DNA from: Methyloversatilis thermotolerans
Lineage (GTDB): Bacteria > Pseudomonadota > Gammaproteobacteria > Burkholderiales > Rhodocyclaceae
Direction: 5' to 3'
NCBI RefSeq assembly: GCF_000372885.1
Contig: NZ_KB889967.1
Location: 2,414,655 to 2,478,654 of the forward strand
DNA length: 64,000 nt
Shown here: positions 1-64,000 of the stretch, piece by piece
Layout of the letters: every line of letters starts with the position of its first letter
Numbering within the stretch: position 1 is the first letter of the stretch
Notes under the pieces: model-generated
What the model saw: only the letters and a program-made list of their open reading frames with translations
Told to the model about the DNA's origin: nothing
Databases searched by the model: none
Program-made: the position numbers and the translations under genes

Positions 1-371
1 CACCGGGCCTGGTGAAGCGGCCGGGCGAACGCATTCAACTGTCCAGCCAGGGCGATGTACGCATCGTGCAGCGTGACGGACAAGGTTCGGAAATCGATGT
101 GGTGACCGCATCGGCCGTCGCCTATGGCATCTGGTCACATGGCGCGAATGGCCGCGGCGCGACCACCCACCTGGGCACGCTGCGCGCGGACGACGGCAGC
201 GACAATATCGACGAGAAGGGCAACAGTTCGCAGGCCGGCAGCGACCCGGTCCTGCGCGCGCGGGAAGAAGGTGCCGCGGGCAGCGCCGGCGGCGAATACG
301 ACGACATCGTGCTGTGGGAATCCCGCTACATCCTGTTCGGACGCATGATGCAGGCGGGGCAACTGCCTTGA
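1..371 (+). CDS. C-terminal part of a pseudopilin-like protein (5' truncated by window edge)
   Basis: The reading frame is already open at the left edge and ends with TGA at 369-371, so only the last ~120 residues are visible. The visible part is hydrophilic. It contains a segment of the form ...AYGIWSHGANGRG..., and it ends in a tail ...YDDIVLWESRYILFGRMMQAGQLP-like, split here by acidic and Gly/Ala-rich stretches. A 'SHG-NG' segment followed by a terminal 'DDIV-W-S---LF-RM--AG-LP' tail is typical of type IV pilin-like or pseudopilin proteins with an N-terminal methylation motif. That N-terminus lies outside the window, so the call rests on the C-terminus alone. A bidirectional hairpin terminator follows 30 bp after the stop. 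Confidence 0.5.
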   Translation, partial: PGLVKRPGERIQLSSQGDVRIVQRDGQGSEIDVVTASAVAYGIWSHGANGRGATTHLGTLRADDGSDNIDEKGNSSQAGSDPVLRAREEGAAGSAGGEYDDIVLWESRYILFGRMMQAGQLP

Positions 372-400
372 TCTTAGCCGGTCGCGCGGACGTGGACGAA

Positions 401-426
401 AAACGGGCGCCCGAAGGCGCCCGTTT
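401..426. terminator. Bidirectional rho-independent terminator
   Basis: A perfect 11-bp inverted repeat (AAACGGGCGCC / GGCGCCCGTTT) surrounds a CGAA tetraloop, with T-runs on both strands. It separates the rightward pseudopilin-like gene from the leftward porin gene, so it can serve both. Confidence 0.85.
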
Positions 427-453
427 CAACACGACTTTCTGATCGGAAACCGA

Positions 454-1647
454 TTAGAAGGTGTGAGCGATACCCAGGTTGAAGCCGGAATCGCCGTAGG
501 CGCCGCCCGAACCGGTGGTAACGTCAGCGCGACGATTTCCAGCGGTGGTGAGAGCGCATGACATCGAACGATCATTGCTCAAACGAGCGTACGTCGCATA
601 CATCATGGTGCGCTTCGAGAACGTATATTCACCGCCGAACGCCCACTTGTCGCAGTCACCAGCGCCAGCGCGCTTGTCTTCGGCGCTCACGTAGCTAGCC
701 TTCAGAGCGATATTGGCAGTGACCGGAGCCGTAACACCGATCAGCCAACCATCGCTGTTGGACACAGCCTTCGACGCGGAATCGTCACCTTCAACGTTTT
801 CGTAGTATGCGGACAGCTTTGCGACGCCGAAATCGTAGCTTGCACCAACAACCCACAGATCGAACTCGAGATCGTTGCCGCTGTTGGCACGCTTGATCTG
901 AAGGTTTTCGTAGTCGAGGGTCAGGCTGATCGGGCCATTGTTGTAGAGCGCGGCGATCGCGTACAGCGGGGTATCACCGGTTTCGATATCTTGACCAACA
1001 GCAGCAGCCACGGCACTCGAGGTTGTAACGACACCGGTGGATGCATTGCGGCTGGCTCCATCGAATCCGCGACCTTCTTCACCCAGCAGCGAGGTGGTGT
1101 AAGCCGCCAGGAATTTCAAGCCAGGAGCCAGTTCCGGCGTGATATACACGATTGCGTTGTCAGCACGGTCGGCCTGCCCAAGGTTCGACGTTGCGCCGAA
1201 AACGGAAGCGGCATTACCCACCGTCTGGTTCTTGAACGGATCGTACTGGCCAACGAAGGAGTAGCGCGCGCCATCAACGCGGCCACCGAGCACGGTACCA
1301 AATGCACCTTCCAAGCCAACCCAGGAATGACGGTTGGAATTGAAAGTCGCGTTTGTGTCGCCGGCGAAGCCCATTTCGATTTCGAAGATTGCCTTCAGAC
1401 CATTACCGAGGTCTTCCTTGCCACGAAAACCGAGACGGTTGCCACCTGCGATACCATCTTCCATTTCGTTCAGGCGTCCGGTACGGCCACCGCGCTCATC
1501 AGTTGCACCGTTTGTGCCATCGGTGCCTCCGCGCGACACAAAACCGTAGTCGATACGACCATAGATGGTCACGTTGGACGATTCGGCCATGACGGCGGCC
1601 GGGGCGAGCGCTGCGGCGATGGCAGCGGCAAGCAGTTTCTTGGACAT
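454..1647 (-). CDS. Gram-negative porin, OmpC/PhoE-like general diffusion porin
   Basis: A 397-residue outer-membrane porin. The N-terminus MSKKLLAAAIAAAL...AVMA is a classic Sec signal peptide, with cleavage expected after 'VMA' and the mature chain starting ESSNVTIYGRIDYGF. This is the usual first strand of betaproteobacterial trimeric porins. The body alternates amphipathic beta strands and Gly/Asn/Asp-rich loops. It ends in a C-terminal aromatic residue (...GIAHTF), the signal recognised by the BAM assembly machinery. The start at 1647 is chosen because GAGGAGA lies just upstream; the longer frame to 1728 adds an implausible N-terminus. Two cysteines (in DCDKW and SMSCAL) may form a loop disulfide. 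It is likely monocistronic: terminator downstream, ~500-bp leader region upstream. Substrate cannot be told from sequence. Confidence 0.93.
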   Translation of the reverse strand: MSKKLLAAAIAAALAPAAVMAESSNVTIYGRIDYGFVSRGGTDGTNGATDERGGRTGRLNEMEDGIAGGNRLGFRGKEDLGNGLKAIFEIEMGFAGDTNATFNSNRHSWVGLEGAFGTVLGGRVDGARYSFVGQYDPFKNQTVGNAASVFGATSNLGQADRADNAIVYITPELAPGLKFLAAYTTSLLGEEGRGFDGASRNASTGVVTTSSAVAAAVGQDIETGDTPLYAIAALYNNGPISLTLDYENLQIKRANSGNDLEFDLWVVGASYDFGVAKLSAYYENVEGDDSASKAVSNSDGWLIGVTAPVTANIALKASYVSAEDKRAGAGDCDKWAFGGEYTFSKRTMMYATYARLSNDRSMSCALTTAGNRRADVTTGSGGAYGDSGFNLGIAHTF

Positions 1648-1723
1648 TACGCAATTCTCCTCTTGCGATGATAGTGGGTGCCCGGGTCGTATTGAGCCGT
1701 GAGGCTTGAGGATTGCCGGGCTA

Positions 1724-1750
1724 CACACCTTCGGAGCTTCAGAAGGTGTG
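1724..1750. repeat. Inverted repeat in the porin 5' region
   Basis: A perfect 9-bp inverted repeat CACACCTTC / GAAGGTGTG with a 9-nt spacer lies 77-103 bp upstream of the porin start. CCGG on both outer sides could extend it. It could be a 5'-UTR hairpin affecting porin mRNA stability or an operator. It has no T-run, so it is not an obvious terminator. Confidence 0.4.
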
Positions 1751-1941
1751 CCGGACTGTACCGAAGCACCAAACGCAGCGGCAAGCCATGCGTCAAATTA
1801 CGTAGGTCCTTGTGGTCGCCTCTTGTGGCTTTTGCGCAACACGCGACAAATCCGCGGGCTTTGTGTCGGACAGATGACAGCGCCAGGCCCTGAACGGGCC
1901 GTCCCGCATCGCAGGTCATGGTGCACCGCATGATGCCGCCA

Positions 1942-2016
1942 TCAGGCAGCCGCGCCTGCAAGTGCCCAGCCCAGCATCGCAATGACGCGAACCACCTGCT
2001 CCACGTCGTTCTTCAT
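1942..2016 (-). CDS. Possible 24-residue small ORF, hydrophobic C-terminus
   Basis: In the ~500-bp gap between porin and catalase, a short frame reads MKNDVEQVVRVIAMLGWALA followed by GAAA and TGA. It is preceded by GGTGAGGAG, with 6 nt between the GGAG core and the ATG, a convincing ribosome-binding site. The product would be a tiny amphipathic/hydrophobic peptide. I do not recognise it. The rest of the gap shows only the 5'-UTR inverted repeat of the porin and the katA terminator. Confidence 0.25.
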   Translation of the reverse strand: MKNDVEQVVRVIAMLGWALAGAAA

Positions 2017-2097
2017 CCCGGACTCCTCACCCATCATCGGATGGTTTCTGCCGCATCCACGAACCGGATTCCGTAACGCTTCGATCCGTGGCAAACC

Positions 2098-2131
2098 GGC
2101 GCACGGCCCGCTCTTTCCGCAGCCGTGCGCC
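2098..2131 (-). terminator. Hairpin downstream of katA
   Basis: A perfect 10-bp inverted repeat GGCGCACGGC / GCCGTGCGCC with a 14-nt loop sits 23 bp past the catalase stop. There is no clear U-run, so it may act as an mRNA 3'-end stabiliser or a weak terminator. Confidence 0.55.
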
Positions 2132-2153
2132 GGACCTCATCCTGATATCGCGA

Positions 2154-3596
2154 TCAGATGTCGATGCCCAGCCGGGCGGCGACCGCACGCCCGTACTCCG
2201 CATCGGCCCTGGCGAAATGCGCGATCTGCCGGCGCTGTATCGCATCGGGCACCCCCTGCATCGCCTCCGCGATGTTGGCGGCGAGGCGCTCGCGCTGCCC
2301 GGCATCCATCAGGCGGTACAGGGCGCCGGCCTGCGAGTAATCGTCGTTGCCGGCGCGATGGTCGTAGCGGTCCACATCGCCGGCCGCGGGCAGCGGCGGT
2401 TCGCGATAACGCTCGGCCTGTACCGGGCCACCGAAGGAATTGGGCTCGTAGTAGGCATCGCCACGATCCGGAATGGCCGCCAGCATCGCGCCATCGGCGT
2501 GATAGTGGTGCACCGGGCATTTCGGCGCATTGACCGGCAGCGACTCATAGTGCGTGCCGATCCGGTAGCGGTGGGCATCGGCGTAGGCGAATATCCGCCC
2601 CTGCAGCATCCGGTCCGGCGAAAAGCCTATGCCCGGCACGATGTTGGACGGCGAGAACGACGCCTGCTCGACTTCGGCGAAGTAGTGCCGCGGGTTGCGG
2701 TTCAGTTCGAGCACGCCCACCTCGATCAGCGGAAATTCGGCATGCGGCCACACCTTGGTCAGGTCGAACGGGTTGTACGCGGTGTGCCGGGCCTCCTGCT
2801 CGGTCATCACCTGCACGCACACCTTCCAGCGCGGGAAATCTCGCGCCTCGATCGCCTGGTAAAGATCGCGCTGCGCACTTTCACGGTCGCGCGCGATCAC
2901 CGCGTTGCTTTCTTCATTGGTCCAGGTCCGTATGCCCTGCATGGACTTGAAATGAAACTTCACCCAGTGACGCACCCCCTCGGCATTGATGAAGGAATAG
3001 GTGTGCGAACCGTATCCGTTCATGAAGCGATAGCCCTGCGGCAGGCCCCGGTCCGAAAACAGGATGGTGATCTGATGGAGCGACTCGGGCGACAGTGACC
3101 AGAAATCCCACATCGCGGTCGGACTGCGCAGATTGCTTGCCGGATGGCGCTTCTGGGTGCGGATGAAATCCGGAAACTTGAGCGGGTCGCGGATGAAGAA
3201 TACCGGCGTGTTGTTGCCCACCAGATCCCAGTTGCCTTCGTCGGTATAGAACTTCACCGCGAAGCCGCGCACGTCGCGCTCGGCGTCGGCCGCGCCGCGC
3301 TCGCCGGCCACCGTCGAGAAGCGGAGGAACACCTCGGTCTGCTTGCCGACCCGGGCGAATACGCTGGCGCGGGTATAGCGCGTGATGTCCTGCGTGACGG
3401 TGAAGCTGCCGTAGGCACCCGACCCCTTGGCGTGCACCACCCGCTCCGGGATGCGTTCGCGGTTCTGGTGGGCCAGTTTCTCGATGAGCGGGTAGTCCTG
3501 GAGCAGCAGCGGACCGCGCTCACCAGCGGTGATGGAATTCTGGTTGTCGGCGACCGGTGCGCCGGCAGTCGTGGTCATGACCGGACAGTTCTTCAT
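2154..3596 (-). CDS. katA: Monofunctional heme catalase (small-subunit clade)
   Basis: A 480-residue catalase converting hydrogen peroxide to water and oxygen. Conserved elements appear in order. The distal heme pocket is in [12 protein letters not shown] (His). The distal Asn region is in [16 protein letters not shown]. Conserved [10 protein letters not shown] and [10 protein letters not shown] segments follow. The proximal heme Tyr is in [14 protein letters not shown]. Length matches the small-subunit, NADPH-binding clade (about 480-500). It has no signal peptide, so it is cytoplasmic. The start MKNCPVMTT at 3596 has AAGGAGA six nt upstream; the ORF extension to 3644 is not needed. It stands alone, with an AT-rich promoter region upstream that carries repeated GATCGTTTTT motifs (see separate entry), fitting oxidative-stress control. 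Confidence 0.95.
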
Positions 3597-3659
3597 TGCG
3601 CTCTCCTTGCGATGTGGGGACCCGGCAGATCGGGGTGGAGCCATTACATCAAGCGCAAG

Positions 3660-3712
3660 AAAAACGATCCAACAAATAAATTAAAGAATATTGATTGATA
3701 AAAACGATCTAT
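3660..3712 (-). promoter_or_regulatory. AT-rich katA promoter with repeated motif, OxyR-like
   Basis: This is the most AT-rich stretch in the left arm. On the katA coding strand, GATCGTTTTT occurs twice, exactly 40 bp apart (3709-3700 and 3669-3660). The distal copy sits in ATAGATCGTTTTTATCAAT, which loosely resembles an OxyR site (ATAG-N7-TAT-like spacing). OxyR control of catalase is established for many proteobacteria; assignment here is inference. Confidence 0.35.
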
Positions 3713-3723
3713 AGCCGTCCAAA

Positions 3724-3752
3724 AAACCCGGGCGTGCCCGCTGCCCGGGTTT
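3724..3752 (-). terminator. Rho-independent terminator of folE
   Basis: A perfect 10-bp inverted repeat AAACCCGGGC / GCCCGGGTTT with a 9-nt loop. On the minus strand it is followed by a run of six T (3726-3721). It lies just past the folE stop. Confidence 0.85.
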
Positions 3753-3773
3753 CTGTCGCGTGCGCCGCCCGCC

Positions 3774-4385
3774 TCAGACGCCGCAGCTCGCGCTGCCGCC
3801 GGAGCGGCCGATCAGGTCAAAGAACTCCCGGCGGGTACGCGCATCCTCGCGGAAAGCACCCAGCATGCGGCTGGTCACCATGGCTACACCGGGTTTGTGC
3901 ACGCCGCGCGTGGTCATGCATTCGTGTGCAGCCTCGATCACCACGGCGACGCCGCGCGGCTGCAGCACTTCATACAGTGCATCGGCCACCTGGACCGTCA
4001 TCTTTTCCTGGATCTGCAAGCGCTTGGCGAACACTTCGACCAGGCGGGCAAGCTTGGAAATGCCCACCACGCGCTTGTTGGGCAGATAGGCCACATGCGC
4101 GGTACCGATGATGGGCACCATATGGTGTTCGCAATGACTTTCGAAACGGATGCCGGTCAGCGCGATCACCTCGTCGTAGCCCTCGACTTCCTCGAAGGTG
4201 CGCGACAGCACCTCGCGCGGATCGACCGAATATCCGGCAAAGAACTCTTCATAGGCCTTGACCACGCGCTTGGGAGTATCCAGCAGGCCTTCGCGCGCCG
4301 GATCGTCTCCGGTCCAGCGGATCAGCGTACGTACGGCCGCTTCGGCCTCTGCGCGGGTAGGACGCGTGTTATCGGATGTGCTCAT
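3774..4385 (-). CDS. folE: GTP cyclohydrolase I (type IA, zinc-dependent)
   Basis: A 203-residue enzyme that converts GTP to 7,8-dihydroneopterin triphosphate, the first step of tetrahydrofolate synthesis. The zinc-binding and catalytic signature [11 protein letters not shown] is intact (Cys and His ligands), as is the second-cysteine segment [16 protein letters not shown]. The [21 protein letters not shown] helix is also typical. The start MSTSDNTRP at 4385 is preceded by AGGAAG three nt upstream; the frame could run to 4448 but would add a non-conserved Arg-rich extension. A terminator follows. It is divergent from the degP-like gene across a ~340-bp gap. Confidence 0.95.
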
Positions 4386-4722
4386 GATCTTCCTGTCGTT
4401 ATATCGGGTGCCACGCTCGGACAATCGCCCCGCAACCGGGCCCCGCAACTTTCACGATGATTCGGCGAACCGTCCATGGTGACGGCTCAAGGGCGGGTTT
4501 TCAAGTGCGGGCAGGAAGGCTGACCCGCAACACACTGCAATGCATGTGACTCTTGATATGGGCGATTTGCTCCCCAGATTGAACGCCATGTTGCGCGGGT
4601 CCGTCGCTTTGTTTCCGGATGCAAGGTCCCGGAACGCGCGTTTGATGCGTGCGCTCCATGGTTGCGCTACAAGTCGCGCCGACACCGTCAGGCGTGCCCT
4701 TCATCAGGAGAGGACATAAAAG
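4386..4722. other. Divergent intergenic region between folE and degP-like gene
   Basis: 337 bp without a convincing gene; short frames on the minus strand look like shadows. It must hold both promoters. A GGAAC element near 4630 faintly recalls the -35 element of an extracytoplasmic-stress sigma factor upstream of the protease, but no matching -10 is visible. Confidence 0.3.
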
Positions 4723-6207
4723 ATGAAAGCCCATCTGTCTCGTCAGACCATGATTCTTGCGCTGGCCGCAGCCTTCGGGCTGGGCGCAGCGGCGGCCTCG
4801 CTCGAGTGGTTGCGTCCGGTCGAGGCCGCCGCCCCGGCCAGACCGGTCACCCAGCTCGCTCAAGCAGCAAGCGCAGCCGCGCCATCTTCCACACCGCTGG
4901 TCGGAGGATTGCCGGACTTCAGCGCACTGGTCGAGCAGACCTCGCCTTCCGTCGTGAATATCAGCGTCGTGGGCAAGCCTTCCCGCATGGCGATGAATCC
5001 GAACGACCCCATGTTCGAATTCTTCCGCCGCTTCGGCATTCCCGTCCCGCAGAATCCGCAGCGCGGTGGAGAGACACCGGCACCCCGCGGCATCGGATCC
5101 GGATTCGTCATCAGCCAGGACGGCTACATTCTGACCAACGCTCACGTGGTGGCGGACGCGGCGGATGTTACGGTCAAGTTCACCGACAAGCGCGAATACA
5201 AGGCCAAGGTGATAGGCAGCGACAAGAGAACCGATGTGGCGCTGATCAAGATCGATGCACGGAATCTGCCTGCCGTTAAGCTGGGCAACCCGGAAAACAC
5301 CCGCGTGGGCGAATGGGTTGCCGCCATCGGCGCGCCCTTCGGTTTCGAGAACACCGTCACTGCGGGCATCGTAAGCGCGAAGTCGCGCGCCCTGCCCGAT
5401 GAATCGCTGGTGCCTTTCATCCAGACCGATGTGGCCATCAATCCGGGCAACTCGGGGGGACCGCTGTTCAACCTGAACGGCGAGGTGATCGGCATCAACT
5501 CGCAGATCTATTCGCGTACCGGCGGCTTCATGGGCCTGTCATTCGCGATTCCGATCGACGTCGCGATGCGGGTCGCCGATCAGATCAAGCAGTACGGACG
5601 TGCCAGGCACGCCAGACTTGGCGTGAGCATACAGCCGGTCACCCGCGATCTGGCCGACAGTTTCGGCATGGATCGGGCGCGCGGCGCGCTGGTCGCCAAT
5701 GTCGAACAGGGCGGACCGGCGGACAAGGCCGGGCTGCAGGCGGGCGACGTCATTCTGTCGGTCGATGGGCGCGATGTGGTCGATTCCTTCGATCTGCCCA
5801 AGGTGATCGGCAATCTGCCCCCGGGCAAAGCCATCCGCCTCAAGGTATGGCGTCAGGGCAACGAACGGGATCTGACCGCGACGCTGGGTGAACAGAATGA
5901 TGCGGAACAGGTTGCCGAAGCCGGGAACAACGGGCCGGTGCGCGACCGTATCGGCCTCGCCGTCCGGCCGCTGACCGGCGCGGAATCCCAGCAGCTTGGC
6001 GTCAGCCGCGGCCTGGTGGTGGCGGATGCGAGTGGCGCAGCGGCTCAGGCCGGCATACAGCAAGGAGACGCCATCCTGGCCGTGAATGGACAGCCGGTCG
6101 GAAGCGCCGAGGAACTGTCGCGGCTGATCGAAAAGGCCAAGGGACGCGTCGCGCTGCTGGTCCAGCGCGGCGACAACCGCCTGTTCGTGCCGATACGCAT
6201 CAACTGA
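4723..6207 (+). CDS. Periplasmic serine protease DegP/DegQ/MucD-like (HtrA family)
   Basis: A 494-residue Do-type protease/chaperone for envelope quality control. The N-terminus has a positively charged start and a hydrophobic run (residues ~9-26), i.e. a signal peptide or anchor. A trypsin-like domain follows with the triad H141 (TNAHVV), D171 (RTDVALIK) and S244 (NPGNSGGP). Two PDZ domains come next (about 290-385 and 400-490), each with a GLQAGD/GIQQGD-type carboxylate-binding loop. A LoopA-like FRRFGIP segment lies near residue 104-110. The start ATG at 4723 is downstream of AGGAGAGGA. The two-PDZ layout matches DegP, DegQ and MucD, which I cannot separate by eye. It is monocistronic with a strong terminator. 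Confidence 0.93.
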   Translation: MKAHLSRQTMILALAAAFGLGAAAASLEWLRPVEAAAPARPVTQLAQAASAAAPSSTPLVGGLPDFSALVEQTSPSVVNISVVGKPSRMAMNPNDPMFEFFRRFGIPVPQNPQRGGETPAPRGIGSGFVISQDGYILTNAHVVADAADVTVKFTDKREYKAKVIGSDKRTDVALIKIDARNLPAVKLGNPENTRVGEWVAAIGAPFGFENTVTAGIVSAKSRALPDESLVPFIQTDVAINPGNSGGPLFNLNGEVIGINSQIYSRTGGFMGLSFAIPIDVAMRVADQIKQYGRARHARLGVSIQPVTRDLADSFGMDRARGALVANVEQGGPADKAGLQAGDVILSVDGRDVVDSFDLPKVIGNLPPGKAIRLKVWRQGNERDLTATLGEQNDAEQVAEAGNNGPVRDRIGLAVRPLTGAESQQLGVSRGLVVADASGAAAQAGIQQGDAILAVNGQPVGSAEELSRLIEKAKGRVALLVQRGDNRLFVPIRIN

Positions 6208-6215
6208 CGGCAATG

Positions 6216-6241
6216 CCGCGCGCCGGCTTGCCGGCGCGCGG
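6216..6241. terminator. Bidirectional terminator between degP-like gene and ribD
   Basis: A perfect 11-bp GC stem CCGCGCGCCGG / CCGGCGCGCGG with a CTTG loop, followed by TTT on the plus strand. It lies between convergent genes. Confidence 0.75.
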
Positions 6242-6248
6242 TTTCATG

Positions 6249-7349
6249 TCATGCGTCGCAGCGAGCGGCAACGCGCGCAAGCATCCGGATGTCGCTGCCC
6301 ACCTTGCGCATGTCGCGCACATCGATGCGAAGCTTCCGATCCAGCGTGTCGAACGGCCCCAGGTTGAACAGGCCCATGCCACGACCCAGCAGCGCCGGTG
6401 CGAAATACATCAGCACCTCGTCCACGCAACCTTCACGCAGCAGGGATCCATTGAGCTTGTGGCCGGCTTCGACATGGATCTCGTTCAGTCCGCGCGCGGC
6501 CAGGGCGCGGAACATCGCCGGCAGATCCACCTTGCCCGCTTCATTGGGCAGCACCATCAGTTCCGCTCCGGCCTCCCGCAGGCGTCGCGCCTGTTCGGCA
6601 TCGTCACCGGCACACACCACAAGCAAGGGCGCACGCTCGATATCCTGGAACAGCCTGGCACCGACCGGCAGTTGCAACCTCGCATCCACGATGATGCGCA
6701 GCGGCTGGCGCGGGGTGTCGACCTCGCGCACGGTCATCGCCGGATCATCGGCCAGCACCGTGCCGATGCCTGACAGCACGGCGCAGGCGCGGGCGCGCCA
6801 GCGATGCCCATCGCGCCGTGCCTGAGGGCCGGTGATCCACTGGCTCACGCCATTGTCGAGCGCGGTCACGCCATCCAGTGACGACGCGGTCTTCAGCCGC
6901 ACCCAGGGCAGGCCGCGCGTCATGCGCGACACGAACCCGATATTCAGTTCGCGGGCATCCGCTTCAAGCACGCCGCAATCGGTGGCAATTCCGGCGGCCG
7001 CGAGACGGTCAAGACCGCGGCCGGATACCAGCGGATTCGGGTCGCGCATGGCCGCCACCACGCGCGACACGCCAGCCGCCAGCAGCGCGTCGGCGCAAGG
7101 CGGTGTGCGCCCGTGGTGGCTGCACGGCTCCAGCGTGACATAGGCGGTGGCACCTCGCGCCGCCTCACCGGCCGCGCGCAATGCATGGACCTCGGCGTGG
7201 GGCTCTCCCGCCCTCTCATGCCAGCCTTCGCCGACGATGTGGCCGTCCCGCACCAGCACGCAGCCCACGCGCGGGTTGGGCGTCGTGGTCCACAGGCCGC
7301 GCGCCGCCAGTCGCAGCGCGCGGGCCATGAAATGCGCGTCGTGCTCCAT
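6249..7349 (-). CDS. ribD: Bifunctional riboflavin biosynthesis deaminase/reductase
   Basis: A 366-residue enzyme for two successive steps of riboflavin synthesis: deamination of the pyrimidine intermediate, then NADPH-dependent reduction of its ribose. The N-terminal deaminase domain carries the zinc site H51-A-E53 and P75-C76...P84-C85 (LEPCSHHGRTPPC). The C-terminal reductase domain (about 146-366) starts LPWVRLKTASSLDG and contains ITGPQAR. Length equals the usual ~367. The ATG abuts the nrdR stop (TGAATG), so the two are translationally coupled. This nrdR-ribD arrangement is common in proteobacteria. Confidence 0.96.
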   Translation of the reverse strand: MEHDAHFMARALRLAARGLWTTTPNPRVGCVLVRDGHIVGEGWHERAGEPHAEVHALRAAGEAARGATAYVTLEPCSHHGRTPPCADALLAAGVSRVVAAMRDPNPLVSGRGLDRLAAAGIATDCGVLEADARELNIGFVSRMTRGLPWVRLKTASSLDGVTALDNGVSQWITGPQARRDGHRWRARACAVLSGIGTVLADDPAMTVREVDTPRQPLRIIVDARLQLPVGARLFQDIERAPLLVVCAGDDAEQARRLREAGAELMVLPNEAGKVDLPAMFRALAARGLNEIHVEAGHKLNGSLLREGCVDEVLMYFAPALLGRGMGLFNLGPFDTLDRKLRIDVRDMRKVGSDIRMLARVAARCDA

Positions 7350-7826
7350 TCAGCCGGCAGCCTTGCGCGACGCGCGCGGCTTGGTGACTTCGCGCACGAC
7401 TTCGGAAAACTCGTCCACGTCCTCGAAATTTCGATAGACGCTCGCAAAGCGGATATAGCCGATCTTGTCCAGCTTCTTGAGCTCGCGCATGACCAGTTCG
7501 CCCAGACGGTCGGTGGCCAGTTCCCGGACGCCCATGGTGAGCAGGCGCTCCTCGATGCGATCCATCGCCATGTCCACAGCCTCGGTGGTGACCGGGCGCT
7601 TGCGCAGCGCCAGCATCATGCTGGCGCGCAGCTTGTCGCGATCGTAATCCGCGCGACGGCCGTCCTTCTTGACGATCTGCGGCATCTTCAACTCGACCCG
7701 CTCATAGGTCGTGAAGCGCTTGTCGCACTGTGCACAGCGGCGACGACGGCGGATGATGTCGCCATCCTCGCTTTCGCGCGTTTCGACCACCTGGGTATCG
7801 GGTGAGCTGCAGAACGGGCACTTCAT
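7350..7826 (-). CDS. nrdR: Transcriptional repressor NrdR
   Basis: A 158-residue repressor of ribonucleotide reductase genes. It has an N-terminal zinc ribbon with C3-x2-C6 and C31-x2-C34. The Arg-rich linker RRRRR precedes the second pair. An ATP-cone nucleotide-sensing domain follows (about 47-140: [18 protein letters not shown]). Length and domain order match the family exactly. It is the first gene of a two-gene operon with ribD (stop and start adjacent). In this family, NrdR senses dATP/ATP and binds NrdR boxes at nrd promoters; no such box or nrd gene is in the window. Confidence 0.96.
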
Positions 7827-7906
7827 GTCATCGCTCCGGGCAGGGACGGCGCGAATCTTACGCCCGGATGCGGCCGTGCGCCGAAATTCGGGCGCACGGC
7901 CCGGAA

Positions 7907-8776
7907 TCAGGCGACTTCGCTGGCTTCGATGAGCTTCTGATAGACGAAGGCGGTCAGCGCAAGCCGGTCACTTTCGGGCACCTCGGAGAACTCAAGCCCG
8001 TGATTGACCATGGATGCCGCGCCATTCGCCTCCTGTGCCGGTTGCACCGAACGTATCAGCGCACGCACCGACACGAACTGGTCGATGTCATCGAACTTGA
8101 GCCGGAACTTGAGCTGGATCTCGTCCCCTTGTGCCCCCAGCGCATCGCGGCACGAGAACAGCGCACCGCCTTTGCTGATGTCGATCAGCGAACCGGCATG
8201 CGTGGCGCCATACATGTCGGTCAGCGAGGCAATCAGGCGGATCGACGCACGCTGCGCCCGCCTCACCTTCATGCCGCGCACTTTGGGCGGATAGGTCAGA
8301 TGCAGGTAGGGGAATGGTGTGCTGGACATCTTGAGCACGGTGGCCGGAAACGCATATACGCTCTTGCCGGAGAAAAAACGCACGACGTAGGCGGTGCCCG
8401 GCTTCACCAGCACGTAGCCCTCGCCGACCGTAGGTGCGCTCACCATCACGCTGCGGCCGGTTGCATGGCCGAGCAGCCGCACCGTATGTCGTTGACCGGC
8501 TTCAGCCGCCGGTTGCAACTGCACCGCGTCGCCGATCTGCATGCGGATGCGTTCCAGATCGAGCAGTATGCCGTCGCGATCGGGCACGGCATCGGCGGCA
8601 TGGCTCGGGCTGTTGGCAGCGGGCTCGCGATAGAGCCCGCGGGCGCTCAGCGCATCCACCTGCTCCACGGTCTGCAGGATGACGCCTGCGGGAAGCAGCA
8701 GTTGCTTCCCGCTGTCGAACAGCGGGAAGGGCAGCGGTTTGCCGAGCTGTACGTCGGTCTTGCGGACGGGAATCAT
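7907..8776 (-). CDS. PilZ-domain protein, YcgR-like flagellar brake
   Basis: A 289-residue protein with two parts. The N-terminal region (about 80-165) resembles the YcgR N-domain (GDAVQLQP...[21 protein letters not shown]). The C-terminal PilZ domain (about 170-285) carries the c-di-GMP-binding elements RRAQR near residue 173 and DISKGGALF, matching RxxxR and D/NxSxxG. Cyclic-di-GMP binding is therefore expected. YcgR proteins slow flagellar rotation, but no flagellar genes are here. The N-terminal 70 residues ([12 protein letters not shown]...) include a '[16 protein letters not shown]' stretch seen in some betaproteobacterial c-di-GMP proteins. A diguanylate cyclase is also encoded in this window. 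Confidence 0.85.
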
Positions 8777-8957
8777 GATCTGCGATCACCGTAATGGATC
8801 AAACAGACAAGGGCCGCAGCGGCTGCATGCCACGGGAACGGGCGGTTCAATGCTCGCACCATCGTCGTTCGCCGGGGAAACTTGATGGCCTTGTCGCCAG
8901 GAACACGAAATTCTGCACACTTGCCGGAACCCTGTGCGACGGCCGGGCCCGGAAAAA

Positions 8958-8986
8958 GGCGCAGCCGCGCCTGCGGCGGCTGCGCC
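8958..8986 (-). terminator. Rho-independent terminator of the Rieske/PQQ dehydrogenase operon
   Basis: A perfect 11-bp inverted repeat GGCGCAGCCGC / GCGGCTGCGCC with a 7-nt loop. On the minus strand it is followed by TTTTT. It begins 8 bp past the dehydrogenase stop. Confidence 0.85.
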
Positions 8987-8993
8987 CTCATGC

Positions 8994-10730
8994 TCACTCG
9001 TCGAGTGCGAACACCCAGACCGAGCCACCTTCAGGCACCGATTTCTCCCAACCCGCCTGATCGTGCATCTTGCCCTGGATCCACGCGGCATCGACCCCCC
9101 AGCCGGACACCACGGCAATGTACTGCTTGCCGTCGATCCTGAAGGTAGTGGGCGGCGAAATGATGCCGGACGGCGTCGGGAACTCCCACAGCAGCTTGCC
9201 GCTCTTCGCGTCGTAGGCGCGGAAATGGCGGTCATTGGTCCCGCCCGCGAACAGCAGGTCGCCTGCGGTGGTCAGGATGGACCCCCAGTTCCACGAACGG
9301 GCATAGGTCTCACGCCAGACCTCCTTGCCGCCATCCACGCTCCAGGCCTGGATGCCACCGATGTATTTCGCATTCTTGTCGACATGCAGGTTCAGTTCGG
9401 TGATTTCCACCCCGGCCGACCACTGCCCCGGAATGCGCTCCTGTACCTTGCCGGTGAGCGTCATGCAGTGGTTGTCGTTGAATGGCACGTAGAGCATGCC
9501 GGTCTTCGGGTTGTACGCCTCGTACGGCCAGTCCTTGCCGCCCCACAGGCTGGGACAATAGGTGGCCGTCTTGCCGGTACCCGGCTTGTGCGTCTCGTCG
9601 TAGCTCGGCCGGCCGGTCTTGGGATCGACGCTGGTGAAGACGTTCTGCTTCACGTAGGGGGTCGATTTGCGGTACGTGATGCCGCCATTGGCGTCGCGAT
9701 CCAGCCAGTACATGTAGCCATTGCGCTGCGCACTGATGAGGCCGGGCACCTTCTTGCCGTCTCGATTGAACTCGACGAGCGTCGGGGCGTTCATGCCGGC
9801 CCAGTCCCAGGAATCGTTCCAGTGGTACTGGAAATGCCCCTTGATGGCGCCGCTGTCCGGATTGAGCGACAGCACCGACGTGAGGTAGAGGTTGTCGCCG
9901 GGACGCTGGTCACCCGGCCACGGCGCGCCATTTCCCACACCCCAGTACAGCACGTCGCTCTTCGCGTCGTAGTTGCCGGGCATCCACATGGTGCCGCCGC
10001 CGTTCTTCCAGGCGTCCTTCCAGCGTCCGTCCTTGGGCCAGGTTTCCGAACCCGGTTCGCCCGGTGCAGGCACGCTGTAGCGTGTCCATTCCTCCTTGCC
10101 GGTTTCCGCGTCGAAGGCCTTGAGGAAACCGCGCACGCCGAACTCGCCGCCGGACGGACCGACGATCACCTTGCCCTTCACCACCAGGGGTGCCGAGGTG
10201 ATGTAGGCGCTTTCGTTCTGCCAGTCGCACACCGTGGCCTCCCACACCTTGTTGCCGGTCTTGGCATCGAGCGCGGTGAGCACGCAGTCGAGACCAGCGA
10301 CATAGACCTTGTCGTTCCACAGCGCCACGCCACGGTTGGTCACGTGCAGCGCTCCGAAGCCTTCAGGCAGCTCGCGCTTGTAGCGCCACAGCAGTTCGCC
10401 GGTCTTGGCGTTGAACGCCAGCACCTGGTTGCGCGGGGTGGCCACGAACATCATGCCGCTGTTGACGATGGCGGGCGCCTCGTGACCGGACGTCATGCCG
10501 GTGGCCGCACTCCACACCGGCCGCAGCTTCTTGACGTTTTTCGTGTTGATCTGGTCCAGCGCACTGTAGCTCCAGCCCTGGTAGTTGCCCTTGGTCATGA
10601 GCCAGTTGTCGGGCTCCGGATTGACCAGCCGCTCGTGGGTAACCGGCTTGTAGGGGCCGGGGGCCGCAGCGGATGCGAGGGCCGGCGCGAACGCGAGGCC
10701 GAGCGCGGTGACCGAAAGCAGGGTCTTCAT
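8994..10730 (-). CDS. PQQ-dependent alcohol dehydrogenase, calcium type
   Basis: A 578-residue periplasmic quinoprotein. The signal peptide is MKTLLSVTALGLAFAPALASAAA. The start at 10730 has GGAGAA upstream; the long frame to 11165 overlaps the Rieske gene and is spurious. Repeated tryptophan-docking motifs (FNAKTGELLWRY, LDAKTGNKVWEA, FDAETGKEEWTRY, YDAKSGKLLWEF) indicate an eight-bladed propeller. The catalytic Asp is D309 in SWDWAG. The residue two positions on is Ala311, as in calcium MxaF enzymes, not the Asp that marks lanthanide enzymes. I do not see the adjacent Cys-Cys pair of classical methanol/ethanol dehydrogenases. There is no C-terminal heme c motif. Substrate is probably a primary alcohol or diol; context (aldA, lut genes) suggests 1,2-propanediol, by inference. 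Confidence 0.9.
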   Translation of the reverse strand: MKTLLSVTALGLAFAPALASAAAPGPYKPVTHERLVNPEPDNWLMTKGNYQGWSYSALDQINTKNVKKLRPVWSAATGMTSGHEAPAIVNSGMMFVATPRNQVLAFNAKTGELLWRYKRELPEGFGALHVTNRGVALWNDKVYVAGLDCVLTALDAKTGNKVWEATVCDWQNESAYITSAPLVVKGKVIVGPSGGEFGVRGFLKAFDAETGKEEWTRYSVPAPGEPGSETWPKDGRWKDAWKNGGGTMWMPGNYDAKSDVLYWGVGNGAPWPGDQRPGDNLYLTSVLSLNPDSGAIKGHFQYHWNDSWDWAGMNAPTLVEFNRDGKKVPGLISAQRNGYMYWLDRDANGGITYRKSTPYVKQNVFTSVDPKTGRPSYDETHKPGTGKTATYCPSLWGGKDWPYEAYNPKTGMLYVPFNDNHCMTLTGKVQERIPGQWSAGVEITELNLHVDKNAKYIGGIQAWSVDGGKEVWRETYARSWNWGSILTTAGDLLFAGGTNDRHFRAYDAKSGKLLWEFPTPSGIISPPTTFRIDGKQYIAVVSGWGVDAAWIQGKMHDQAGWEKSVPEGGSVWVFALDE

Positions 10731-10788
10731 GGGATTCTCCTTCCTTGATGTTGTCGATTGTTTTAGTGCGTGGACGCGGCACACGTCC

Positions 10789-11376
10789 TTACTGCTGCGG
10801 CGGCCCCAGCGGGCCGGAAAAACCGGCCGCCGCCACGATGTCGCCATCCACCGCCTTGAGCGGCAGGACGGCCAGTCGACGAGTTGCCGGCCCGACGACG
10901 TTCTCTCCGTTGTTGCCCGCATCGAATGTGGATCCGTGGCAGTTGCACACCAGCTTGCCGCCGCTCGCATGCAACTGCGTGATCGGGCATCCGTAATGGG
11001 TACAGATGGCCGAATAGGCCACGACGCCCTCGGCCGCGTTCGCCTGCATGCCGGCGGCGATGTCCTTGGGATCGAGCCGGACCAGCAGCAGCAGATTGGT
11101 ACGCGCGCCATCGCGGACGGTGCCGCTCGCCGCATCCACGGGATAGGCGAGAGTCGGCGCATCACCTACCTTCAGATCGGCCGGCTTGATCGGCTCGCCC
11201 TTGCGGTCGCCGGTCATGAATACGAAGCGGTCGCCGGTTTGCGGCCTGACTGTGCGCGGGTTGACGTCGGCCTCGACGGTCGGCGCGAAGGGGGCAACTG
11301 CGAGCGCAAGCGCGCCGGTCACGATGGCGCGCCGGCACTCGCAGGTTGTGTGTTGTTCCAGGTGGTCTGCTGCCAC
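10789..11376 (-). CDS. Tat-exported Rieske [2Fe-2S] protein
   Basis: A 195-residue Rieske protein. The GTG start at 11376 is preceded by AGGAGG at six nt; the ATG at 11436 has no such site. The N-terminus carries a twin-arginine signal (R15-R16 in CECRRAIVTGALALAVA), so the folded protein is exported or membrane-anchored. The cluster ligands are complete: C125-T-H127 and C144...H147, with the disulfide cysteines C130 and C146 of high-potential Rieske proteins. The layout resembles the bc1 iron-sulfur subunit, but no cytochrome b or c1 gene is adjacent. It is co-transcribed with the PQQ dehydrogenase (58-bp gap). This suggests it may take part in electron transfer from the quinoprotein, an unusual partner in place of a cytochrome c. 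Confidence 0.88.
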   Translation of the reverse strand: MAADHLEQHTTCECRRAIVTGALALAVAPFAPTVEADVNPRTVRPQTGDRFVFMTGDRKGEPIKPADLKVGDAPTLAYPVDAASGTVRDGARTNLLLLVRLDPKDIAAGMQANAAEGVVAYSAICTHYGCPITQLHASGGKLVCNCHGSTFDAGNNGENVVGPATRRLAVLPLKAVDGDIVAAAGFSGPLGPPQQ

Positions 11377-11495
11377 GGATATCCTCCTCAGTGGGTGCTG
11401 TGCTTCACCGGACCGTGCGACATCGCATGCGCGCATCTACCGGCACCGATGCCCGGCCCGCCGCGCATACGGCGGCCAGGCGTCGGGATGACTAC

Positions 11496-11511
11496 AGCGA
11501 TTTGCATGCCA
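11496..11511 (-). promoter_or_regulatory. Candidate sigma-54 promoter of the Rieske/PQQ operon
   Basis: On the minus strand: TGGCATGCAAATCGCT, which fits TGGCAC-R-N4-TTGC-W with two mismatches and keeps the essential GG-N10-GC spacing. It lies ~120 bp upstream of the Rieske start and ~118 bp downstream of the shared palindrome. Confidence 0.5.
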
Positions 11512-11620
11512 CGCCGAATCCGGATGCGCGCGTTGTCGTCAAACGTCGTCCAGACGCGGAATTCCCGCCCGGAGAAATACGTGGGCATGTACCGGCGGCA
11601 AGGAGTCGGGGGGAGTCATG

Positions 11621-11655
11621 CTGAGAAATCTCAGGCGGCTGAGATGGCGTCTCAC
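11621..11655. promoter_or_regulatory. Upstream activating sequence: palindrome shared with the aldA operon
   Basis: CTGAGAAATCTCAG at 11621-11634 is identical to the sequence at 17538-17551. A second, imperfect copy follows (CTGAGA at 11639-11644, 5-nt spacer, TCTCAC to 11655). Placement upstream of the sigma-54-like promoter is as expected for an enhancer site of the activator encoded at 15416-17350. Confidence 0.6.
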
Positions 11656-11680
11656 GCCGCTGCGACGGCGCACCATGCGC

Positions 11681-11711
11681 CCCCGGGGGTGCGGCGCCGG
11701 CACCCCCGGGG
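11681..11711 (-). terminator. Strong GC hairpin downstream of lutB
   Basis: A perfect 12-bp inverted repeat CCCCGGGGGTGC / GCACCCCCGGGG with a 7-nt loop, starting 8 bp past the lutB stop. There is no U-run. It probably ends or protects the lut transcript and insulates it from the next operon's control region. Confidence 0.55.
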
Positions 11712-11718
11712 AATGAAG

Positions 11719-13164
11719 CTATTCGGCCTGCCCGCGTGCGCGCAGCAGATCGTGCAGGCTGCGCCGGGCCGGGACGAGTGGCGCCCGATGTCTCGTCCAG
11801 CCCATCTGGCGCTGCGGCGTGAAGCGACGCAACCGCGTCGCGCACCACCGGAAAATCCGGTAACGCGCCGGACTGGCGAAAATGCCTCGCCAGAAACCCC
11901 ATACCAGGCGGGCGCCTGCGCTGTGAGCCGCGCCCTGTCCACGCAGCGGATGGGCCGTTACCGCGTCGGGAGCACGTTGCGCCTCGTTGCGCAGGCGCAG
12001 CAGCAGATCGGGGATCGGTATGCGTACCGGACAGACCTCGGCACAGGCGCCGCACAATGTGGACGCCGTCGGCAGATCGCGACTCGCGTCCAGCCCGAGC
12101 AGGTGCGGCGACAGAATCTGGCCGATCGGCCCCGGATAGGTGGTGCCGTAAGCATGACCGCCCACCCGGGCATAGACCGGGCAGTGGTTCATGCACGCGC
12201 CGCAGCGTATGCACTGCAAGGTCGCGCGCAACTGTTCGTCGGCATAGGCCTGGCTGCGACCGTTGTCGAGAAGCACCACATGCATCTGCTGCGGTCCGTC
12301 CTGCTCTCCGGCCCGGCGCGGACCGGTCAAAAGGTTGAAGTAGGTAGTGACCGGCTGGCCGGTTGCCGAGCGCGGCAGCAGGCTGGCCAGCGGCACCGCA
12401 TGTTCGAGCGTTGCCACCACCTTCTCGATGCCCATCATCGCAATGTGAATGCGCGGCACCGTCGTGCTCATGCGGCCGTTGCCCTCATTCTCGACGAGCC
12501 ACAGTGTGCCGGTTTCGGCAATCGCGAAATTGACGCCTGACACGCCGATATCGGCGTCCATGAAACGCTGGCGCAGGGCCCGCCGGCCGGTGCGGATCAG
12601 TGCATCCACATCGTCGGTGTAAGGGGTATCCGGCAGCGTGCGCTCGAACAGCTCGCCGATGTCCTGGCGTGTCTTGTGGATGGCCGGCATGACGATGTGG
12701 GAGGGTCTCTCGCCGGCGAGCTGGACGATGAACTCACCCATGTCGGACTCGATGCAGTCTATCCCTTGCGCCTGCAGTGCATGGTTCAGCTCGACCTCCT
12801 CGCTCACCATGGACTTGCCCTTGATGACACGCGACGCACCGGCATCGCGCGCGATGTCGAGCACGATGCGGCATGCCTCGTCCGGGGTGTCCGCCCAATG
12901 CACGTGTACCCCGAGCTGCTGCAACCGCGACTCGAAGGTCTCCAGCAACTCGGGCAAGCGGGACAGCGCATGTCGCCGCACCTCGGCGCCGATGTCGCGC
13001 AGCGCCTCGAGTTCCTCCGCGTCGGGAAACTGCGCCGCCCGCTTGTCACGCAGGAAGCGCATCGCACCGCGGAAATTCTCGCGCAGCCGCGCGTCGCCGA
13101 GCGCCTCACCGACGCGCGAACGGAACTGAGTCGGTGACACGAAATGCAGAGGCTGAGTTTTCAT
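11719..13164 (-). CDS. lutB: L-lactate utilization iron-sulfur protein LutB (LldF)
   Basis: A 481-residue subunit of the LutABC/LldEFG complex that oxidises L-lactate to pyruvate. The N-terminal two thirds is the LUD domain (KGKSMVSEEVELNHAL; GVNFAIAETGTLWLVENEGNGR). A ferredoxin-like region follows with two 4Fe-4S motifs: CIRCGACMNHCPVY and CGACAEVCPV. The C-terminal ~90 residues are Arg-rich, ending ...LRARGQAE. Length is typical. Its ATG overlaps the lutC stop by 4 nt (ATGA). It is the last gene of lutA-lutC-lutB on this strand. Confidence 0.95.
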   Translation of the reverse strand: MKTQPLHFVSPTQFRSRVGEALGDARLRENFRGAMRFLRDKRAAQFPDAEELEALRDIGAEVRRHALSRLPELLETFESRLQQLGVHVHWADTPDEACRIVLDIARDAGASRVIKGKSMVSEEVELNHALQAQGIDCIESDMGEFIVQLAGERPSHIVMPAIHKTRQDIGELFERTLPDTPYTDDVDALIRTGRRALRQRFMDADIGVSGVNFAIAETGTLWLVENEGNGRMSTTVPRIHIAMMGIEKVVATLEHAVPLASLLPRSATGQPVTTYFNLLTGPRRAGEQDGPQQMHVVLLDNGRSQAYADEQLRATLQCIRCGACMNHCPVYARVGGHAYGTTYPGPIGQILSPHLLGLDASRDLPTASTLCGACAEVCPVRIPIPDLLLRLRNEAQRAPDAVTAHPLRGQGAAHSAGARLVWGFWRGIFASPARYRIFRWCATRLRRFTPQRQMGWTRHRAPLVPARRSLHDLLRARGQAE

Positions 13165-13838
13165 CGTTCACCTTCAATCTCGATGTCGTCGACCACGGAC
13201 ACGATGAGCTCGCACGGCCCGTGTGCGCCATAGGCAAGGACCTGCTGGATGTCCGCGGTGCGTGTGGGACTGGACACCAGCACGCGATTCGATGTCGCGC
13301 ATTCGTGCCATCGGAACCTTTGTGCGACCTCGTACAGCGAGCCGTGGACGCGCGACGTCGTGATGCGCAGGACGCTGATGGGCGGAATCAGGGACAGCGA
13401 ACGCGGACACGCCGCGCCATGTTCGAGCACCAGCGCCCCGATGTCGGCGACGGCGGCCTGCGCGTCCACGAAACCGGCCGTTACCGATTCGAACATGTCC
13501 TGCTTCCAGGACTCGTACGCACCCTCCAGACTGATCACGTGCATCACATCCTGCAGCGCCTCTGCGAGCGGCAGTGCAGCGGACTGACTCCGGCTCAGGG
13601 CGAGGCTGCGGACCCCCTTGTGCAGCAGACGTTCGCGCAGATCGTCCACCCAGCTCGACGGAGAGCTGCGCAGCACTTCGGCCCGCGCGGCCGACAACCT
13701 TGCGCACAACTGTTCCACCCTCTCGGCGATGCCGCATTCGCGGGCGTGACAGGCGTGGAAGGCGGCCAGATCGGGGGCTGCAAGCGTCTGCGCGCCAGCG
13801 CCGCGCAGACGCGCCAGAATGCGTTCGCGCGCGCTCAT
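13161..13838 (-). CDS. lutC: Lactate utilization protein LutC (LldG)
   Basis: A 225-residue LUD-domain subunit of the lactate oxidation complex. The start MSARERILARLRG at 13838 overlaps the lutA stop by four nt (ATGA). The frame extends further upstream inside lutA but that part is noise. The characteristic segment AAVADIGALVLEHG...SLIPPISVLRI corresponds to the LUD-domain active core. The domain occupies roughly residues 60-215. Four-base overlaps on both sides show tight translational coupling. Confidence 0.93.
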   Translation of the reverse strand: MSARERILARLRGAGAQTLAAPDLAAFHACHARECGIAERVEQLCARLSAARAEVLRSSPSSWVDDLRERLLHKGVRSLALSRSQSAALPLAEALQDVMHVISLEGAYESWKQDMFESVTAGFVDAQAAVADIGALVLEHGAACPRSLSLIPPISVLRITTSRVHGSLYEVAQRFRWHECATSNRVLVSSPTRTADIQQVLAYGAHGPCELIVSVVDDIEIEGER

Positions 13839-14599
13839 GCCTTCCGCTCCACGCGACGACGCACGAAGGAAGCGATGTGCTCGCCCTGGAGCGCACACCC
13901 CCGCTTCTTCGCGGCGTGGCCGATATTGAGCAGGCAACCACCGTCAGCGGTCACGAAGTGCGACGCATTGGCCTGCAGACTGGCCACCTTGTCCTGCACC
14001 ATGGCGCCCGATATGTCGTCGTGCCGCAGCGAGAAGGTGCCGCCGAACCCGCAGCACTCCACCTCGTTCTCGTGCGTGCTCACCCGCACGCCCGGCAGCG
14101 CGCCGAGAAGCTCCAGCGCATGTGCCCGCGTGCCCATTTCGCGGCGCGCGCTGCACGATGTATGCAGTCCAATATCGATCGGCGGTCCGGCGCAGTCGCG
14201 AAAGTCGACCTTGAGCACTTCGACCAGGAATTCGCTCAGTTCGAACACCCGGGTCGCCAGCTCTTCGGCTTGCGCGACCCGCGCGGCCTCGCCATCGAAC
14301 AGGCGTGGCCAGTGCAGGCGCATCATGCCGGCACAAGAACCGGATGGCACGACAACCGGCCACGGCTGCCGGAACAGATCGAGCTGCGCCCGCGCAACTG
14401 CCCTCGCCTGAACGGGATTACCGCTGGTATAGGCAGGTTGTCCGCAGCAGCTCTGCGCCCGCGGAAAATGCACACGCTGACCTTCGCGTTCGAGCAGATG
14501 CACGGCATCCAGGCCGGCCTCGGGAAGGAACAGATCGACCAGGCAGGTCGCGAACAGATACACGTGGCCGCACGGGGCCGGATAGACGCGCCGTTGCAT
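13835..14599 (-). CDS. lutA: Lactate utilization protein LutA (LldE), CCG-domain
   Basis: A 254-residue iron-sulfur cluster subunit with two cysteine-rich CCG domains (QSCCGQPAY and VECCGFGGTF), plus further conserved cysteines in PSGSCAGMM and HTSCSARREMG. This is the layout of LldE/LutA and of the related heterodisulfide-reductase and GlcF subunits. It is the first gene of the lutACB operon. The ~120-bp upstream gap contains a perfect palindrome that looks like an LldR/PdhR-type operator, with the divergent gntR-family gene on the other side. Confidence 0.95.
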   Translation of the reverse strand: MQRRVYPAPCGHVYLFATCLVDLFLPEAGLDAVHLLEREGQRVHFPRAQSCCGQPAYTSGNPVQARAVARAQLDLFRQPWPVVVPSGSCAGMMRLHWPRLFDGEAARVAQAEELATRVFELSEFLVEVLKVDFRDCAGPPIDIGLHTSCSARREMGTRAHALELLGALPGVRVSTHENEVECCGFGGTFSLRHDDISGAMVQDKVASLQANASHFVTADGGCLLNIGHAAKKRGCALQGEHIASFVRRRVERKA

Positions 14600-14659
14600 G
14601 ATTCGCTTCCGATGTCGTTGAACGGACGCCGATCATCGAGCCGCATGGAAACCGGGCAA

Positions 14660-14676
14660 AATTGGTCTGACCAATA
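14660..14676. promoter_or_regulatory. LldR/PdhR-type operator in the lutA-gntR intergenic region
   Basis: ATTGGTC-T-GACCAAT is a perfect 15-bp palindrome (14661-14675) inside AATTGGTCTGACCAATAT. It matches the AATTGGTnnnACCAATT-like sites known for GntR-family LldR and PdhR. Its position between divergent lutA and the regulator fits control of both. Confidence 0.75.
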
Positions 14677-14717
14677 TTTCCGGGCGCCGGTCGGGCGTCC
14701 TCTCCCGGAGCGTTTCG

Positions 14718-15452
14718 ATGCGACACAGCACAGCCGAATGGATCGAGCGACAGATCGAATCGATGTTGATGGATGGCCGGTTCCCGGCCTCGTCCCGCCT
14801 GCCGGCGGAACGCGCGCTTTCAGTCCTTCTCGGCGTATCCCGCAGCGCGCTGCGCGAAGCGCTGCAACGGCTTGCCGCGCGCGGGCTGATACAGGCGCGT
14901 CAGGGCAGCGGCGTCTATGTCACCGACACACTGCACGGCGGATCCGGCTCGCCCTGGCATCAGTTGCTGTCCGCCCACGCCCACCTCGGACACGACATGC
15001 TGGAATTCCGGCAGACACTTGAGGTTGCAGCGGCCGAGCTGGCCGCCGAACGGGCCACGCGCGCGGATCTCGCGCGCATCGCGGCGCTGGTGAAGCAACT
15101 GGAACAGGCACGCCGGAATGACGACGAGGATGCCGAGACCGCGCTCGATGTCGACTTCCACCACGCCATCGCCGACGCCGCGCACAATGCGATGTTCAGT
15201 TATCTGCAGGCCAATTTCGTCGCGATGCATCGCGAGCACATTGCCGACAACCAGGCCGGTCTGCGTCACGGCGATGCCCGTGTCGCCGACGCACTGTGGC
15301 GGCAACACCAGGCGGTATGGCAGGCAATACGCGACGGCGACGCGAAACAGGCCGGGCGACGCATGCGCGCCCACATCCTGTTCGTGCGCCGGCGCCTGTC
15401 GCAACAGGGCTCAGGTCAGCCCGCCGCACCGCGTCCGCGACCGAGCCCGTAA
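14718..15452 (+). CDS. GntR/FadR-family regulator, LldR-like
   Basis: A 244-residue regulator. The N-terminal winged helix (about 1-72) carries the GntR signature SRLPAERALSVLLGVSRSALREALQRLAARGLIQARQGSGVYV. The C-terminal FCD effector domain (about 85-230) has the metal/ligand residues typical of the family (DFHHAIADAAHN...HQAVWQAI...MRAHI). It is divergent from lutACB, with a perfect LldR-like operator in between, so it most likely represses lactate genes until lactate binds. Its last 37 bp overlap the end of the convergent sigma-54 activator gene. Confidence 0.88.
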   Translation: MRHSTAEWIERQIESMLMDGRFPASSRLPAERALSVLLGVSRSALREALQRLAARGLIQARQGSGVYVTDTLHGGSGSPWHQLLSAHAHLGHDMLEFRQTLEVAAAELAAERATRADLARIAALVKQLEQARRNDDEDAETALDVDFHHAIADAAHNAMFSYLQANFVAMHREHIADNQAGLRHGDARVADALWRQHQAVWQAIRDGDAKQAGRRMRAHILFVRRRLSQQGSGQPAAPRPRPSP

Positions 15453-17350
15453 CGCGCCATCCTGCGGTAGAAGGTGGCGCGCGGAATACCGGCACGCTGG
15501 GCCGCCTCGGTCGCCCGCCACCCGGTCGCCTCCAGTGCTTCGAGCATGCGCCGGCGCTCATCCGCCTCATCCTCGGGCAGATCCGTTTCGGTACGCGCCC
15601 TCCGCGAAGGCGCCACAAGGGCGGACACGATGGCCTCCGGCAGATGTTCCCGCGTCATGCGATCCGCATCGCACACCGCGACCGCATAGCGCAGCGCATT
15701 GCGCAGTTGCCGGATGTTGCCGGGCCAATGATAGGCGGCGAGGTCGTCCACCAGGGATTCTTCCGGCACGATATCCCGCCCGGCTGCAGCGCACTCTTCG
15801 CCGAACACATGCAGGATGACCTCGCGTCTGTCGGTGCGCTCGCGCAAAGGTGGCAAGCGGAAGGTGGCCGCATTCAGTCGATAGAACAGATCTTCGCGGA
15901 ACCGGCCTTCGGCCACCAGCTGCTCAAGATCCCTGTGGGTGGCGCAGATGACATGGAGATCCACCTTCTCCGGTGCGCCACCGCCCAGCGGCAGGACCTC
16001 GCCTTCCGCCAGCACCCGCAACAGCCGGGTCTGCAACTGCAGCGGCATGTCACCGATTTCGTCAAGGAACAGCGTGCCGCCGCTGGCCATCTGGACCTTG
16101 CCCGTCTCTCCGCGGGACTTGGCGCCTGTGAAGGCCCCTTCGCGATAGCCGAACAGTTCGCTTTCAATCAGATTCTCCGGAATCGCCGCACAGTTCAGCG
16201 CAACGAAGGCCTTGTCCCGGCGCTGGCTCTGCGCGTGAATCGCCTGTGCGAAGGCCTCCTTGCCCGAGCCCGTCTCGCCGAGCAGAAGTATGGGCAAGCG
16301 ACAATCGACCACCCGCCGGAGTCGATGGATGTCGGCGCGCAGACGCGAATCGGCGATCATCAACGAGGCGAAGTCGCGGCTTCGGGGTCGGCTGATGCGC
16401 TGCTGCACCCGCCGTTCCGGGGTGCGCACGATGCAGTTGAGGAAGCGGCCACTCGCCAGTTGCCGCAGTTCCACCGGGCGCCCCGGCTGATCGTGCGCAC
16501 GCAACAGCAACTCGTCGGCGCCGGGATCGAACAGGTGATCGAATGCCAGCGGCAGTCGGGCATGACCATCGAGCAATTCGAGCGACGCCTGGAAGTTGGA
16601 AGCCACGACGCGCCCTCGTTCATCGAGCGCAAGCAGACAGGTATGCTCAGGATCGATACCGCGTCCGGCACCGGTGATCTGCAGTGTCCACAGGTGGCGA
16701 TGCGCTTCGATGAAATAGGCGTTCTCGATCAAGCGGGCGTTCTGCGACACGAGCTGGAACACCATGGACTGGCTGCGCCGGTCGTCCGGTGCCGCCAGGG
16801 CCGACGCATTGATCACCGCCATGACGCGATTGTCCGGGCCGAATACCGGCGCGGCACTGCAGGTGATGCCTATGTTGTAGGCGCGGAAATGTTCGTCCTT
16901 GTGCACGAGGATGGGCACCCTGTCCACCAGGGTCGTACCGACGCCGCATGTACCTTCGTCGCGCTCCGACCAGCAGGCACCGAGGCGGAAACCGCGCGAA
17001 CGGAACTCGTGCTCCAGGGTAGGCTGACCGTGGTAGTCCACGGTCGTGCCATCGGCATCGGTCATCAGCACGCAATAGCCGGCCTCGCGGATCTGGGCGT
17101 GCAGCCGCGCGGTGCCGATGCGCGCGAGTTGCAGGAAGGGCTCGATGCGCTCGCTGCATTCGCGGACTTCGGCCGCACCGAGGATGCGTGGCGAAGAAGG
17201 CATCTCGGGGTCGATGCCGTACTGCTCTATCGAACGGCGCCACGATTCGGCGATGCGGGCATTCGCGGCCATCTGCAGATCGGGCTGCCCGCCACCGGCC
17301 AGCGCGGCGATGCGCCGGACGTGCCGCGAGAACTGCTCACCATGGCTCAT
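15416..17350 (-). CDS. Sigma-54-dependent transcriptional activator, AcoR/DhaR-like
   Basis: A 644-residue enhancer-binding protein. The start MSHGEQF at 17350 is set by AGGAGGA at seven nt upstream. The N-terminal sensor region (about 1-320) includes a GAF-type module typical of acetoin/alcohol catabolism regulators (EGTCGVGTTLVDRVPILVHKDEHF). The AAA+ domain (about 330-560) has Walker A GETGSGKE, the sigma-54 contact loop GAFTGA, Walker B GGTLFLDEIGDM and an arginine-finger region. A Fis-type helix-turn-helix (WRATEAAQRAGIPRATFYRR) ends the protein. It is divergent from the aldA operon. That promoter and that of the Rieske/PQQ operon have sigma-54 elements and a common palindrome, so it probably controls both. 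Confidence 0.92.
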   Translation of the reverse strand: MSHGEQFSRHVRRIAALAGGGQPDLQMAANARIAESWRRSIEQYGIDPEMPSSPRILGAAEVRECSERIEPFLQLARIGTARLHAQIREAGYCVLMTDADGTTVDYHGQPTLEHEFRSRGFRLGACWSERDEGTCGVGTTLVDRVPILVHKDEHFRAYNIGITCSAAPVFGPDNRVMAVINASALAAPDDRRSQSMVFQLVSQNARLIENAYFIEAHRHLWTLQITGAGRGIDPEHTCLLALDERGRVVASNFQASLELLDGHARLPLAFDHLFDPGADELLLRAHDQPGRPVELRQLASGRFLNCIVRTPERRVQQRISRPRSRDFASLMIADSRLRADIHRLRRVVDCRLPILLLGETGSGKEAFAQAIHAQSQRRDKAFVALNCAAIPENLIESELFGYREGAFTGAKSRGETGKVQMASGGTLFLDEIGDMPLQLQTRLLRVLAEGEVLPLGGGAPEKVDLHVICATHRDLEQLVAEGRFREDLFYRLNAATFRLPPLRERTDRREVILHVFGEECAAAGRDIVPEESLVDDLAAYHWPGNIRQLRNALRYAVAVCDADRMTREHLPEAIVSALVAPSRRARTETDLPEDEADERRRMLEALEATGWRATEAAQRAGIPRATFYRRMARYGLGRGRGAAG

Positions 17351-17525
17351 GGCGTCTCCTCCTGTCATGTCCTGCCTGATCCGTGCGGACCGGGAACATC
17401 TTTGTTTTGAACAGCCAGTGTAGGCGAGTGATGGCCGGCGCTTCAAGGTGTGAAATTCCCGCCGCGCCGAGCCTCGCGCGTTCGCCGGGCGCACGACAGC
17501 GCATTCTCAGGACCGCTGATACGCC

Positions 17526-17551
17526 GTCTCAATCCGGCTGAGAAATCTCAG
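17526..17551. promoter_or_regulatory. Upstream activating sequence of the aldA operon
   Basis: CTGAGAAATCTCAG at 17538-17551, preceded by a further half-site GTCTCA at 17526-17531. It is identical over 14 bp to the site at 11621-11634. It lies ~120 bp upstream of the sigma-54 promoter and between that promoter and the divergent activator gene. Confidence 0.65.
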
Positions 17552-17664
17552 ATCCGGGGTGTTTCGGAACGCGCCGACGCATCCGGCCGCGCGCGCATCG
17601 ACATGCGCGAAAGCCGCGTCCGCACAGGGCGCACGGCGAATGACGGCACCGCTCACGGCGGTTC

Positions 17665-17680
17665 TGGCACAGCACTGGCT
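17665..17680 (+). promoter_or_regulatory. Sigma-54 promoter of the aldA operon
   Basis: TGGCACAGCACTGGCT fits the -24/-12 consensus TGGCAC-R-N4-TTGC-W with one mismatch and correct GG-N10-GC spacing. The predicted start site is about 30 nt before the first gene at 17723. Confidence 0.75.
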
Positions 17681-17722
17681 ATCACCCCTCTGCCTGACAA
17701 CCACAACAGGGGGAGAAGATTC

Positions 17723-18571
17723 ATGAACAGGTACCTGAAACACGCGGCCGCCGCCTCGGCTTGCGCACTGCTGAGTCCGCTCGCCGCGGCGCAGACCACC
17801 TTCGATGTCATCGGACCGCACGAGTACGACCTGCCGGTCGGCTTCGACCAGCCGTTCAATGTGTTCGTACAGTACGCGACCGTGCAGCGCGACAGCCGCG
17901 TGTTCGACAACAGCGGCGACCGGCGTGATGGCAGCAGCGCGCAGCGCATCACCGGCCTGTCCAAGTACGTGCGCTTCTGGACGCCCGAATCGAACCGCAA
18001 CATCGGGCTGGCCTTCGAAGTCATCCAGCCGGTATCGGCCCTGCGCGACCGCGATGCGGCCGACCTGGACTCGCGACACATCAGCGGCTTCGGCGACACC
18101 ATCACCGGTGCGGCCATCTGGTACAAGCCGACGCCGGGATCGACGCTCGGTTTCCAGACCTTCCTCCAGGTGCCCATTGGCGACAAGGACGTCAGCGACA
18201 CCAACTGGAAGAATCTGTCCAGCCTGCTCTGGTATCTGCCGCTGAGCGAACGCATAGGCTGGACCGGAGACCTCGGCTTCGTCGCGCAGAGCCGCAAGGA
18301 CGACGGCAACCGGCCCGGCATGCTGTGGCATACCAACAACCGTTTCGGCTATCGCGTCAACGACTGGATCGAGCCCTTCGTCGGCGTCGACTACGAACGC
18401 ATTTCCGGTCGCAATGGCGCGAACGACTCTTGGGGTCTCGATGGCTCCGCCGGCGTGATGTTCCATTACTACGGCAACCAGTCGATCGCCATACGTTACT
18501 CGCACGGCATGTCCGGCGAGAACCGCCCGGTAAACAACAGCATCAACGTCAAGTACGCCTACAGCTGGTAA
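17723..18571 (+). CDS. Outer-membrane beta-barrel protein, phenol-degradation MetA-like
   Basis: A 282-residue exported barrel protein. The start at 17723 follows GGGGGAGAAG. Signal peptide MNRYLKHAAAASACALLSPLAAAQ, cleavage near residue 24. The mature chain has alternating beta strands (FNVFVQYATVQ; GDTITGAAIWYKPT; IEPFVGVDYERISG) and ends in an aromatic residue (VKYAYSW), like BAM substrates. It resembles the family of putative channels found in phenol/alcohol degradation operons (Phenol_MetA_deg type). It is the first gene of a sigma-54-driven operon with a DUF1097 membrane protein and aldA, so a role in uptake of the alcohol substrate is plausible but unproven. Confidence 0.75.
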   Translation: MNRYLKHAAAASACALLSPLAAAQTTFDVIGPHEYDLPVGFDQPFNVFVQYATVQRDSRVFDNSGDRRDGSSAQRITGLSKYVRFWTPESNRNIGLAFEVIQPVSALRDRDAADLDSRHISGFGDTITGAAIWYKPTPGSTLGFQTFLQVPIGDKDVSDTNWKNLSSLLWYLPLSERIGWTGDLGFVAQSRKDDGNRPGMLWHTNNRFGYRVNDWIEPFVGVDYERISGRNGANDSWGLDGSAGVMFHYYGNQSIAIRYSHGMSGENRPVNNSINVKYAYSW

Positions 18572-18621
18572 GCACTCGTGAGGCGTGCCCCGGGCACGCC
18601 TCCATGAATTCGGGAGGACTC

Positions 18622-19089
18622 ATGAAACTACTGCACGCGCTCGCACTGAGCATTGCACTGCTGGTTGCGGCCTGGGTCGGTCTGAGCATCGGCCTGCCGA
18701 CACTGCAGCTCAACCCCTGGATAGGCTTTGTCGCATGGGCGACCTTCTTTGCCGCAGGAGGTGGCCGCGAAGCGCTCCTCAAGGCGGGCTGGGCGGCGCT
18801 GGCCGGGGTCGTGCTGACCGCCTGCACGATGTACGCGGTGGGGCTGGCGGGTGGAGGACTCGGCGCGCTGGCGCTGCTGGTCGCGCTGCTCGCGTTCGTG
18901 CTGGTGGCGATGGCCGAATTCCCCGCCCTGGCCTACACCCCGGCTGCATTTCTCGGTGCGGCAACCTATTTCGGCGCGACCGGCGACACCTTCGACAAGG
19001 CGCTGTTCGTCGTGCTGACCTGGCTGGCCGGACTGGCCTTCGGCTTCATGTCGGAGTCTTTCGGCAAGCGCATGACACGCGCCACCTGA
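18622..19089 (+). CDS. DUF1097 family membrane protein
   Basis: A 155-residue integral membrane protein with about five hydrophobic segments (near 4-26, 33-48, 54-75, 80-100, 130-150). It resembles the DUF1097 family. The start at 18622 has GGGAGGA upstream. The function of the family is not known. It sits between the outer-membrane protein (50-bp gap) and aldA (28-bp gap), clearly in the same operon, so it may help substrate passage or sit beside the oxidation system. Confidence 0.75.
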   Translation: MKLLHALALSIALLVAAWVGLSIGLPTLQLNPWIGFVAWATFFAAGGGREALLKAGWAALAGVVLTACTMYAVGLAGGGLGALALLVALLAFVLVAMAEFPALAYTPAAFLGAATYFGATGDTFDKALFVVLTWLAGLAFGFMSESFGKRMTRAT

Positions 19090-19117
19090 TTTTGCTGACC
19101 CAAGGAGGAGATACCGC

Positions 19118-20551
19118 ATGACTACGCACATGAACTACATCGACGGACATTTCGCCCCATCCTCAGGGCCGCGCATCGAGGTGTACAACCCGGCCACGCA
19201 CGCCCTGCTCGACACCGTGCCCGAGGCGGACGCGGACACCGTCGAGCGCGCGATCGCGGCCGCCCGGCGCGCGCAGCCCGCCTGGGCACGCCTGCCCGCC
19301 ATCCAGCGCGCCGGCTGGCTGCGCCGGATTGCCAGCGCCTTGCGCGACATTCGCGAAGACATGGCGCGCACGCTGACCCTCGAACAGGGCAAGACGCTCG
19401 GTCTGGCGCGTGTCGAGGTCGACTTCACCGCCGACTATCTGGACTACATGGCCGAGTGGGCGCGCCGCATAGAGGGCGAGGTACTGTCCAGCGACCGTCC
19501 GGGAGAGAGCATCTTCCTGCTGCGCAAGCCGGTCGGCGTGGTGGCCGGCATCCTGCCGTGGAACTTCCCGCTCTTCCTGATCGCCCGCAAGATGGCACCG
19601 GCACTGGTAACCGGCAATACCATCGTGATCAAGCCAAGCGAGGAAACGCCGCTCAATGCCTTCATGTTCGCGCACCTGGTGCATGGATCCGATCTGCCGC
19701 GCGGCGTGTTCAATCTGGTCGGGGGCCGCGGCAGCACCACGGGCTCTGCACTCAGCGGCAGCGACGCCATCGACATGGTGAGCTTCACCGGCAGCGTCGC
19801 CACCGGCACCCGCATCATGCAGGCGGCTGCGGCCAACCTGACGCGGGTGAACCTGGAACTCGGCGGCAAGGCGCCCGCCATCGTGCTGGCCGACGCCGAT
19901 CTCGACCTGGCGGCCAGCGCCATCACGGCGTCGCGCGTCATCAATACCGGACAGGTCTGCAACTGCGCCGAGCGCGTCTATGTGCAGCGTTCGGCAGCAG
20001 ACGAATTCATCACCCGGCTGACCGCGCGCATGGCGGCGACTCGTTATGGCGACCCGGTGGCGGAACCGGATGTCGATATGGGGCCGCTGGTGAACAAGGC
20101 GGGGCTGGACAAGGTTGCGGCCATGGTCGAACAGGCGCGCAAGGATGGTGCGCAGGTGGTGCTGGGAGGCCGCGTGGCCGACCGAGCGAGCGGATTCCAC
20201 TACGAACCCACGGTACTGATCAATTGCCGTGCCGACATGGACATCATGCGCAACGAGATATTCGGTCCGGTACTGCCGATACAGCTGGTCGACGATCTCG
20301 ACGAAGCCGTTTCCCTGGCGAATGCCTCCGACTACGGGCTCACTTCGTCGCTGTACACGCGGGACCTCGCGGCGGCCATGCGCGCGATCCGCGATCTGCA
20401 GTTTGGCGAAACCTATATCAATCGCGAGAACTTCGAAGCGATGCAGGGCTTTCACGCCGGCCGGCGCAAGTCGGGCATAGGCGGAGCAGACGGCAAGCAC
20501 GGGCTGTACGAGTACACGGAAACCCACGTGGCCTACATACAGCACGGCTGA
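19118..20551 (+). CDS. aldA: Lactaldehyde/glycolaldehyde dehydrogenase
   Basis: A 477-residue NAD-dependent aldehyde dehydrogenase. Catalytic E247 (NLELGGKAP) and nucleophile C281 (NTGQVCNCAERV) are present, as is the GSVATG NAD-binding turn (FTGSVATGTRI). The C-terminal segment GETYINRENFEAMQGFHAG plus RKSGIGGADGKHGL is close to E. coli AldA, which oxidises L-lactaldehyde to L-lactate and glycolaldehyde to glycolate. The start ATG at 19118 has AAGGAGGAG upstream. Placed beside lutACB and a PQQ alcohol dehydrogenase, it supplies the middle step from diol-derived aldehyde to lactate. A T-rich terminator follows. Confidence 0.92.
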   Translation: MTTHMNYIDGHFAPSSGPRIEVYNPATHALLDTVPEADADTVERAIAAARRAQPAWARLPAIQRAGWLRRIASALRDIREDMARTLTLEQGKTLGLARVEVDFTADYLDYMAEWARRIEGEVLSSDRPGESIFLLRKPVGVVAGILPWNFPLFLIARKMAPALVTGNTIVIKPSEETPLNAFMFAHLVHGSDLPRGVFNLVGGRGSTTGSALSGSDAIDMVSFTGSVATGTRIMQAAAANLTRVNLELGGKAPAIVLADADLDLAASAITASRVINTGQVCNCAERVYVQRSAADEFITRLTARMAATRYGDPVAEPDVDMGPLVNKAGLDKVAAMVEQARKDGAQVVLGGRVADRASGFHYEPTVLINCRADMDIMRNEIFGPVLPIQLVDDLDEAVSLANASDYGLTSSLYTRDLAAAMRAIRDLQFGETYINRENFEAMQGFHAGRRKSGIGGADGKHGLYEYTETHVAYIQHG

Positions 20552-20614
20552 CGCGAGGGACGCAGCGATCCTGTGTCCCTCCTTGCCGGCGCATTGCGAT
20601 GCGCCTCCTCGGTT

Positions 20615-20649
20615 GCGGGCGATTCCTCACGGGGTTGCCCGCTTTTTTT
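20615..20649 (+). terminator. Rho-independent terminator after aldA
   Basis: Stem GCGGGC / GCCCGC with a 16-nt loop, followed by seven T (20643-20649). A second hairpin (GGCGCAT-TGCG-ATGCGCC, 20588-20605) lies just before it. Confidence 0.75.
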
Positions 20650-20938
20650 CGGGGATTCACGCCCGTTTCGGTTATCCACCACTGGCGGTCGCCCCGGGGG
20701 CTGTCCATAATTGCGGCACGCTGGCGCGGGCGATCCCCGCGCCCGGCGAAGCCACGGCAGCCACCCGCTGCCGATCCAGAGCTGTCGGTACTTGCATCAC
20801 CCATGCGCAGACGGATAAAGGCGCCTCGGACGGACGACCGGCCGGCACGCCCAAGCCAGCGGACAGGCATTCGCCTGCCACCTGTGCCGCGGTGTGTCAT
20901 GCACGACGGTTCGACCAAAAAAGAGGAGAAACCCTGGA

Positions 20939-23614
20939 ATGTCTGCACTACCCAATCCCCTGCTTGCATCGGACCCGGACGCGGTCGAAACCCAGGAATG
21001 GCTGGACGCGCTGGAGGGCGTGATCGAGCACGCCGGCGAGCAGCGGGCCCACTACCTGATCGAGCGGCTGACCGAGCTGGCGCGCCGCGCCGGCATCAAC
21101 ATCCCCTACTCGGCCTCCACCGCATACATCAACACGATTCCGGCCGGCAAGCAGGCAGCCGCTCCGGGCGACTACGAAATCGAGCACCGCATCCGCAGCT
21201 ATATCCGCTGGAATGCGATGGCCATGGTGCTGCGGGCGAACAAGGACACCAATGTCGGCGGTCACATCGCCAGCTTCGCCTCCAGCGCCACCCTTTACGA
21301 CGTAGGCTTCAACTGGTTCTGGCATGCGCCCAGTCCGACCCACGGCGGCGACCTCGTGTTTTTCCAGGGACATTCCGCGCCCGGCATCTATGCCCGCGCC
21401 TTCCTGCTCGGACGGCTGAGCGAGGCGCAACTGGACAGTTTCCGGCAGGAGGTGGGCGGCAAGGGTCTGTCGAGCTATCCGCATCCCTGGCTCATGCCTG
21501 ATTTCTGGCAGTTCCCGACGGTATCCATGGGACTGGGGCCGCTGCAGGCCATCTACCAGGCCCGCTTCATGAAGTATCTGCAGGACCGCGGTCTGGCCAA
21601 TACCGAGGGCCGCAAGGTGTGGTGCTTCATCGGTGACGGCGAGACCGACGAACCGGAAACGCTGGGCGAGATCGCGATGGCGGCGCGCGAGAAGCTCGAC
21701 AACCTGGTATTCGTCGTGAACTGCAATCTGCAGCGCCTGGATGGCCCGGTGCGCGGCAATGGCAAGATCATCCAGGAACTGGAAGGCGACTTCCGGGGGG
21801 CGGGCTGGAATGTGATCAAGCTGCTGTGGGGCGGCTACTGGGATTCGCTGCTCGCCCAGGACAGGACCGGCCTGCTTGCCCAGCGCATGATGGAAGTGAT
21901 AGACGGCGAATACCAGACCATGAAGGCGCGCGATGGCGCCTACGTGCGCGAGCACTTCTTCGGCAAGTACCCGGAGCTGGCGGCCATGGTCGCCAACTGG
22001 AGCAATGACGACATCTTCCGGCTGAACCGCGGCGGCCACGATCCGCACAAGGTGTATGCCGCCTACCACTCCGCGGTCAATCACAGCGGTCAGCCCACCG
22101 TCATCCTGGCCAAGACCATCAAGGGCTATGGCATGGGTGGCTCAGGCGAGGCGCAGAACATATCCCACCAGCAGAAAAAGGTCGATCTGGAATCGCTGCG
22201 CGAATTCCGCGACCGCTTCGACCTGCCGATCAAGGACAGCGAACTGGAATCGCTGCCCTACCTCAAGTTCGACGAAGGTTCGAAGGAACTGAACTACATG
22301 CGCGAGCGGCGCATGGCACTCGGGGGCTACCTGCCGCAGCGCCGCATGAAGGCCGATCCACTGGAGGTGCCGCCGCTGTCGGCCTTCGACGCACTGCTCA
22401 AGGCCTCGGGCGACGGCCGGGAGCTGTCCACCACCATGGCCTTCGTGCGCATCATGAACATCCTGCTGCGCGACCCGCATGTGGGCAAGCGGGTGGTGCC
22501 CATCGTGCCGGACGAATCGCGCACCTTCGGCATGGAAGGCATGTTCCGCCAGATCGGCATCTGGAACCAGGAAGGCCAGAAGTACGTGCCGCAGGACGCC
22601 GACCAGCTCATGTTCTACAAGGAGTCCAAGACCGGCCAGATCCTGCAGGAGGGCATCAACGAAGCGGGCGCGATGAGTGACTGGATCGCCGCCGCCACCG
22701 CCTACTCGGTGCATGGGGTGGCGACCATCCCGATCTACATCTTCTATTCGATGTTCGGTTTCCAGCGCATCGGCGACCTGGCCTGGGCGGCCGGCGACCA
22801 GCGTGCGCGCGGCTTCCTGGTCGGCGGTACCGCCGGGCGCACCACGCTGAACGGCGAGGGCCTGCAGCACGAGGACGGCCACTCCCACCTGTGGTCGGGC
22901 GCGGTACCGAACTGCATCAGCTACGACCCCACGTTCTCCTACGAGGTGGCGGTCCTCGTGCAGGATGGACTGCGCCGCATGATGGCCAACCAGGAGGACA
23001 TCTACTACTACCTGACAGTGATGAACGAGAACTACGAGCACCCGGCAATGCCGGAAGGTGCCGAAGCCGACATCCTGAAGGGCATGTACCTGTTCCGCCG
23101 CGGCGCCGCGTCGAACGGCCCGCGCGCGCAGTTGCTGGGCAGCGGCACCATCTTCCGCGAAGTGATCGCCGCCGCCGAATTGCTGAAGAACGACTGGGGC
23201 GTGGAATCGGATCTGTGGTCCTGCCCGAGCTTCACCGAACTGGCGAGGAATGGCGCCGACTGCTCGCGCTGGAACCTGCTCAATCCTCTGGCGGCAGCAC
23301 GCGCCTCGCACGTGGAGAACTGCCTGCGCGAAACACGAGGACCGGTGATCGCCGCCACCGACTACGTGCGCCTGTTCGCCGACCAGATCCGAGCCTGGGT
23401 GCCGCGCCGCTATGTGGTGCTCGGCACCGACGGCTTTGGCCGTTCGGACACGCGCGAGGCGCTGCGTGCGCATTTCGAGGTGGACCGGCACTGGGTGACG
23501 GTGGCGGCGCTGAAGGCGCTGGCCGACGACGGAGCGCTGGACCGGACGAAGGTGGCGGAAGCCATCGCGCGCTACGGTCTGGACGTGACCAAACCGAACC
23601 CGCTCTACGTCTGA
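20939..23614 (+). CDS. aceE: Pyruvate dehydrogenase E1 component (homodimeric type)
   Basis: An 891-residue thiamine-diphosphate enzyme that decarboxylates pyruvate and acetylates the lipoyl group of E2. Length is close to E. coli AceE (887). Visible hallmarks are the ThDP motif GDGETDEPET...(N), the HIASFASSATLYDVGFN region with GHSAPGIYAR, the HEDGHSH segment and a DESRTFGMEG block. The start MSALPNPLL at 20939 has GAGGAG about ten nt upstream; the frame can be read from 20894 but that part lacks conservation. The ~290 bp upstream, after the aldA terminator, show no clear promoter or PdhR site. First of aceE-aceF-lpdA. Confidence 0.97.
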   Translation: MSALPNPLLASDPDAVETQEWLDALEGVIEHAGEQRAHYLIERLTELARRAGINIPYSASTAYINTIPAGKQAAAPGDYEIEHRIRSYIRWNAMAMVLRANKDTNVGGHIASFASSATLYDVGFNWFWHAPSPTHGGDLVFFQGHSAPGIYARAFLLGRLSEAQLDSFRQEVGGKGLSSYPHPWLMPDFWQFPTVSMGLGPLQAIYQARFMKYLQDRGLANTEGRKVWCFIGDGETDEPETLGEIAMAAREKLDNLVFVVNCNLQRLDGPVRGNGKIIQELEGDFRGAGWNVIKLLWGGYWDSLLAQDRTGLLAQRMMEVIDGEYQTMKARDGAYVREHFFGKYPELAAMVANWSNDDIFRLNRGGHDPHKVYAAYHSAVNHSGQPTVILAKTIKGYGMGGSGEAQNISHQQKKVDLESLREFRDRFDLPIKDSELESLPYLKFDEGSKELNYMRERRMALGGYLPQRRMKADPLEVPPLSAFDALLKASGDGRELSTTMAFVRIMNILLRDPHVGKRVVPIVPDESRTFGMEGMFRQIGIWNQEGQKYVPQDADQLMFYKESKTGQILQEGINEAGAMSDWIAAATAYSVHGVATIPIYIFYSMFGFQRIGDLAWAAGDQRARGFLVGGTAGRTTLNGEGLQHEDGHSHLWSGAVPNCISYDPTFSYEVAVLVQDGLRRMMANQEDIYYYLTVMNENYEHPAMPEGAEADILKGMYLFRRGAASNGPRAQLLGSGTIFREVIAAAELLKNDWGVESDLWSCPSFTELARNGADCSRWNLLNPLAAARASHVENCLRETRGPVIAATDYVRLFADQIRAWVPRRYVVLGTDGFGRSDTREALRAHFEVDRHWVTVAALKALADDGALDRTKVAEAIARYGLDVTKPNPLYV

Positions 23615-23786
23615 GTCGGAAGACGCACGCCGCGGATTGACGCCGACAGGTCCGGAGAACACGGACCGGATGCCCTCGCGCTTCCGGTCCGCAACGATCC
23701 GCGAGCCCGGTGTCAATGTCCGGCGAGCTTTCGAGAAACCACGCCGCGGTCGCGCAGCGCGCGGCCGCATCGAATGCGAGGCTTGA

Positions 23787-25175
23787 ATGAGCACGATCAA
23801 TATCGAAGTACCTGACATCGGCGATTTTTCCGATGTCCCCGTCATCGAGGTGATGGTCAAACCCGGCGACCGGGTCGAGGCCGACGCACCGCTGGTGTCG
23901 CTTGAATCGGACAAGGCCACGATGGACATTCCGGCGCCGCATGCCGGCGTGATCGGCCAGATCACGGTCAAGGTCGGCGACCGCGTGTCGCAGGGCAGCG
24001 TGATCGGCACGATGGAAGTGGGCGAAACGCCCGCGGCCGATGCGCCCACCGCCCCGGCGGCCCCCACGCCTGCTGCGACCAGCGCGACACCTGCACCAGC
24101 GGTCGCCGCCGCACCGGCCGTTGCGGCAGTCGCCTCGAATGCCGTCCCCGCCGCGACCACCCAGTCGGCCCGCGGCGATTACGCGCCGGCGGCCGGCATG
24201 GTCGCGCTGCCCAGTGCCGCCGACATCGCGGCCGAACTGGTGGGCGGCAAGAAGGCGCATGCCAGTCCGTCGATGCGCGCCTATGCGCGCGAACTGGGTG
24301 TTGATCTCGCCCGCGTGAAAGCCAGCGGTCCGAAAGGCCGCATCACGCGCGAAGACATCAACGCCTTCGTCAAGGGCGCGCTGCAGTCACCGGCCACATC
24401 CGCACCGGCCACCGCCGGTGGCGGCAGCGGCCTGGATCTGCTGCCCTGGCCCAAGGTCGACTTCACGAAGTTCGGCGACATCGAGCGCAAGCCGCTGTCG
24501 CGCATCCGCAAGCTGTCGGCGGCGAACCTGGCGCGCAACTGGGTCATGATTCCGGCGGTCACCTATCACGAAGAAGCGGACGTGACCGAGCTCGAAGCCT
24601 TCCGCCAGCAGATCAACGCGGAACAGGCCAAGGCCGGCGTCAAGCTCACCATGCTGGCCTTCATCATCAAGGCGGTGTGCTCGGCGCTGAAGAAATTCCC
24701 CGAATTCAACAGCTCGATCGACCTGCAGGCGGAAGAGCCGGCGCTGATCATGAAGCAGTACTGCCACATCGGTTTCGCCGCCGACACGCCGGGCGGGCTG
24801 GTGGTGCCGGTCATCCGCGACGCCGACAGGAAGGGCGTGGCCCAGCTCGCCGCCGAATGCGGCGAACTGGCGGCCAGGGCGCGCGACGGCAAACTGTCGG
24901 CCGCGGAAATGCAGGGGGCCTGCTTCACGATATCCAGCGTCGGCGGTCTGGGTGGCACCGGTTTCGCGCCCATCATCAATGCGCCCGAAGTCGCCATCCT
25001 CGGCGTCAGCCGCAGCACGATGAAACCGGTGTGGGACGGCTCGACCTTCCAGCCGCGACTCATCCTGCCGCTGTCGCTGACCGCCGACCACCGCGTGATC
25101 GACGGCGCCGCCGCCACCCGTTTCAATGCCCATGTCGCCGCGCTGCTGGCCGACATGCGTCGCGTGCTGATGTGA
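23787..25175 (+). CDS. aceF: Dihydrolipoamide acetyltransferase (PDH E2)
   Basis: A 462-residue E2 with a single N-terminal lipoyl domain (lipoyl Lys in LESDKATMDIP, residue ~45). An Ala/Pro linker (about 80-135) follows, then a peripheral-subunit-binding domain (HASPSMRAYARELGVDLARVKASGPKGRI, split here for clarity). The catalytic domain carries the active site LTADHRVIDGA. E. coli AceF has three lipoyl domains; one is common in betaproteobacteria. The 172-bp gap after aceE shows only short repeats. It is followed at 11 bp by lpdA, whose own lipoyl domain is almost the same. Confidence 0.96.
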   Translation: MSTINIEVPDIGDFSDVPVIEVMVKPGDRVEADAPLVSLESDKATMDIPAPHAGVIGQITVKVGDRVSQGSVIGTMEVGETPAADAPTAPAAPTPAATSATPAPAVAAAPAVAAVASNAVPAATTQSARGDYAPAAGMVALPSAADIAAELVGGKKAHASPSMRAYARELGVDLARVKASGPKGRITREDINAFVKGALQSPATSAPATAGGGSGLDLLPWPKVDFTKFGDIERKPLSRIRKLSAANLARNWVMIPAVTYHEEADVTELEAFRQQINAEQAKAGVKLTMLAFIIKAVCSALKKFPEFNSSIDLQAEEPALIMKQYCHIGFAADTPGGLVVPVIRDADRKGVAQLAAECGELAARARDGKLSAAEMQGACFTISSVGGLGGTGFAPIINAPEVAILGVSRSTMKPVWDGSTFQPRLILPLSLTADHRVIDGAAATRFNAHVAALLADMRRVLM

Positions 25176-25186
25176 GGGAGACGTCC

Positions 25187-26974
25187 ATGAGCACACTGAC
25201 TGTAAAGATTCCCGACATCGGCGACTTCAAGGACGTCCCCATCATCGAAATCATGGTGAAGCCGGGCGACATGGTGGCGGCGGATGCACCGCTCATGTCG
25301 CTCGAGTCCGACAAGGCCACGATGGACATCCCCGCGCCGCAGGCGGGCCGCATCGTCGAACTTCAAGTGAAGGTGGGCGACCGCGTATCGGAAGGCAGCG
25401 TGGTGCTGACAATGGAGGCCGCCGGCGCGGCCGAAGCGGCGCCGGCATCGGCTCCCTCACCTGCGGCGGCTCCCGCCGCACCGCCGCCTGCCCCGGCCAC
25501 AGCCCCGGTGGCCGCCACCGGCAGCGCGCCGGCAAAGGTCGATGAAAGCTGCGCCGTGCTGGTGATCGGTGGCGGCCCCGGTGGCTACTCGGCCGCCTTT
25601 CGCGCCGCCGACCTCGGTCTGGACGTGGTCATCGTCGAGCGCTACGCCACGCTGGGCGGCGTCTGCCTGAACGTGGGCTGCATCCCGTCCAAGGCGCTGC
25701 TGCACGTGGCCGCCGTAGCCGACGAAGCCGAGGCGCTGGCGGCGCACGGCATCAAGTTCGGCGCACGCGAGGTGGACATCGGCGCGCTGCGCGGCTGGAA
25801 GGACAAGGTGGTCGGCAAGCTGACCGGCGGTCTGGCCGGCATGGCCAGGGCGCGCAAGGTGAAGGTGGTGCGCGGCATTGCCCGCTTCGTCGATCCCAAC
25901 CATGTCGAGGTGGCGCTGACCACGGGTGACGGCAAGGCGGAGACCGGCGAGAAGAAAGTGCTGAAGTTCGGCCACTGCATCGTCGCCGCCGGCAGCCAGG
26001 CGGTGAAACTGCCCTTCATGCCGGACGATCCGCGCGTCGTCGATTCAACCGGCGCGCTACTGCTGGCGGATATCCCGAAACGGATGCTGGTGATCGGCGG
26101 CGGCATCATCGGGCTGGAAATGGCCACCGTGTACTCCACGCTGGGCGCGCGCATCGACGTGGTGGAAATGACCGGTGGCCTGATGCAAGGGGCGGATCGC
26201 GACCTCGCCAAGGTGTGGGAGAAGAAGAATGCCCACCGCTTCGGCAGCGTCATGCTGAACACGCGGGTGACCGGTGCCGAGGCGACGGCGGACGGCATCA
26301 AGGTCAGTTTCGAAGGCGCCAAGGCACCGGCCGAACCACAGACCTACGACCGCGTGCTGGTCGCGGTCGGCCGCTCGCCCAACGGTCGCAGGCTGAACGC
26401 CGAGGCAGCCGGCTTGCAGGTGGATGAGCGCGGTTTCATCCCGATCGACAGCCAGATGCGCAGCAACGTCGCGCACATCCATGCCATCGGCGACATCGTC
26501 GGCCAGCCCATGCTGGCGCACAAGGCGGTGCACGAGGGCCATGTCGCGGCGGAAGTGATCGCCGGCCACAAGCGCCATTTCGACGCCACGGTCATTCCGT
26601 CGGTCGCCTACACCGACCCCGAAGTTGCCTGGGTGGGCCTGAGCGAGGACGAGGCCAAGGTGCAGGGCCGCAAGGTGACCATCGGCAAGTTCCCGTGGGC
26701 CGCCAGCGGACGGGCCATCGCCAACGGTCGCGACGAAGGCTTCACCAAGCTCATCTTCGACGCCGAGACGCACCGCATCGTCGGGGGCGGCATTGTCGGA
26801 ACGTCAGCCGGTGACATGATAGGAGAAGTGGCGCTGGCCATAGAAATGGGCGCGGATGCAGTGGATATCGGTCATACCATCCACCCGCACCCGACGCTGG
26901 GCGAATCGATCGGCCTCGCCGCCGAGGTGGCCGAGGATAGCTGCACCGATCTGCCGCCGCCGCGAAAGACCTGA
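25187..26974 (+). CDS. lpdA: Dihydrolipoamide dehydrogenase with N-terminal lipoyl domain (PDH E3)
   Basis: A 595-residue flavoenzyme that reoxidises dihydrolipoyl groups with NAD. It carries an extra N-terminal lipoyl domain (lipoyl Lys in LESDKATMDIP) and an Ala/Pro linker (about 80-118), then a normal E3. The FAD site is VIGGGPGGYSAAFRAADLG, the redox disulfide GGVCLNVGCIPSK, the NAD site VIGGGIIGLE, and the C-terminal catalytic His in HPHPTLGES. Lipoylated E3 occurs in several betaproteobacteria and Neisseria, where it brings the total lipoyl count up. The start at 25187 has AGGGAGACG upstream. Last gene of the operon. Confidence 0.96.
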   Translation: MSTLTVKIPDIGDFKDVPIIEIMVKPGDMVAADAPLMSLESDKATMDIPAPQAGRIVELQVKVGDRVSEGSVVLTMEAAGAAEAAPASAPSPAAAPAAPPPAPATAPVAATGSAPAKVDESCAVLVIGGGPGGYSAAFRAADLGLDVVIVERYATLGGVCLNVGCIPSKALLHVAAVADEAEALAAHGIKFGAREVDIGALRGWKDKVVGKLTGGLAGMARARKVKVVRGIARFVDPNHVEVALTTGDGKAETGEKKVLKFGHCIVAAGSQAVKLPFMPDDPRVVDSTGALLLADIPKRMLVIGGGIIGLEMATVYSTLGARIDVVEMTGGLMQGADRDLAKVWEKKNAHRFGSVMLNTRVTGAEATADGIKVSFEGAKAPAEPQTYDRVLVAVGRSPNGRRLNAEAAGLQVDERGFIPIDSQMRSNVAHIHAIGDIVGQPMLAHKAVHEGHVAAEVIAGHKRHFDATVIPSVAYTDPEVAWVGLSEDEAKVQGRKVTIGKFPWAASGRAIANGRDEGFTKLIFDAETHRIVGGGIVGTSAGDMIGEVALAIEMGADAVDIGHTIHPHPTLGESIGLAAEVAEDSCTDLPPPRKT

Positions 26975-26990
26975 GGCGTTGTCAGCTTTT

Positions 26991-27021
26991 CTTACAAGGG
27001 GGCGCGCAGCCCCTTTGTAAG
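26991..27021 (+). terminator. Hairpin terminator after lpdA
   Basis: CTTACAAGGGG / CCCCTTTGTAAG with an 8-nt loop and a one-base bulge, preceded by CTTTT. There is no long T-run after it. It divides the PDH operon from the HPr-rel-A operon. Confidence 0.55.
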
Positions 27022-27179
27022 AGACTGATAAAGCCTTGAAAAACAAAACGGTGTAAAGAAGACCCTGATTCGGCCTGAAAATTGCTTCGAGTGTTTCAAA
27101 CCATGCCTGTGACCCTGTCCTCACCTGCTGTGGCGACCGGGTGACATACACTTAACGTATCAAGGCAGAGCACATTCGA

Positions 27180-27956
27180 ATGAATACCCCTTCCGACCAG
27201 AATCCGATCGAGCCCGGCGTCGAGCCGTCGATCCAGCACGAGCAGAAGCTGCGCCGTGCGCTGCTGAAGGCCGGCATGGGCGTCAGTGCGGTGCTGGCTT
27301 CCCAGCAGGCGCACTCGACCCTGTCCAAGGGCTACAGCTGCACGATTTCAGGCAAATCCTCCGGAAACACCAGCCACAGGGATTACGGATCCACCGGTTG
27401 CCAGGTCGGCCACCCGCCTTCCAAGTGGTGCGAATACACGACCTACCCGTGGCCAAGCAGCTGCAAGTCGCCCATCATCAAGAAGGCGAGCGGCACCAAG
27501 GGCGGCTACAAGACCTACAGTTCGTCAGCCCACAACTGCGGTTACCGTCCATCCAAGAGCGAGTTCAATGGCGGCACCTATTGCATTCATCCGACCGGCC
27601 GTTCGAATGACGGCACGGCCGACTGCCGCTCCGGCGCCACCTTCGAGGAGGTCATCGGGACATCCCAGGGCTGCTACAACCTGGTCGGTCTGACCGAACT
27701 GAAAGGTACGACGGGTCGCAAGGCGTCCGCATGGGAGGTCATGAACTACCCGGACAGCTATGGCACGTTCGCGCAGTGCATCGCCGCAGCCATGCTGAAC
27801 GCCAAGAAGTATCCGAACACCTACCCCTGCCCGGAAAGTCAGATCCGTGACATCTGGGTATCGATCCAGACCAGCGGCGGCTATACCCCGGTGCCGGGCG
27901 GCCCGAGCTGGGGCGCACTCGAAGTGATCGAGTACTTCAATTCGACCTGGGCCTGA
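27180..27956 (+). CDS. Cys-rich exported protein of an HPr-rel-A operon; candidate substrate
   Basis: A 258-residue protein I cannot assign to an enzyme family. The N-terminal ~27 residues are polar and acidic, followed by a twin-arginine-like run (LRRALLKAGMGVSAVLASQ) and a small-residue stretch AHS. This suggests a leader or Tat signal. The mature part is rich in Gly/Ser/Thr/Tyr and contains ten cysteines spread over about 180 residues, so disulfides or modification are possible. The gene is first in an operon with a PqqD-like protein (TGATG overlap of one base), an HprK-related kinase and a nucleotidyltransferase. In such HPr-rel-A loci the function is unknown; a leader-bearing protein beside a PqqD-like chaperone suggests a modified product. 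Codon use looks like that of its neighbours. Confidence 0.65.
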   Translation: MNTPSDQNPIEPGVEPSIQHEQKLRRALLKAGMGVSAVLASQQAHSTLSKGYSCTISGKSSGNTSHRDYGSTGCQVGHPPSKWCEYTTYPWPSSCKSPIIKKASGTKGGYKTYSSSAHNCGYRPSKSEFNGGTYCIHPTGRSNDGTADCRSGATFEEVIGTSQGCYNLVGLTELKGTTGRKASAWEVMNYPDSYGTFAQCIAAAMLNAKKYPNTYPCPESQIRDIWVSIQTSGGYTPVPGGPSWGALEVIEYFNSTWA

Positions 27957-28159
27957 TGCAGCGTCCATCGGGGCACGCGCTCAAGCTCACTGAAATCGAT
28001 GGCCTGCTCGTTGCCGAATTCTCGGGCGAGGATACGGCCATCGTGTACGATCCGGTCGAATGCTCCGTATCGGTCGTCCGCCTGGAGCAGGACGCGGTAA
28101 CCTCCGGGGTACCGACCACCGCCACCGGCGCGGGATCCACCCACACCGTCAAACCCTGA
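27956..28159 (+). CDS. Short PqqD-like protein of the HPr-rel-A system
   Basis: A 67-residue protein. Its first ~45 residues (ALKLTEIDGLLVAEF, then SGEDTAIVYDP) fit the beta-hairpin start of PqqD-family peptide chaperones, where a pattern like 'LRW-WDDE-VVY--GSGDTHLL' is usual. The C-terminal helices that complete the PqqD winged-helix fold are absent: after residue ~48 the chain is a low-complexity Thr/Gly/Ala tail. Normal length would be about 90. The start overlaps the upstream stop by one base. The shortening, and the missing start of the next gene, suggest a small deletion across the junction. The assignment rests on weak similarity and position. Confidence 0.5.
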   Translation: MQRPSGHALKLTEIDGLLVAEFSGEDTAIVYDPVECSVSVVRLEQDAVTSGVPTTATGAGSTHTVKP

Positions 28160-29031
28160 AATCGAGACAGATTCCGATCGGGCGCTTTTCGGTGCGCGCG
28201 AACTGCGATTCGGCGCAATTCTGGGAGGCGTTCGACTTTCACTACGGCGGGCATCCTCGGCTGCCGGATGATGGCTTCTGCGATTTTTCGCTCAGCATCA
28301 AGCCGCCTTCGGTCCTGCAGTCGATACTGCGCCGCCAGATCACCGTAGAGATCGACGGCGATCAGCCATTTCTGCCACTGCCCTACTCCCAGGCCTATCC
28401 GCTGTTCGAATGGGGTCTGAACTGGTGCGTGTCCATGCATGTTCACCGCTGGATACTGGTGCACGCGGCCGTGGTGGAACGCGGCGGCAAGGCGCTCATC
28501 CTTCCCGCCCCCCCGGGTTCGGGCAAGAGCACGCTTTGCGCGGCACTGGTGTCGCGCGGCTGGCGCCTGCTGTCCGACGAACTGGCCATGCTGGATCCGG
28601 TCACGCTGGATCTGCACCCCTTCCCGCGTCCGGTCAGCCTGAAGAACCGCTCGATCGACATCATCCGCGCATTTGCTTCACCGGACGCCGTCGGCCCGGT
28701 TTTCGTCGACACGCACAAGGGCGACGTGGGCCATCTCAAGGTACCCGACGCATCGCGCGCCGCTGCGGACAGGACGGCGCAACCCGGATGGATCGTGTTC
28801 CCGCGCTATCGTGCGGGCGCCGATCTCACGCTGCAGGCAATTCCGCACGCGGAAGGGGCGCTCGGTCTGATCGACAACTCGTTCAATCACGAGCGTCTGG
28901 GCGCCAGCGCATTCCGCGCACTGGCCGGTGCGACGGCTTTGTGCGGCACCTACCGCTTCGAGTACAGCCGCCTGGACGACGCGATCGCGTGCTTCGACCG
29001 GCTGGCAGCGGGAGCGTACGGTGAAGGATGA
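28156..29031 (+). CDS. HprK-related kinase A (P-loop), start codon uncertain
   Basis: About 291 residues related to the C-terminal P-loop domain of HPr kinase. The core reads HAAVVERGG, ALILPAPPGSGKSTLCAAL (Walker A), then GWRLLSDELAML (Asp of the Walker B type). Conservation begins at LKSRQIPIGRFSVRA, whose first codon is CTG at 28156, overlapping the upstream stop (CTGA). The only upstream ATG in frame (28060) would add 32 residues read out of frame through the PqqD-like gene and looks non-coding. The next possible start is GTG 28192, without a good ribosome-binding site. The target of the kinase in these loci is not known; there is no HPr gene here. The next gene overlaps its 3' end. Confidence 0.75.
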   Translation: MKSRQIPIGRFSVRANCDSAQFWEAFDFHYGGHPRLPDDGFCDFSLSIKPPSVLQSILRRQITVEIDGDQPFLPLPYSQAYPLFEWGLNWCVSMHVHRWILVHAAVVERGGKALILPAPPGSGKSTLCAALVSRGWRLLSDELAMLDPVTLDLHPFPRPVSLKNRSIDIIRAFASPDAVGPVFVDTHKGDVGHLKVPDASRAAADRTAQPGWIVFPRYRAGADLTLQAIPHAEGALGLIDNSFNHERLGASAFRALAGATALCGTYRFEYSRLDDAIACFDRLAAGAYGEG

Positions 29032-30148
29032 AGGTCCGCTGCTGTGCCAGGCACTGGCAGATCCGGGGCGGACCCCCGGATACTCGCCCCGGCAGTGGGA
29101 AGCTCTGGTGATCGAGGGGCGTGTGAGCGGCCTGCTGGCCAAACTGCATTTCGTGCTGGAAGACGCCGGACGGCTCGACGACGTACCGGACGGACCCCGC
29201 ATGCACCTGGATTCGGCGCGGCTTCTGGCGGACGAACAGCACATTGCCCTGAACCACGAACTGACCCAGCTCGGACAGCTTCTGCGCCCGCTTGGCTGTC
29301 CGCTTGTCCTGCTCAAGGGCGCCGCCTATGTGCGCACCGGCATGAAGGCAGCCGGAGGCCGTCGCTTTTCGGATATCGACATCCTTGTGCCAAAGGACAG
29401 GCTGAGCGAAGTCGAGGCCTTGCTCATGCGACATGGCTGGGTGAGCGGGCATCGTGACGCCTATGACCAGCGCTACTACCGGCAGTGGATGCACGAAATC
29501 CCGCCCATGCAACATATCCGGCGCGGCACCACCCTCGACATCCACCATGCGATCACGCCATCTACCTCGCGCATCCGCGCCGACTCGCTCCGCATGCTCG
29601 CAGACGCATCTCCGGCGACGGCCGGCGACGCGTGGTATGCACTGGCACCGCTGGACCGCGTCCTTCACAGCGCGACCCATCTTTTCCTTGAAAGCGAGTT
29701 TCACAACGGCTTGCGCGACCTCGCCGACCTGCACACCCTGCTTGGCGAGCTGCATGCAACGACCCCGGACTTCATGAACGCGCTGCACGCGCGCGCGGCG
29801 GAAACCGGGCTGCGGCGGCCGCTGCACTACGCGCTGCGTTACGTGCGGGCCTTCTTCGGCGCACAAGCGCTGCCCTTCGGGGCGGACCTCGCCCGCGACG
29901 CGCCGCCCGCCTGGATCGGGCATCTCATGGATGCCTGCTTCCGCCAGGCATTCACACCGTATTCGCCCCTGCGTCCGTCCAGTGCCTGGCGCGAGCCCGG
30001 CTTGTTCGCGCTGTATGTACGTGGACACTGGTTGCGCATGCCTGCGCATCTGCTCGCCTACCATCTGACGCGAAAGGCGATCATGACCCGTCTCGAAAAA
30101 AGTCGGGATAATAGGAATTCTGACCAGAACACCACTCACGACGCATGA
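29021..30148 (+). CDS. Nucleotidyltransferase family protein of the HPr-rel-A system
   Basis: A 375-residue protein of the uncharacterised nucleotidyltransferase family. The start is GTG at 29021 with GGGAG six nt upstream, overlapping the kinase stop by 11 nt. The fold signature is visible: [12 protein letters not shown], then [12 protein letters not shown], giving the two metal-binding Asp residues (DID). A third acidic position may be in TTLDIHHAI. The rest is helical and unassigned. Such proteins usually sit with HprK-related kinases and PqqD-like proteins. Nucleotide transfer to the Cys-rich product or to a small molecule is possible but only inferred. The stop overlaps the rpiA start by four nt (ATGA). 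Confidence 0.75.
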
Positions 30149-30816
30149 CTGCCGACGAACTCAAGCGGGCCGTTGCCCGCGCCGCCCTTCCCCACGTGGT
30201 ACAGGGCGAGCTGCTGGGTGTGGGGACCGGCTCCACCGCAAATCACTTCATCGATCTGCTCGCCGAGGAACAACTGCAGATCGCCGGCGCGGTCGCCAGT
30301 TCGGAAGCGTCGGCGACGCGCCTGCGTGGCCACGGCATTCCGGTGCTGGACCTGGAAGAAGCGATCGCATCCGGTCGCGGCATTCCGGTCTATGTTGACG
30401 GTGCCGACGAAATCGATCCGGGACTGAACCTGATCAAGGGTGGCGGAGGCGCGCTGACACGCGAGAAGATCGTCGCCGCCGCGTCGGAATGCTTCGTCTG
30501 CATCGCGGACCAATCGAAGTGCGTGGACCAGCTCGGCCATTTCCCCCTGCCTCTGGAAGTGATTCCGATGGCACTGGGTCTGGTGTCGCGCGAATTGAGC
30601 CGTATGGGCGGCCTGCCCGCGATCCGCAAGGGCTTCGTTACCGACAACGGTCACGCCATCATCGACGTTTCCGGACTGCGCATCGCGGACCCCGTGCTGT
30701 TCGAGAGCGAACTCGACCACCTTGCAGGCGTCGTATGCAATGGATTGTTCGCGCGACGCAGGGCGGATATCGCCCTGGTTTCGTCGGCAGATGGCGTTCG
30801 CACCTTGCGCGCCTGA
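30145..30816 (+). CDS. rpiA: Ribose-5-phosphate isomerase A
   Basis: A 223-residue enzyme interconverting ribose-5-phosphate and ribulose-5-phosphate, feeding the pentose phosphate and Calvin routes. It shows the phosphate-binding [12 protein letters not shown], catalytic-site DGADEID and [11 protein letters not shown] motifs; all family landmarks are in place. Length is normal. The ATG lies inside the last four bases of the nucleotidyltransferase gene, so rpiA is coupled to the HPr-rel-A operon, an unexpected partner. Supplying ribulose-5-phosphate to phosphoribulokinase (prk in this window) would be a logical role. Confidence 0.96.
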
Positions 30817-30886
30817 TCGCGTCGGCCGACAGCGACATACGGTAACAGGGCTGATCAAGGACAGAAGGTTCCGGGAGGCACCCAGG

Positions 30887-31594
30887 ATGAGCGAACATAT
30901 CTCGAAGCGCTACGACCACGAGCTGGAAGGCGTGCGTACCGGCCTGCTGCAGATGGGGGGTCTGATCGAACAGCAGATCGAGCATGCGATGCGCGGCATC
31001 ATCGAGCGCGATCTCGCCCTGCTCGACGAAGTGGTCGCCAATGACAAGAAGGTCAATGCGATGGAGCTGGACCTCGACGACGCGTGCAATCACCTCATTG
31101 CCAAGCGCCAGCCGGCCGCCAGCGATCTGCGCGTCATCATGTCGGTGGTCAAGACCATCACCGATCTGGAGCGCATCGGCGACGAGGCGAAGAAGATTGC
31201 CAAAATGGGCAGGCACATCCTCGAATCGGAAGCCATCTTCGTTCCCAAGGTGGAGTTGCGGCACGCCGCTTCGATGGCGGTCGACATGCTGCGCCGCACG
31301 CTCGATGCCCTCGCACGCATGGACCTGAACAGCGCGACGGAGGTCGTACGGCAGGATCGCGAAGTCGACGCCGAATTCAAGTCCATCATGCGCCAGCTCA
31401 TCACTTTCATGATGGAAGACCCGCGCACCATTTCCTGCGGCCTCGATCTTCTGTTCATCGCCAAAGCCATCGAACGCATCGGCGATCACTCGAAAAACAT
31501 GGCCCAGTACGTCGTGTTCATGGTCAAGGGCCGTGACGTGAGGCATGGCGGGCTGGCGGCGATGGAGGCGGCCGCGGCCGACGCCGACCAGTGA
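30887..31594 (+). CDS. phoU: Phosphate signalling regulator PhoU
   Basis: A 235-residue all-helical protein made of two three-helix repeats. Each carries the metal-binding ExxxD-type pattern (NAMELDLDDACNHLI... and DLERIGDEAKKIA; AIERIGDHSKNMAQY). The start at 30887 has GGGAGG eight nt upstream. PhoU links the Pst transporter to the PhoR kinase to shut down the phosphate regulon. No pst or phoBR genes are nearby, so this copy is detached from the usual pst operon. A polyphosphate:AMP phosphotransferase lies 5 kb away. Confidence 0.95.
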   Translation: MSEHISKRYDHELEGVRTGLLQMGGLIEQQIEHAMRGIIERDLALLDEVVANDKKVNAMELDLDDACNHLIAKRQPAASDLRVIMSVVKTITDLERIGDEAKKIAKMGRHILESEAIFVPKVELRHAASMAVDMLRRTLDALARMDLNSATEVVRQDREVDAEFKSIMRQLITFMMEDPRTISCGLDLLFIAKAIERIGDHSKNMAQYVVFMVKGRDVRHGGLAAMEAAAADADQ

Positions 31595-31608
31595 CCGGCG
31601 GCGCAGCG

Positions 31609-32502
31609 TCAGCGAATGGCGGGGCGCTGCATCTCGCCTGAGGCGGGCACAACGGTACTCACACCCGATGCCGTGGGCATCAGCGTTGGCAGTTCGGCAT
31701 CCGGCTCGGGCATTTCGGCTTCCCTGGACAGCCGTTGCGCGAATTGCAACTGCTCCGGGCGCAGCGAAGCGCCCACCTCGTCGCGCGCACCCCGTGCCGC
31801 GCCATGCCCCTGCGCCGCGGCACGATTGAACCAGGCGTAGGCGCGCACGAGATCCAGTGACACGCCTTCCCCTATCCGGTGCAGGCGTCCCATGTGGTAT
31901 TGCGCCGCGACATGCCCGCTGCGCGCCGCGCGCGCAAACCAGCGAGCCGCTGCAGGATAATCCTGCAGCGTGCCACGCCCGAGCTTGAACGCCAGCGCAA
32001 GCTCATACTGCGCCTGAGCATGTCCCTGGGCGGCCGCCTTCTCCAGCCAGCGGACCGCCTCGGCCATGTCCGACGCTTCGCCGGACCCGCCCTGGAACAG
32101 CAGCATCCCGTAAGTGTATTGCGCTGCAGCATCGCCGGCCGCGGCGCGGCGCCTTTCCGCCTCGAGCGGCGCAAGTTCCGACAACATCCTGTCGTGATCG
32201 CTCACGGCCTGGGCTTCAATACCACTCAGGGTCCAGGCAAGTGTCCCCACGACCGTGAGCAGGACAAGGCCCCCCAGCACTGCGACAGGCACCCTGCGCA
32301 GACGCACGAAGCGCTTGTGGCAAGCGCGGCAGCGTACAGGTCTGAGCCAGAAGCGCCCGGCCTTCTCTTCGCGATTCCTCCAGATGGAGTCCTTCGTATC
32401 CTTGCTGAGGCAGTAAGGACAGGCGCGAGGACCGCTGATCAGGCTGGATAGTCGTTGGGGCACGATGGTATGAAAGGTCGGGGCCAGGACCACGGCCAGC
32501 AT
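31609..32502 (-). CDS. Zinc-ribbon membrane protein with Sel1 repeats
   Basis: About 297 residues. The N-terminal part has a zinc-ribbon-like CPYC...CRACHKRF pair. A transmembrane segment follows (about 75-97, VPVAVLGGLVLLTVVGTLAW). Then come at least three Sel1/TPR-like repeats (AQYTYGMLLFQGGSG; AQYELALAFKLGRG; AQYHMGRLHRIGEG) each with AxxWxxxAAxxGH helices. The C-terminus is acidic and Pro-rich. The start is uncertain: ATG 32502 has no good ribosome site, ATG 32535 and GTG further in are alternatives. Topology suggests a cytoplasmic zinc ribbon and an exported repeat region. Partner proteins are not known. Confidence 0.7.
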   Translation of the reverse strand: MLAVVLAPTFHTIVPQRLSSLISGPRACPYCLSKDTKDSIWRNREEKAGRFWLRPVRCRACHKRFVRLRRVPVAVLGGLVLLTVVGTLAWTLSGIEAQAVSDHDRMLSELAPLEAERRRAAAGDAAAQYTYGMLLFQGGSGEASDMAEAVRWLEKAAAQGHAQAQYELALAFKLGRGTLQDYPAAARWFARAARSGHVAAQYHMGRLHRIGEGVSLDLVRAYAWFNRAAAQGHGAARGARDEVGASLRPEQLQFAQRLSREAEMPEPDAELPTLMPTASGVSTVVPASGEMQRPAIR

Positions 32503-32681
32503 AGAAGGATGAACCCTGTTCCTGCCGCTGTGCACCCGCCTCGCGCCGGAAACCGGCGCCCCCTACAACGCACGGGGTCGGACGATCAGCGTCCGCGAGG
32601 CGGCGCAGGCATGCAGAACAGGAATTTCCGGTGCTGAAATTATCACCAATACATCGGCACCCGGGTGAAGTTCTGTTTCGA

Positions 32682-32954
32682 TCAGGCGGAGGGCGGGGTG
32701 AAGCCCGTGACCTGATCCGCACCTTCACCGAAAAAGTGCTTCTCCATCTGCTCGGACAGATACTTGCGCGCCCGCGGATCCATGAGGCTCAACCTGTTTT
32801 CGTTGATCAGCATGGTCTGGTACTTCACCCATTGCTGCCAGGCATCCTTGGAAACCGATTCATAGATCCGTGCCCCGAGCGCCCCCGGAACAGGCGGAAA
32901 ATCCAGACCTTCGGCTTCCTTGCCGAGCTTGATGCATTGAACCATTCTCGCCAT
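32682..32954 (-). CDS. yggX: Probable Fe(II) trafficking protein YggX
   Basis: A 90-residue protein of the YggX family: start [18 protein letters not shown], then a [21 protein letters not shown] block, [17 protein letters not shown] and EKHFFGEG. The conserved N-terminal Cys7 is present. AGGAG lies seven nt upstream of the ATG at 32954. In enterics the protein protects iron-sulfur clusters from oxidative damage and is linked to MutY; no mutY gene adjoins it here. Confidence 0.95.
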
Positions 32955-33001
32955 CGTGCAACTCCTGAAAATTGTGGTCGACACCCGGATTCTAGGGGCT
33001 G

Positions 33002-35065
33002 TCAGGTACCGTGCCGCCGGTCGTACATCCGGAACGCGTTCTTGCCGTCGTTCTTCGCGGCATACATGGCCGAATCGGCCGCGCTGAGCAAGGCTTCGCC
33101 GGTCTGCGCGTGCGAAGGATAGATGCCTATCCCGGTGCTGGTCGTCACCTGCGCCGACTGACCGCCAAACTCGAATGCCATCGATGCCACGCGCTCGCCG
33201 ATGCGACGAGCCAATCCGGTCAGCGCCGCTTCGTCGGTGTCGGGCGCGAGCACCGCGAATTCGTCGCCGCCCAGACGGAAGAACATTTCATTGCGCCGCA
33301 CCACGGCCCCCACGTCGCGCGCCAGCCGCACGAGCACCTCGTCGCCCGCCTGATGGCCGAAGCGGTCATTCACCGGCTTGAAGCCATCAAGATCGAACAG
33401 CAGCAGTCCGAGCTGGGTTCGCCTGCGGCCCGCATCGGCGATCATACGGTCCAGTTCCTCGTGGAAACGCCGCCGGTTGAACAGATTCGTGAGCGGATCG
33501 CGCTCGGCCATGTTCACCAGAGCCTCCGCCGCCCGCCGCTCCGCCGTTACGTCCTCATACAGCCATACGCGCCCCAGGAAACGCCCGGACGCGGATGCCG
33601 GCACCAGCGCCGACTGCTCGCGGATGATGCGACCGTCCTTGAGCAGGATGTCATGCGGTTCCGTCGCGCTTCGGGCCGAAAGCACCTCCCGGACATGTTC
33701 GCGGTACGCGTCCTCCTCCATGCGCATCTGCGCGGTCCGCTCGATCAGTACGGCATCGCGCATGCCCGAAAGATTCTCGCCATCGTCGAAGCCCCATATC
33801 TTCTTCAGCATGCGATTGGCATGCTGCGCGCGTCCGTCCCGGTCCACGAACAGGACGCCAAGTTTGATCAGGTCGAGCAGCGCTTCCAGCCGCGAGCGCT
33901 CTTCTTCGCTGCGCGTAAGGTAATAGTCCCGCAAGCCCTGTTCGCGGCGCAATGCGGTCACCGTGTCGAGCAGCTTCAACTCGGCTTCCTTGCGACTCTG
34001 GATGTCATCCGCCGACACCCGCACGCCGAGGCAGACGCCCGCTTCATCATAGATCGGCTGCCAGTTCAGCGACACCCACACGATGGAGCCGTCCCGTCTG
34101 AGCAACCTCACTTCGAAATTTTCGCCGCTCGCGCCCGCCAGCGCGTCCTGCGCGCGCGCGGCAAAGATCCGGCGATCCTTTTCGTGGATGAGCATGGACG
34201 CGAGATCCTCTGCCAGCAGGCAATCCAGCGGCGAATGCCCGGTCACCCGCTCGATCGACCGGTTCACCCATATGAGCCGGCCCTGCGGGCTGAACCACGC
34301 CTCGACGCCGAACGTGTAGTCGGCGATCGCATGGAAACGCGATTCGCTCTTGCGCAGCGCCGTCACGCGTTCATCGAGCGCTTGTACCATCTGATTGAAA
34401 GCCCTGGTGAGACGGGCGATCGCATCATCACCACGCACCGTCATCGGCGTCACGTCCTCGGCTCGACGCAGGGCGACCGCCCGTGCCTCGATCGCGCTGA
34501 CCCCCTCGAGCACGCCACTGAGCACCCAGCGCACGAGCGCCACATGCATCACGACTATCAGCACACCGAGTGCCAGCGCTGCGCTGCGGACCAGCGCAAG
34601 CGTGTCCTGCAGCGCGGCAAGATCGACGGAAATACGTAAAGCGCCGACCGGTGAGCGGCGCCCCGGACTGAGCAGATCGATGCGCAGGTCGTAACGCCCC
34701 ATGCCCTCGGCGAGCGCAGTCCTGAGATCGGCGTGAGGCAAACCCAGGGCGGCCGGACCGCCGTCGGTCGCAAGAACGCGGCCGGACTCGTCGCGTACCT
34801 CCACGTAGCGCAAGCCGCCCAGTCGTCGCAGCGCCTCCACCTCGGCGGCCAGTTGTCCGGGGGCGCCCTCGACCCGGTCACTGAGCCGGGCCTGCATGTC
34901 CGCCACAAGATGTTCGATGCGCGAGGATTCCTGCGTCACAAGGTAGCGGCCGAGCTGATCGCTTGCCCATCCCAGGGCAAGCGCCAGAACAACCGTGAGC
35001 AGCAGGGCCGAACCTAACAGGCTGCCCTGGAGCACTCCGATCCGGCGCAAGAAATGGGTGGCCAT
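33002..35065 (-). CDS. Membrane PAS-GGDEF diguanylate cyclase
   Basis: A 687-residue c-di-GMP synthase. Residues ~12-32 form a first membrane helix. A periplasmic loop (33-165) follows, then a second helix (~170-190) and a HAMP-like linker. PAS domains follow (about 265-385 and 405-520), then a GGDEF domain (about 525-687) with catalytic RLGGDEFAV. The allosteric RxxD inhibitory site appears altered: the equivalent position reads RRNE. The start MATHFLRR at 35065 is chosen because it begins 7 bp after the argA stop; an earlier frame would run into argA. It is co-directional with argA and probably co-transcribed. Confidence 0.9.
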
Positions 35066-35072
35066 GAGTGGC

Positions 35073-36395
35073 TCAGAGCACCTTGACCAGAACCTTGCTG
35101 CGCCGCTGTGGATTGTAGTTCTCCCGCTTAAGCCGCGGCAGCGCATCCACACCCGCTTCGACGAACCCCCTTTCGACAAACCAGTGCGCGGTCACCGTGG
35201 TCAGCACGAACAGCCGGCTGATGCGCTCGCTGCGCGCGCGCGCCTCGACATAGGCAAGAATCTGCTCGCCATAGCCATGGCGTCGATACTCCGGCATCAC
35301 GGCCAGACAGGCGAGTTCCGCCATCTGTTCCTCGGGATAGGGATAGAAGGCAGCGCAACCCATGATCACCTCATCATGTTCGAGCACGCTGAAACGATCG
35401 ATCTCGCGCTCGAGTCGTTCGCGTCCCCGGCTCACCAGAGTGCCATCGGCCTCCATCGGTGCGATCAGGCCGGCGATGGCAGGCACGTCGTCGACACGCG
35501 CATTGCGCATCTTTGCCAGCGGCTCTCGCGAGATGACCGTGCCGACCCCCTGGGTCGTAAAGAACTCGAGCAACAGCGCGCCGTCGAGGTCGCGATCGAT
35601 CATGTGCGCGCGCGCCACCCCCAGCTTGACGGCGCGGATGGCGCGCGGCAGATAGAGACCGAGATCCTCGGTAATCCCACGTCCGGCCTTCAACCAGTGT
35701 GCGGCTTCGTCCGCGGTCAGTTCCGGCACCAGTTCGCCGTCCTCCGCCACGATGCCCGGCGCGTCGCACAGATAGATCAGCTTGGTCGCCTGAAGCGCGA
35801 TGGCGACCGACTCTGCCACCTCCTCCATGCTCAGGTTGAACACTTCACCGGTCAGCGAATAGCCATACGGCTGCATCAGCACGATATCGCTGTCGGTCAG
35901 CGCGTCGTTGAGCGCCTCGACGTCGACCTTGCGCACGGTACCGGTATATCCGTGGTCTATGCCGTCCACCACGCCCACCGGCCGCGCGGTCAGGAAGTTG
36001 CCTGACGCCACTTCTATGGTACTGCCCGCCATGGGCGTATTCGGAAGCCCCTGCGAGAACAGCGCCTCGACGTCGATGCGTATCGCGCCATTGGCCCGCT
36101 TCACGCACTCCATCGCCAGCGTGTCGGTCACACGCAGGCCCTTGTAATACCTCGGTTCGAGGCCTCGTGCCGCCAGTTCGTCCTCGATCTGCGGGCGCGC
36201 GCCGACGACCAGCACCAGCTTGATACCCAAGGCTGCGAGCAGATTGCAGTCCTGCACCAGTGAATTGGCGAGCGGCCCTTTCAGCACCTCGCCGCCTACG
36301 GCGATGACGAAGGTCCGCCCACCGAAGGCGTGGATATACGGCGCGGCGCTGCGTACCCAGGCGACGAAACGCGGCGAATCAGGATCGGCGTGCAT
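35073..36395 (-). CDS. argA: N-acetylglutamate synthase
   Basis: A 440-residue enzyme acetylating L-glutamate, the first step of arginine synthesis. The N-terminal amino-acid-kinase-like domain (about 20-290) shows FVIAVGGEVL and LVLVVGARPQIEDEL. The C-terminal GNAT acetyltransferase domain (about 295-440) has the acetyl-CoA-binding AVMPEYRRHGYGEQIL. Length matches classical ArgA (~440). The N-terminal domain usually binds arginine as feedback inhibitor. Start ATG at 36395; the diguanylate cyclase gene begins eight bases after its stop. Confidence 0.95.
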   Translation of the reverse strand: MHADPDSPRFVAWVRSAAPYIHAFGGRTFVIAVGGEVLKGPLANSLVQDCNLLAALGIKLVLVVGARPQIEDELAARGLEPRYYKGLRVTDTLAMECVKRANGAIRIDVEALFSQGLPNTPMAGSTIEVASGNFLTARPVGVVDGIDHGYTGTVRKVDVEALNDALTDSDIVLMQPYGYSLTGEVFNLSMEEVAESVAIALQATKLIYLCDAPGIVAEDGELVPELTADEAAHWLKAGRGITEDLGLYLPRAIRAVKLGVARAHMIDRDLDGALLLEFFTTQGVGTVISREPLAKMRNARVDDVPAIAGLIAPMEADGTLVSRGRERLEREIDRFSVLEHDEVIMGCAAFYPYPEEQMAELACLAVMPEYRRHGYGEQILAYVEARARSERISRLFVLTTVTAHWFVERGFVEAGVDALPRLKRENYNPQRRSKVLVKVL

Positions 36396-36454
36396 GCGTG
36401 AGGCAATCGGGGAAATACTGCGAATTCTAAGCCCTGGAGCCCCATTCCGACGGA

Positions 36455-37930
36455 TCAGCCGAGTTCTGCCTCAAGCCGCTCACAAAGCGTCTGCAGGATG
36501 GCAAGCCTGGCGTGATACTTGTCGTCGGCGGCCACGATGGTCCAGGGGGCCTGTTCGGTATGCGTGCGCGCAAGCATATCCTGTACGGCGGGAACATACT
36601 GCGGCCACTTTTCTCGGTTGCGCCAATCTTCCGGCGTGATCTTGAAACGCTTGAAGCGCTGGCGCCCTCTTTCGTTGAAGCGGCGCAACTGCTCGTCGCT
36701 GCTGACCTCGAGCCAGAACTTGCAGACCACGATGCCGTGCTCGGACCATTCCCGCTCGAACGCATTGATCTCCTCGTAGGCGCGCGACCAGTCCTGTTCC
36801 ACCGCAAACCCTTCCACCCGCTCGACGAGTACGCGTCCGTACCACGATCGATCGAACAAGGCGACCCTTCCATCGCGCGGGACGTCGCGCCAGAAGCGCC
36901 ACAACCACGGATAGCGCCGCTCATGCTCGGTAGGCGCCGCGACCGGATGCACACGATAGGTGCGCGCGTCGAGCGCACGCGTGATGCGCCGTATCGCACC
37001 GCCCTTCCCGGCCGCATCCATGCCCTCGAAAACGATGGCCAAGGCCCGGCGCGAGAAGGCAGGATGACGCAGCAGCAGATTCAAGCGCCCCTGCAGACGC
37101 TCCAGTTCCGTTTCGTAGTCCGATTTGCGCCGTGGCGACGCTGGCGGATGCAGGCGAGGCGCGGGTTCCTCGCTCGCGATCACAACCGGAGGCAGAGCGG
37201 GGGGCCGCACATGGGCGTCCTGCTTGAGCGTACCGCGCAGCGCATGCAGCAGTATGCGGCCCACTTCCAGTTCCGCATGCGGGACGTCGCTCGCATCGAT
37301 GAGGTGCCACGGCGCATGCGCGGCGTCGGACAACCGTATGGCTTCTTCCGCCACCCGGCAGATGCGCTTGTGCCGTGCGAGCTCCTGCATGTCTTCCGGG
37401 GTAACGCGCCAGCGCGTGGCAGGGTCCTTGCGCAGCGTCTTGAACCGCGCGCGCTGGGTTTCGGCATCGAGGTGCAGCCAGAACTTGAGCAGCAGGGCAC
37501 CATCCATCGCCAGCATGTGCTCGAAGCGCCGTATCTGGTGCAGTCGATGCCAGAAGACGCGTCGCTTGATGTTACGCCCTACCCGTGCATCCACCGCTTC
37601 CGCGTACCAGCCCTGGAATACGATGGCGGTGCGCCCCCGCGACGGCAGCGCCTGCCAGTAGCGCCACATGTGGGGCCGGGCGCGCTCGGCCTCATCACGC
37701 GGCGCGAAGGCACTGGTGCGGATATGGCGCGGATCCATCCACTCGTTCAACGTATTGACCAGCCTGCCGCGCCCTGCACCTGCCACGCCGGATATCACCA
37801 CGATGACCGGGCGTTTCGCCTGTTCCAGGACAGAGTACTGGACATCGAGCAGATCGGCCCGCAAGCGGGCAAGGGCCCGGTCGAGCCGTGCGTCCTCGAG
37901 TCGGGCGATGCCGGCAACGGTGTCGAACAT
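36455..37930 (-). CDS. pap: Polyphosphate:AMP phosphotransferase (two-domain PPK2 class II)
   Basis: A 491-residue enzyme using polyphosphate to make ADP from AMP. It has two PPK2 domains in tandem: residues ~1-230 and ~285-491. The C-terminal domain has an intact P-loop (FEGMDAAGKGGAIRRI), lid and DRSWYGRVLVERVEG block. The N-terminal P-loop is altered (ISGVAGAGRGRLVNTL, with Arg in place of the usual Lys), suggesting it is catalytically weak or structural, as known for this subfamily. The start overlaps the rsmE stop by one base (TGATG). This links it to rsmE in an operon. Confidence 0.92.
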   Translation of the reverse strand: MFDTVAGIARLEDARLDRALARLRADLLDVQYSVLEQAKRPVIVVISGVAGAGRGRLVNTLNEWMDPRHIRTSAFAPRDEAERARPHMWRYWQALPSRGRTAIVFQGWYAEAVDARVGRNIKRRVFWHRLHQIRRFEHMLAMDGALLLKFWLHLDAETQRARFKTLRKDPATRWRVTPEDMQELARHKRICRVAEEAIRLSDAAHAPWHLIDASDVPHAELEVGRILLHALRGTLKQDAHVRPPALPPVVIASEEPAPRLHPPASPRRKSDYETELERLQGRLNLLLRHPAFSRRALAIVFEGMDAAGKGGAIRRITRALDARTYRVHPVAAPTEHERRYPWLWRFWRDVPRDGRVALFDRSWYGRVLVERVEGFAVEQDWSRAYEEINAFEREWSEHGIVVCKFWLEVSSDEQLRRFNERGRQRFKRFKITPEDWRNREKWPQYVPAVQDMLARTHTEQAPWTIVAADDKYHARLAILQTLCERLEAELG

Positions 37931-38655
37931 CAGAAGTCTCCGATCAGGGTGTTCAATGCCGCCAGTGCGGCCATGCCTGCCGTTTCGGTGCGCAGCACTC
38001 GTGGCCCCAGCGTGAGCGGGCAAAAACCCGACGCGCTCGCCGCCGCCAGCTCGTCATCGTCGAACCCGCCTTCCGGGCCGATCAGCAGAGCGATCGGCCG
38101 ATGGCGATCAGGCGACGCATCGACCAGACGTACGCCGCCCGCCGGGTGAAGGATGAACCGCTGTGGCGAGCTCTCGCGCGCGACGGCCTGCGGGAGACTG
38201 GTGACGGGCATGATTTCCGGCACGCGGTTGCGCCCGCACTGTTCGCATGCCGACACGGCAATCTGTCGCCAGTGGGCGACACGCTTGTCCGCGCGCTCGC
38301 CGGCCAGCCTGAGCACCGCGCGCCTGCTGGCCACCGGTTGTACGCGCACCACACCCAGTTCGACCGCCTTCTGCACGATCCAGTCCATCTTGTCCGATGC
38401 TGCAAGACACTGCAGAAGGGTCACATCCAGCGGCCCTTCGCGCTCCGGCGTGCTTTCCGCCAGCACGTCGGCCGCCAGGTTGCGGCCATCGCGTATCAGC
38501 CGTGCCGAGAACTCGCTTCCCCTTCCGTCAAACAGCGTCACCAGATCGCCTTCCTCCAGCCTGAGAACCCGTTCGACGTGGTGGGCAACCGCCCCGGGCA
38601 ACGCAAGGCGGCCAAGCGGATGGTCGGGAAGAGGACAATGGAAGCGCGGAATCAT
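37930..38655 (-). CDS. rsmE: 16S rRNA m3U1498 methyltransferase
   Basis: A 241-residue SPOUT-class methyltransferase. It has an N-terminal PUA-like domain (about 1-75), then a knotted SAM-binding domain with LLIGPEGGFDDDEL and the C-terminal LGPRVLRTETAGMAALA. These are diagnostic of RsmE. The start MIPRFHC at 38655 is taken because the earlier frame to 38745 is Arg/His-rich and non-conserved. First gene of an operon with the polyphosphate enzyme. Confidence 0.95.
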   Translation of the reverse strand: MIPRFHCPLPDHPLGRLALPGAVAHHVERVLRLEEGDLVTLFDGRGSEFSARLIRDGRNLAADVLAESTPEREGPLDVTLLQCLAASDKMDWIVQKAVELGVVRVQPVASRRAVLRLAGERADKRVAHWRQIAVSACEQCGRNRVPEIMPVTSLPQAVARESSPQRFILHPAGGVRLVDASPDRHRPIALLIGPEGGFDDDELAAASASGFCPLTLGPRVLRTETAGMAALAALNTLIGDF

Positions 38656-38757
38656 CGTATTATGATTGTGCAGTGCACGATGGATGTGGCGAGACGAAAT
38701 GCGTAGCCCGCACCCTCGTGCATAGGGCCGTATACTGCGGCACACTGATTGAAGACG

Positions 38758-39591
38758 ATGAGCTCATTCACTCTTGCACAGATTGTTGACACCGCGCGCA
38801 GTGTCGCGCGGGAAGTCATCATGCCGCACTTTCTGACTGCGCAGCGCAACCAGAAGGACGACGGCAGCCTGTTTACCGTGGTCGATCTGGCCGCGCAGGA
38901 GGCATTGATCGAGCGTCTGCCACGCATCATCGACCGCCCCGTCCTGGGCGAGGAGATGCCGGAAGCCGTGCAGTTGCGCCTGTGGCACGAGAATGCGGAC
39001 GGGCTGTGGTGCATAGATCCGATCGACGGCACCACCAATTTTGTCAATGGCATTCCCTTCTTCGGCGTTGCCATCGCCTATATCACCGGTGGCCGCACGC
39101 GCTACGGCGTGGTCTACAACCCGATGACCGACGAAGCCTTCCACGCCGAAGAAGGTTGCGGTGCATACCTGAACGGTCAGTCGCTGCCGCTGCGCAAGCC
39201 GGCGCGCCACCTGCTGGATGCGGTCGCTGGCGTCGATTTCAAGCGCATACCCAAGGCGCTTGGCGATGCATTGGCCACCCAGTCGCCGTTCTACTCGCAG
39301 CGCAACTTCGGCTCCAGTGCTCTGGAATGGTGCTTCATCGCGGCCGCCCGGCTGGACGTCTATCTGCACGGCGGCCAGATGATGTGGGACTTCGCGGCTG
39401 GCAGCCTGATTGCCGCCGAAGCGGGCGCGCACAGCTCGATGCTGGACGGACAGCCGCTGGACATGGCGCCCGGACGCAAGACACCCGTTGTCGTGGGTGC
39501 CGCTCCCGATCTGTACCGGGAATGGATGGACTGGCTGGAGGCCCATGGAGCGCGCGAGCACCGCATGCCCCACGCGAGCCCCGACGCGTAG
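38758..39591 (+). CDS. Inositol monophosphatase family phosphatase
   Basis: A 277-residue metal-dependent phosphatase. Two metal-binding motifs are present: the ADGLWCIDPIDGTTNFVNG region and the MWDFAAGSLIAAEAG helix. A GEEMPEA acidic segment provides another metal ligand. Members act on inositol phosphates, 3'-phosphoadenosine phosphates or fructose-1,6-bisphosphate, so the substrate is open. The start ATG at 38758 is preceded by a plausible TTG in frame (38749). It is divergent from rsmE across ~100 bp and convergent with cbbR. Confidence 0.9.
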   Translation: MSSFTLAQIVDTARSVAREVIMPHFLTAQRNQKDDGSLFTVVDLAAQEALIERLPRIIDRPVLGEEMPEAVQLRLWHENADGLWCIDPIDGTTNFVNGIPFFGVAIAYITGGRTRYGVVYNPMTDEAFHAEEGCGAYLNGQSLPLRKPARHLLDAVAGVDFKRIPKALGDALATQSPFYSQRNFGSSALEWCFIAAARLDVYLHGGQMMWDFAAGSLIAAEAGAHSSMLDGQPLDMAPGRKTPVVVGAAPDLYREWMDWLEAHGAREHRMPHASPDA

Positions 39592-39666
39592 TCATTTCAC
39601 CTCCCGCCCCGCCGCCCATTTCGTACGTCACCCTGCGTCCGCGTGCCGCAGATTTGGGGCAATCCG

Positions 39667-40626
39667 TCAGGCCGGGACATGTGCGGGCAGGTGCACCGGC
39701 GAAACCTGTGAATTGACCAGACGCCCCCCCTCGTGCATCAGGAAATCCCGCAGCGCCATGGCCGCCGGCAGCAGATTCTTGCGGTCGCGGTACACCACAT
39801 GCCAGTTGCGCACAATCGGTGTGCCGGGAGCGGGAATGCGGCAGAGCACCCCGGTACGCAGTTCGAGCTGGCAGGTGTGTTCGGACAGGAACGCCAGTCC
39901 CATGCCGGCGATGGCCGCCTGCTTGATGATTTCGTTGCTCGGCAGTTCGATGATTTCGGCCGGCCGTATGCCCTGCTCGACCAGGAAGGTTTCCTGCGTC
40001 ACCCGGGTACCGGACCCTCGCTCGCGTATCAGGAAAGCCTCCTGCCCGAGATCTTCTGCGGTCACGGCACGCCCGCCAGCCAGCGGATGTCCCTCGCAGG
40101 CGAGCACCGAGAGCGGGTGTTCCGCAAACACGTGGGCCTCGCAGCCCAGCGCCGCCGGCGGCCGTCCCATGATCGCAATGTCGATCAGGTTATCCTCGAG
40201 ATGACGGAAGATGTCGTCCCTGTTGTGCAGCGAAATGCGCACATGGACGTCCGGATACCGCTCCCGGAACGCCATCAGCAGACGTGGCGCGACATACTTT
40301 GCCGTGCTCACGACGCCGACCGACACCAGGCCGGAATGTCCGGTCGCGAGTTGAGCCAGCGCTGCCTCGGCCTCGGCGAGCTGGTGTTCGATGGCCCGCG
40401 CGTGGCGGGCGATCTCCATGCCCACCTCGGTCACGCGCAGCTTCTTGCCCAGCGTTTCGATCAGAGGAAGTCCGATCAGGCCATCCAGCGCCTTCACCTG
40501 CATGGAGACCGCAGGCTGGGTAAGGTGGAGTTCCTCCGCCGCCCGTGAAATTGATCCGAGCCGCGCCACCGCCTCGAATATCCGCAATTGACGCAGCGAA
40601 ACGCCGCGGGTCCACTGTGTAGCCAT
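39667..40626 (-). CDS. cbbR: LysR-family regulator CbbR
   Basis: A 319-residue LysR-type regulator. The N-terminal winged helix (about 8-68) reads SLRQLRIFEAVARLGSISRA and AAEELHLTQPAVSMQVKALD. The effector domain contains GVVSTAKYVAPRLL and DIAIMGRPPAALG, typical of CbbR, which senses Calvin-cycle metabolites or NADPH. It is divergent from fbp-prk, the classical cbbR arrangement, and a TCAAAA-N7-TTTTGA operator-like site lies just upstream of its own start. It therefore probably controls the fbp-prk genes and itself. Confidence 0.92.
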   Translation of the reverse strand: MATQWTRGVSLRQLRIFEAVARLGSISRAAEELHLTQPAVSMQVKALDGLIGLPLIETLGKKLRVTEVGMEIARHARAIEHQLAEAEAALAQLATGHSGLVSVGVVSTAKYVAPRLLMAFRERYPDVHVRISLHNRDDIFRHLEDNLIDIAIMGRPPAALGCEAHVFAEHPLSVLACEGHPLAGGRAVTAEDLGQEAFLIRERGSGTRVTQETFLVEQGIRPAEIIELPSNEIIKQAAIAGMGLAFLSEHTCQLELRTGVLCRIPAPGTPIVRNWHVVYRDRKNLLPAAMALRDFLMHEGGRLVNSQVSPVHLPAHVPA

Positions 40627-40659
40627 ATCAGCCTAGATAAGAATGTCTGATTGATGATA

Positions 40660-40678
40660 TCAAAACATCTTATTTTGA
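40660..40678. promoter_or_regulatory. LysR/CbbR-type operator-like inverted repeat
   Basis: TCAAAA-CATCTTA-TTTTGA, perfect 6-bp arms with a 7-nt spacer, 34-52 bp upstream of the cbbR start, in a locally AT-rich stretch. Position and form suit a CbbR autoregulatory site. Confidence 0.5.
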
Positions 40679-40804
40679 ACCAAGGCACCTTAGGGATATA
40701 TTGCATCGCAACAGGCAAGCAAACGCGTACGGAAGTGTCGATGCGGTTGCCGTGAAAGGCCTCAAAGAATTGCGTCAAACCCCGTCAGCTCAATGAAAAT
40801 AGAC

Positions 40805-40881
40805 GGGTGACCCAGGCTCCTCCTCCACAACCTTGTTTGTGGATTCATACCCCGGCTCGCAAGAGTCCGGGGTATTTTTTT
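40805..40881 (+). ncRNA. Candidate small RNA or attenuated leader with anti-Shine-Dalgarno stretch
   Basis: Between cbbR and fbp, a short transcript is suggested by structure. A promoter-like TTGCGT (40768) and TGAAAAT, 18 nt apart, are followed by the C-rich run CTCCTCCTCC (40817-40826). A 7-bp hairpin TCCACAA-CCTTGT-TTGTGGA (40824-40843) comes next, then a perfect terminator ATACCCCGG / CCGGGGTAT (40847-40875) with seven T. The C-rich run is an exact complement of the fbp ribosome site GGAGGAGG (41028-41035). It could be a trans-acting small RNA or a leader that ends transcription before fbp. Confidence 0.45.
40847..40881 (+). terminator. Rho-independent terminator upstream of fbp
   Basis: Perfect 9-bp stem ATACCCCGG / CCGGGGTAT with an 11-nt loop, followed by a T-run (40875-40881). 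No plus-strand gene precedes it within 1.2 kb, so it belongs to a short non-coding transcript or an attenuator. Confidence 0.85.
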
Positions 40882-40892
40882 GCATTGCACAC

Positions 40893-40915
40893 AGTGTTGC
40901 AACTCGCGCAACACT
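40893..40915. promoter_or_regulatory. Inverted repeat in the fbp promoter region
   Basis: AGTGTTGC-AACTCGC-GCAACACT, perfect 8-bp arms with a 7-nt spacer, about 125-150 bp upstream of fbp. It could be a regulator site for the cbb genes; its owner is unknown. Confidence 0.4.
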
Positions 40916-41040
40916 TCGCTCCGATGCTGCAGCACTCTCGCGTCCCGGGCCCCGGAGAAGCCTTCGCGGCCATTCACGTGTGACAGCGCCCTTCCGCTCC
41001 GGCTAGGATGGAGCTGACACCGGTTCCGGAGGAGGCTGTC

Positions 41041-42135
41041 ATGAGCGAAGGGCGCAAGACCCTCACCCGCTACACCATCGAGGCGCAGCAACGCCACCCG
41101 CACGCGAGCGGCATTTTCTCCAGCCTGCTCAATGCTGTGGCGACCGCAGTCAAGATCATCGCCAATCATGTGAACAAGGGTTCGCTGGTAGGTTCTCTGG
41201 GCAGTTTCGAGGCGATCGGCAGCGGCGCCGCGATCAATCTGTCGGGACGCGTGACCCAGAAACTGGACACCATCGCCAACGAGGCGATGCTGCGCGAATG
41301 CGAATGGGGTGGCCACCTGGCGGCTCTTGCGCCGGAAGGTCTGGACGGTTTCATACCGACCCCCGATCAGCCACCGCGCGGAAAGTACCTCCTGTTGTTC
41401 GATGCGCTGGATTGTTCCAACAACATCGACATCAATCTGACGATAGGCAGCCTGTTTTCAGTGCTGCACACCCCGAACCCGGGCTCCGAGCCGCAGTTGT
41501 CGGATTTCCTGCAACCCGGCACCCAGCAGGTATGCGCCGGGTTCGCGCTGTATGGTCCGTCCAGCATGCTGGTGCTGACCACCGGCGAGGGCGTGGATGG
41601 TTTCACGCTGGATCGCGACATCGGCGCTTTCATCCTGACGCACCCGCAGATGCGCATTCCCGAGCGTACGACCGAGTTCGCGATCAACGCGTCGAAATCG
41701 CGTTTCTGGGAGCCACCGATCAAGCGCTATGTCGAGGAATGCCTGGCCGGCCAGACCGGCCCGCGCGGCGAGGACTTCAACATGCGCTGGATCGCCTCGC
41801 TGGTCGCCGAAACTTTCCGCGTGCTCACGCGCGGCGGCGTCATCCTCTACCCCGAGGACACCATGCAACCGCCGTCGCCGGGCCGGATTTCACTCATGTA
41901 CGAAGCCAATCCGATCGCCTTCCTGATCGAACAGGCAGGCGGTGAGGCGACCAATGGCCGCGAGCGCATCCTGGAATTGGCGCCGCGCAGCCTGCAGAGC
42001 CGCACACCGCTCATTTTCGGCTCGCGCGACGAGGTTCGCCGCATCGTCCAGTACCACAACGAAAGCGACCAGGGTCTCGATAGGGAATACACTTCGCCGC
42101 TGTTCAACGTGCGCGGTCTGTTCTCGGCTCTCTGA
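41041..42135 (+). CDS. fbp: Fructose-1,6-bisphosphatase class I, divergent signature
   Basis: A 364-residue enzyme (CbbF) hydrolysing fructose-1,6-bisphosphate in gluconeogenesis and the Calvin cycle. The class I fold is clear: KIIANHVNKGSLVG, EAMLRECEWGGHLAAL, the metal-site block LLLFDALDCSNNIDIN, then ALYGPSSMLVLTTGEG and GGVILYPEDTM. The canonical DPLDGSSNID is altered to D121-A-L-D-C-S-N-N-I-D130; the metal-binding aspartates remain but Pro, Gly and one Ser are replaced. The start MSEGRKTL at 41041 has GGAGGAGG five nt upstream. First gene of fbp-prk, downstream of CbbR sites. Confidence 0.9.
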   Translation: MSEGRKTLTRYTIEAQQRHPHASGIFSSLLNAVATAVKIIANHVNKGSLVGSLGSFEAIGSGAAINLSGRVTQKLDTIANEAMLRECEWGGHLAALAPEGLDGFIPTPDQPPRGKYLLLFDALDCSNNIDINLTIGSLFSVLHTPNPGSEPQLSDFLQPGTQQVCAGFALYGPSSMLVLTTGEGVDGFTLDRDIGAFILTHPQMRIPERTTEFAINASKSRFWEPPIKRYVEECLAGQTGPRGEDFNMRWIASLVAETFRVLTRGGVILYPEDTMQPPSPGRISLMYEANPIAFLIEQAGGEATNGRERILELAPRSLQSRTPLIFGSRDEVRRIVQYHNESDQGLDREYTSPLFNVRGLFSAL

Positions 42136-42174
42136 TCCGGGCGGCTGCGCCCCGCATTCAGGACGCTTCAACGG

Positions 42175-43059
42175 ATGTCAGCACGCCACCCGGTCATCGC
42201 GATCACCGGCTCCTCCGGAGCCGGAACGAGCACGGTCACGCGCACCTTTTCGCAGATCTTCCGCCGCGAAGGCGTGAGCGCCGTCATTGTCGAGGGCGAC
42301 GCCTTCCATCGCTATGACCGCGAGGAAATGAAGGACGCGATGGCGCGCGAAGCCGCAGCCGGCAACGAGCATTTCAGTCACTTCGGGCCGGACGCCAACC
42401 TGTTCGAGGAACTGGAAGCCCTGTTCCGCCAGTACGGCAGCGACGGGTCGGGCCGTGTACGCAAATACCTGCACAATGACGCGGACGCCGCCCCGTGCGG
42501 GCAGGCCGCCGGCACCTTCACACCGTGGGAGGACATTCCCGCCGGCACCGACATCCTTTTCTACGAAGGCCTTCACGGAGCCGTCAAGACCGACCGGGTC
42601 GACGTCGCCCAGCATGTAGACCTGCGCATCGGCGTGGTCCCCATCATCAATCTGGAATGGATACAGAAGCTGCACCGCGACCGCGAGCAGCGCGGCTACA
42701 CCACGGAAGCGGTGACCGACACCATCCTGCGCCGGATGCCTGAGTACGTGCACTACATCTGTTCGCAGTTCGAGAACACGCACATCAATTTCCAGCGCGT
42801 GCCCATGGTGGACACGTCCAACCCCTTCATCGCGCGCTCGATACCCACGCCCGAGGAATCCATGGTGGTGATCCGCTTCGCGAATCCACGCGGCATCGAC
42901 TTCCAGTACCTGCTGGCCATGTTGAGCGGCGCCTTCATGTCGCGCGCCAACACCATCGTGATCCCCGGCGGCAAGATCGACCTGGCGATGCAGCTCATTT
43001 TCACGCCACTCATCCTCCGGCTCGTGGAAAACGGACGCAAGGCACGGGCAAGGTATTAG
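42175..43059 (+). CDS. prk: Phosphoribulokinase (proteobacterial octameric type)
   Basis: A 294-residue kinase that makes ribulose-1,5-bisphosphate from ribulose-5-phosphate. P-loop ITGSSGAGTSTVTRTF; catalytic and substrate residues in EGDAFHRYDREEMK and HFSHFGPDANLFEEL; the LFYEGLHGAV segment. Length matches class I PRK (~290). Its only known use is to feed RuBisCO, so the organism should have a Calvin cycle, although RuBisCO is not in the window. It is 40 bp after fbp. No terminator is seen; the 79-bp repeats begin 5 bp after the stop. Confidence 0.96.
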   Translation: MSARHPVIAITGSSGAGTSTVTRTFSQIFRREGVSAVIVEGDAFHRYDREEMKDAMAREAAAGNEHFSHFGPDANLFEELEALFRQYGSDGSGRVRKYLHNDADAAPCGQAAGTFTPWEDIPAGTDILFYEGLHGAVKTDRVDVAQHVDLRIGVVPIINLEWIQKLHRDREQRGYTTEAVTDTILRRMPEYVHYICSQFENTHINFQRVPMVDTSNPFIARSIPTPEESMVVIRFANPRGIDFQYLLAMLSGAFMSRANTIVIPGGKIDLAMQLIFTPLILRLVENGRKARARY

Positions 43060-43063
43060 AAGA

Positions 43064-43326
43064 GCCCCCAAGGCCCGGGCTGCGCCCGGTCCGCCCCCCG
43101 AGGGGGTGGGAAGACTTGGGACGGCCCGGCGTCTTCCCCTTCGCCCCCAAGGCCCCGGCTGCGCCCGGTCCGCCCCCCGAGGGGGTGGGAAGACTTGGGA
43201 CGGCCCGGCGTCTTCCCTTTCGCCCCCAAGGCCCGGGCTGCGCCCGGTCCGCCCCCCGAGGGGGTGGGAAGACTTGGGACGGCCCGGCGTCTTCCCCTTC
43301 GTCCCCAGGCCCGGGCCGCCCGCGGG
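43064..43326. repeat. Three tandem 79-bp GC-rich repeats with nested palindromes
   Basis: Units at 43064-43142, 43143-43221 and 43222-43300 are nearly identical (few substitutions), with a decayed start of a fourth at 43301. Each unit contains three palindromes: CCGGGC-TGC-GCCCGG, CCCCCC-GA-GGGGG and GGGAAGAC...GTCTTCCC. Short ORFs here are artefacts of the repeat. It separates prk from tkt. Similar GC-palindromic (REP-like) elements occur in betaproteobacterial genomes. The remaining ~150 bp before tkt show nothing else. Confidence 0.9.
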
Positions 43327-43482
43327 ATGCTTGCCGGACCGGCGCGGGAAAACGGGCGAGGCGGGATCCGCCGGACCGTGACGATCCGCGATATCGCCGC
43401 CGCCAGCCGTGCAGCGGCCCGACTGGCGGGAGGCCTTGTTTTCGCGGATAATTGCGGGTTTTTCCGGCCGGACCCCCGTTTG

Positions 43483-45504
43483 ATGAGCGCGCCTTCAGTG
43501 ACCCCCAAAGCAGGCTTCAATCCGATCACCGGCGCCATCCGCGCCCTGGCGATGGATGCCGTCCAGAAAGCCAATTCCGGCCACCCCGGCGCTCCGATGG
43601 GCATGGCGGAAATCGCCGAAGTGCTGTGGCGCCATCATCTGAAGCACAATCCCGCCAATCCTGGCTGGGCCGATCGTGACCGCTTCGTGCTGTCCAATGG
43701 CCACGGCTCCATGCTGCTGTACGCCCTGCTGCATCTGTCCGGTTATGACCTGTCGATCGACGACCTGAAGTCCTTCCGCCAACTGCATTCCAGGACGCCC
43801 GGCCATCCGGAGCACGGCTATGCGCCCGGTGTGGAAACCACCACCGGCCCGCTCGGCCAGGGCATCGCCAATGCGGTCGGCATGGCGCTCGCCGAGCGGG
43901 CGCTGGCGGCGCAGTTCAACCGGCCCGGCCATGCCGTCGTCGATCACTACACCTGGTGCTTCGTCGGCGACGGTTGCCTGATGGAAGGCATTTCGCACGA
44001 AGCCTGCTCGCTGGCCGGCACCCAGGGTCTGGGCAAGCTCATCGTGTTCTACGACGACAACGGCATTTCCATCGACGGTCATGTCAAGGGCTGGTTCGCC
44101 GACGACACGCCGAAGCGCTTCCAGGCCTATGGCTGGCAGGTCATCCCTGACGTGGACGGTCACGACTCCGCCGCCATCGACGCGGCGATCCGCGCTGCAA
44201 AGGCGGATACGGCACGCCCCACCCTCATCTGCTGCCGTACCGTGATCGGACTGGGTTCCCCCAACAAGGCCGGTGGCCATGATGTGCACGGCGCACCGCT
44301 GGGCGCGGCGGAAATCGAAGCCGCGCGCAAGCACATAGGCTGGACCCATGCCCCGTTCGAAATCCCCGCCGACGTCTATGCCGCCTGGGACGCGCGTCCG
44401 GCCGGTAGCAAGGCCGAGGAGAACTGGAACACGCGCTTCGCTGCCTACCGCGCGGAACATCCGGATCTGGCGGACGAATTCACGCGCCGCATGCGCGGGT
44501 CGCTGCCCGATGGCTTCGACCGCGTGGTGGCCGATACGGTGGCCAGATTCGACGCAAAGGGCGAAAGCATCGCCAGCCGCAAGGCGAGCCAGAACTGCAT
44601 CGAATCCTTCGCGCCCGCGCTGCCGGAACTGCTCGGCGGATCGGCCGACCTGGCCGGTTCCAACCTGACGCTGTGGTCAGGCTCCAGGGGCGTTTCGGCG
44701 AGCAATCCGGGCGGCAACTATCTGTATTACGGCGTGCGCGAGTTCGGCATGGCGGCGATTGCCAACGGCATTGCGCTGCATGGCGGATTCCTTCCCTACA
44801 CCGCCACCTTCCTGATGTTCTCGGAATACGCCCGCAACGCGCTGCGCATGGCCGCGCTGATGAAGGTGCGCCAGATCTTCGTATTCACGCACGACTCCAT
44901 CGGCCTCGGCGAGGACGGCCCGACCCACCAGCCGGTGGAACAGACCGCGACCTTGCGCCTGATGCCCAATATGGATGTCTGGCGCCCGTGCGACACGGTG
45001 GAATCGGCGGTCGCCTGGGCCAGCGCGATCAAGCGCAGCGAAGGACCGACCTCGCTCATCTTTTCGCGCCAGAACCTGCCGCACGTCGCCCGCGACGAAG
45101 GCACCCGCTCCGCGATCGCGCGCGGCGGCTATGTGCTGTCCGAAGCCGCCGGCAAGGTGGCCGCGGTACTGATCGCCACCGGCTCCGAGGTGTCGCTCGC
45201 ACTGGCGGCACAGAAGGCGCTGGAAGCGGAAGGCATCATGGTGCGCGTGGTATCGATGCCGTCGACCAGCGTGTTCGACCGCCAGGATGGCGCCTGGCGC
45301 GACGGCGTGCTGCCGCGCGGCATTCCGCGTGTGGCGGTGGAAGCGGGCGTGACCGATCTGTGGCGCAAGTACGTCGGACTGGACGGGGCCGTGATCGGCC
45401 TGGATCACTTCGGCGAGTCGGCGCCGGCGGGCGAGCTTTACAAGGCCTTCGGCATCACGGCCGACGCAGTCGCCCAGGCGGTCCGGCAAGTGCTTGGCAA
45501 ATGA
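43483..45504 (+). CDS. tkt: Transketolase
   Basis: A 673-residue ThDP enzyme of the pentose phosphate and Calvin cycles. Landmarks are the [19 protein letters not shown] start, the ThDP motif [15 protein letters not shown], the transketolase signature [17 protein letters not shown] and a C-terminal domain starting ~540. The ATG at 43483 begins right after a Pro-rich repeat region; its upstream extension to 43195 is repeat-derived and false. It is followed by gap after 129 bp, in which a GCGCCGC-CACAA-GCGGCGC hairpin (45560-45578) lies. Confidence 0.96.
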
Positions 45505-45633
45505 CCGCGCGACGCAGCCGCCTGCCGCGTCCATACGGTCAAATGCCAATTTAGGCGCAGCGCCGCCACAAGCGGCGCAGCACAATCCTCGACTTTTCCT
45601 GAACACATACCCATCGAAGAGGGAGTTGCTGAT

Positions 45634-46650
45634 ATGACGATCAAGGTTGCGATCAATGGTTACGGCCGCATCGGCCGCAATGTGCTGCGTGCCCATTACG
45701 AAGGCGGCAAGCGTCACGACATCGAGATCGTCGCCATCAACGACCTCGGCGATCCGAAGACGAACGCCCATCTGACGCAATACGACACGGCGCACGGCAA
45801 GTTCCCGGGCACGGTGAGCGTCGATGGCGACCATATGGTGGTCAATGGCGACAGGATCCGCGTGCTGGCCAACCGCAATCCCGCCGAGCTGCCGTGGGGC
45901 GAACTGGGCGTCGATGTGGTGATGGAGTGCACCGGCTTCTTCACCAGCAAGGAAAAAGCCTCGGCCCACCTGAAGGGCGGCGCGAAGAAGGTGATCATTT
46001 CCGCGCCGGGCGGCAAGGATGTCGACGCCACCGTGGTCTATGGCGTGAACCACGGCGTACTGAAAGCGAGCGACACGGTCATTTCGAACGCAAGCTGCAC
46101 CACCAACTGCCTGGCCCCGCTGGTCAAGCCGCTGAACGACAGGATAGGCGTGGAAACCGGTCTGATGACCACCATTCATGCCTTCACCAACGACCAGGTG
46201 CTGACCGACGTCTATCACGAAGATCTGCGCCGCGCGCGCAGCGCAACGCAGTCCATGATTCCCACCAAGACCGGCGCCGCCGCCGCGGTCGGTCTGGTGC
46301 TGCCGGAACTGAATGGCAAGCTGGATGGTTTCGCCATCCGCGTGCCCACCATCAATGTGTCGGTGGTGGACCTCACCTTCACCGCCCGGCGCGCCACCAC
46401 GGTCGATGAAGTGAACGCCGTGCTGAAGGCCGCGTCGGAAGGCGAGCTGGCCGGCATCCTCGGCTACAACACGCTGCCGCTGGTGAGCATCGACTTCAAC
46501 CATGACCCGCGCTCCAGCGTGTTCGACTCGACGCAGACCCGCGTGTCGCCGGACGGCAAGCTGGTCAAGGTGCTGTCCTGGTACGACAACGAGTGGGGCT
46601 TTTCCAACCGCATGCTGGACACCACGGTCGCGCTGATGAGCGCCAAGTAA
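45634..46650 (+). CDS. gap: Glyceraldehyde-3-phosphate dehydrogenase, type I
   Basis: A 338-residue glycolytic/Calvin-cycle enzyme. NAD-binding [10 protein letters not shown], then [13 protein letters not shown]; active site SNASCTTNC with catalytic Cys, and the C-terminal [13 protein letters not shown]. Asp at the end of the second strand (IND) favours NAD over NADP. GAGGGAG upstream of the ATG at 45634. A strong terminator follows, so pgk may be transcribed partly on its own. Confidence 0.96.
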
Positions 46651-46666
46651 GGATATCGCGGCGACC

Positions 46667-46711
46667 AAGCGGGGCCGGGGACATCAGCCGTCCCTGCCCC
46701 GCTTCGTTTTT
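46667..46711 (+). terminator. Rho-independent terminator between gap and pgk
   Basis: A long stem AAGCGGGGC / GCCCCGCTT with an inner GGGAC / GTCCC, loop of 7 nt, followed by CG and five T. It lies inside a co-directional gene run, so it should set relative levels of gap and pgk. Confidence 0.8.
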
Positions 46712-46759
46712 CCCGTTCCCGAAAATCCACTCGATCACGCACCTCGCGGAGGATTCACG

Positions 46760-47926
46760 ATGCAGTTCAAGCGACTTTCCGATCTCGACCTCAAGGGCAA
46801 GCGGGTGTTCATCCGCTCCGACCTGAACGTGCCGCAGGACGACGCCGGCAACATCACCGAAGACACGCGCATCCGCGCCTCGCTGCCGGCCATACGCGCC
46901 GCCCGCGACGCGGGCGCTGCCGTCATGGTCACCTCTCATCTGGGCCGTCCCACCGAGGGCGACCTGAAGTCCGAGGATTCGCTGGCGCCGATCGCGCGCC
47001 GCATGTCCGAACTGCTGGGCTTCGACGTGAAGCTGGTGAGCAACTGGGTGGACGGCGTGCAGGTCGCGCCGGGCGAAGTCGTGCTGCTCGAGAACTGCCG
47101 CGCCAACAAGGGCGAGAAGAAGTGCGACGAGGCGCTGTCGAAGAAACTCGCCGCGCTGTGCGACATCTGGGTGAATGACGCCTTCGGCACCGCGCATCGG
47201 GCGGAAGCCACCACCTACGGCATGGGGCAGTACGCGCCGGTCGCCTGCGCCGGTCCGCTGATGGCCAGCGAACTGGATGCGCTGGGCCGTGCGCTGGGTC
47301 AGCCGGCGCGGCCGCTGCTCGCCATCGTCGCCGGCTCCAAGGTATCGACCAAGCTCACGCTGCTGGAGAACCTGGCCGACAAGGTGGATCAACTCATTGT
47401 CGGCGGCGGCATCGCCAACACCTTCCTGCTCGCCGCGGGCAAGAAGATCGGCAAGTCGCTGGCGGAACCTGATCTGGTCGACGCGGCCAAGCGCGTGATG
47501 GCCAAGACGAAGGTGCCGCTGCCGGAAGACGTGGTGTGCGCCAAGTCCTTTGCCGCCGACGCCGACGCGACGGTGAAATCCGTCGATGAGGTGGCCGACG
47601 ACGACATGATCCTGGACATCGGCCCGAAAGCGGCCGCCAGTCTGGCGGAAGCCCTGAAGTCAGCCGGCACCGTGGTGTGGAACGGCCCGGTCGGCGTATT
47701 CGAATTCGACGCCTTCGGTCGTGGCACCGAAACCCTGGCCCGCGCGATCGCGGAATCCACGGCATTTTCCATCGCCGGAGGTGGCGACACGCTCGCCGCC
47801 ATCGCAAAATACGGCATCGCCGATCAGGTGAGCTATATCTCGACCGGCGGCGGCGCCTTCCTCGAATTCCTCGAGGGCAAGACGCTGCCGGCCGTCGACA
47901 TCCTGCAGCGGCGTGCCCGGAACTGA
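46760..47926 (+). CDS. pgk: Phosphoglycerate kinase
   Basis: A 388-residue kinase. N-domain [20 protein letters not shown] and SHLGRPTEG substrate sites, hinge and nucleotide-binding ILDIGPKAA, and the [13 protein letters not shown] motif near the end are all intact. CGCGGAGG precedes the ATG at 46760. It lies between the gap terminator and pyk (36 bp). Confidence 0.96.
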
Positions 47927-47962
47927 AACCCACAAGAACCTGATAACGGAGACTGCCCAGCC

Positions 47963-49411
47963 ATGCATCGCTTCACCAAGATTGTCGCCACACTCGGCCC
48001 CGCATCCAGTGACCCGGCCACGCTGACCCGGCTGGTCGAAGCCGGCGTCGATGTCGTGCGGCTGAATTTTTCGCATGGCAAGGCGGAGGATCACCGCGCA
48101 CGTGTCGAGGCGCTGCACGCAGCGGTCGCCAAGGTGGGGCGAACGGTGGGCGTGATGGCCGACCTGCAGGGACCGAAGATCCGCGTCGGCAAGTTTGCCG
48201 GCAGCAAGGTGTTGCTGAAGGCCGGGCAGACCTTCGTGTTCGACATCGAATGCCCGCTCGGCGACGCCGAACGCGTCGGCCTCGATTACCCGGAACTGGT
48301 GAATGACGTCGAGCCGGGTGCCGTGCTGCTGCTGGACGATGGCCGCATCGTGATGGACGTGAAGTCGGTCAGCGACACGCAGATCCACTGCATCGTGCGC
48401 CACGGCGGCGAGCTGTCCAACAACAAGGGCATCAACCGCCAGGGCGGCGGCCTGTCGGCGCCGGCGCTGACGCCCAAGGACATGGAAGACATCAAGATCG
48501 CGGCGTCGCTGAACGTGGACTATGTCGCGGTAAGCTTCCCGAAGAGCGGCGACGACATGCGCCAGGCGCGCGAACTGCTGCGCGCCGCCGGCTCCAATGC
48601 GCTGTTGATCGCCAAGATCGAGCGGGTGGAAGCCATTCCGGCGCTGGAGGAAATCCTCGAAGCATCGGATGGCGCGATGGTGGCGCGCGGCGACCTCGCG
48701 GTCGAGGTGGGCGACGCTGCGGTGCCGGCCATGCAGAAGCGCATCATTCGCGTATCGCGCGAAATGAACAAGCTGGTGATCACGGCGACCCAGATGATGG
48801 AATCCATGATCCACAGCCCGGTGCCTACGCGCGCCGAAGTGTCGGACGTGGCCAACGCGGTGCTCGACGGCACGGACGCCGTCATGTTGTCGGCGGAAAC
48901 CGCCTCCGGCCAGTATCCGGTGGAAACGGTCGAGGCGATGAGCCGCATCTGCGTCGAAGCGGAGAAGTCGGCAGAGGTCAAGCTCGACCAGGAATTCCTG
49001 CAGCGCGTGTTCACCCGCATCGACCAGTCGATCGCGATGGCCGCCCTGTTCTCGGCCTTCCACCTCAAGGTGAAGGCGATCGCGACGCTGACCCAGTCGG
49101 GCTCGACCTCGCTGTGGATGTCGCGGCTGAACAGCGGCGTGCCGATCTACGCGCTGACACCCGAAGTGCGCACTCGTTACAAATTGTCGATGTATCGCGG
49201 CGTGACACCGCTCATGATCAAGCTGGATGCCGACGCGGACCGCGACCGCATGCTGATCGACGCCGAGGCCGAGCTGCTGCGCGCAGGCGTGGTCAAGGTC
49301 GGCGACCTCATCGTGATGTCCTTCGGCGAGCCTATCGGCGTGCCGGGCGGTACCAATACACTGAAAATCGTCAAGGTCGGGGAGTATCGTCAACTCTCCT
49401 CCGTAATCTGA
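47963..49411 (+). CDS. pyk: Pyruvate kinase
   Basis: A 482-residue enzyme making pyruvate and ATP. Start HRFTKIVATLGPAS, substrate loop VRLNFSHG, active-site LLIAKIERVEAI (catalytic Lys), metal site DGAMVARGDLAVEVG, TQMMESM, and a C-terminal allosteric domain from ~350. This PykA-like form is common in Betaproteobacteria. A pyruvate kinase within a cbb/glycolytic run is usual in the group. Confidence 0.95.
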   Translation: MHRFTKIVATLGPASSDPATLTRLVEAGVDVVRLNFSHGKAEDHRARVEALHAAVAKVGRTVGVMADLQGPKIRVGKFAGSKVLLKAGQTFVFDIECPLGDAERVGLDYPELVNDVEPGAVLLLDDGRIVMDVKSVSDTQIHCIVRHGGELSNNKGINRQGGGLSAPALTPKDMEDIKIAASLNVDYVAVSFPKSGDDMRQARELLRAAGSNALLIAKIERVEAIPALEEILEASDGAMVARGDLAVEVGDAAVPAMQKRIIRVSREMNKLVITATQMMESMIHSPVPTRAEVSDVANAVLDGTDAVMLSAETASGQYPVETVEAMSRICVEAEKSAEVKLDQEFLQRVFTRIDQSIAMAALFSAFHLKVKAIATLTQSGSTSLWMSRLNSGVPIYALTPEVRTRYKLSMYRGVTPLMIKLDADADRDRMLIDAEAELLRAGVVKVGDLIVMSFGEPIGVPGGTNTLKIVKVGEYRQLSSVI

Positions 49412-49435
49412 TCCGAACCCTGCAGGAGATCACCC

Positions 49436-50500
49436 ATGCCCCTGGTATCCATGCGCCAACTGCTGGACCACGCCGCCGAAAACGGTTACGGCCTGCCGGC
49501 CTTCAACGTGAACAACCTGGAACAGGTCCAGGCGGTCATGAGCGCGGCCGACGAAGTCGGCGCACCGGTCATCCTCCAGGCCAGTGCCGGCGCCCGAAAA
49601 TACGCCGGCGAGTCCTTCGTCAAGCATCTCATCCAGGCCGCAACCGAAGCCTGGCCGCACATCCCGCTGGTGATGCACCAGGACCACGGCACCAGTCCCA
49701 AGGTGTGCCAGGGCGCCCTGGCACTGGGTTTCGGCTCGGTCATGATGGATGGTTCGCTGATGGAGGACGGCAAGACGCCCGCCTCTTTCGACTACAACGT
49801 CGAAGTCACCCGCACCGTGGTCGACATGGCGCACAAGGTGGGCGCGACGGTGGAAGGCGAGCTGGGCTGCCTGGGCAACCTGGAAACCGGTGAAGCAGGC
49901 GAGGAAGACGGTATCGGCGCCGAAGGCAAGCTGGACCACAGCCAGATGCTGACCGATCCGGAAGAAGCCGCGGTGTTCGTCAAGGCCACCCAGCTTGACG
50001 CGCTGGCCATCGCCATCGGTACCAGCCATGGCGCCTACAAGTTCAGCCGCAAGCCGACCGGCGACATCCTGGCCATTTCCCGCGTCAAGGAAATCCACGC
50101 CCGCATTCCGAACACCCATCTGGTGATGCACGGCTCGTCCAGCGTGCCGCAGGACCTGCTGGACATCATCAACCAGTACGGTGGAAGGATGAAGCAGACC
50201 TATGGCGTGCCGGTGCCGGAAATCCAGGAAGCGATCAAGTACGGCGTGCGCAAGATCAATATCGACACCGACATCCGCATGGCGATGACCGGCGCCGTGC
50301 GCAAGTTCATGGCCGAGAACCCGGACAAGTTCGACATGCGCGAATGGATGAAGCCGGCGCGCGAAGCCGCCAAGGCCGTGTGCAAGCAGCGCTATCTCGA
50401 ATTCGGCTGCGAAGGCCAGGCGCCGAAGATCAAGGCCATCCCGCTCGATGAAATGGCCCGCCGCTACGTGGCCGGCGAACTTGCACAGACCGTGAACTGA
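49436..50500 (+). CDS. fba: Fructose-bisphosphate aldolase class II
   Basis: A 354-residue zinc aldolase of the CbbA type. It shows [15 protein letters not shown] (zinc and substrate-site His/Asp), [19 protein letters not shown] and the C-terminal [15 protein letters not shown]; also [13 protein letters not shown] before the ATG at 49436. Acts in glycolysis/gluconeogenesis and in the Calvin cycle with sedoheptulose bisphosphate. It is 24 bp after pyk and 20 bp before purC. Confidence 0.96.
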
Positions 50501-50520
50501 ACCCTGCACTCCGAACCGAA

Positions 50521-51402
50521 ATGGCCGACGCACTGTTCGAATCCAGCATCAAGAGCCTGCCGTTGATCGCCCGCGGCAAGGTCCGTGACATCTACGCGAT
50601 CGACGACGACAGGATGCTCATCGTCACCACCGATCGCCTGTCGGCGTTCGATGTCATCCTGCCCGACCCGATACCCGGCAAGGGCAAGGTGCTGACGGCG
50701 GTATCCAATTTCTGGTTCGCGAAGCTGGCTTCGGTGTCGCCCAACCACCTGACCGGCATCGCGCCGGAAACGGTGGTGAGCGCCGACGAACGCGATCAGG
50801 TCAGCGACCGCGCCATCGTCGTGCGCCGGCTCAAGCCGCTGCCGATCGAGGCCGTCGTGCGCGGCTACCTCATCGGTTCGGGCTGGGGCGACTACTCGCG
50901 TACCGGCGCGGTGTGCGGCGTACAACTGCCGCACGGCCTGCGCATGGCTTCCCGCTTGCCTTCGCCCATCTTCACGCCGGCGACCAAGGCGGCGGTCGGC
51001 GATCACGACGAGAACATCAGTTACGAACGCACGGTGGAACTGATAGGCGCCGACCTGGCTGCCCAGGTACGCGATACGGCGATCGCGCTGTACAGCGCCG
51101 CCGCGGACTACGCGAAGAGCCGCGGCATCATCATCGCCGATACCAAGTTCGAATTCGGTCTCGACAAGGACGGCCGGCTCATCCTGATCGACGAGGCGCT
51201 GACGCCCGATTCGTCGCGCTTCTGGCCCGCCGACCAATACCAGGAAGGCAGCAATCCGCCCTCCTTCGACAAGCAGTTCGTGCGCGACTATCTCGAGACG
51301 CTGGACTGGAACAAGACCGCCCCGGGCCCGCGCCTGCCGGCGGACATCATCGAGCGCACCGGCGACAAGTACCGCGAGGCGCTGGCCCGTCTGGTCGGTT
51401 GA
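50521..51402 (+). CDS. purC: SAICAR synthetase
   Basis: A 293-residue purine-biosynthesis ligase joining aspartate to CAIR with [30 protein letters not shown] is split by the usual loop; also [25 protein letters not shown] and [12 protein letters not shown] with [14 protein letters not shown]. Length matches the long (Bacteroides/yeast-like) type common in betaproteobacteria. It is the last gene of the fba run; the convergent histidine kinase gene lies 30 bp away. Confidence 0.96.
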
Positions 51403-51431
51403 GGGCGGTTGCGCTGTCCTTGGCGCATGGC

Positions 51432-54119
51432 TCAGGTACCGGTGCGCGGCATGCTGCCGTCCCGCCCGTTCATCAACCGGAACGGAGCGCCGCCCTTCCC
51501 CTCGGGCGGGCAGTAGTGTTCGAGCGTGAAGCGGAAGGTCGCGCCGCGCCCCGGCGCCGCATCGACCGACACCCTGCCGCCATGCCTTTCGACGATACGC
51601 TTGACGATGGCCAATCCCACTCCGGTGCCGGGGAATTCCTCGGCACCGTGCATGCGCTGGAATACCCCGAACAGCCGTTCGGCATAGGCAGGGTCGAAAC
51701 CGACGCCGTTGTCGCGTACGCACAAGGCCGCCGGCTGTTGCGTCCTGTCCGCGAATACCTCGACGCGTGACTGGCTGTTGCGCGACGAAAACTTCAGTGC
51801 GTTGCCCACGAGGTTCGCGAATACCTGCCGCAGCATGGCCGCATCGCCGCGGGCCGTCCCCAGCCGCGCAACATCCACCTGCGCCGCGGGATACTGCTCG
51901 ATCAGATCGGCGACGACAGATGCCACCAGCGCGTCCAGATCGATATCGCCGTAGGCGAGATCGATGCGCGATACCCGCGAGAAATGCAGGATGTCGTCTA
52001 TCAGCAGGCCCATGCGGGTGGCGCCCCGCTGTATGCGCGACAGCATGTCGCGCCCCTCCTCGTCCAGAGCCGCTCCTGCATGTTCGGTCAGCAGATGGGC
52101 GAAACCGTTGATTGCCCGCAGCGGGGTGCGCAGGTCGTGCGACACCGAGTAGGAGAAGGCCTCCAGTTCGCCATTGGCCTGTTCGAGCAAGGCCGTGCGT
52201 TCGGCCACGCGACGTTCCAGCGATTCGTTCAGCTCATGCAGCTGCCGCTCACTCAGATCGCGCTCGAGTGCCAGCCGTGCGATATCCACCAGTCGTTCGA
52301 GCAGCATTTCGTCGGTGCGTGACGGACGTCGCGGACGCTCATGCGCAACGACAAGACCGCCATGCACCGTTCCGTCCTGCAGGGCCAGAGGGAACGCCCA
52401 CACGGCCTGCAGGCCCTCCCGCAACAACGCATTCCGGCTGTTGCCGGCGAATGACTCTTCGTTCAGATCGCCGCAGATCAGCCCCCGTCCGGCCAGCAAC
52501 GCGCTGCGCAGAGCGTCGTTGCCATCAAGTTCCTGCAATTGCGCCCGTCCGCCGCCCGACAGGTGCGGGGCGATCAGACGGCAGGACGCTTCGCCTGCAA
52601 ACAGCATGACCACCGCACGGGTCCGGTCATCGAGCAGTTCGGACAGTAGCAGGGTCAGGCGCAGCATGACTTCCTCCAGTGGCGTGCCACTGGCGATCAG
52701 CGACAGCAACTCGCGCTCCGCCGCGTCGATCAGCTCAAGCCGCTTGCGCACGCTCACGTCAGCCACGGTTCCGACCACGCGCCGGCTGCGGCCCTTGGCA
52801 TCGCGCTGCGCGACGCCGCGCAGCAGGAACCAGCGATAGTCTCCATCGGCGTGGCGCATGCGGATCTCGTGTTCGAAGTGGTCGCTGCGTCCCTTCAGAT
52901 GATCCGCCAGCGCGGCCGACCACGCCCGCCTGTCGTCCGGATGTATGCCGGACACGAACTCGCGCACCTTCACGCGACGTCCGCCGGCGTCGTAACCCAT
53001 GATCTGCGACAGACGCGGCGACATGTACATGCGGTCGCTCGGCGCCATCCACTCCGCCAGCCCTTCGTTCATGCCGCGCAAGGCCAGCGCGTAGCGCTGC
53101 TCGCTCGCCCGCAGCGCCCGCTCGGCACGGATGCGTGCGGTCAGGTCCGAATACGAAGCAACCAGCGCATAAGGGCGCGCGGCGCCGGCATGGAACAGCG
53201 GGTGGGTATTGACATTGAGCCAGCGCACCTGGCCCGCGGCATCCTCGGCACCGATCACCAGATCGCGCAATGCGCGGCCATCGGCAAGCGATCTGACCAC
53301 CGGATGCATGTCGCGCGCCAGCGCGTGGCCTTGCTCGTCCCACAGCCGCACTTCGCGGCCATTCCGCATCAGTCCCGCGTGTGCGGCATCGAGCCAGTCG
53401 CAGGCCTGTCCCTGCCGGTTGCTGGTAACGACGCTGGCCCGCGCGTCGTACAGCACCACCGCTTCCGACAGTGACCCGAGCAGCACGCGAAAGCGCTCCT
53501 CGCTGGCACTGAGTGAACGCTGGGCCTGCTTCTGAGCGGTGACATCGTGCGCAATCACCAGCAGGGCAGCCTGACCATCGAGCGTGATCGCACGCGCCGA
53601 CGCGGAAATCCAGTGCACCGCGCCATCGTGCCGCCGCAACGGCATTTCGACATCGTCGAGATTGCGTGCCTCGAGCAGCAGGCGCGTCAGGTTGAACTTG
53701 TCCTGCGGCGTCAGACAAAAATCCATCAGTGCGCGCGAAACAAGCTGTTCCGGCGGCTCGTCGGCCAGGACGGCGAGCGCCTTGTTCAGCACCTTGATGC
53801 GGCCCTCGGGGAGGCTGAGCACGCAAGCCGGAAGAGGCAGTTCCTGCAGCACATCGGAAAAGCCCGGACCGGGCGATGCGGCATGCATGGTTTCCGGCTG
53901 CGAAGCCGCCCCCAGCCAGCGTCGTCCAGCCAGGGAGAGCAGTGCGCCGCAGCAAATGCACCACGCGCCCCACGCGAGCATCGCGGGCCATCCCTGCGGA
54001 TAGCACAGTGCGAATCCGGGCAAAGCGATTGCGGTCAGTCCGGCAGCCAGCGCCGGACGCGAAATGTCCAGCCGCTGTGACGCGGGCGGACTGTGCGGAA
54101 GGCCTCGTGACAAGGTCAT
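51432..54119 (-). CDS. Multi-PAS/GAF sensor histidine kinase
   Basis: An 895-residue kinase. The N-terminus has one or two hydrophobic segments (about 24-68), then three PAS domains (approximately 85-205, 210-330 and 335-465, each followed by a PAC), a GAF-like segment (~475-625), a coiled coil and a HisKA dimerization domain with the phosphorylated His in FSYSVSHDLRTPLRAINGF. The HATPase domain has an N-box NLVGNALKFSSRN and G boxes (DNGVGF, GTGVGLAIVKRI). There is no receiver. The start is ATG 54119, with GGAGAGG directly before it; an earlier ATG at 54164 is possible. No response regulator is adjacent (orphan). The layout resembles phytochrome-like kinases without the chromophore domain. 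Confidence 0.88.
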   Translation of the reverse strand: MTLSRGLPHSPPASQRLDISRPALAAGLTAIALPGFALCYPQGWPAMLAWGAWCICCGALLSLAGRRWLGAASQPETMHAASPGPGFSDVLQELPLPACVLSLPEGRIKVLNKALAVLADEPPEQLVSRALMDFCLTPQDKFNLTRLLLEARNLDDVEMPLRRHDGAVHWISASARAITLDGQAALLVIAHDVTAQKQAQRSLSASEERFRVLLGSLSEAVVLYDARASVVTSNRQGQACDWLDAAHAGLMRNGREVRLWDEQGHALARDMHPVVRSLADGRALRDLVIGAEDAAGQVRWLNVNTHPLFHAGAARPYALVASYSDLTARIRAERALRASEQRYALALRGMNEGLAEWMAPSDRMYMSPRLSQIMGYDAGGRRVKVREFVSGIHPDDRRAWSAALADHLKGRSDHFEHEIRMRHADGDYRWFLLRGVAQRDAKGRSRRVVGTVADVSVRKRLELIDAAERELLSLIASGTPLEEVMLRLTLLLSELLDDRTRAVVMLFAGEASCRLIAPHLSGGGRAQLQELDGNDALRSALLAGRGLICGDLNEESFAGNSRNALLREGLQAVWAFPLALQDGTVHGGLVVAHERPRRPSRTDEMLLERLVDIARLALERDLSERQLHELNESLERRVAERTALLEQANGELEAFSYSVSHDLRTPLRAINGFAHLLTEHAGAALDEEGRDMLSRIQRGATRMGLLIDDILHFSRVSRIDLAYGDIDLDALVASVVADLIEQYPAAQVDVARLGTARGDAAMLRQVFANLVGNALKFSSRNSQSRVEVFADRTQQPAALCVRDNGVGFDPAYAERLFGVFQRMHGAEEFPGTGVGLAIVKRIVERHGGRVSVDAAPGRGATFRFTLEHYCPPEGKGGAPFRLMNGRDGSMPRTGT

Positions 54120-54382
54120 CCTCTCCTGTATCAGACATGCACGAGCGGGGTTCGGGCTCATCATGGCGGTCCGCCGGACCGCCATGCACAGACGCGGAGC
54201 AAAGATGCCGTGCGAAGCATAGTACAAAGCGATAGACACGAAAAAGTCCGTTTCGTCGCGCGCGCATCGCGCCCCCCACGATATCCGGCCCCGGGCGGCC
54301 TGCTCTGCACGCTGCGCGCCTGTGCTCCGCCACGGCGCACAACAGTCGGAGCACGCGCTGCCCGGTGAGCGATACTGCGCGC

Positions 54383-54808
54383 ATGTCGCACATTCCTGTC
54401 CCGGCTCCCGGTTCCGCGACCCCGTCCGCCCGCATTCGTGACTTTCGCGGTCGGCGCTGGGCGGTGGTGGCCTTGCGCTCGCTGCACCTGGTCGGCGTGG
54501 TGCTCATCGGCTGTGCGCTGCTGACCGCAGACACCCGCGACCATCGCCTGGCCGCCGCCCTGACGCTGGTCAGCGGCCTCGCGATGTATGGCCTCGAGGT
54601 GTGGAGCAAGCCACGGCATGCGGTCGAACTGGCCGGCCTTTTCATTCCGCTCAAGCTGTGCGGCATCGGTGCGATGCTGGTGCTGCCGCAGTTCGCGGCG
54701 CTGCTGTTCTGGCTGCTGCTGGTCACGTCCTCCGTCGTGTCGCATGCGCCGGGCAGCTTCAGGCACATCCGCATCCTGCGGCGACCGGGCCGCCAATCCA
54801 GGGCTTGA
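54383..54808 (+). CDS. Small integral membrane protein, four predicted helices
   Basis: About 141 residues. After a polar N-terminus there are four hydrophobic stretches (near 27-45, 55-75, 82-102, 104-124), joined by short charged loops. A GTG at 54365 is an alternative start; neither has a strong ribosome site. I do not recognise the family. It lies 64 bp before the dksA-like gene on the same strand. Confidence 0.6.
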   Translation: MSHIPVPAPGSATPSARIRDFRGRRWAVVALRSLHLVGVVLIGCALLTADTRDHRLAAALTLVSGLAMYGLEVWSKPRHAVELAGLFIPLKLCGIGAMLVLPQFAALLFWLLLVTSSVVSHAPGSFRHIRILRRPGRQSRA

Positions 54809-54871
54809 CCTCCATCAAGACCCGCGGCAGGTCGCACTGCGAGCATGGGCGCATCAGGAGGGAGGAACATC

Positions 54872-55261
54872 ATGAGTACGCCACCCAGCCCCGCAGATCT
54901 TGGGCACCTCGCCGCACGGCTGCAACAGCGCAGAGATGCGCTGCGTCTTCGCATGACCGATCAGTTGGCCGGGGTCAGCCGCGCGGAACACGCACGCGAG
55001 GTGCTGCTGCAGGACGGTGATGATGCGCCACAGCGCAGTTCGGAGCGGGAAGTGGATCTGGCGCTGACCGATATCGAAACCGTCGAACTGAATGCACTCG
55101 ACGCCGCGCTGCAGCGCATGGCGGAAGGACGGTACGGACTGTGCGAGGACTGCGGGACGGACATTCCGGCAGCGCGTCTGGCAGCGGAACCGGAAGCCTC
55201 ACTGTGCATCGATTGCCAGCGCGCACGCGAACGGGGGCGGGCGCACGGCGCCAGCCTGTGA
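54872..55261 (+). CDS. TraR/DksA-family zinc-finger protein
   Basis: A 129-residue protein with a helical hairpin (about 10-75) and a C-terminal zinc finger C-x2-C...C-x2-C (LCEDCGTDI...LCIDCQRARE). The N-terminal coiled region is shorter than in DksA. The start at 54872 has GGAGGGAGGA upstream. Such proteins can enter the RNA polymerase secondary channel; the acidic tip residues of DksA are not clearly conserved (AREVLLQDGDD). The thioredoxin 2 gene follows at 85 bp. Confidence 0.85.
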   Translation: MSTPPSPADLGHLAARLQQRRDALRLRMTDQLAGVSRAEHAREVLLQDGDDAPQRSSEREVDLALTDIETVELNALDAALQRMAEGRYGLCEDCGTDIPAARLAAEPEASLCIDCQRARERGRAHGASL

Positions 55262-55346
55262 GCGGCGCTTCGAGGACGGCCCGGCCGCTTGCAAAGACAG
55301 GCGGCGATCCCCAGATGCACATTACCGCTTCGCCGGGGAGAACCGC

Positions 55347-55772
55347 ATGCATGTCGTCTGTCCGCATTGCAGCACCGTCAACCGTGTTCCCGAACAGCGC
55401 GCGGGCGATGGCCCGGTCTGCGCGCGCTGCCGCTCACCGCTGCTCGACGCGGCTCCGTTCGCACTGGGTGACCACAACTTCGACACCTATGTGACGCGCT
55501 CCGACCTGCCTGTGCTGGTCGACTTCTGGGCGGACTGGTGCGGCCCCTGCCGTACCATGGCGCCCCAGTTCGCGGCCGCGGCGGCGCAGCGTCCCGGCGT
55601 GCGCTTCGCCAAGGTGGATACCGAAGCCGCACGGCAGACTGCGGCGCGCTTCGCGATCCGCTGCATCCCCAGCCTGCTGCTGTTCCGGAATGGCCGCGAA
55701 ATCGCGCGCCACGCCGGCGCCATCGGCACGCAGGACATCCTGCGCTGGCTGGACCGGCACGGCGCCGCTTAG
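55347..55772 (+). CDS. trxC: Thioredoxin 2
   Basis: A 141-residue thioredoxin with an N-terminal zinc-binding region (CPHC...CARC, residues 5-29) typical of TrxC, then a thioredoxin fold with active site WADWCGPCRTM and the cis-Pro in IRCIPSLLLF. The start ATG at 55347 has GGGGAG seven nt upstream. It reduces disulfides in oxidative stress and is often OxyR-regulated; no OxyR site is evident. It lies beside a zinc-finger DksA-like gene. Confidence 0.95.
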   Translation: MHVVCPHCSTVNRVPEQRAGDGPVCARCRSPLLDAAPFALGDHNFDTYVTRSDLPVLVDFWADWCGPCRTMAPQFAAAAAQRPGVRFAKVDTEAARQTAARFAIRCIPSLLLFRNGREIARHAGAIGTQDILRWLDRHGAA

Positions 55773-55853
55773 AGCCGGCTCATTGCCACGACCGACCCCG
55801 CCGGCATCTGTCGCGGGCCTGCGCGGAACGGCTCACCTGCGATCCGCTGGCAC

Positions 55854-56318
55854 TCACGGCACGACATCACATTCGGTCGCCAGCCAGCGCATGGTCAGCA
55901 TGTCCGACGCGACGAAGCCGTGTCGCGCATAGAAGCGCTGCGCATCGGCATTGACCCGGTCGGTCAGCAGCGTGATGCGCGGGCAGCGTTGCGCACGGGC
56001 GTGCGCGATTGCCGCCTGCAGCAATGCGCTGCCCACACCGTCGCGGCGCGCCCGCGGCGCGACCACCATGTCCTCCAGCAACAGCACACGCTCGCCCAGC
56101 GCGGTGGACACCGTGTACAGCAGATTCACCATGCCCAGCACCTGGCCGTCGCGACGCGCCAGCAGCACGGTGCCCACCCGCGCGTCGTCGATGATCATTG
56201 CCAGTCCGCGCGCCTGCGCCGCCGTGTCGGGCGCGAATTCCGCTTCCTGGGCGAACAGCGTGGCGAGCAGGCCGCACAGGGCCGGAATGTCCTCACGCGT
56301 TGCGGGTTCTATCGTCAT
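55854..56318 (-). CDS. GNAT-family N-acetyltransferase
   Basis: A 154-residue single-domain acetyltransferase. The acetyl-CoA-binding motif A is visible in LLLEDMVVAPRARRDGVGSALLQAAI, followed by the beta-bulge region and DAQRFYARHGF at the end. The start ATG at 56318 is chosen over TTG at 56333. The substrate is unknown. It is convergent with trxC. Confidence 0.85.
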   Translation of the reverse strand: MTIEPATREDIPALCGLLATLFAQEAEFAPDTAAQARGLAMIIDDARVGTVLLARRDGQVLGMVNLLYTVSTALGERVLLLEDMVVAPRARRDGVGSALLQAAIAHARAQRCPRITLLTDRVNADAQRFYARHGFVASDMLTMRWLATECDVVP

Positions 56319-56465
56319 GGCCGTTGCGCGCAAGCCGGTGCTCGCGCAGTGAAGTGACCTGGGCAGACTATACGAAACCGCCGACGGCGAGCGGGTACGG
56401 CGGCCCTGCAGCGCAGGCGAACGCGTGGCCCGGGTACCCGGCTCGCCTTGGGCATCGGCCGCGAG

Positions 56466-56660
56466 TCAGGAGCCCTCCTCGCGCTGTCCTTCCCAGACCA
56501 GTCCGGCAAGCAATCCGGCGAATGACATCAGCACCGCGTACCCCGCGGTGAAGCTTTCGACATGAGTGGCCAGTCCGAAAGCGCACGATACCGCCAGCAC
56601 AAGAGCCAGCGTCACGCGCCAGATCAGCAAAAGGCCGAGGATTTCAAGAAGTGCATCCAT
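56466..56660 (-). CDS. Small membrane protein (two predicted helices)
   Basis: A 64-residue protein beginning MDALLEILGLLLIWRVTLAL. Two hydrophobic helices (about 5-28 and 37-57) are joined by a short polar loop, and the tail is acidic (GQREEGS). No family recognised. The start ATG at 56660 may be longer upstream but no ribosome site supports it. Confidence 0.5.
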   Translation of the reverse strand: MDALLEILGLLLIWRVTLALVLAVSCAFGLATHVESFTAGYAVLMSFAGLLAGLVWEGQREEGS

Positions 56661-56778
56661 CCGGTGCGCGGACGATGTCCGCGTCAGTGGGTCGGACGCC
56701 CAGTTTGATCGGTATGCGCGCCGTGGCAATCATCCCTTTGGATGAATGCCGTGATGCAGGGCGCGACCGCGCGCGAGC

Positions 56779-57435
56779 TCAGCGCAGTATCCGGCTCACC
56801 ACCAGCGCATGCGCGCGCTGGGCGCAGTGCTCGACATCCAGTTCGCGCAGCCCGTCGTCCGCGACTTCGAAAATGCCGGCTTCGGTCACGATGTAGTCCA
56901 TGGGAATATCGTGCGGCTGGGGATGGATGGACGGGATGCGGTTGAGCTCGAACGCGACGCCTATCTTCAGCGGTGGCGCGGCGCAGGCGGCCAGCGTGCG
57001 GTCGAAGTAGCCGCCGCCGTAGCCCAGGCGGTAGCCCCGCGCGTCAAACCCCACCATGGGAATGAGCAGCGCATGCGGCTGCACCACGCTGCCATCCTCC
57101 GGCACCGGCAGGCCGAACACGCCGGCGCGCGTGGCGACCCCGGGCCACCATTCGCGGAACACCAGCGGTGCATCGCGGGCGACCACCTCGGGCAGCGCCG
57201 AGCGCGCGCCATGCATGCGCAGTTCGCGCAGCAGGTGGCGCGCATCGAACTCGCCTCGGAAGGGCCAGCAGAAACCTGTGGTCATCTGCCGCAGCAGAGG
57301 GAATCCCGCCTGCAGGTAGCCGGTGATTTCCGCGTTGCGCACCCGGCGCAGGGCGCTGTCCACCGCCTCGCGTTCGGCCAGCAGTCGCAGTCTTTCGGCC
57401 TTGCGCCACGCGGCGAGATTGTCGGGTGTGATCAT
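56779..57435 (-). CDS. 5-formyltetrahydrofolate cyclo-ligase family protein
   Basis: A 218-residue protein related to MTHFS (YgfA), which converts 5-formyl-THF to 5,10-methenyl-THF with ATP. The C-terminal signature is intact: LLIPMVGFDARGYRLGYGGGYFDRTLA. The N-terminal AWRKAERLRLLAERE helix carries the basic patch used for ATP. The start MITPDN at 57435 follows an ATC-ATG context; the frame runs to 57471 without conservation. Folate metabolism also includes folE in this window. Confidence 0.9.
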   Translation of the reverse strand: MITPDNLAAWRKAERLRLLAEREAVDSALRRVRNAEITGYLQAGFPLLRQMTTGFCWPFRGEFDARHLLRELRMHGARSALPEVVARDAPLVFREWWPGVATRAGVFGLPVPEDGSVVQPHALLIPMVGFDARGYRLGYGGGYFDRTLAACAAPPLKIGVAFELNRIPSIHPQPHDIPMDYIVTEAGIFEVADDGLRELDVEHCAQRAHALVVSRILR

Positions 57436-57547
57436 GATGTCCCTCGTCGGCCGGTACGGATGGCATGCCACATGATGACCCCGAACGAGTGGATTGCCAA
57501 AGCATGCCCGGCTGCTGCCCCGGGGGCGGCGCGGACGACGGAATAGG

Positions 57548-57880
57548 TCAGTGCGACCGCTCGCGTTCGCTGCTGATGACCTCGCCTTCGATCACGCGCC
57601 CCCCGCCGGAGTCGTTACCGGGCGGCACGCCGGTCCGGCCCTCGCGCGCCGCCGCTTCCATCGCGTCGCGCATCTGGCGCCGCAGCGCGCGGGTCTTCCA
57701 GTACATCCAGCCCCACAGTCCGACACCGATCACCAGTGCGACGGCGACCACGATGACCGAGAACATGAGGCCCAGCACCAGCAGGCCGGCGGTCAGCACG
57801 ACCGCCAGCAGCTTGGCGAGGAAGCCCTTGGGCTGGACGTGCAGGGTGCGGCCCATGCGCGGACCGTAACGGCTGTTCAT
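57548..57880 (-). CDS. Small membrane protein, unknown
   Basis: A 110-residue protein. The N-terminal ~18 residues are polar (MNSRYGPRMGRTLHVQPK). A long hydrophobic region (about 20-62) holds two close helices, followed by a basic patch KTRALRRQMRDAM and a Gly/Ser-rich tail. No family recognised with confidence. It is transcribed away from the formyl-THF ligase start (57435) in the same direction, with a ~110 bp gap. Confidence 0.6.
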   Translation of the reverse strand: MNSRYGPRMGRTLHVQPKGFLAKLLAVVLTAGLLVLGLMFSVIVVAVALVIGVGLWGWMYWKTRALRRQMRDAMEAAAREGRTGVPPGNDSGGGRVIEGEVISSERERSH

Positions 57881-57984
57881 GAATTCCCTTTCCGGCGTGC
57901 GAAATCCGCTGCGCTCAACGCTGAAGTCTGCGCAGCGATCGAATCGATATCGGGCTGACCACGCCCGATTGCAAGGGTTCGCGC

Positions 57985-58836
57985 TCAGCGGCCGCGGAAT
58001 ACCGGCTTCTTGCGCTCGAGGAAAGCCCTCACGGCCTCGGCGAAATCATCGGTGGCGGCACAGCGGCCGAAGGCGGCGGCCTCGTCGGCAAGCTGAGCCG
58101 CGAGCCGGGAGGCATCAGGCGCCGTTTCCTGCCCGGTTGCGCACTGACCGGAGGTGGCAAGCAGGCGCTTGATTTCCGCCCACGCATGACGGGGACCGGC
58201 GACCAGCTGTGCGAGCCGTTCCGCAACCGCCACGTCGAAATCCGGCACCGGCACCACCTGTTCGATCAGGCCGAGAGCCCGCGCTTCGTGCGCATCGAAG
58301 CGGCGCGCACTCCACATCAGTTCGCGCGCCCGACGCTCGCCCAGCGCGCGCACCAGGAAATACGACTGGCCGCCCGCGCCGGGCTGGGCCAGTCCGATGC
58401 CAGCGGTGCTGAACACCGCGTCTTCGGCAGCGATGGCGATATCCGACGCAAGCATCAGCGACAGACCGTAGCCCACGCAGTCTCCGCGCACCGCCGCCAG
58501 CACCGGCTGATGCGCGGCGCGCAGCGCCAGGATGACCGGATTGACCTGGTTCTCGACCAGCGCCTGGAAGCGGGCCAGTCTGGCCGGCGCCTGCAGCGGC
58601 AGGCTTTGCGCGAATTCCTGCACATCGCCACCCGCGCTGAAACATGCGCCCTCACCCTGCAGCAGCAGCACACGGCAGGACGGATCGGGCTGCAGGCGCT
58701 CCAGGTGTTCGCGCAGTGCCTGCATCATGCCGGCGGTAAACGCGTTGCGCCGATCCGGGCGCGAAATGGTGAAGCGCGCGATGCCGTCTTCGCCGAGCGC
58801 GGCGAGTATGCGGCTGGATGCGCCCTGCCCGCTCAT
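57985..58836 (-). CDS. Enoyl-CoA hydratase/isomerase family protein
   Basis: A 283-residue crotonase-fold protein. The oxyanion-hole elements are the FSAGGDVQEFA block and the DCVGYGLSLMLASDIAIA segment. Catalytic glutamates of hydratases are not clearly present: the first expected Glu region reads AVRGDCVGYG, suggesting an isomerase or unusual member. The start MSGQG at 58836 lies 2 bp after the DUF808 stop, so the two are co-transcribed. Substrate unknown. Confidence 0.85.
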   Translation of the reverse strand: MSGQGASSRILAALGEDGIARFTISRPDRRNAFTAGMMQALREHLERLQPDPSCRVLLLQGEGACFSAGGDVQEFAQSLPLQAPARLARFQALVENQVNPVILALRAAHQPVLAAVRGDCVGYGLSLMLASDIAIAAEDAVFSTAGIGLAQPGAGGQSYFLVRALGERRARELMWSARRFDAHEARALGLIEQVVPVPDFDVAVAERLAQLVAGPRHAWAEIKRLLATSGQCATGQETAPDASRLAAQLADEAAAFGRCAATDDFAEAVRAFLERKKPVFRGR

Positions 58837-58838
58837 GC

Positions 58839-59747
58839 TCAGCCGCCGCGCATGCGCCGTATGCCCATCACCACAGCCAGCGTGATGGCGCCGGCGATGA
58901 TGCCGGTGAGCGCATCGATCAGCAGCGGCAGCAGCACGCCCGCCACGCCGCCCGTCTCCCCGACCAGTTGATGTACCCGGTCGTGCATGCCCGGAATGCC
59001 ATGGGTCAGGATGCCCCCGCCGACCAGGAACATGGCGGCGGTACCGGCCACCGACAGCGCCTTCATGAGCCAGGGCGCGACCGCCAGGATGGCGCGACCG
59101 GCCGCCTGCGCCAGCGCCGACGCCTGTCGGCTCAGCCAGAGCCCGGCATCGTCCAGCTTGACGATGCCGGCGACCAGGCCATACACGCCCATCGTCATGA
59201 TGGCGGCGATGCCCGACAGCACGGCCACCTGGGTACCGAATGGCGCATCGGCCACCGTACCCAGGGTGATCGCGATGATTTCTGCGGACAGGATGAAATC
59301 GGTGCGTATCGCACCCTTCACCTTGTCCTGCTCGATCCGCACCAGGTCGACCTGCTCGTCCGCCAGCGCGGCAAGACGACGCGCGTGTTCGGCCTCGTCG
59401 GCCTCCTTGCTGTGCAGGAAGCGATGCGCCAGTTTTTCCACGCCCTCGAAACAGAGGAAGAGGCCACCCACCATCAGCAAGGGCGTCACCGCGGCCGGCA
59501 GAAAGGCGCTGATGAGCAGGGCCAGAGGCACCAGCACGAGCTTGTTGCGCACCGACCCCATGGCGACTGCCCACACCACCGGAAGCTCGCGGTCCGCCTT
59601 CACGCCGGCGACCTGCTGCGCATTCAGCGCGAGATCGTCGCCGAGCACGCCGGCTGTCTTCTTCGCGGCCACCTTGGTCAATACCGACACGTCGTCCAGT
59701 ACGCTGGCGATGTCGTCGATCAGTGCAAGCAGGCTGGCTCCGGCCAT
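58839..59747 (-). CDS. DUF808 family membrane protein (YedI-like)
   Basis: A 302-residue inner-membrane protein. The N-terminal [20 protein letters not shown] and [20 protein letters not shown] are diagnostic of the DUF808/YedI family. Five or more hydrophobic helices follow, with [15 protein letters not shown] and [11 protein letters not shown]. Function not known. The start MAGASLL at 59747 is preferred over the Arg-rich extension to 59912. Confidence 0.9.
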
Positions 59748-59787
59748 GAAATGGGTATCCTGTCTGTGAAATCGTCCGGCCCGCATG

Positions 59788-60084
59788 CTACCGGAAGTCG
59801 CGTGCGCGCCGCAGCGGCACGCGCAGCCACAGATCGAGCAGGTGGGCCGCGCCGGCAGCCGCCAGCCACGCCGGCCAGAAGCCACCCTGGTCCAGCGCCG
59901 CAGCCAGCGCACCCATGAGGCAGAATCCGGATGCCAGCGTGGCCAGCCAGGCCGGGGCCAGCGCGCGTCGGCCGGTGCGCCACAGCCAGGCCGTCAGCAC
60001 CAGCGCTTCGATCAGCACGCATGCCATGATGAAATGGACCAGGCGCACATCCAGCCAGGAGTCGACAGATGTCAGGACAGCCAT
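59788..60084 (-). CDS. Small membrane protein, unknown
   Basis: A 98-residue protein with three predicted helices (about 15-33, 43-60 and 68-88) and a basic C-terminus (PLRRARDFR). No family recognised. It lies between the DUF808 gene and the divergent heme oxygenase, sharing the ~55-bp promoter gap with the latter. Confidence 0.6.
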
Positions 60085-60139
60085 GAAGCCCTCCGGTGAG
60101 TCGGCAGAGGGCTCACCCCTCGTCGCCGCACAATCAGTG

Positions 60140-60787
60140 ATGCAGGTTCCACCCCTCCCTGCCCGGCCAGTCGCCGCGCCCCTGAGCCAGCAGTTGCGCA
60201 GCGCGACCGCTGCGCTGCACCGGCAGGCCGAGGGCAGCGACCTGATGCGGGCGCTGTTGCGCGGCCAACTGCCGCTTGGATGCTATGTGCAATTGCTGCG
60301 CAATCTGCATGCACTGTATCAGGCGCTCGAGCGGGCACTGCATGCCGCCGCACCCGCAGTGCCCGCGCTGCCGTCGGGCATCGCCCGCGCAGCGGCACTG
60401 GAAAGCGACCTGCATGCGCTGGGTGGCGACGGATGGGCGCTGCAGGCCGTCTGCCCGGTCGCACTGGCCTATGCAGACCATCTGCGGGCACTCGCCACGC
60501 GCGAACCGAAACGCTTGCTGGCCCACGTCTATGTGCGCCATCTGGGCGACCTGCACGGCGGGCAGATACTCAAGGAGCGGATCGCCCGGGCCTACGGCAC
60601 CGCGGTCGCGCACGCCTTCTATCGGTTCGATCAGCCGATGCAGCATATTGCCGCGCTGCGCGCCCTGCTCGACGCGGAAACCGCGCCGGACATCATGGCG
60701 GCCATCGTGGATGAGGCGTGCGAAGCGTTCCGTCGTCACATCGAACTGTTCGAGTCCTTGCAGCCGCCAGACCTCACTCCTGCCTGA
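60140..60787 (+). CDS. bphO: Heme oxygenase BphO, biliverdin-producing
   Basis: A 215-residue helical enzyme that cleaves heme to biliverdin, the chromophore of the neighbouring bacteriophytochrome. The proximal heme His is in TAALHRQAEGSDLM, and the distal glycine-rich helix is YVRHLGDLHGGQIL. The start ATG at 60140 is conservative; an ATG at 60083 in frame is possible. Its 3' end overlaps the convergent phytochrome gene by 14 bp. Its position beside bphP is typical. Confidence 0.92.
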   Translation: MQVPPLPARPVAAPLSQQLRSATAALHRQAEGSDLMRALLRGQLPLGCYVQLLRNLHALYQALERALHAAAPAVPALPSGIARAAALESDLHALGGDGWALQAVCPVALAYADHLRALATREPKRLLAHVYVRHLGDLHGGQILKERIARAYGTAVAHAFYRFDQPMQHIAALRALLDAETAPDIMAAIVDEACEAFRRHIELFESLQPPDLTPA

Positions 60788-62933
60788 ACTGGCGCAGCCG
60801 CGCGTACAGCAGCGCCGCCCGGCTCACAGAAGCCTCCAGTTCCTCGATGAGCGCGGCGGACGGTTGCGTGGCTGGCGCATCGCTCAACTCCATCGCCGCC
60901 ACGCTGGCATTGGCCAGGATGGCGCCGAGCACCGCATCGGGCACCGTCATACCGGCAGATGGCGTACCGCCGGCACGCCCGGTTTCGCTCAGCGTCTCCT
61001 CGAAATGCCGGCGCGCCGCCTCGGTACGACGGGTATCCGACAGATCGGTCAGCAGAACGATGTAACCGAGCGGGCCGCCTTCGGGGGACGGCAGGCCGTC
61101 CATGCGCACCGCGTAGGGCCGTGGCTCACCGCGTGCATCGCACAGCGTGCATTCGCCCCGCCACGGTCGTCCGCTGCTGAGTACGCGCCGGAACGCCTCG
61201 GACAGCGGGCCACCCGCCAGCAGCTCGGTCAGGGCGCCAGTACGCGCGGAATCGCGCCGGTCGGTGCCGGTCAACCGGCGGCACGCCTCGTTCGCGTAGA
61301 GCAGCCGACCACCGCCATCGACCAGCAGCAGCGGTTCATCCGAAGCGTCGACGCGGCGCCGTACCGACTGGATCTGGTGTTCGGCGATCAACAGGCGCAC
61401 CGCCTGACTCTGCATGATGACGTCACGCAGCGAACAGGCGATGGCCCGCACCAGGGCAATATCGGGCCGTGTCCACGGCGCGGAGCTGCCGCGCACGATT
61501 TCAGTCCACGTTTCGAACGAACGGCGAGGCGACAGCGTGAGCGGATCGCCCTCCACACGCTGTTTCTCCGGATTGCCCGCCCAGGTCAGTCGCGCGCGCT
61601 GCTCGGGCCGCACCCAGATCAACAGATCGCCGGCATCGCCGGACAGCGCGGCCGCCAGTACGCCGCAGTGCCCGGGCGCCAGAGCCGCGAGTGCCGGATC
61701 GATGCGGCCAAGGGCGGCGCACGCGAACAGCCCATCGACCATTCCGGCGCGCGCGTGCCGCGCGATGATCTGCAGCGCATCGGTTGAGGGCAGTTCGCCG
61801 GCGGTCAGCCATTCCCCTTCGTAGTGCAATGCCAGGCCCTGCGCCTGCAGCGGCTGCAGCAGCGCGCGCGCGCTGCGGATCAGCGCGGTACGCCAGTCGC
61901 CTTCGAGCGAGGCCGCATCGATCAGTCTCGCCTCGATCTGCCGCACCAGCATGTCCACCTGCATGCGCACATAGTTCTCGATCGCCGCCAGCCGCGTCGC
62001 CATGACCTCGGCCAGCACATCGACAGCGGTGCGCCGGGCATACTGGAGGCGACGTGGCGAATAGTGGTGACAGGCGATCAGTCCCCACAGCCGACCTTCG
62101 CGTACCAGCGACGCGACCAGGGTCGCGGTGACGCCCATATTGGTGAGGTACTCGATGTGCAGGGGCGACATGCTGCGCAAATGACACATCGACATGTCGA
62201 GTTCGCGGCCGGTGTCCGGCCGCAGCCGCGGATGCAGCGCGGACGGCCGGTAAGCTGCGTCGACCAGCACGCGTACCCGGTTGCGCAGGTACAGTTCGCG
62301 CGCGCGCTGCGGGATGTCGCTCGCCGGATAGCGGTGGCCGAGCAGGGTATCGAGCCCGGGATCACGCGATTCGGCGATGATTTCGCCGTGCCCGTCGGCA
62401 TCGAAGCGATACACCATGACGCGGTCGTATCCAGTGAGCGCCCGGATGTCCTCGGTCACCACCTGCGCCAGCGTCTCGACCGTGGTCGCTTCGCTGAATC
62501 GGTGTACCGAGGCCGACAGCAGTCTGTGCATGTCGGCATTCGCCCCGTCGTTGGATGCAGCTTCCAGTTCGAGCACCAGCGCATCGTTGTCGACCCGATG
62601 CAGCAGCGCCTCGAAAGCCCTGGCATGGAGTCCCAGGCCGGCCCGGCACTGAAAGGCGGTCAGCTCGTCGCCGCGGACCCGGTACAACTGGGTCGCCAGC
62701 ATGCGTGCCACATCGCCGCCGATCACCGACAGCGGTCTTCCCAGCATGTCCGCGGCGTCGATACCCAGCCAATCGCGCACCGACTCGCTCGCCTGCAGCA
62801 CGCTCAAATCACTTTCGCGCAGCAGGATCAATGCGCCATGAGGCTGCACGGAACCCGCCAGATGTATCAGCTCACGTTCGCAATTGGTGAGGTCGGCCTC
62901 GCCGAACGGCGGTTCGAAATCAGTGCCTGTCAC
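60774..62933 (-). CDS. bphP: Bacteriophytochrome without a kinase module
   Basis: A 719-residue biliverdin photoreceptor. The chromophore Cys is C18 in LTNCERELIHLAG. The PAS-GAF-PHY core includes PASDIPQRAREL and a chromophore-contact CHHYSPRRL. A further PAS domain (about 500-620) and a ~95-residue helical tail complete it. I see no HisKA His, no N/G boxes: output is not a kinase. This matches the BphP1 type (PAS-helical output) that acts through PpsR in Rhodopseudomonas and Bradyrhizobium. The start is GTG 62933 with GAGG six nt upstream; a TTG at 62945 also exists, overlapping the ppsR-like stop. Co-transcribed with that gene. Confidence 0.9.
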   Translation of the reverse strand: MTGTDFEPPFGEADLTNCERELIHLAGSVQPHGALILLRESDLSVLQASESVRDWLGIDAADMLGRPLSVIGGDVARMLATQLYRVRGDELTAFQCRAGLGLHARAFEALLHRVDNDALVLELEAASNDGANADMHRLLSASVHRFSEATTVETLAQVVTEDIRALTGYDRVMVYRFDADGHGEIIAESRDPGLDTLLGHRYPASDIPQRARELYLRNRVRVLVDAAYRPSALHPRLRPDTGRELDMSMCHLRSMSPLHIEYLTNMGVTATLVASLVREGRLWGLIACHHYSPRRLQYARRTAVDVLAEVMATRLAAIENYVRMQVDMLVRQIEARLIDAASLEGDWRTALIRSARALLQPLQAQGLALHYEGEWLTAGELPSTDALQIIARHARAGMVDGLFACAALGRIDPALAALAPGHCGVLAAALSGDAGDLLIWVRPEQRARLTWAGNPEKQRVEGDPLTLSPRRSFETWTEIVRGSSAPWTRPDIALVRAIACSLRDVIMQSQAVRLLIAEHQIQSVRRRVDASDEPLLLVDGGGRLLYANEACRRLTGTDRRDSARTGALTELLAGGPLSEAFRRVLSSGRPWRGECTLCDARGEPRPYAVRMDGLPSPEGGPLGYIVLLTDLSDTRRTEAARRHFEETLSETGRAGGTPSAGMTVPDAVLGAILANASVAAMELSDAPATQPSAALIEELEASVSRAALLYARLRQFRQE

Positions 62934-62941
62934 AGGCCGCC

Positions 62942-64000
62942 TCAATGCACCTGTGCAACATCCTGACGTTCACCACCGCCGCGACTGGCCGTGCGGATGA
63001 TGAAACCGACTGCGTGAGTGTCGCCGTGGTGAATGAGTACTGCGGTAAGTTCGACCGGAACGTCCTGCCCGAACTGCGGGCGAATGCGCGCCTGTACGCG
63101 CAGCGCACCGCTTTTCGACAGCGAGCGCAGCAGCCCGTCCAGCCCGCCATCCACCCCGAGCAACCAGTCCGACAGCGGACGATTGCGCAGCGCGGCGACA
63201 TCGCCGACCTGGATCAAGGCGCTGAAAGCGGGGTTGGCATCGATCACGCGTCCGTCGTCGTGCGTGAATGCGACCGCGTCCGGTGTGAGCCGGACCAGCT
63301 CCGGCAGCATGTCCTCGTCCACTGCGGGCCATTGCCGCTCCTGGCCTGCACGCATCAGCAACAGGGTGCTGCCTTCATCGCGGAACAGCGCGATGCGCAC
63401 GTGAACCGGTCCGCCGCCATGCGCCAGCTCGCATATCATTTCCGCCGGGCGCTCCGACATGCGCACAGCGCCAAGCAATGCCTCGAGCGAGCGTCGCGAG
63501 GCGTCAGTGAGCCCGATGCCGGCCGGCCGGCCGTGCATGTCCGACACCACGGCGCCGAACAGCCTGCCTGCCGCCCGGTTGGCATCGACGATGCGCAGGC
63601 TTTCGGCATCGATCACCACCACCGCATCGGTCGCGATCTGGAACAGCAGGCGATAGCGGGTTTCCGCCTGCCGCATGCGCCAGTAGTCGCGCTCCATGGC
63701 CTGCTGGGCGTCAACCAGCCGTTGCTGCATCGCCGCCACCGCGCGCAGATCGCGTCCGACCACCAGGGTCGGTCCCTGGGTGCCCAGGCGAACAGCGGTA
63801 TAGGCCACCGGAACATCGGCCCCCTGAGCGGAAGGATGATTGATGTGACGGGTGCGCGACACGCCCCCCTGCCCCGCCTCGGCGAGCAGTTCGGCCACCT
63901 TGTCGCGCGTATCGTCGCTCGCGGTGTCGCGCATCTGGCGACCCAGCCATTCGCTGGCGGTGGTGCGCATGGGTTCGCTGCCGCCCAGCGCCACGCTGCG
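62942..64000 (-). CDS. PpsR/CrtJ-like PAS regulator (5' truncated by window edge) lacking a visible HTH
   Basis: About 353 residues to the window edge; the start is beyond 64000. The fragment resembles PpsR: an N-terminal PAS remainder, then a Q-linker helix (VGRDLRAVAAMQQRLVDAQQ...MERDYWRMRQ) and two more PAS domains (about 135-230 and 240-345). In the family a Fis-type helix-turn-helix follows the last PAS; here the protein stops at ...GERQDVAQVH, a few residues past the domain. A frameshift could explain it but the next gene begins at once. If intact, this protein cannot bind DNA in the usual way. Confidence 0.75.
   Translation of the reverse strand, partial: RSVALGGSEPMRTTASEWLGRQMRDTASDDTRDKVAELLAEAGQGGVSRTRHINHPSAQGADVPVAYTAVRLGTQGPTLVVGRDLRAVAAMQQRLVDAQQAMERDYWRMRQAETRYRLLFQIATDAVVVIDAESLRIVDANRAAGRLFGAVVSDMHGRPAGIGLTDASRRSLEALLGAVRMSERPAEMICELAHGGGPVHVRIALFRDEGSTLLLMRAGQERQWPAVDEDMLPELVRLTPDAVAFTHDDGRVIDANPAFSALIQVGDVAALRNRPLSDWLLGVDGGLDGLLRSLSKSGALRVQARIRPQFGQDVPVELTAVLIHHGDTHAVGFIIRTASRGGGERQDVAQVH

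Follow-up and report, generated by a model that had tools for sequence, protein, structure and literature searches.

Lasso-peptide systems have a PqqD-like B1 protein and are among the closest known counterparts of the locus considered here. According to reviews, an HprK-like kinase phosphorylates a serine of the lasso peptide, and a nucleotidyltransferase then adds hexose; the kinases acting on Ser carry an H-K-D-D motif, and PsmN is said to attach one or two hexoses to the phosphoserine. The second reaction is presented there as uncertain, a host enzyme being still possible. Like paeninodin PadeK, ThcoK and pseudomycoidin PsmK/PsmN, the window (the whole stretch of DNA analysed, 64,000 nucleotides) has an HprK-like kinase of the H-K-D-(D/E) type, retaining H-K-D-E, and likewise a nucleotidyltransferase and a candidate precursor. 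Unlike the lasso systems, it has neither a lasso peptidase nor an Asn-synthetase-like cyclase in the six genes scanned around the cassette. Moreover, the lasso substrate is a short peptide phosphorylated on a C-terminal Ser, whereas the presumed substrate here belongs to a family of proteins (median 212 aa) whose candidate Ser lies behind a leader, the window protein itself ending in ...NSTWA.

The nearest match by family is the HPr-rel-A system, defined by the TIGR04352 kinase and the TIGR04353 PqqD family peptide chaperone. The window kinase lies over the TIGR04352 cut-off, but gene 2 has no TIGR04353 match; the two family names mention no substrate, and in the literature we found no known target for HprK-related kinase A or its PqqD-like partner. 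HPr kinase/phosphorylase (TIGR00679; PDB 1jb1) has the positions of the P-loop, H, K and first D in common with the window kinase, which nevertheless scores only 17.2 bits against a TIGR00679 cut-off of 240. The next best family is SynChlorMet ScmC (TIGR04249; 32.1 bits, below the cut-off of 125), yet no radical SAM gene was seen among the six flanking genes scanned. From sequence and analogy, and at a probability of roughly 55%, we read the locus as a self-contained HPr-rel-A modification-and-export cassette, in which the gene 1 product would be the dedicated substrate of successive kinase, nucleotidyltransferase and Tat steps.

Layout and distribution of the cassette

The ORF reading of the window gave four same-strand genes in tandem (Table 1), overlapping by 1, 4 and 11 nt just as an earlier note on this DNA had described. 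Six flanking genes were scanned: aceE, aceF, lpd, rpiA, phoU and one for a TPR-type protein. Throughout this genus the cassette lies between the pyruvate dehydrogenase genes and rpiA/phoU. The same neighbours, in one conserved place, were found in 13/13 same-genus loci read, all 13 with rpiA directly after the cassette, and all 13 genomes of the genus that were examined carry a single copy of the kinase. The earlier note had also proposed a coupling to rpiA: the overlap is real (4 nt with the end of gene 4), but a meaningful coupling is not supported, the arrangement being specific to the genus. In the remaining loci, just two, L126 and L128, have rpiA, at a distance of about 5 kb; rpiA and pyruvate dehydrogenase, which flank the cassette in the window's genus only, were thus rejected as partners.

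Table 1. Features of the locus, in positions of the window
Feature	Positions	Strand	Basis
Gene 1, putative exported partner protein, 258 aa	27180..27956	+	ORF; homologue at 98/101 distinct kinase loci
Tat-like leader, residues 22-46, with R25-R26 followed by ALLKAG and an uncharged stretch	27243..27317	+	Family conservation
C54-x2-S57-x3-S61-G-N-x-S65...C74, candidate acceptor site	27339..27401	+	Conservation in 98 homologues
GYW/LNA-type domain, divergent in the window (GHPPSKW..., FAQCIAAAMLNA...)	27408..27953	+	Conservation of W83, W91, L206, N207
Gene 2, short protein at the place of the PqqD-like gene, 67 aa	27956..28159	+	Position; counterparts in sister genomes
Gene 3, HprK-related kinase A, apparent CTG start	28156..29031	+	TIGR04352
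Kinase P-loop (APPGSGKST) to S140-D141-E142	28507..28581	+	Invariant residues, 24 aligned kinases
Gene 4, PF14907 nucleotidyltransferase, GTG start	29021..30148	+	Pfam match

The cassette occurs in many environmental proteobacteria, and the gene 1 family accompanies the enzymes in both Beta- and Gammaproteobacteria. Of the 101 distinct kinase loci, 98 have a gene 1 homologue, more than chance would give, and two of the three misses are contig ends; the first protein is therefore conserved beside such kinases, the opposite of what had been named as fatal to its role as the modified product. In an even class sample, 27 genomes have the kinase; gene 1 adjoins it in 25 of them, in one more on closer look, and the last is a contig end. 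The nucleotidyltransferase was found in 104/105 loci. One locus (L061) has the same four genes in a different order.

The two enzymes and the short gene 2

Both enzymes proved to be what had been claimed for them, a P-loop kinase of the HprK type and a nucleotidyltransferase. The kinase matches TIGR04352 with 346.6 bits (cut-off 200), and in 24/24 aligned kinases G121, G123, K124, T126, S140, D141 and E142 are invariant, together with H103 just upstream. The 4-nt overlap depends on a CTG start, the nearest usual upstream in-frame start overlapping gene 2 by about 100 nt; CCC-CTG-AAA and the downstream reading frame are conserved in five genomes. A programmed frameshift joining gene 2 to the kinase is unsupported, because the CCCC that precedes the stop in the sister genomes reads ACCC in the window, and because the frame ahead of it is broken in L012.

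Gene 4 exceeds the gathering cut-off of PF14907 (NTP_transf_5), 169.6 bits against 31.2, and its catalytic motifs are intact: the D-x-D is present (D118 in 85/86, D120 in 86/86), with G100, R114 and H175 in all 86 and D173 in 85. PsmN is, we assume, another PF14907 member. The predicted model (mean pLDDT 92.1) has a polymerase-beta type fold, whose best structural neighbour is the MenT1 toxin (Z 13.9, rmsd 3.0, 179 residues), with ANT(2'')-Ia also near (Z 11.6, rmsd 5.0, 176 residues); a separate search of solved structures with gene 4 gave no match.

The description of gene 2 as PqqD-like was not borne out. It matched nothing in NCBIfam and Pfam, TIGR04353 included, scored no better than E 12 against a profile built from the proteins that hold its place in other loci, and reached a 20% probability over 12 columns in profile-profile comparison; a TIGR04353 search of the window's genome also gave no match, though no control registered in that search. 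Relatives do carry TIGR04353 between gene 1 and the kinase, their PqqD-like proteins scoring over the cut-off in five of seven cases, below it in one and without a match in one, and a full PqqD-like protein is present in 91/99 loci (in L132 also at another place). Across 48 codons, the counterparts of gene 2 in four sister genomes give dN/dS of 0.035-0.31, and selection is seen on genes 1-3. By sequence and position, gene 2 is probably a shortened positional counterpart of the PqqD-like gene. In the window's clade the recognisable PqqD-like protein was lost and the leader altered together; this is one event and therefore no test of a linkage between them.

The partner protein encoded by gene 1

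Neither gene 1 nor its homologues (21 of 98 scanned) matched a Pfam or NCBIfam family model; a scan of genome contigs with gene 1 alone found no relative, and a comparison with solved structures found no match. Its predicted model has a mean pLDDT of 71.6, with a helical C-terminal part of high pLDDT, and the fold search returned nothing at E 0.001 (best VIA, Z 2.1, 54 chains), from which a new fold does not follow. The family is strongly divergent (mean column identity about 14%; lengths 118-282 aa, the 118 being a truncated row), with C-termini that vary, while dN/dS of 0.16-0.34 between four sister genomes reveals purifying selection on gene 1. Outside the leader, the Ser motif and the GYW/LNA domain (W83 in 82, W91 in 83, L206 in 88 and N207 in 85 of 98), the family sequences diverge.

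The leader is conserved: of the 98 distinct homologues 96 have the RR pair, and the other two rows are cut off by contig ends. Among these 96, the pattern [STAG]RRx[FLMIV] occurs in 70 and the strict [ST]RRx[FLMIV] in 39, and the stretch behind the pair contains no acidic residue in 89. The suggested Tat-type leader stands as a conserved Tat-like RR leader, but the window's own RRALLKAG, with L before the pair, falls outside the strict form. The NCBIfam Tat model gave one match among 21 homologues, at E 0.16, and tatC is present in the genome; judging from the leader, the gene 1 product would be exported by Tat.

The segment just behind the leader is likewise conserved, with C54 and S57 each in 93, S61 and C74 each in 92 and S65 in 71 of 98 homologues. 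The family motif C-x(1-4)-S-x3-S occurs in 85/98 (shuffled mean 13, maximum 24), and substitution by Thr is nearly absent (S57 in 1/98, S61 in 0/98). Still, the regular-expression motif is missing in 13 homologues, two of them truncated rows, and in an alphaproteobacterial cassette, and therefore the acceptor cannot be universal; alternatively, C54, C74 and the motif Ser could have a structural role. As for the ten cysteines emphasised before, the count holds in the window protein, but not as a family feature: the median is 5, at least ten occur in 3/98 distinct homologues, and only C54 and C74 are kept, which rules out a Cys-rich core as the key feature.

Proposed function and alternative readings

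Gene 1 is the likely substrate because it is the constant companion of the kinase, has the RR leader and carries a Ser motif in which Ser is almost never Thr; the earlier suggestions of a modified first protein and of phosphorylation or nucleotidyl-type chemistry are in this respect upheld, the latter by inference. In the cytoplasm, HprK-related kinase A would phosphorylate a Ser of C54-x2-S57-x3-S61, and the PF14907 nucleotidyltransferase would then extend that phosphate by either a hexose or a nucleotide, attached through a phospho link. The system's PqqD-like protein, in the window apparently a short form, may help to present the leader. Once modified at S57/S61, the protein would leave by Tat, lose its leader and act outside the cytoplasm. 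The identity of the substrate, the modified residue, the order of the reactions, export by Tat and the role of gene 2 are what we infer from these comparisons.

The nucleotidyltransferase might instead place a nucleotide- or phosphate-bearing cofactor on the Ser motif, the kinase making the small-molecule donor instead of phosphorylating the protein, and Tat being used because the protein would have to leave the cytoplasm already folded and loaded. Folded proteins with their cofactors in place are the usual cargo of Tat, and ApbE, for comparison, attaches FMN; the near absence of Thr and the fold near ANT(2'')-Ia, a small-molecule-acting enzyme, would also suit such a prosthetic group. We nonetheless hold it unlikely, as the closest named sequence relatives of the kinase are of the HprK type and the lasso precedent is protein phosphorylation. 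That gene 1 is a plain exported GYW-domain protein, on which genes 2-4 act in chaperoning or quality control without modifying it, gains some ground from the occurrence of the GYW domain in further ORFs, most of them larger, also in genomes where no kinase passes the cut-off. In the six such proteins read, however, the matched stretch lies behind the Ser segment, starting no earlier than profile position 68 (one weak further stretch, in L151, starts at 55), and both enzymes keep their catalytic residues, which makes this reading improbable.

Kinship with HprK, and the pyruvate dehydrogenase genes and rpiA/phoU around the cassette in the window's genus, could point to regulation, the kinase targeting HPr or another central protein with gene 1 merely as partner or sensor. 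Yet a true HPr kinase (TIGR00679) is encoded separately, elsewhere in the genome, and the metabolic neighbours are genus-specific while the constant neighbour is gene 1; we see little chance for it. Even less probable is a role in defence or conflict, with an exported, fast-evolving protein, a toxin-like nucleotidyltransferase, and the kinase and small partner serving maturation and immunity: the divergence of gene 1 and the likeness to MenT1 would fit, but purifying selection and the single kinase copy at one conserved place in the genus argue against it.

Returning to the modification-and-export cassette, its enzymes were already known by family name, and the candidate target is new; it can now be named and tested as a single family of proteins that share a leader and a motif of two serines. 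If the reading is true, HprK-type phosphorylation with nucleotidyltransferase extension reaches beyond lasso peptides to whole exported proteins, and a link to matrix-forming, exosortase-A bacteria is likely, the gene 1 protein perhaps having its physiological role in the extracellular matrix. A further step, doubtful and offered as speculation, would make the product a bacterial proteophosphoglycan: guided by the leader, the two enzymes would assemble a glycan (or nucleotide), linked through phosphoserine, on a protein that is folded and exported by Tat. The glycan would tie this protein to the exosortase-A type matrix, and the related short-peptide cassettes would be RiPP-like cousins. The cassette is linked to exosortase-A systems: XrtA-type genes, none of them in the window's genus, flank it in 34/98 loci, and XrtA occurs in 22 of the 27 genomes that have the kinase, compared with 29 of the 247 others.

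Layout and conservation of the cassette

The earlier note had described four overlapping genes, and ORF reading bore this out: successive genes share 1, 4 and 11 nt, and the last runs 4 nt into rpiA, with aceE, aceF and lpd upstream and rpiA and phoU downstream. Its naming of the two enzymes was likewise upheld, the HprK-fold kinase matching TIGR04352 (346.6 bits, cut-off 200) and the nucleotidyltransferase (gene 4) matching PF14907 (169.6 bits, cut-off 31.2); no Pfam or NCBIfam model matched genes 1 and 2. The kinase and gene 1, which encodes the putatively exported protein, are each single copy in this genome, where one true HPr kinase lies elsewhere and TatC is present.

Features of the cassette and of loci read alongside it
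Feature	Position	Strand	Remark
Four-gene cassette	27180-30148	one shared strand	ORF reading
Gene 1	27180-27956	+	258 aa
Short gene-2 protein	27956-28159; L009:9147-9290	+ (window)	conserved in one clade of genus
Kinase	28156-29031	+	HprK-related kinase A
CCC-CTG-AAA at apparent kinase start	28150-28200; L009-L012
Gene 4	29021-30148	+	PF14907
TPR/Sel1-looking protein	31612-32535	-
Fused kinase ORF	L062:6514-7692
Small ORFs	L144:4555-4749, 6200-6391; L145:4434-4709
Vibrio alfacsensis plasmid read	L158:2013-5080

The cassette is a real, conserved system whose enzymes had already been named, and gene 1 is the constant partner of its kinase. By direct search 7 of 61 genomes, counting the window's own, yielded gene 1; the kinase exceeded its cut-off in 24, including all 13 of the genus. 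Iterated profiles recovered a gene-1 homologue upstream of the kinase at 23 of the 25 kinase loci examined first, so that the few direct matches reflect divergence and not absence. When contigs were searched with the 24 kinases as queries, at least 193 relatives were returned, and gene 1 accompanies 78 of the best 80, which were analysed; at the other two the upstream sequence is only 491 and 743 bases long. Altogether it stands at 102 of 105 kinase loci, or at 98 of 101 distinct ones once four duplicates are removed, and the first protein is thus conserved beside such kinases, a point on which the earlier note had made its reading depend. Gene order is near-constant, the exceptions being L061, with gene 1 downstream of the kinase, and L133, with gene 1 downstream on the opposite strand.

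An even class sample of 274 genomes held 27 with an over-cut-off kinase, and gene 1 adjoins it in 25; in the 26th (G151) it was found beside the kinase on closer look (E 2.6e-5), and in the 27th (G319) the contig ends. Ten genomes gave a gene-1 match without such a kinase: in two (G161, G244) gene 1 adjoins a weaker HprK-like kinase, four match the C-terminal domain only and four are weak matches.

Gene 1 as candidate substrate

Gene 1 consists of an RR leader, a Ser/Cys segment and a downstream domain, counted here over 98 distinct homologues. R25 and R26 occur in 96, the remaining two rows being truncated at contig ends; of these 96 leaders 70 match [STAG]RRx[FLMIV] and 39 its stricter [ST] version, the window's own matching neither, and in 89 the stretch after RR is free of acidic residues. 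In the segment, C54 and S57 are each kept in 93, S61 and C74 in 92 and S65 in 71, with Thr replacing S57 once and S61 never. The motif C.{1,4}S...S falls within 42 residues past the leader in 85 of 98 (200 shuffles: mean 13, maximum 24). A plasmid copy from Vibrio alfacsensis, annotated 'hypothetical protein', carries SRRRFIRSA and CSITSCMSGNAS, and a Sphingomonas copy keeps the leader and lacks the Ser motif. In Vibrio alfacsensis the nucleotidyltransferase and kinase also occur on three plasmid records, and one plasmid read (L158) places the cassette near 2-aminoethylphosphonate uptake genes.

The downstream domain reads SPGYWK...W, then HxxAAxLNA (W83 in 82, W91 in 83, L206 in 88 and N207 in 85 of 98), and Pfam yielded no model for the form it takes in gene 1. 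It recurs in six other ORFs that were read, where the match begins behind the position of the Ser segment; these ORFs (L150-L155) are mostly larger, and most have N-termini that by eye resemble signal sequences. The predicted structure of gene 1 is confident in the C-terminal helices only, and a fold search of the PDB gave it no significant match. Between the four sister genomes gene 1 has a dN/dS of 0.16-0.34 and the kinase one of 0.07-0.13.

In both enzymes the catalytic motifs are intact. Kinase residues H103, G121, G123, K124, S140, D141 and E142 are invariant in all 24 aligned kinases; the genome's own HprK has the H, K and first D in common, but D replaces E142. The nucleotidyltransferase is present at 104 of 105 loci, the single miss being a contig end, with G100, R114, D120 and H175 in 86 of 86 sequences and D118 and D173 in 85. 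Its model (mean pLDDT 92.1) has a polymerase-beta type fold resembling MenT1 (Z 13.9, rmsd 3.0, 179 residues) and ANT(2'')-Ia (Z 11.6, rmsd 5.0, 176 residues), a predicted fold that points to no substrate.

Two reviews describe, for lasso clusters, HprK-like kinases that phosphorylate a precursor Ser and a nucleotidyltransferase, PsmN, that puts one or two hexoses on the resulting phosphoserine, a step for which a host enzyme may be responsible instead (PMC9266682, PMC8498205). By analogy with this precedent, the kinase should phosphorylate the product of gene 1, the likeliest site being S57 or S61; gene 4 would then extend the modified Ser, and export by Tat would follow both steps. The cassette would work like lasso tailoring, yet, judged by the six flanking genes scanned, it is not a lasso cluster. 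PsmN is presumably a member of PF14907. No paper on this system was found in the literature searched; what is new is gene 1 as a candidate substrate with a testable site.

The short gene 2 and the kinase start

At 91 of 99 testable loci a PqqD-like protein some 90 aa long separates gene 1 from the kinase, and of seven scanned against TIGR04353 five scored above the cut-off, one below it and one gave no match. The exceptions are the window, four sister genomes (two counted twice) and L132, where a PqqD-like ORF lies about 3 kb upstream; the rearranged loci L061 and L133 have the gene too. Judged from sequence, the window's clade is the only one without a PqqD-like protein among the loci compared. 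The description of gene 2 as PqqD-like could not be sustained: besides lacking a family match, it reached 20% probability over 12 columns in profile-profile comparison, though an E-x-x-A-x-V-Y-D stretch is common to it and the PqqD strand region. In the sister genomes it has 48 codons and a dN/dS of 0.035-0.31, and is therefore a kept gene. It is probably a shortened positional counterpart of the PqqD-like gene and not a family member; speculatively, it could be a minimal leader-binding module.

In sister loci L009-L011 no ATG, GTG or TTG stands ahead of the kinase's conserved first residues, and CCC-CTG-AAA is common to all five genomes, so that CTG is the likely kinase start codon in this clade.

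Surroundings and related loci

The surroundings vary between loci while the gene order holds. Outside the genus the cassette often adjoins exosortase-A (XrtA/PEP-CTERM) exopolysaccharide genes, as at L103, L105, L107, L108 and others (about one third of loci). With one representative scanned per cluster, nearby clusters were identified as the TIGR03027 export protein (23 loci), TIGR02917 PrsT (20), the TIGR03007 chain-length determinant (19) and the TIGR03018 tyrosine kinase (17), and at least one of these four occurs at 34 of the 98 loci for which genes were predicted, but at none of the 13 of this genus. A chymotrypsin-like protease cluster is found at 30 loci, its representative matching MarP-type models below cut-off. 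Over-cut-off exosortase A (TIGR03109) occurs in 22 of 27 kinase genomes and in 29 of the remaining 247 (p 4e-14 by Fisher's test, a value made too small by the shared ancestry of the genomes).

In the window itself, the TPR/Sel1-looking protein gave a sub-threshold MerG match (69.9 bits, cut-off 350). The weaker second HprK-like kinase at L062, which stands without gene 1, is fused with an N-terminal PqqD-like part in one ORF (E 0.0012), a nucleotidyltransferase lying upstream. Beside weaker HprK-like kinases at L144 and L145 lie ORFs of 63-91 codons that combine a similar leader, SRRxF(I/V)K..AYxAPVV(L/M)TLxAxP, with a short core, and these may possibly encode RiPP-like peptides of a sister system.
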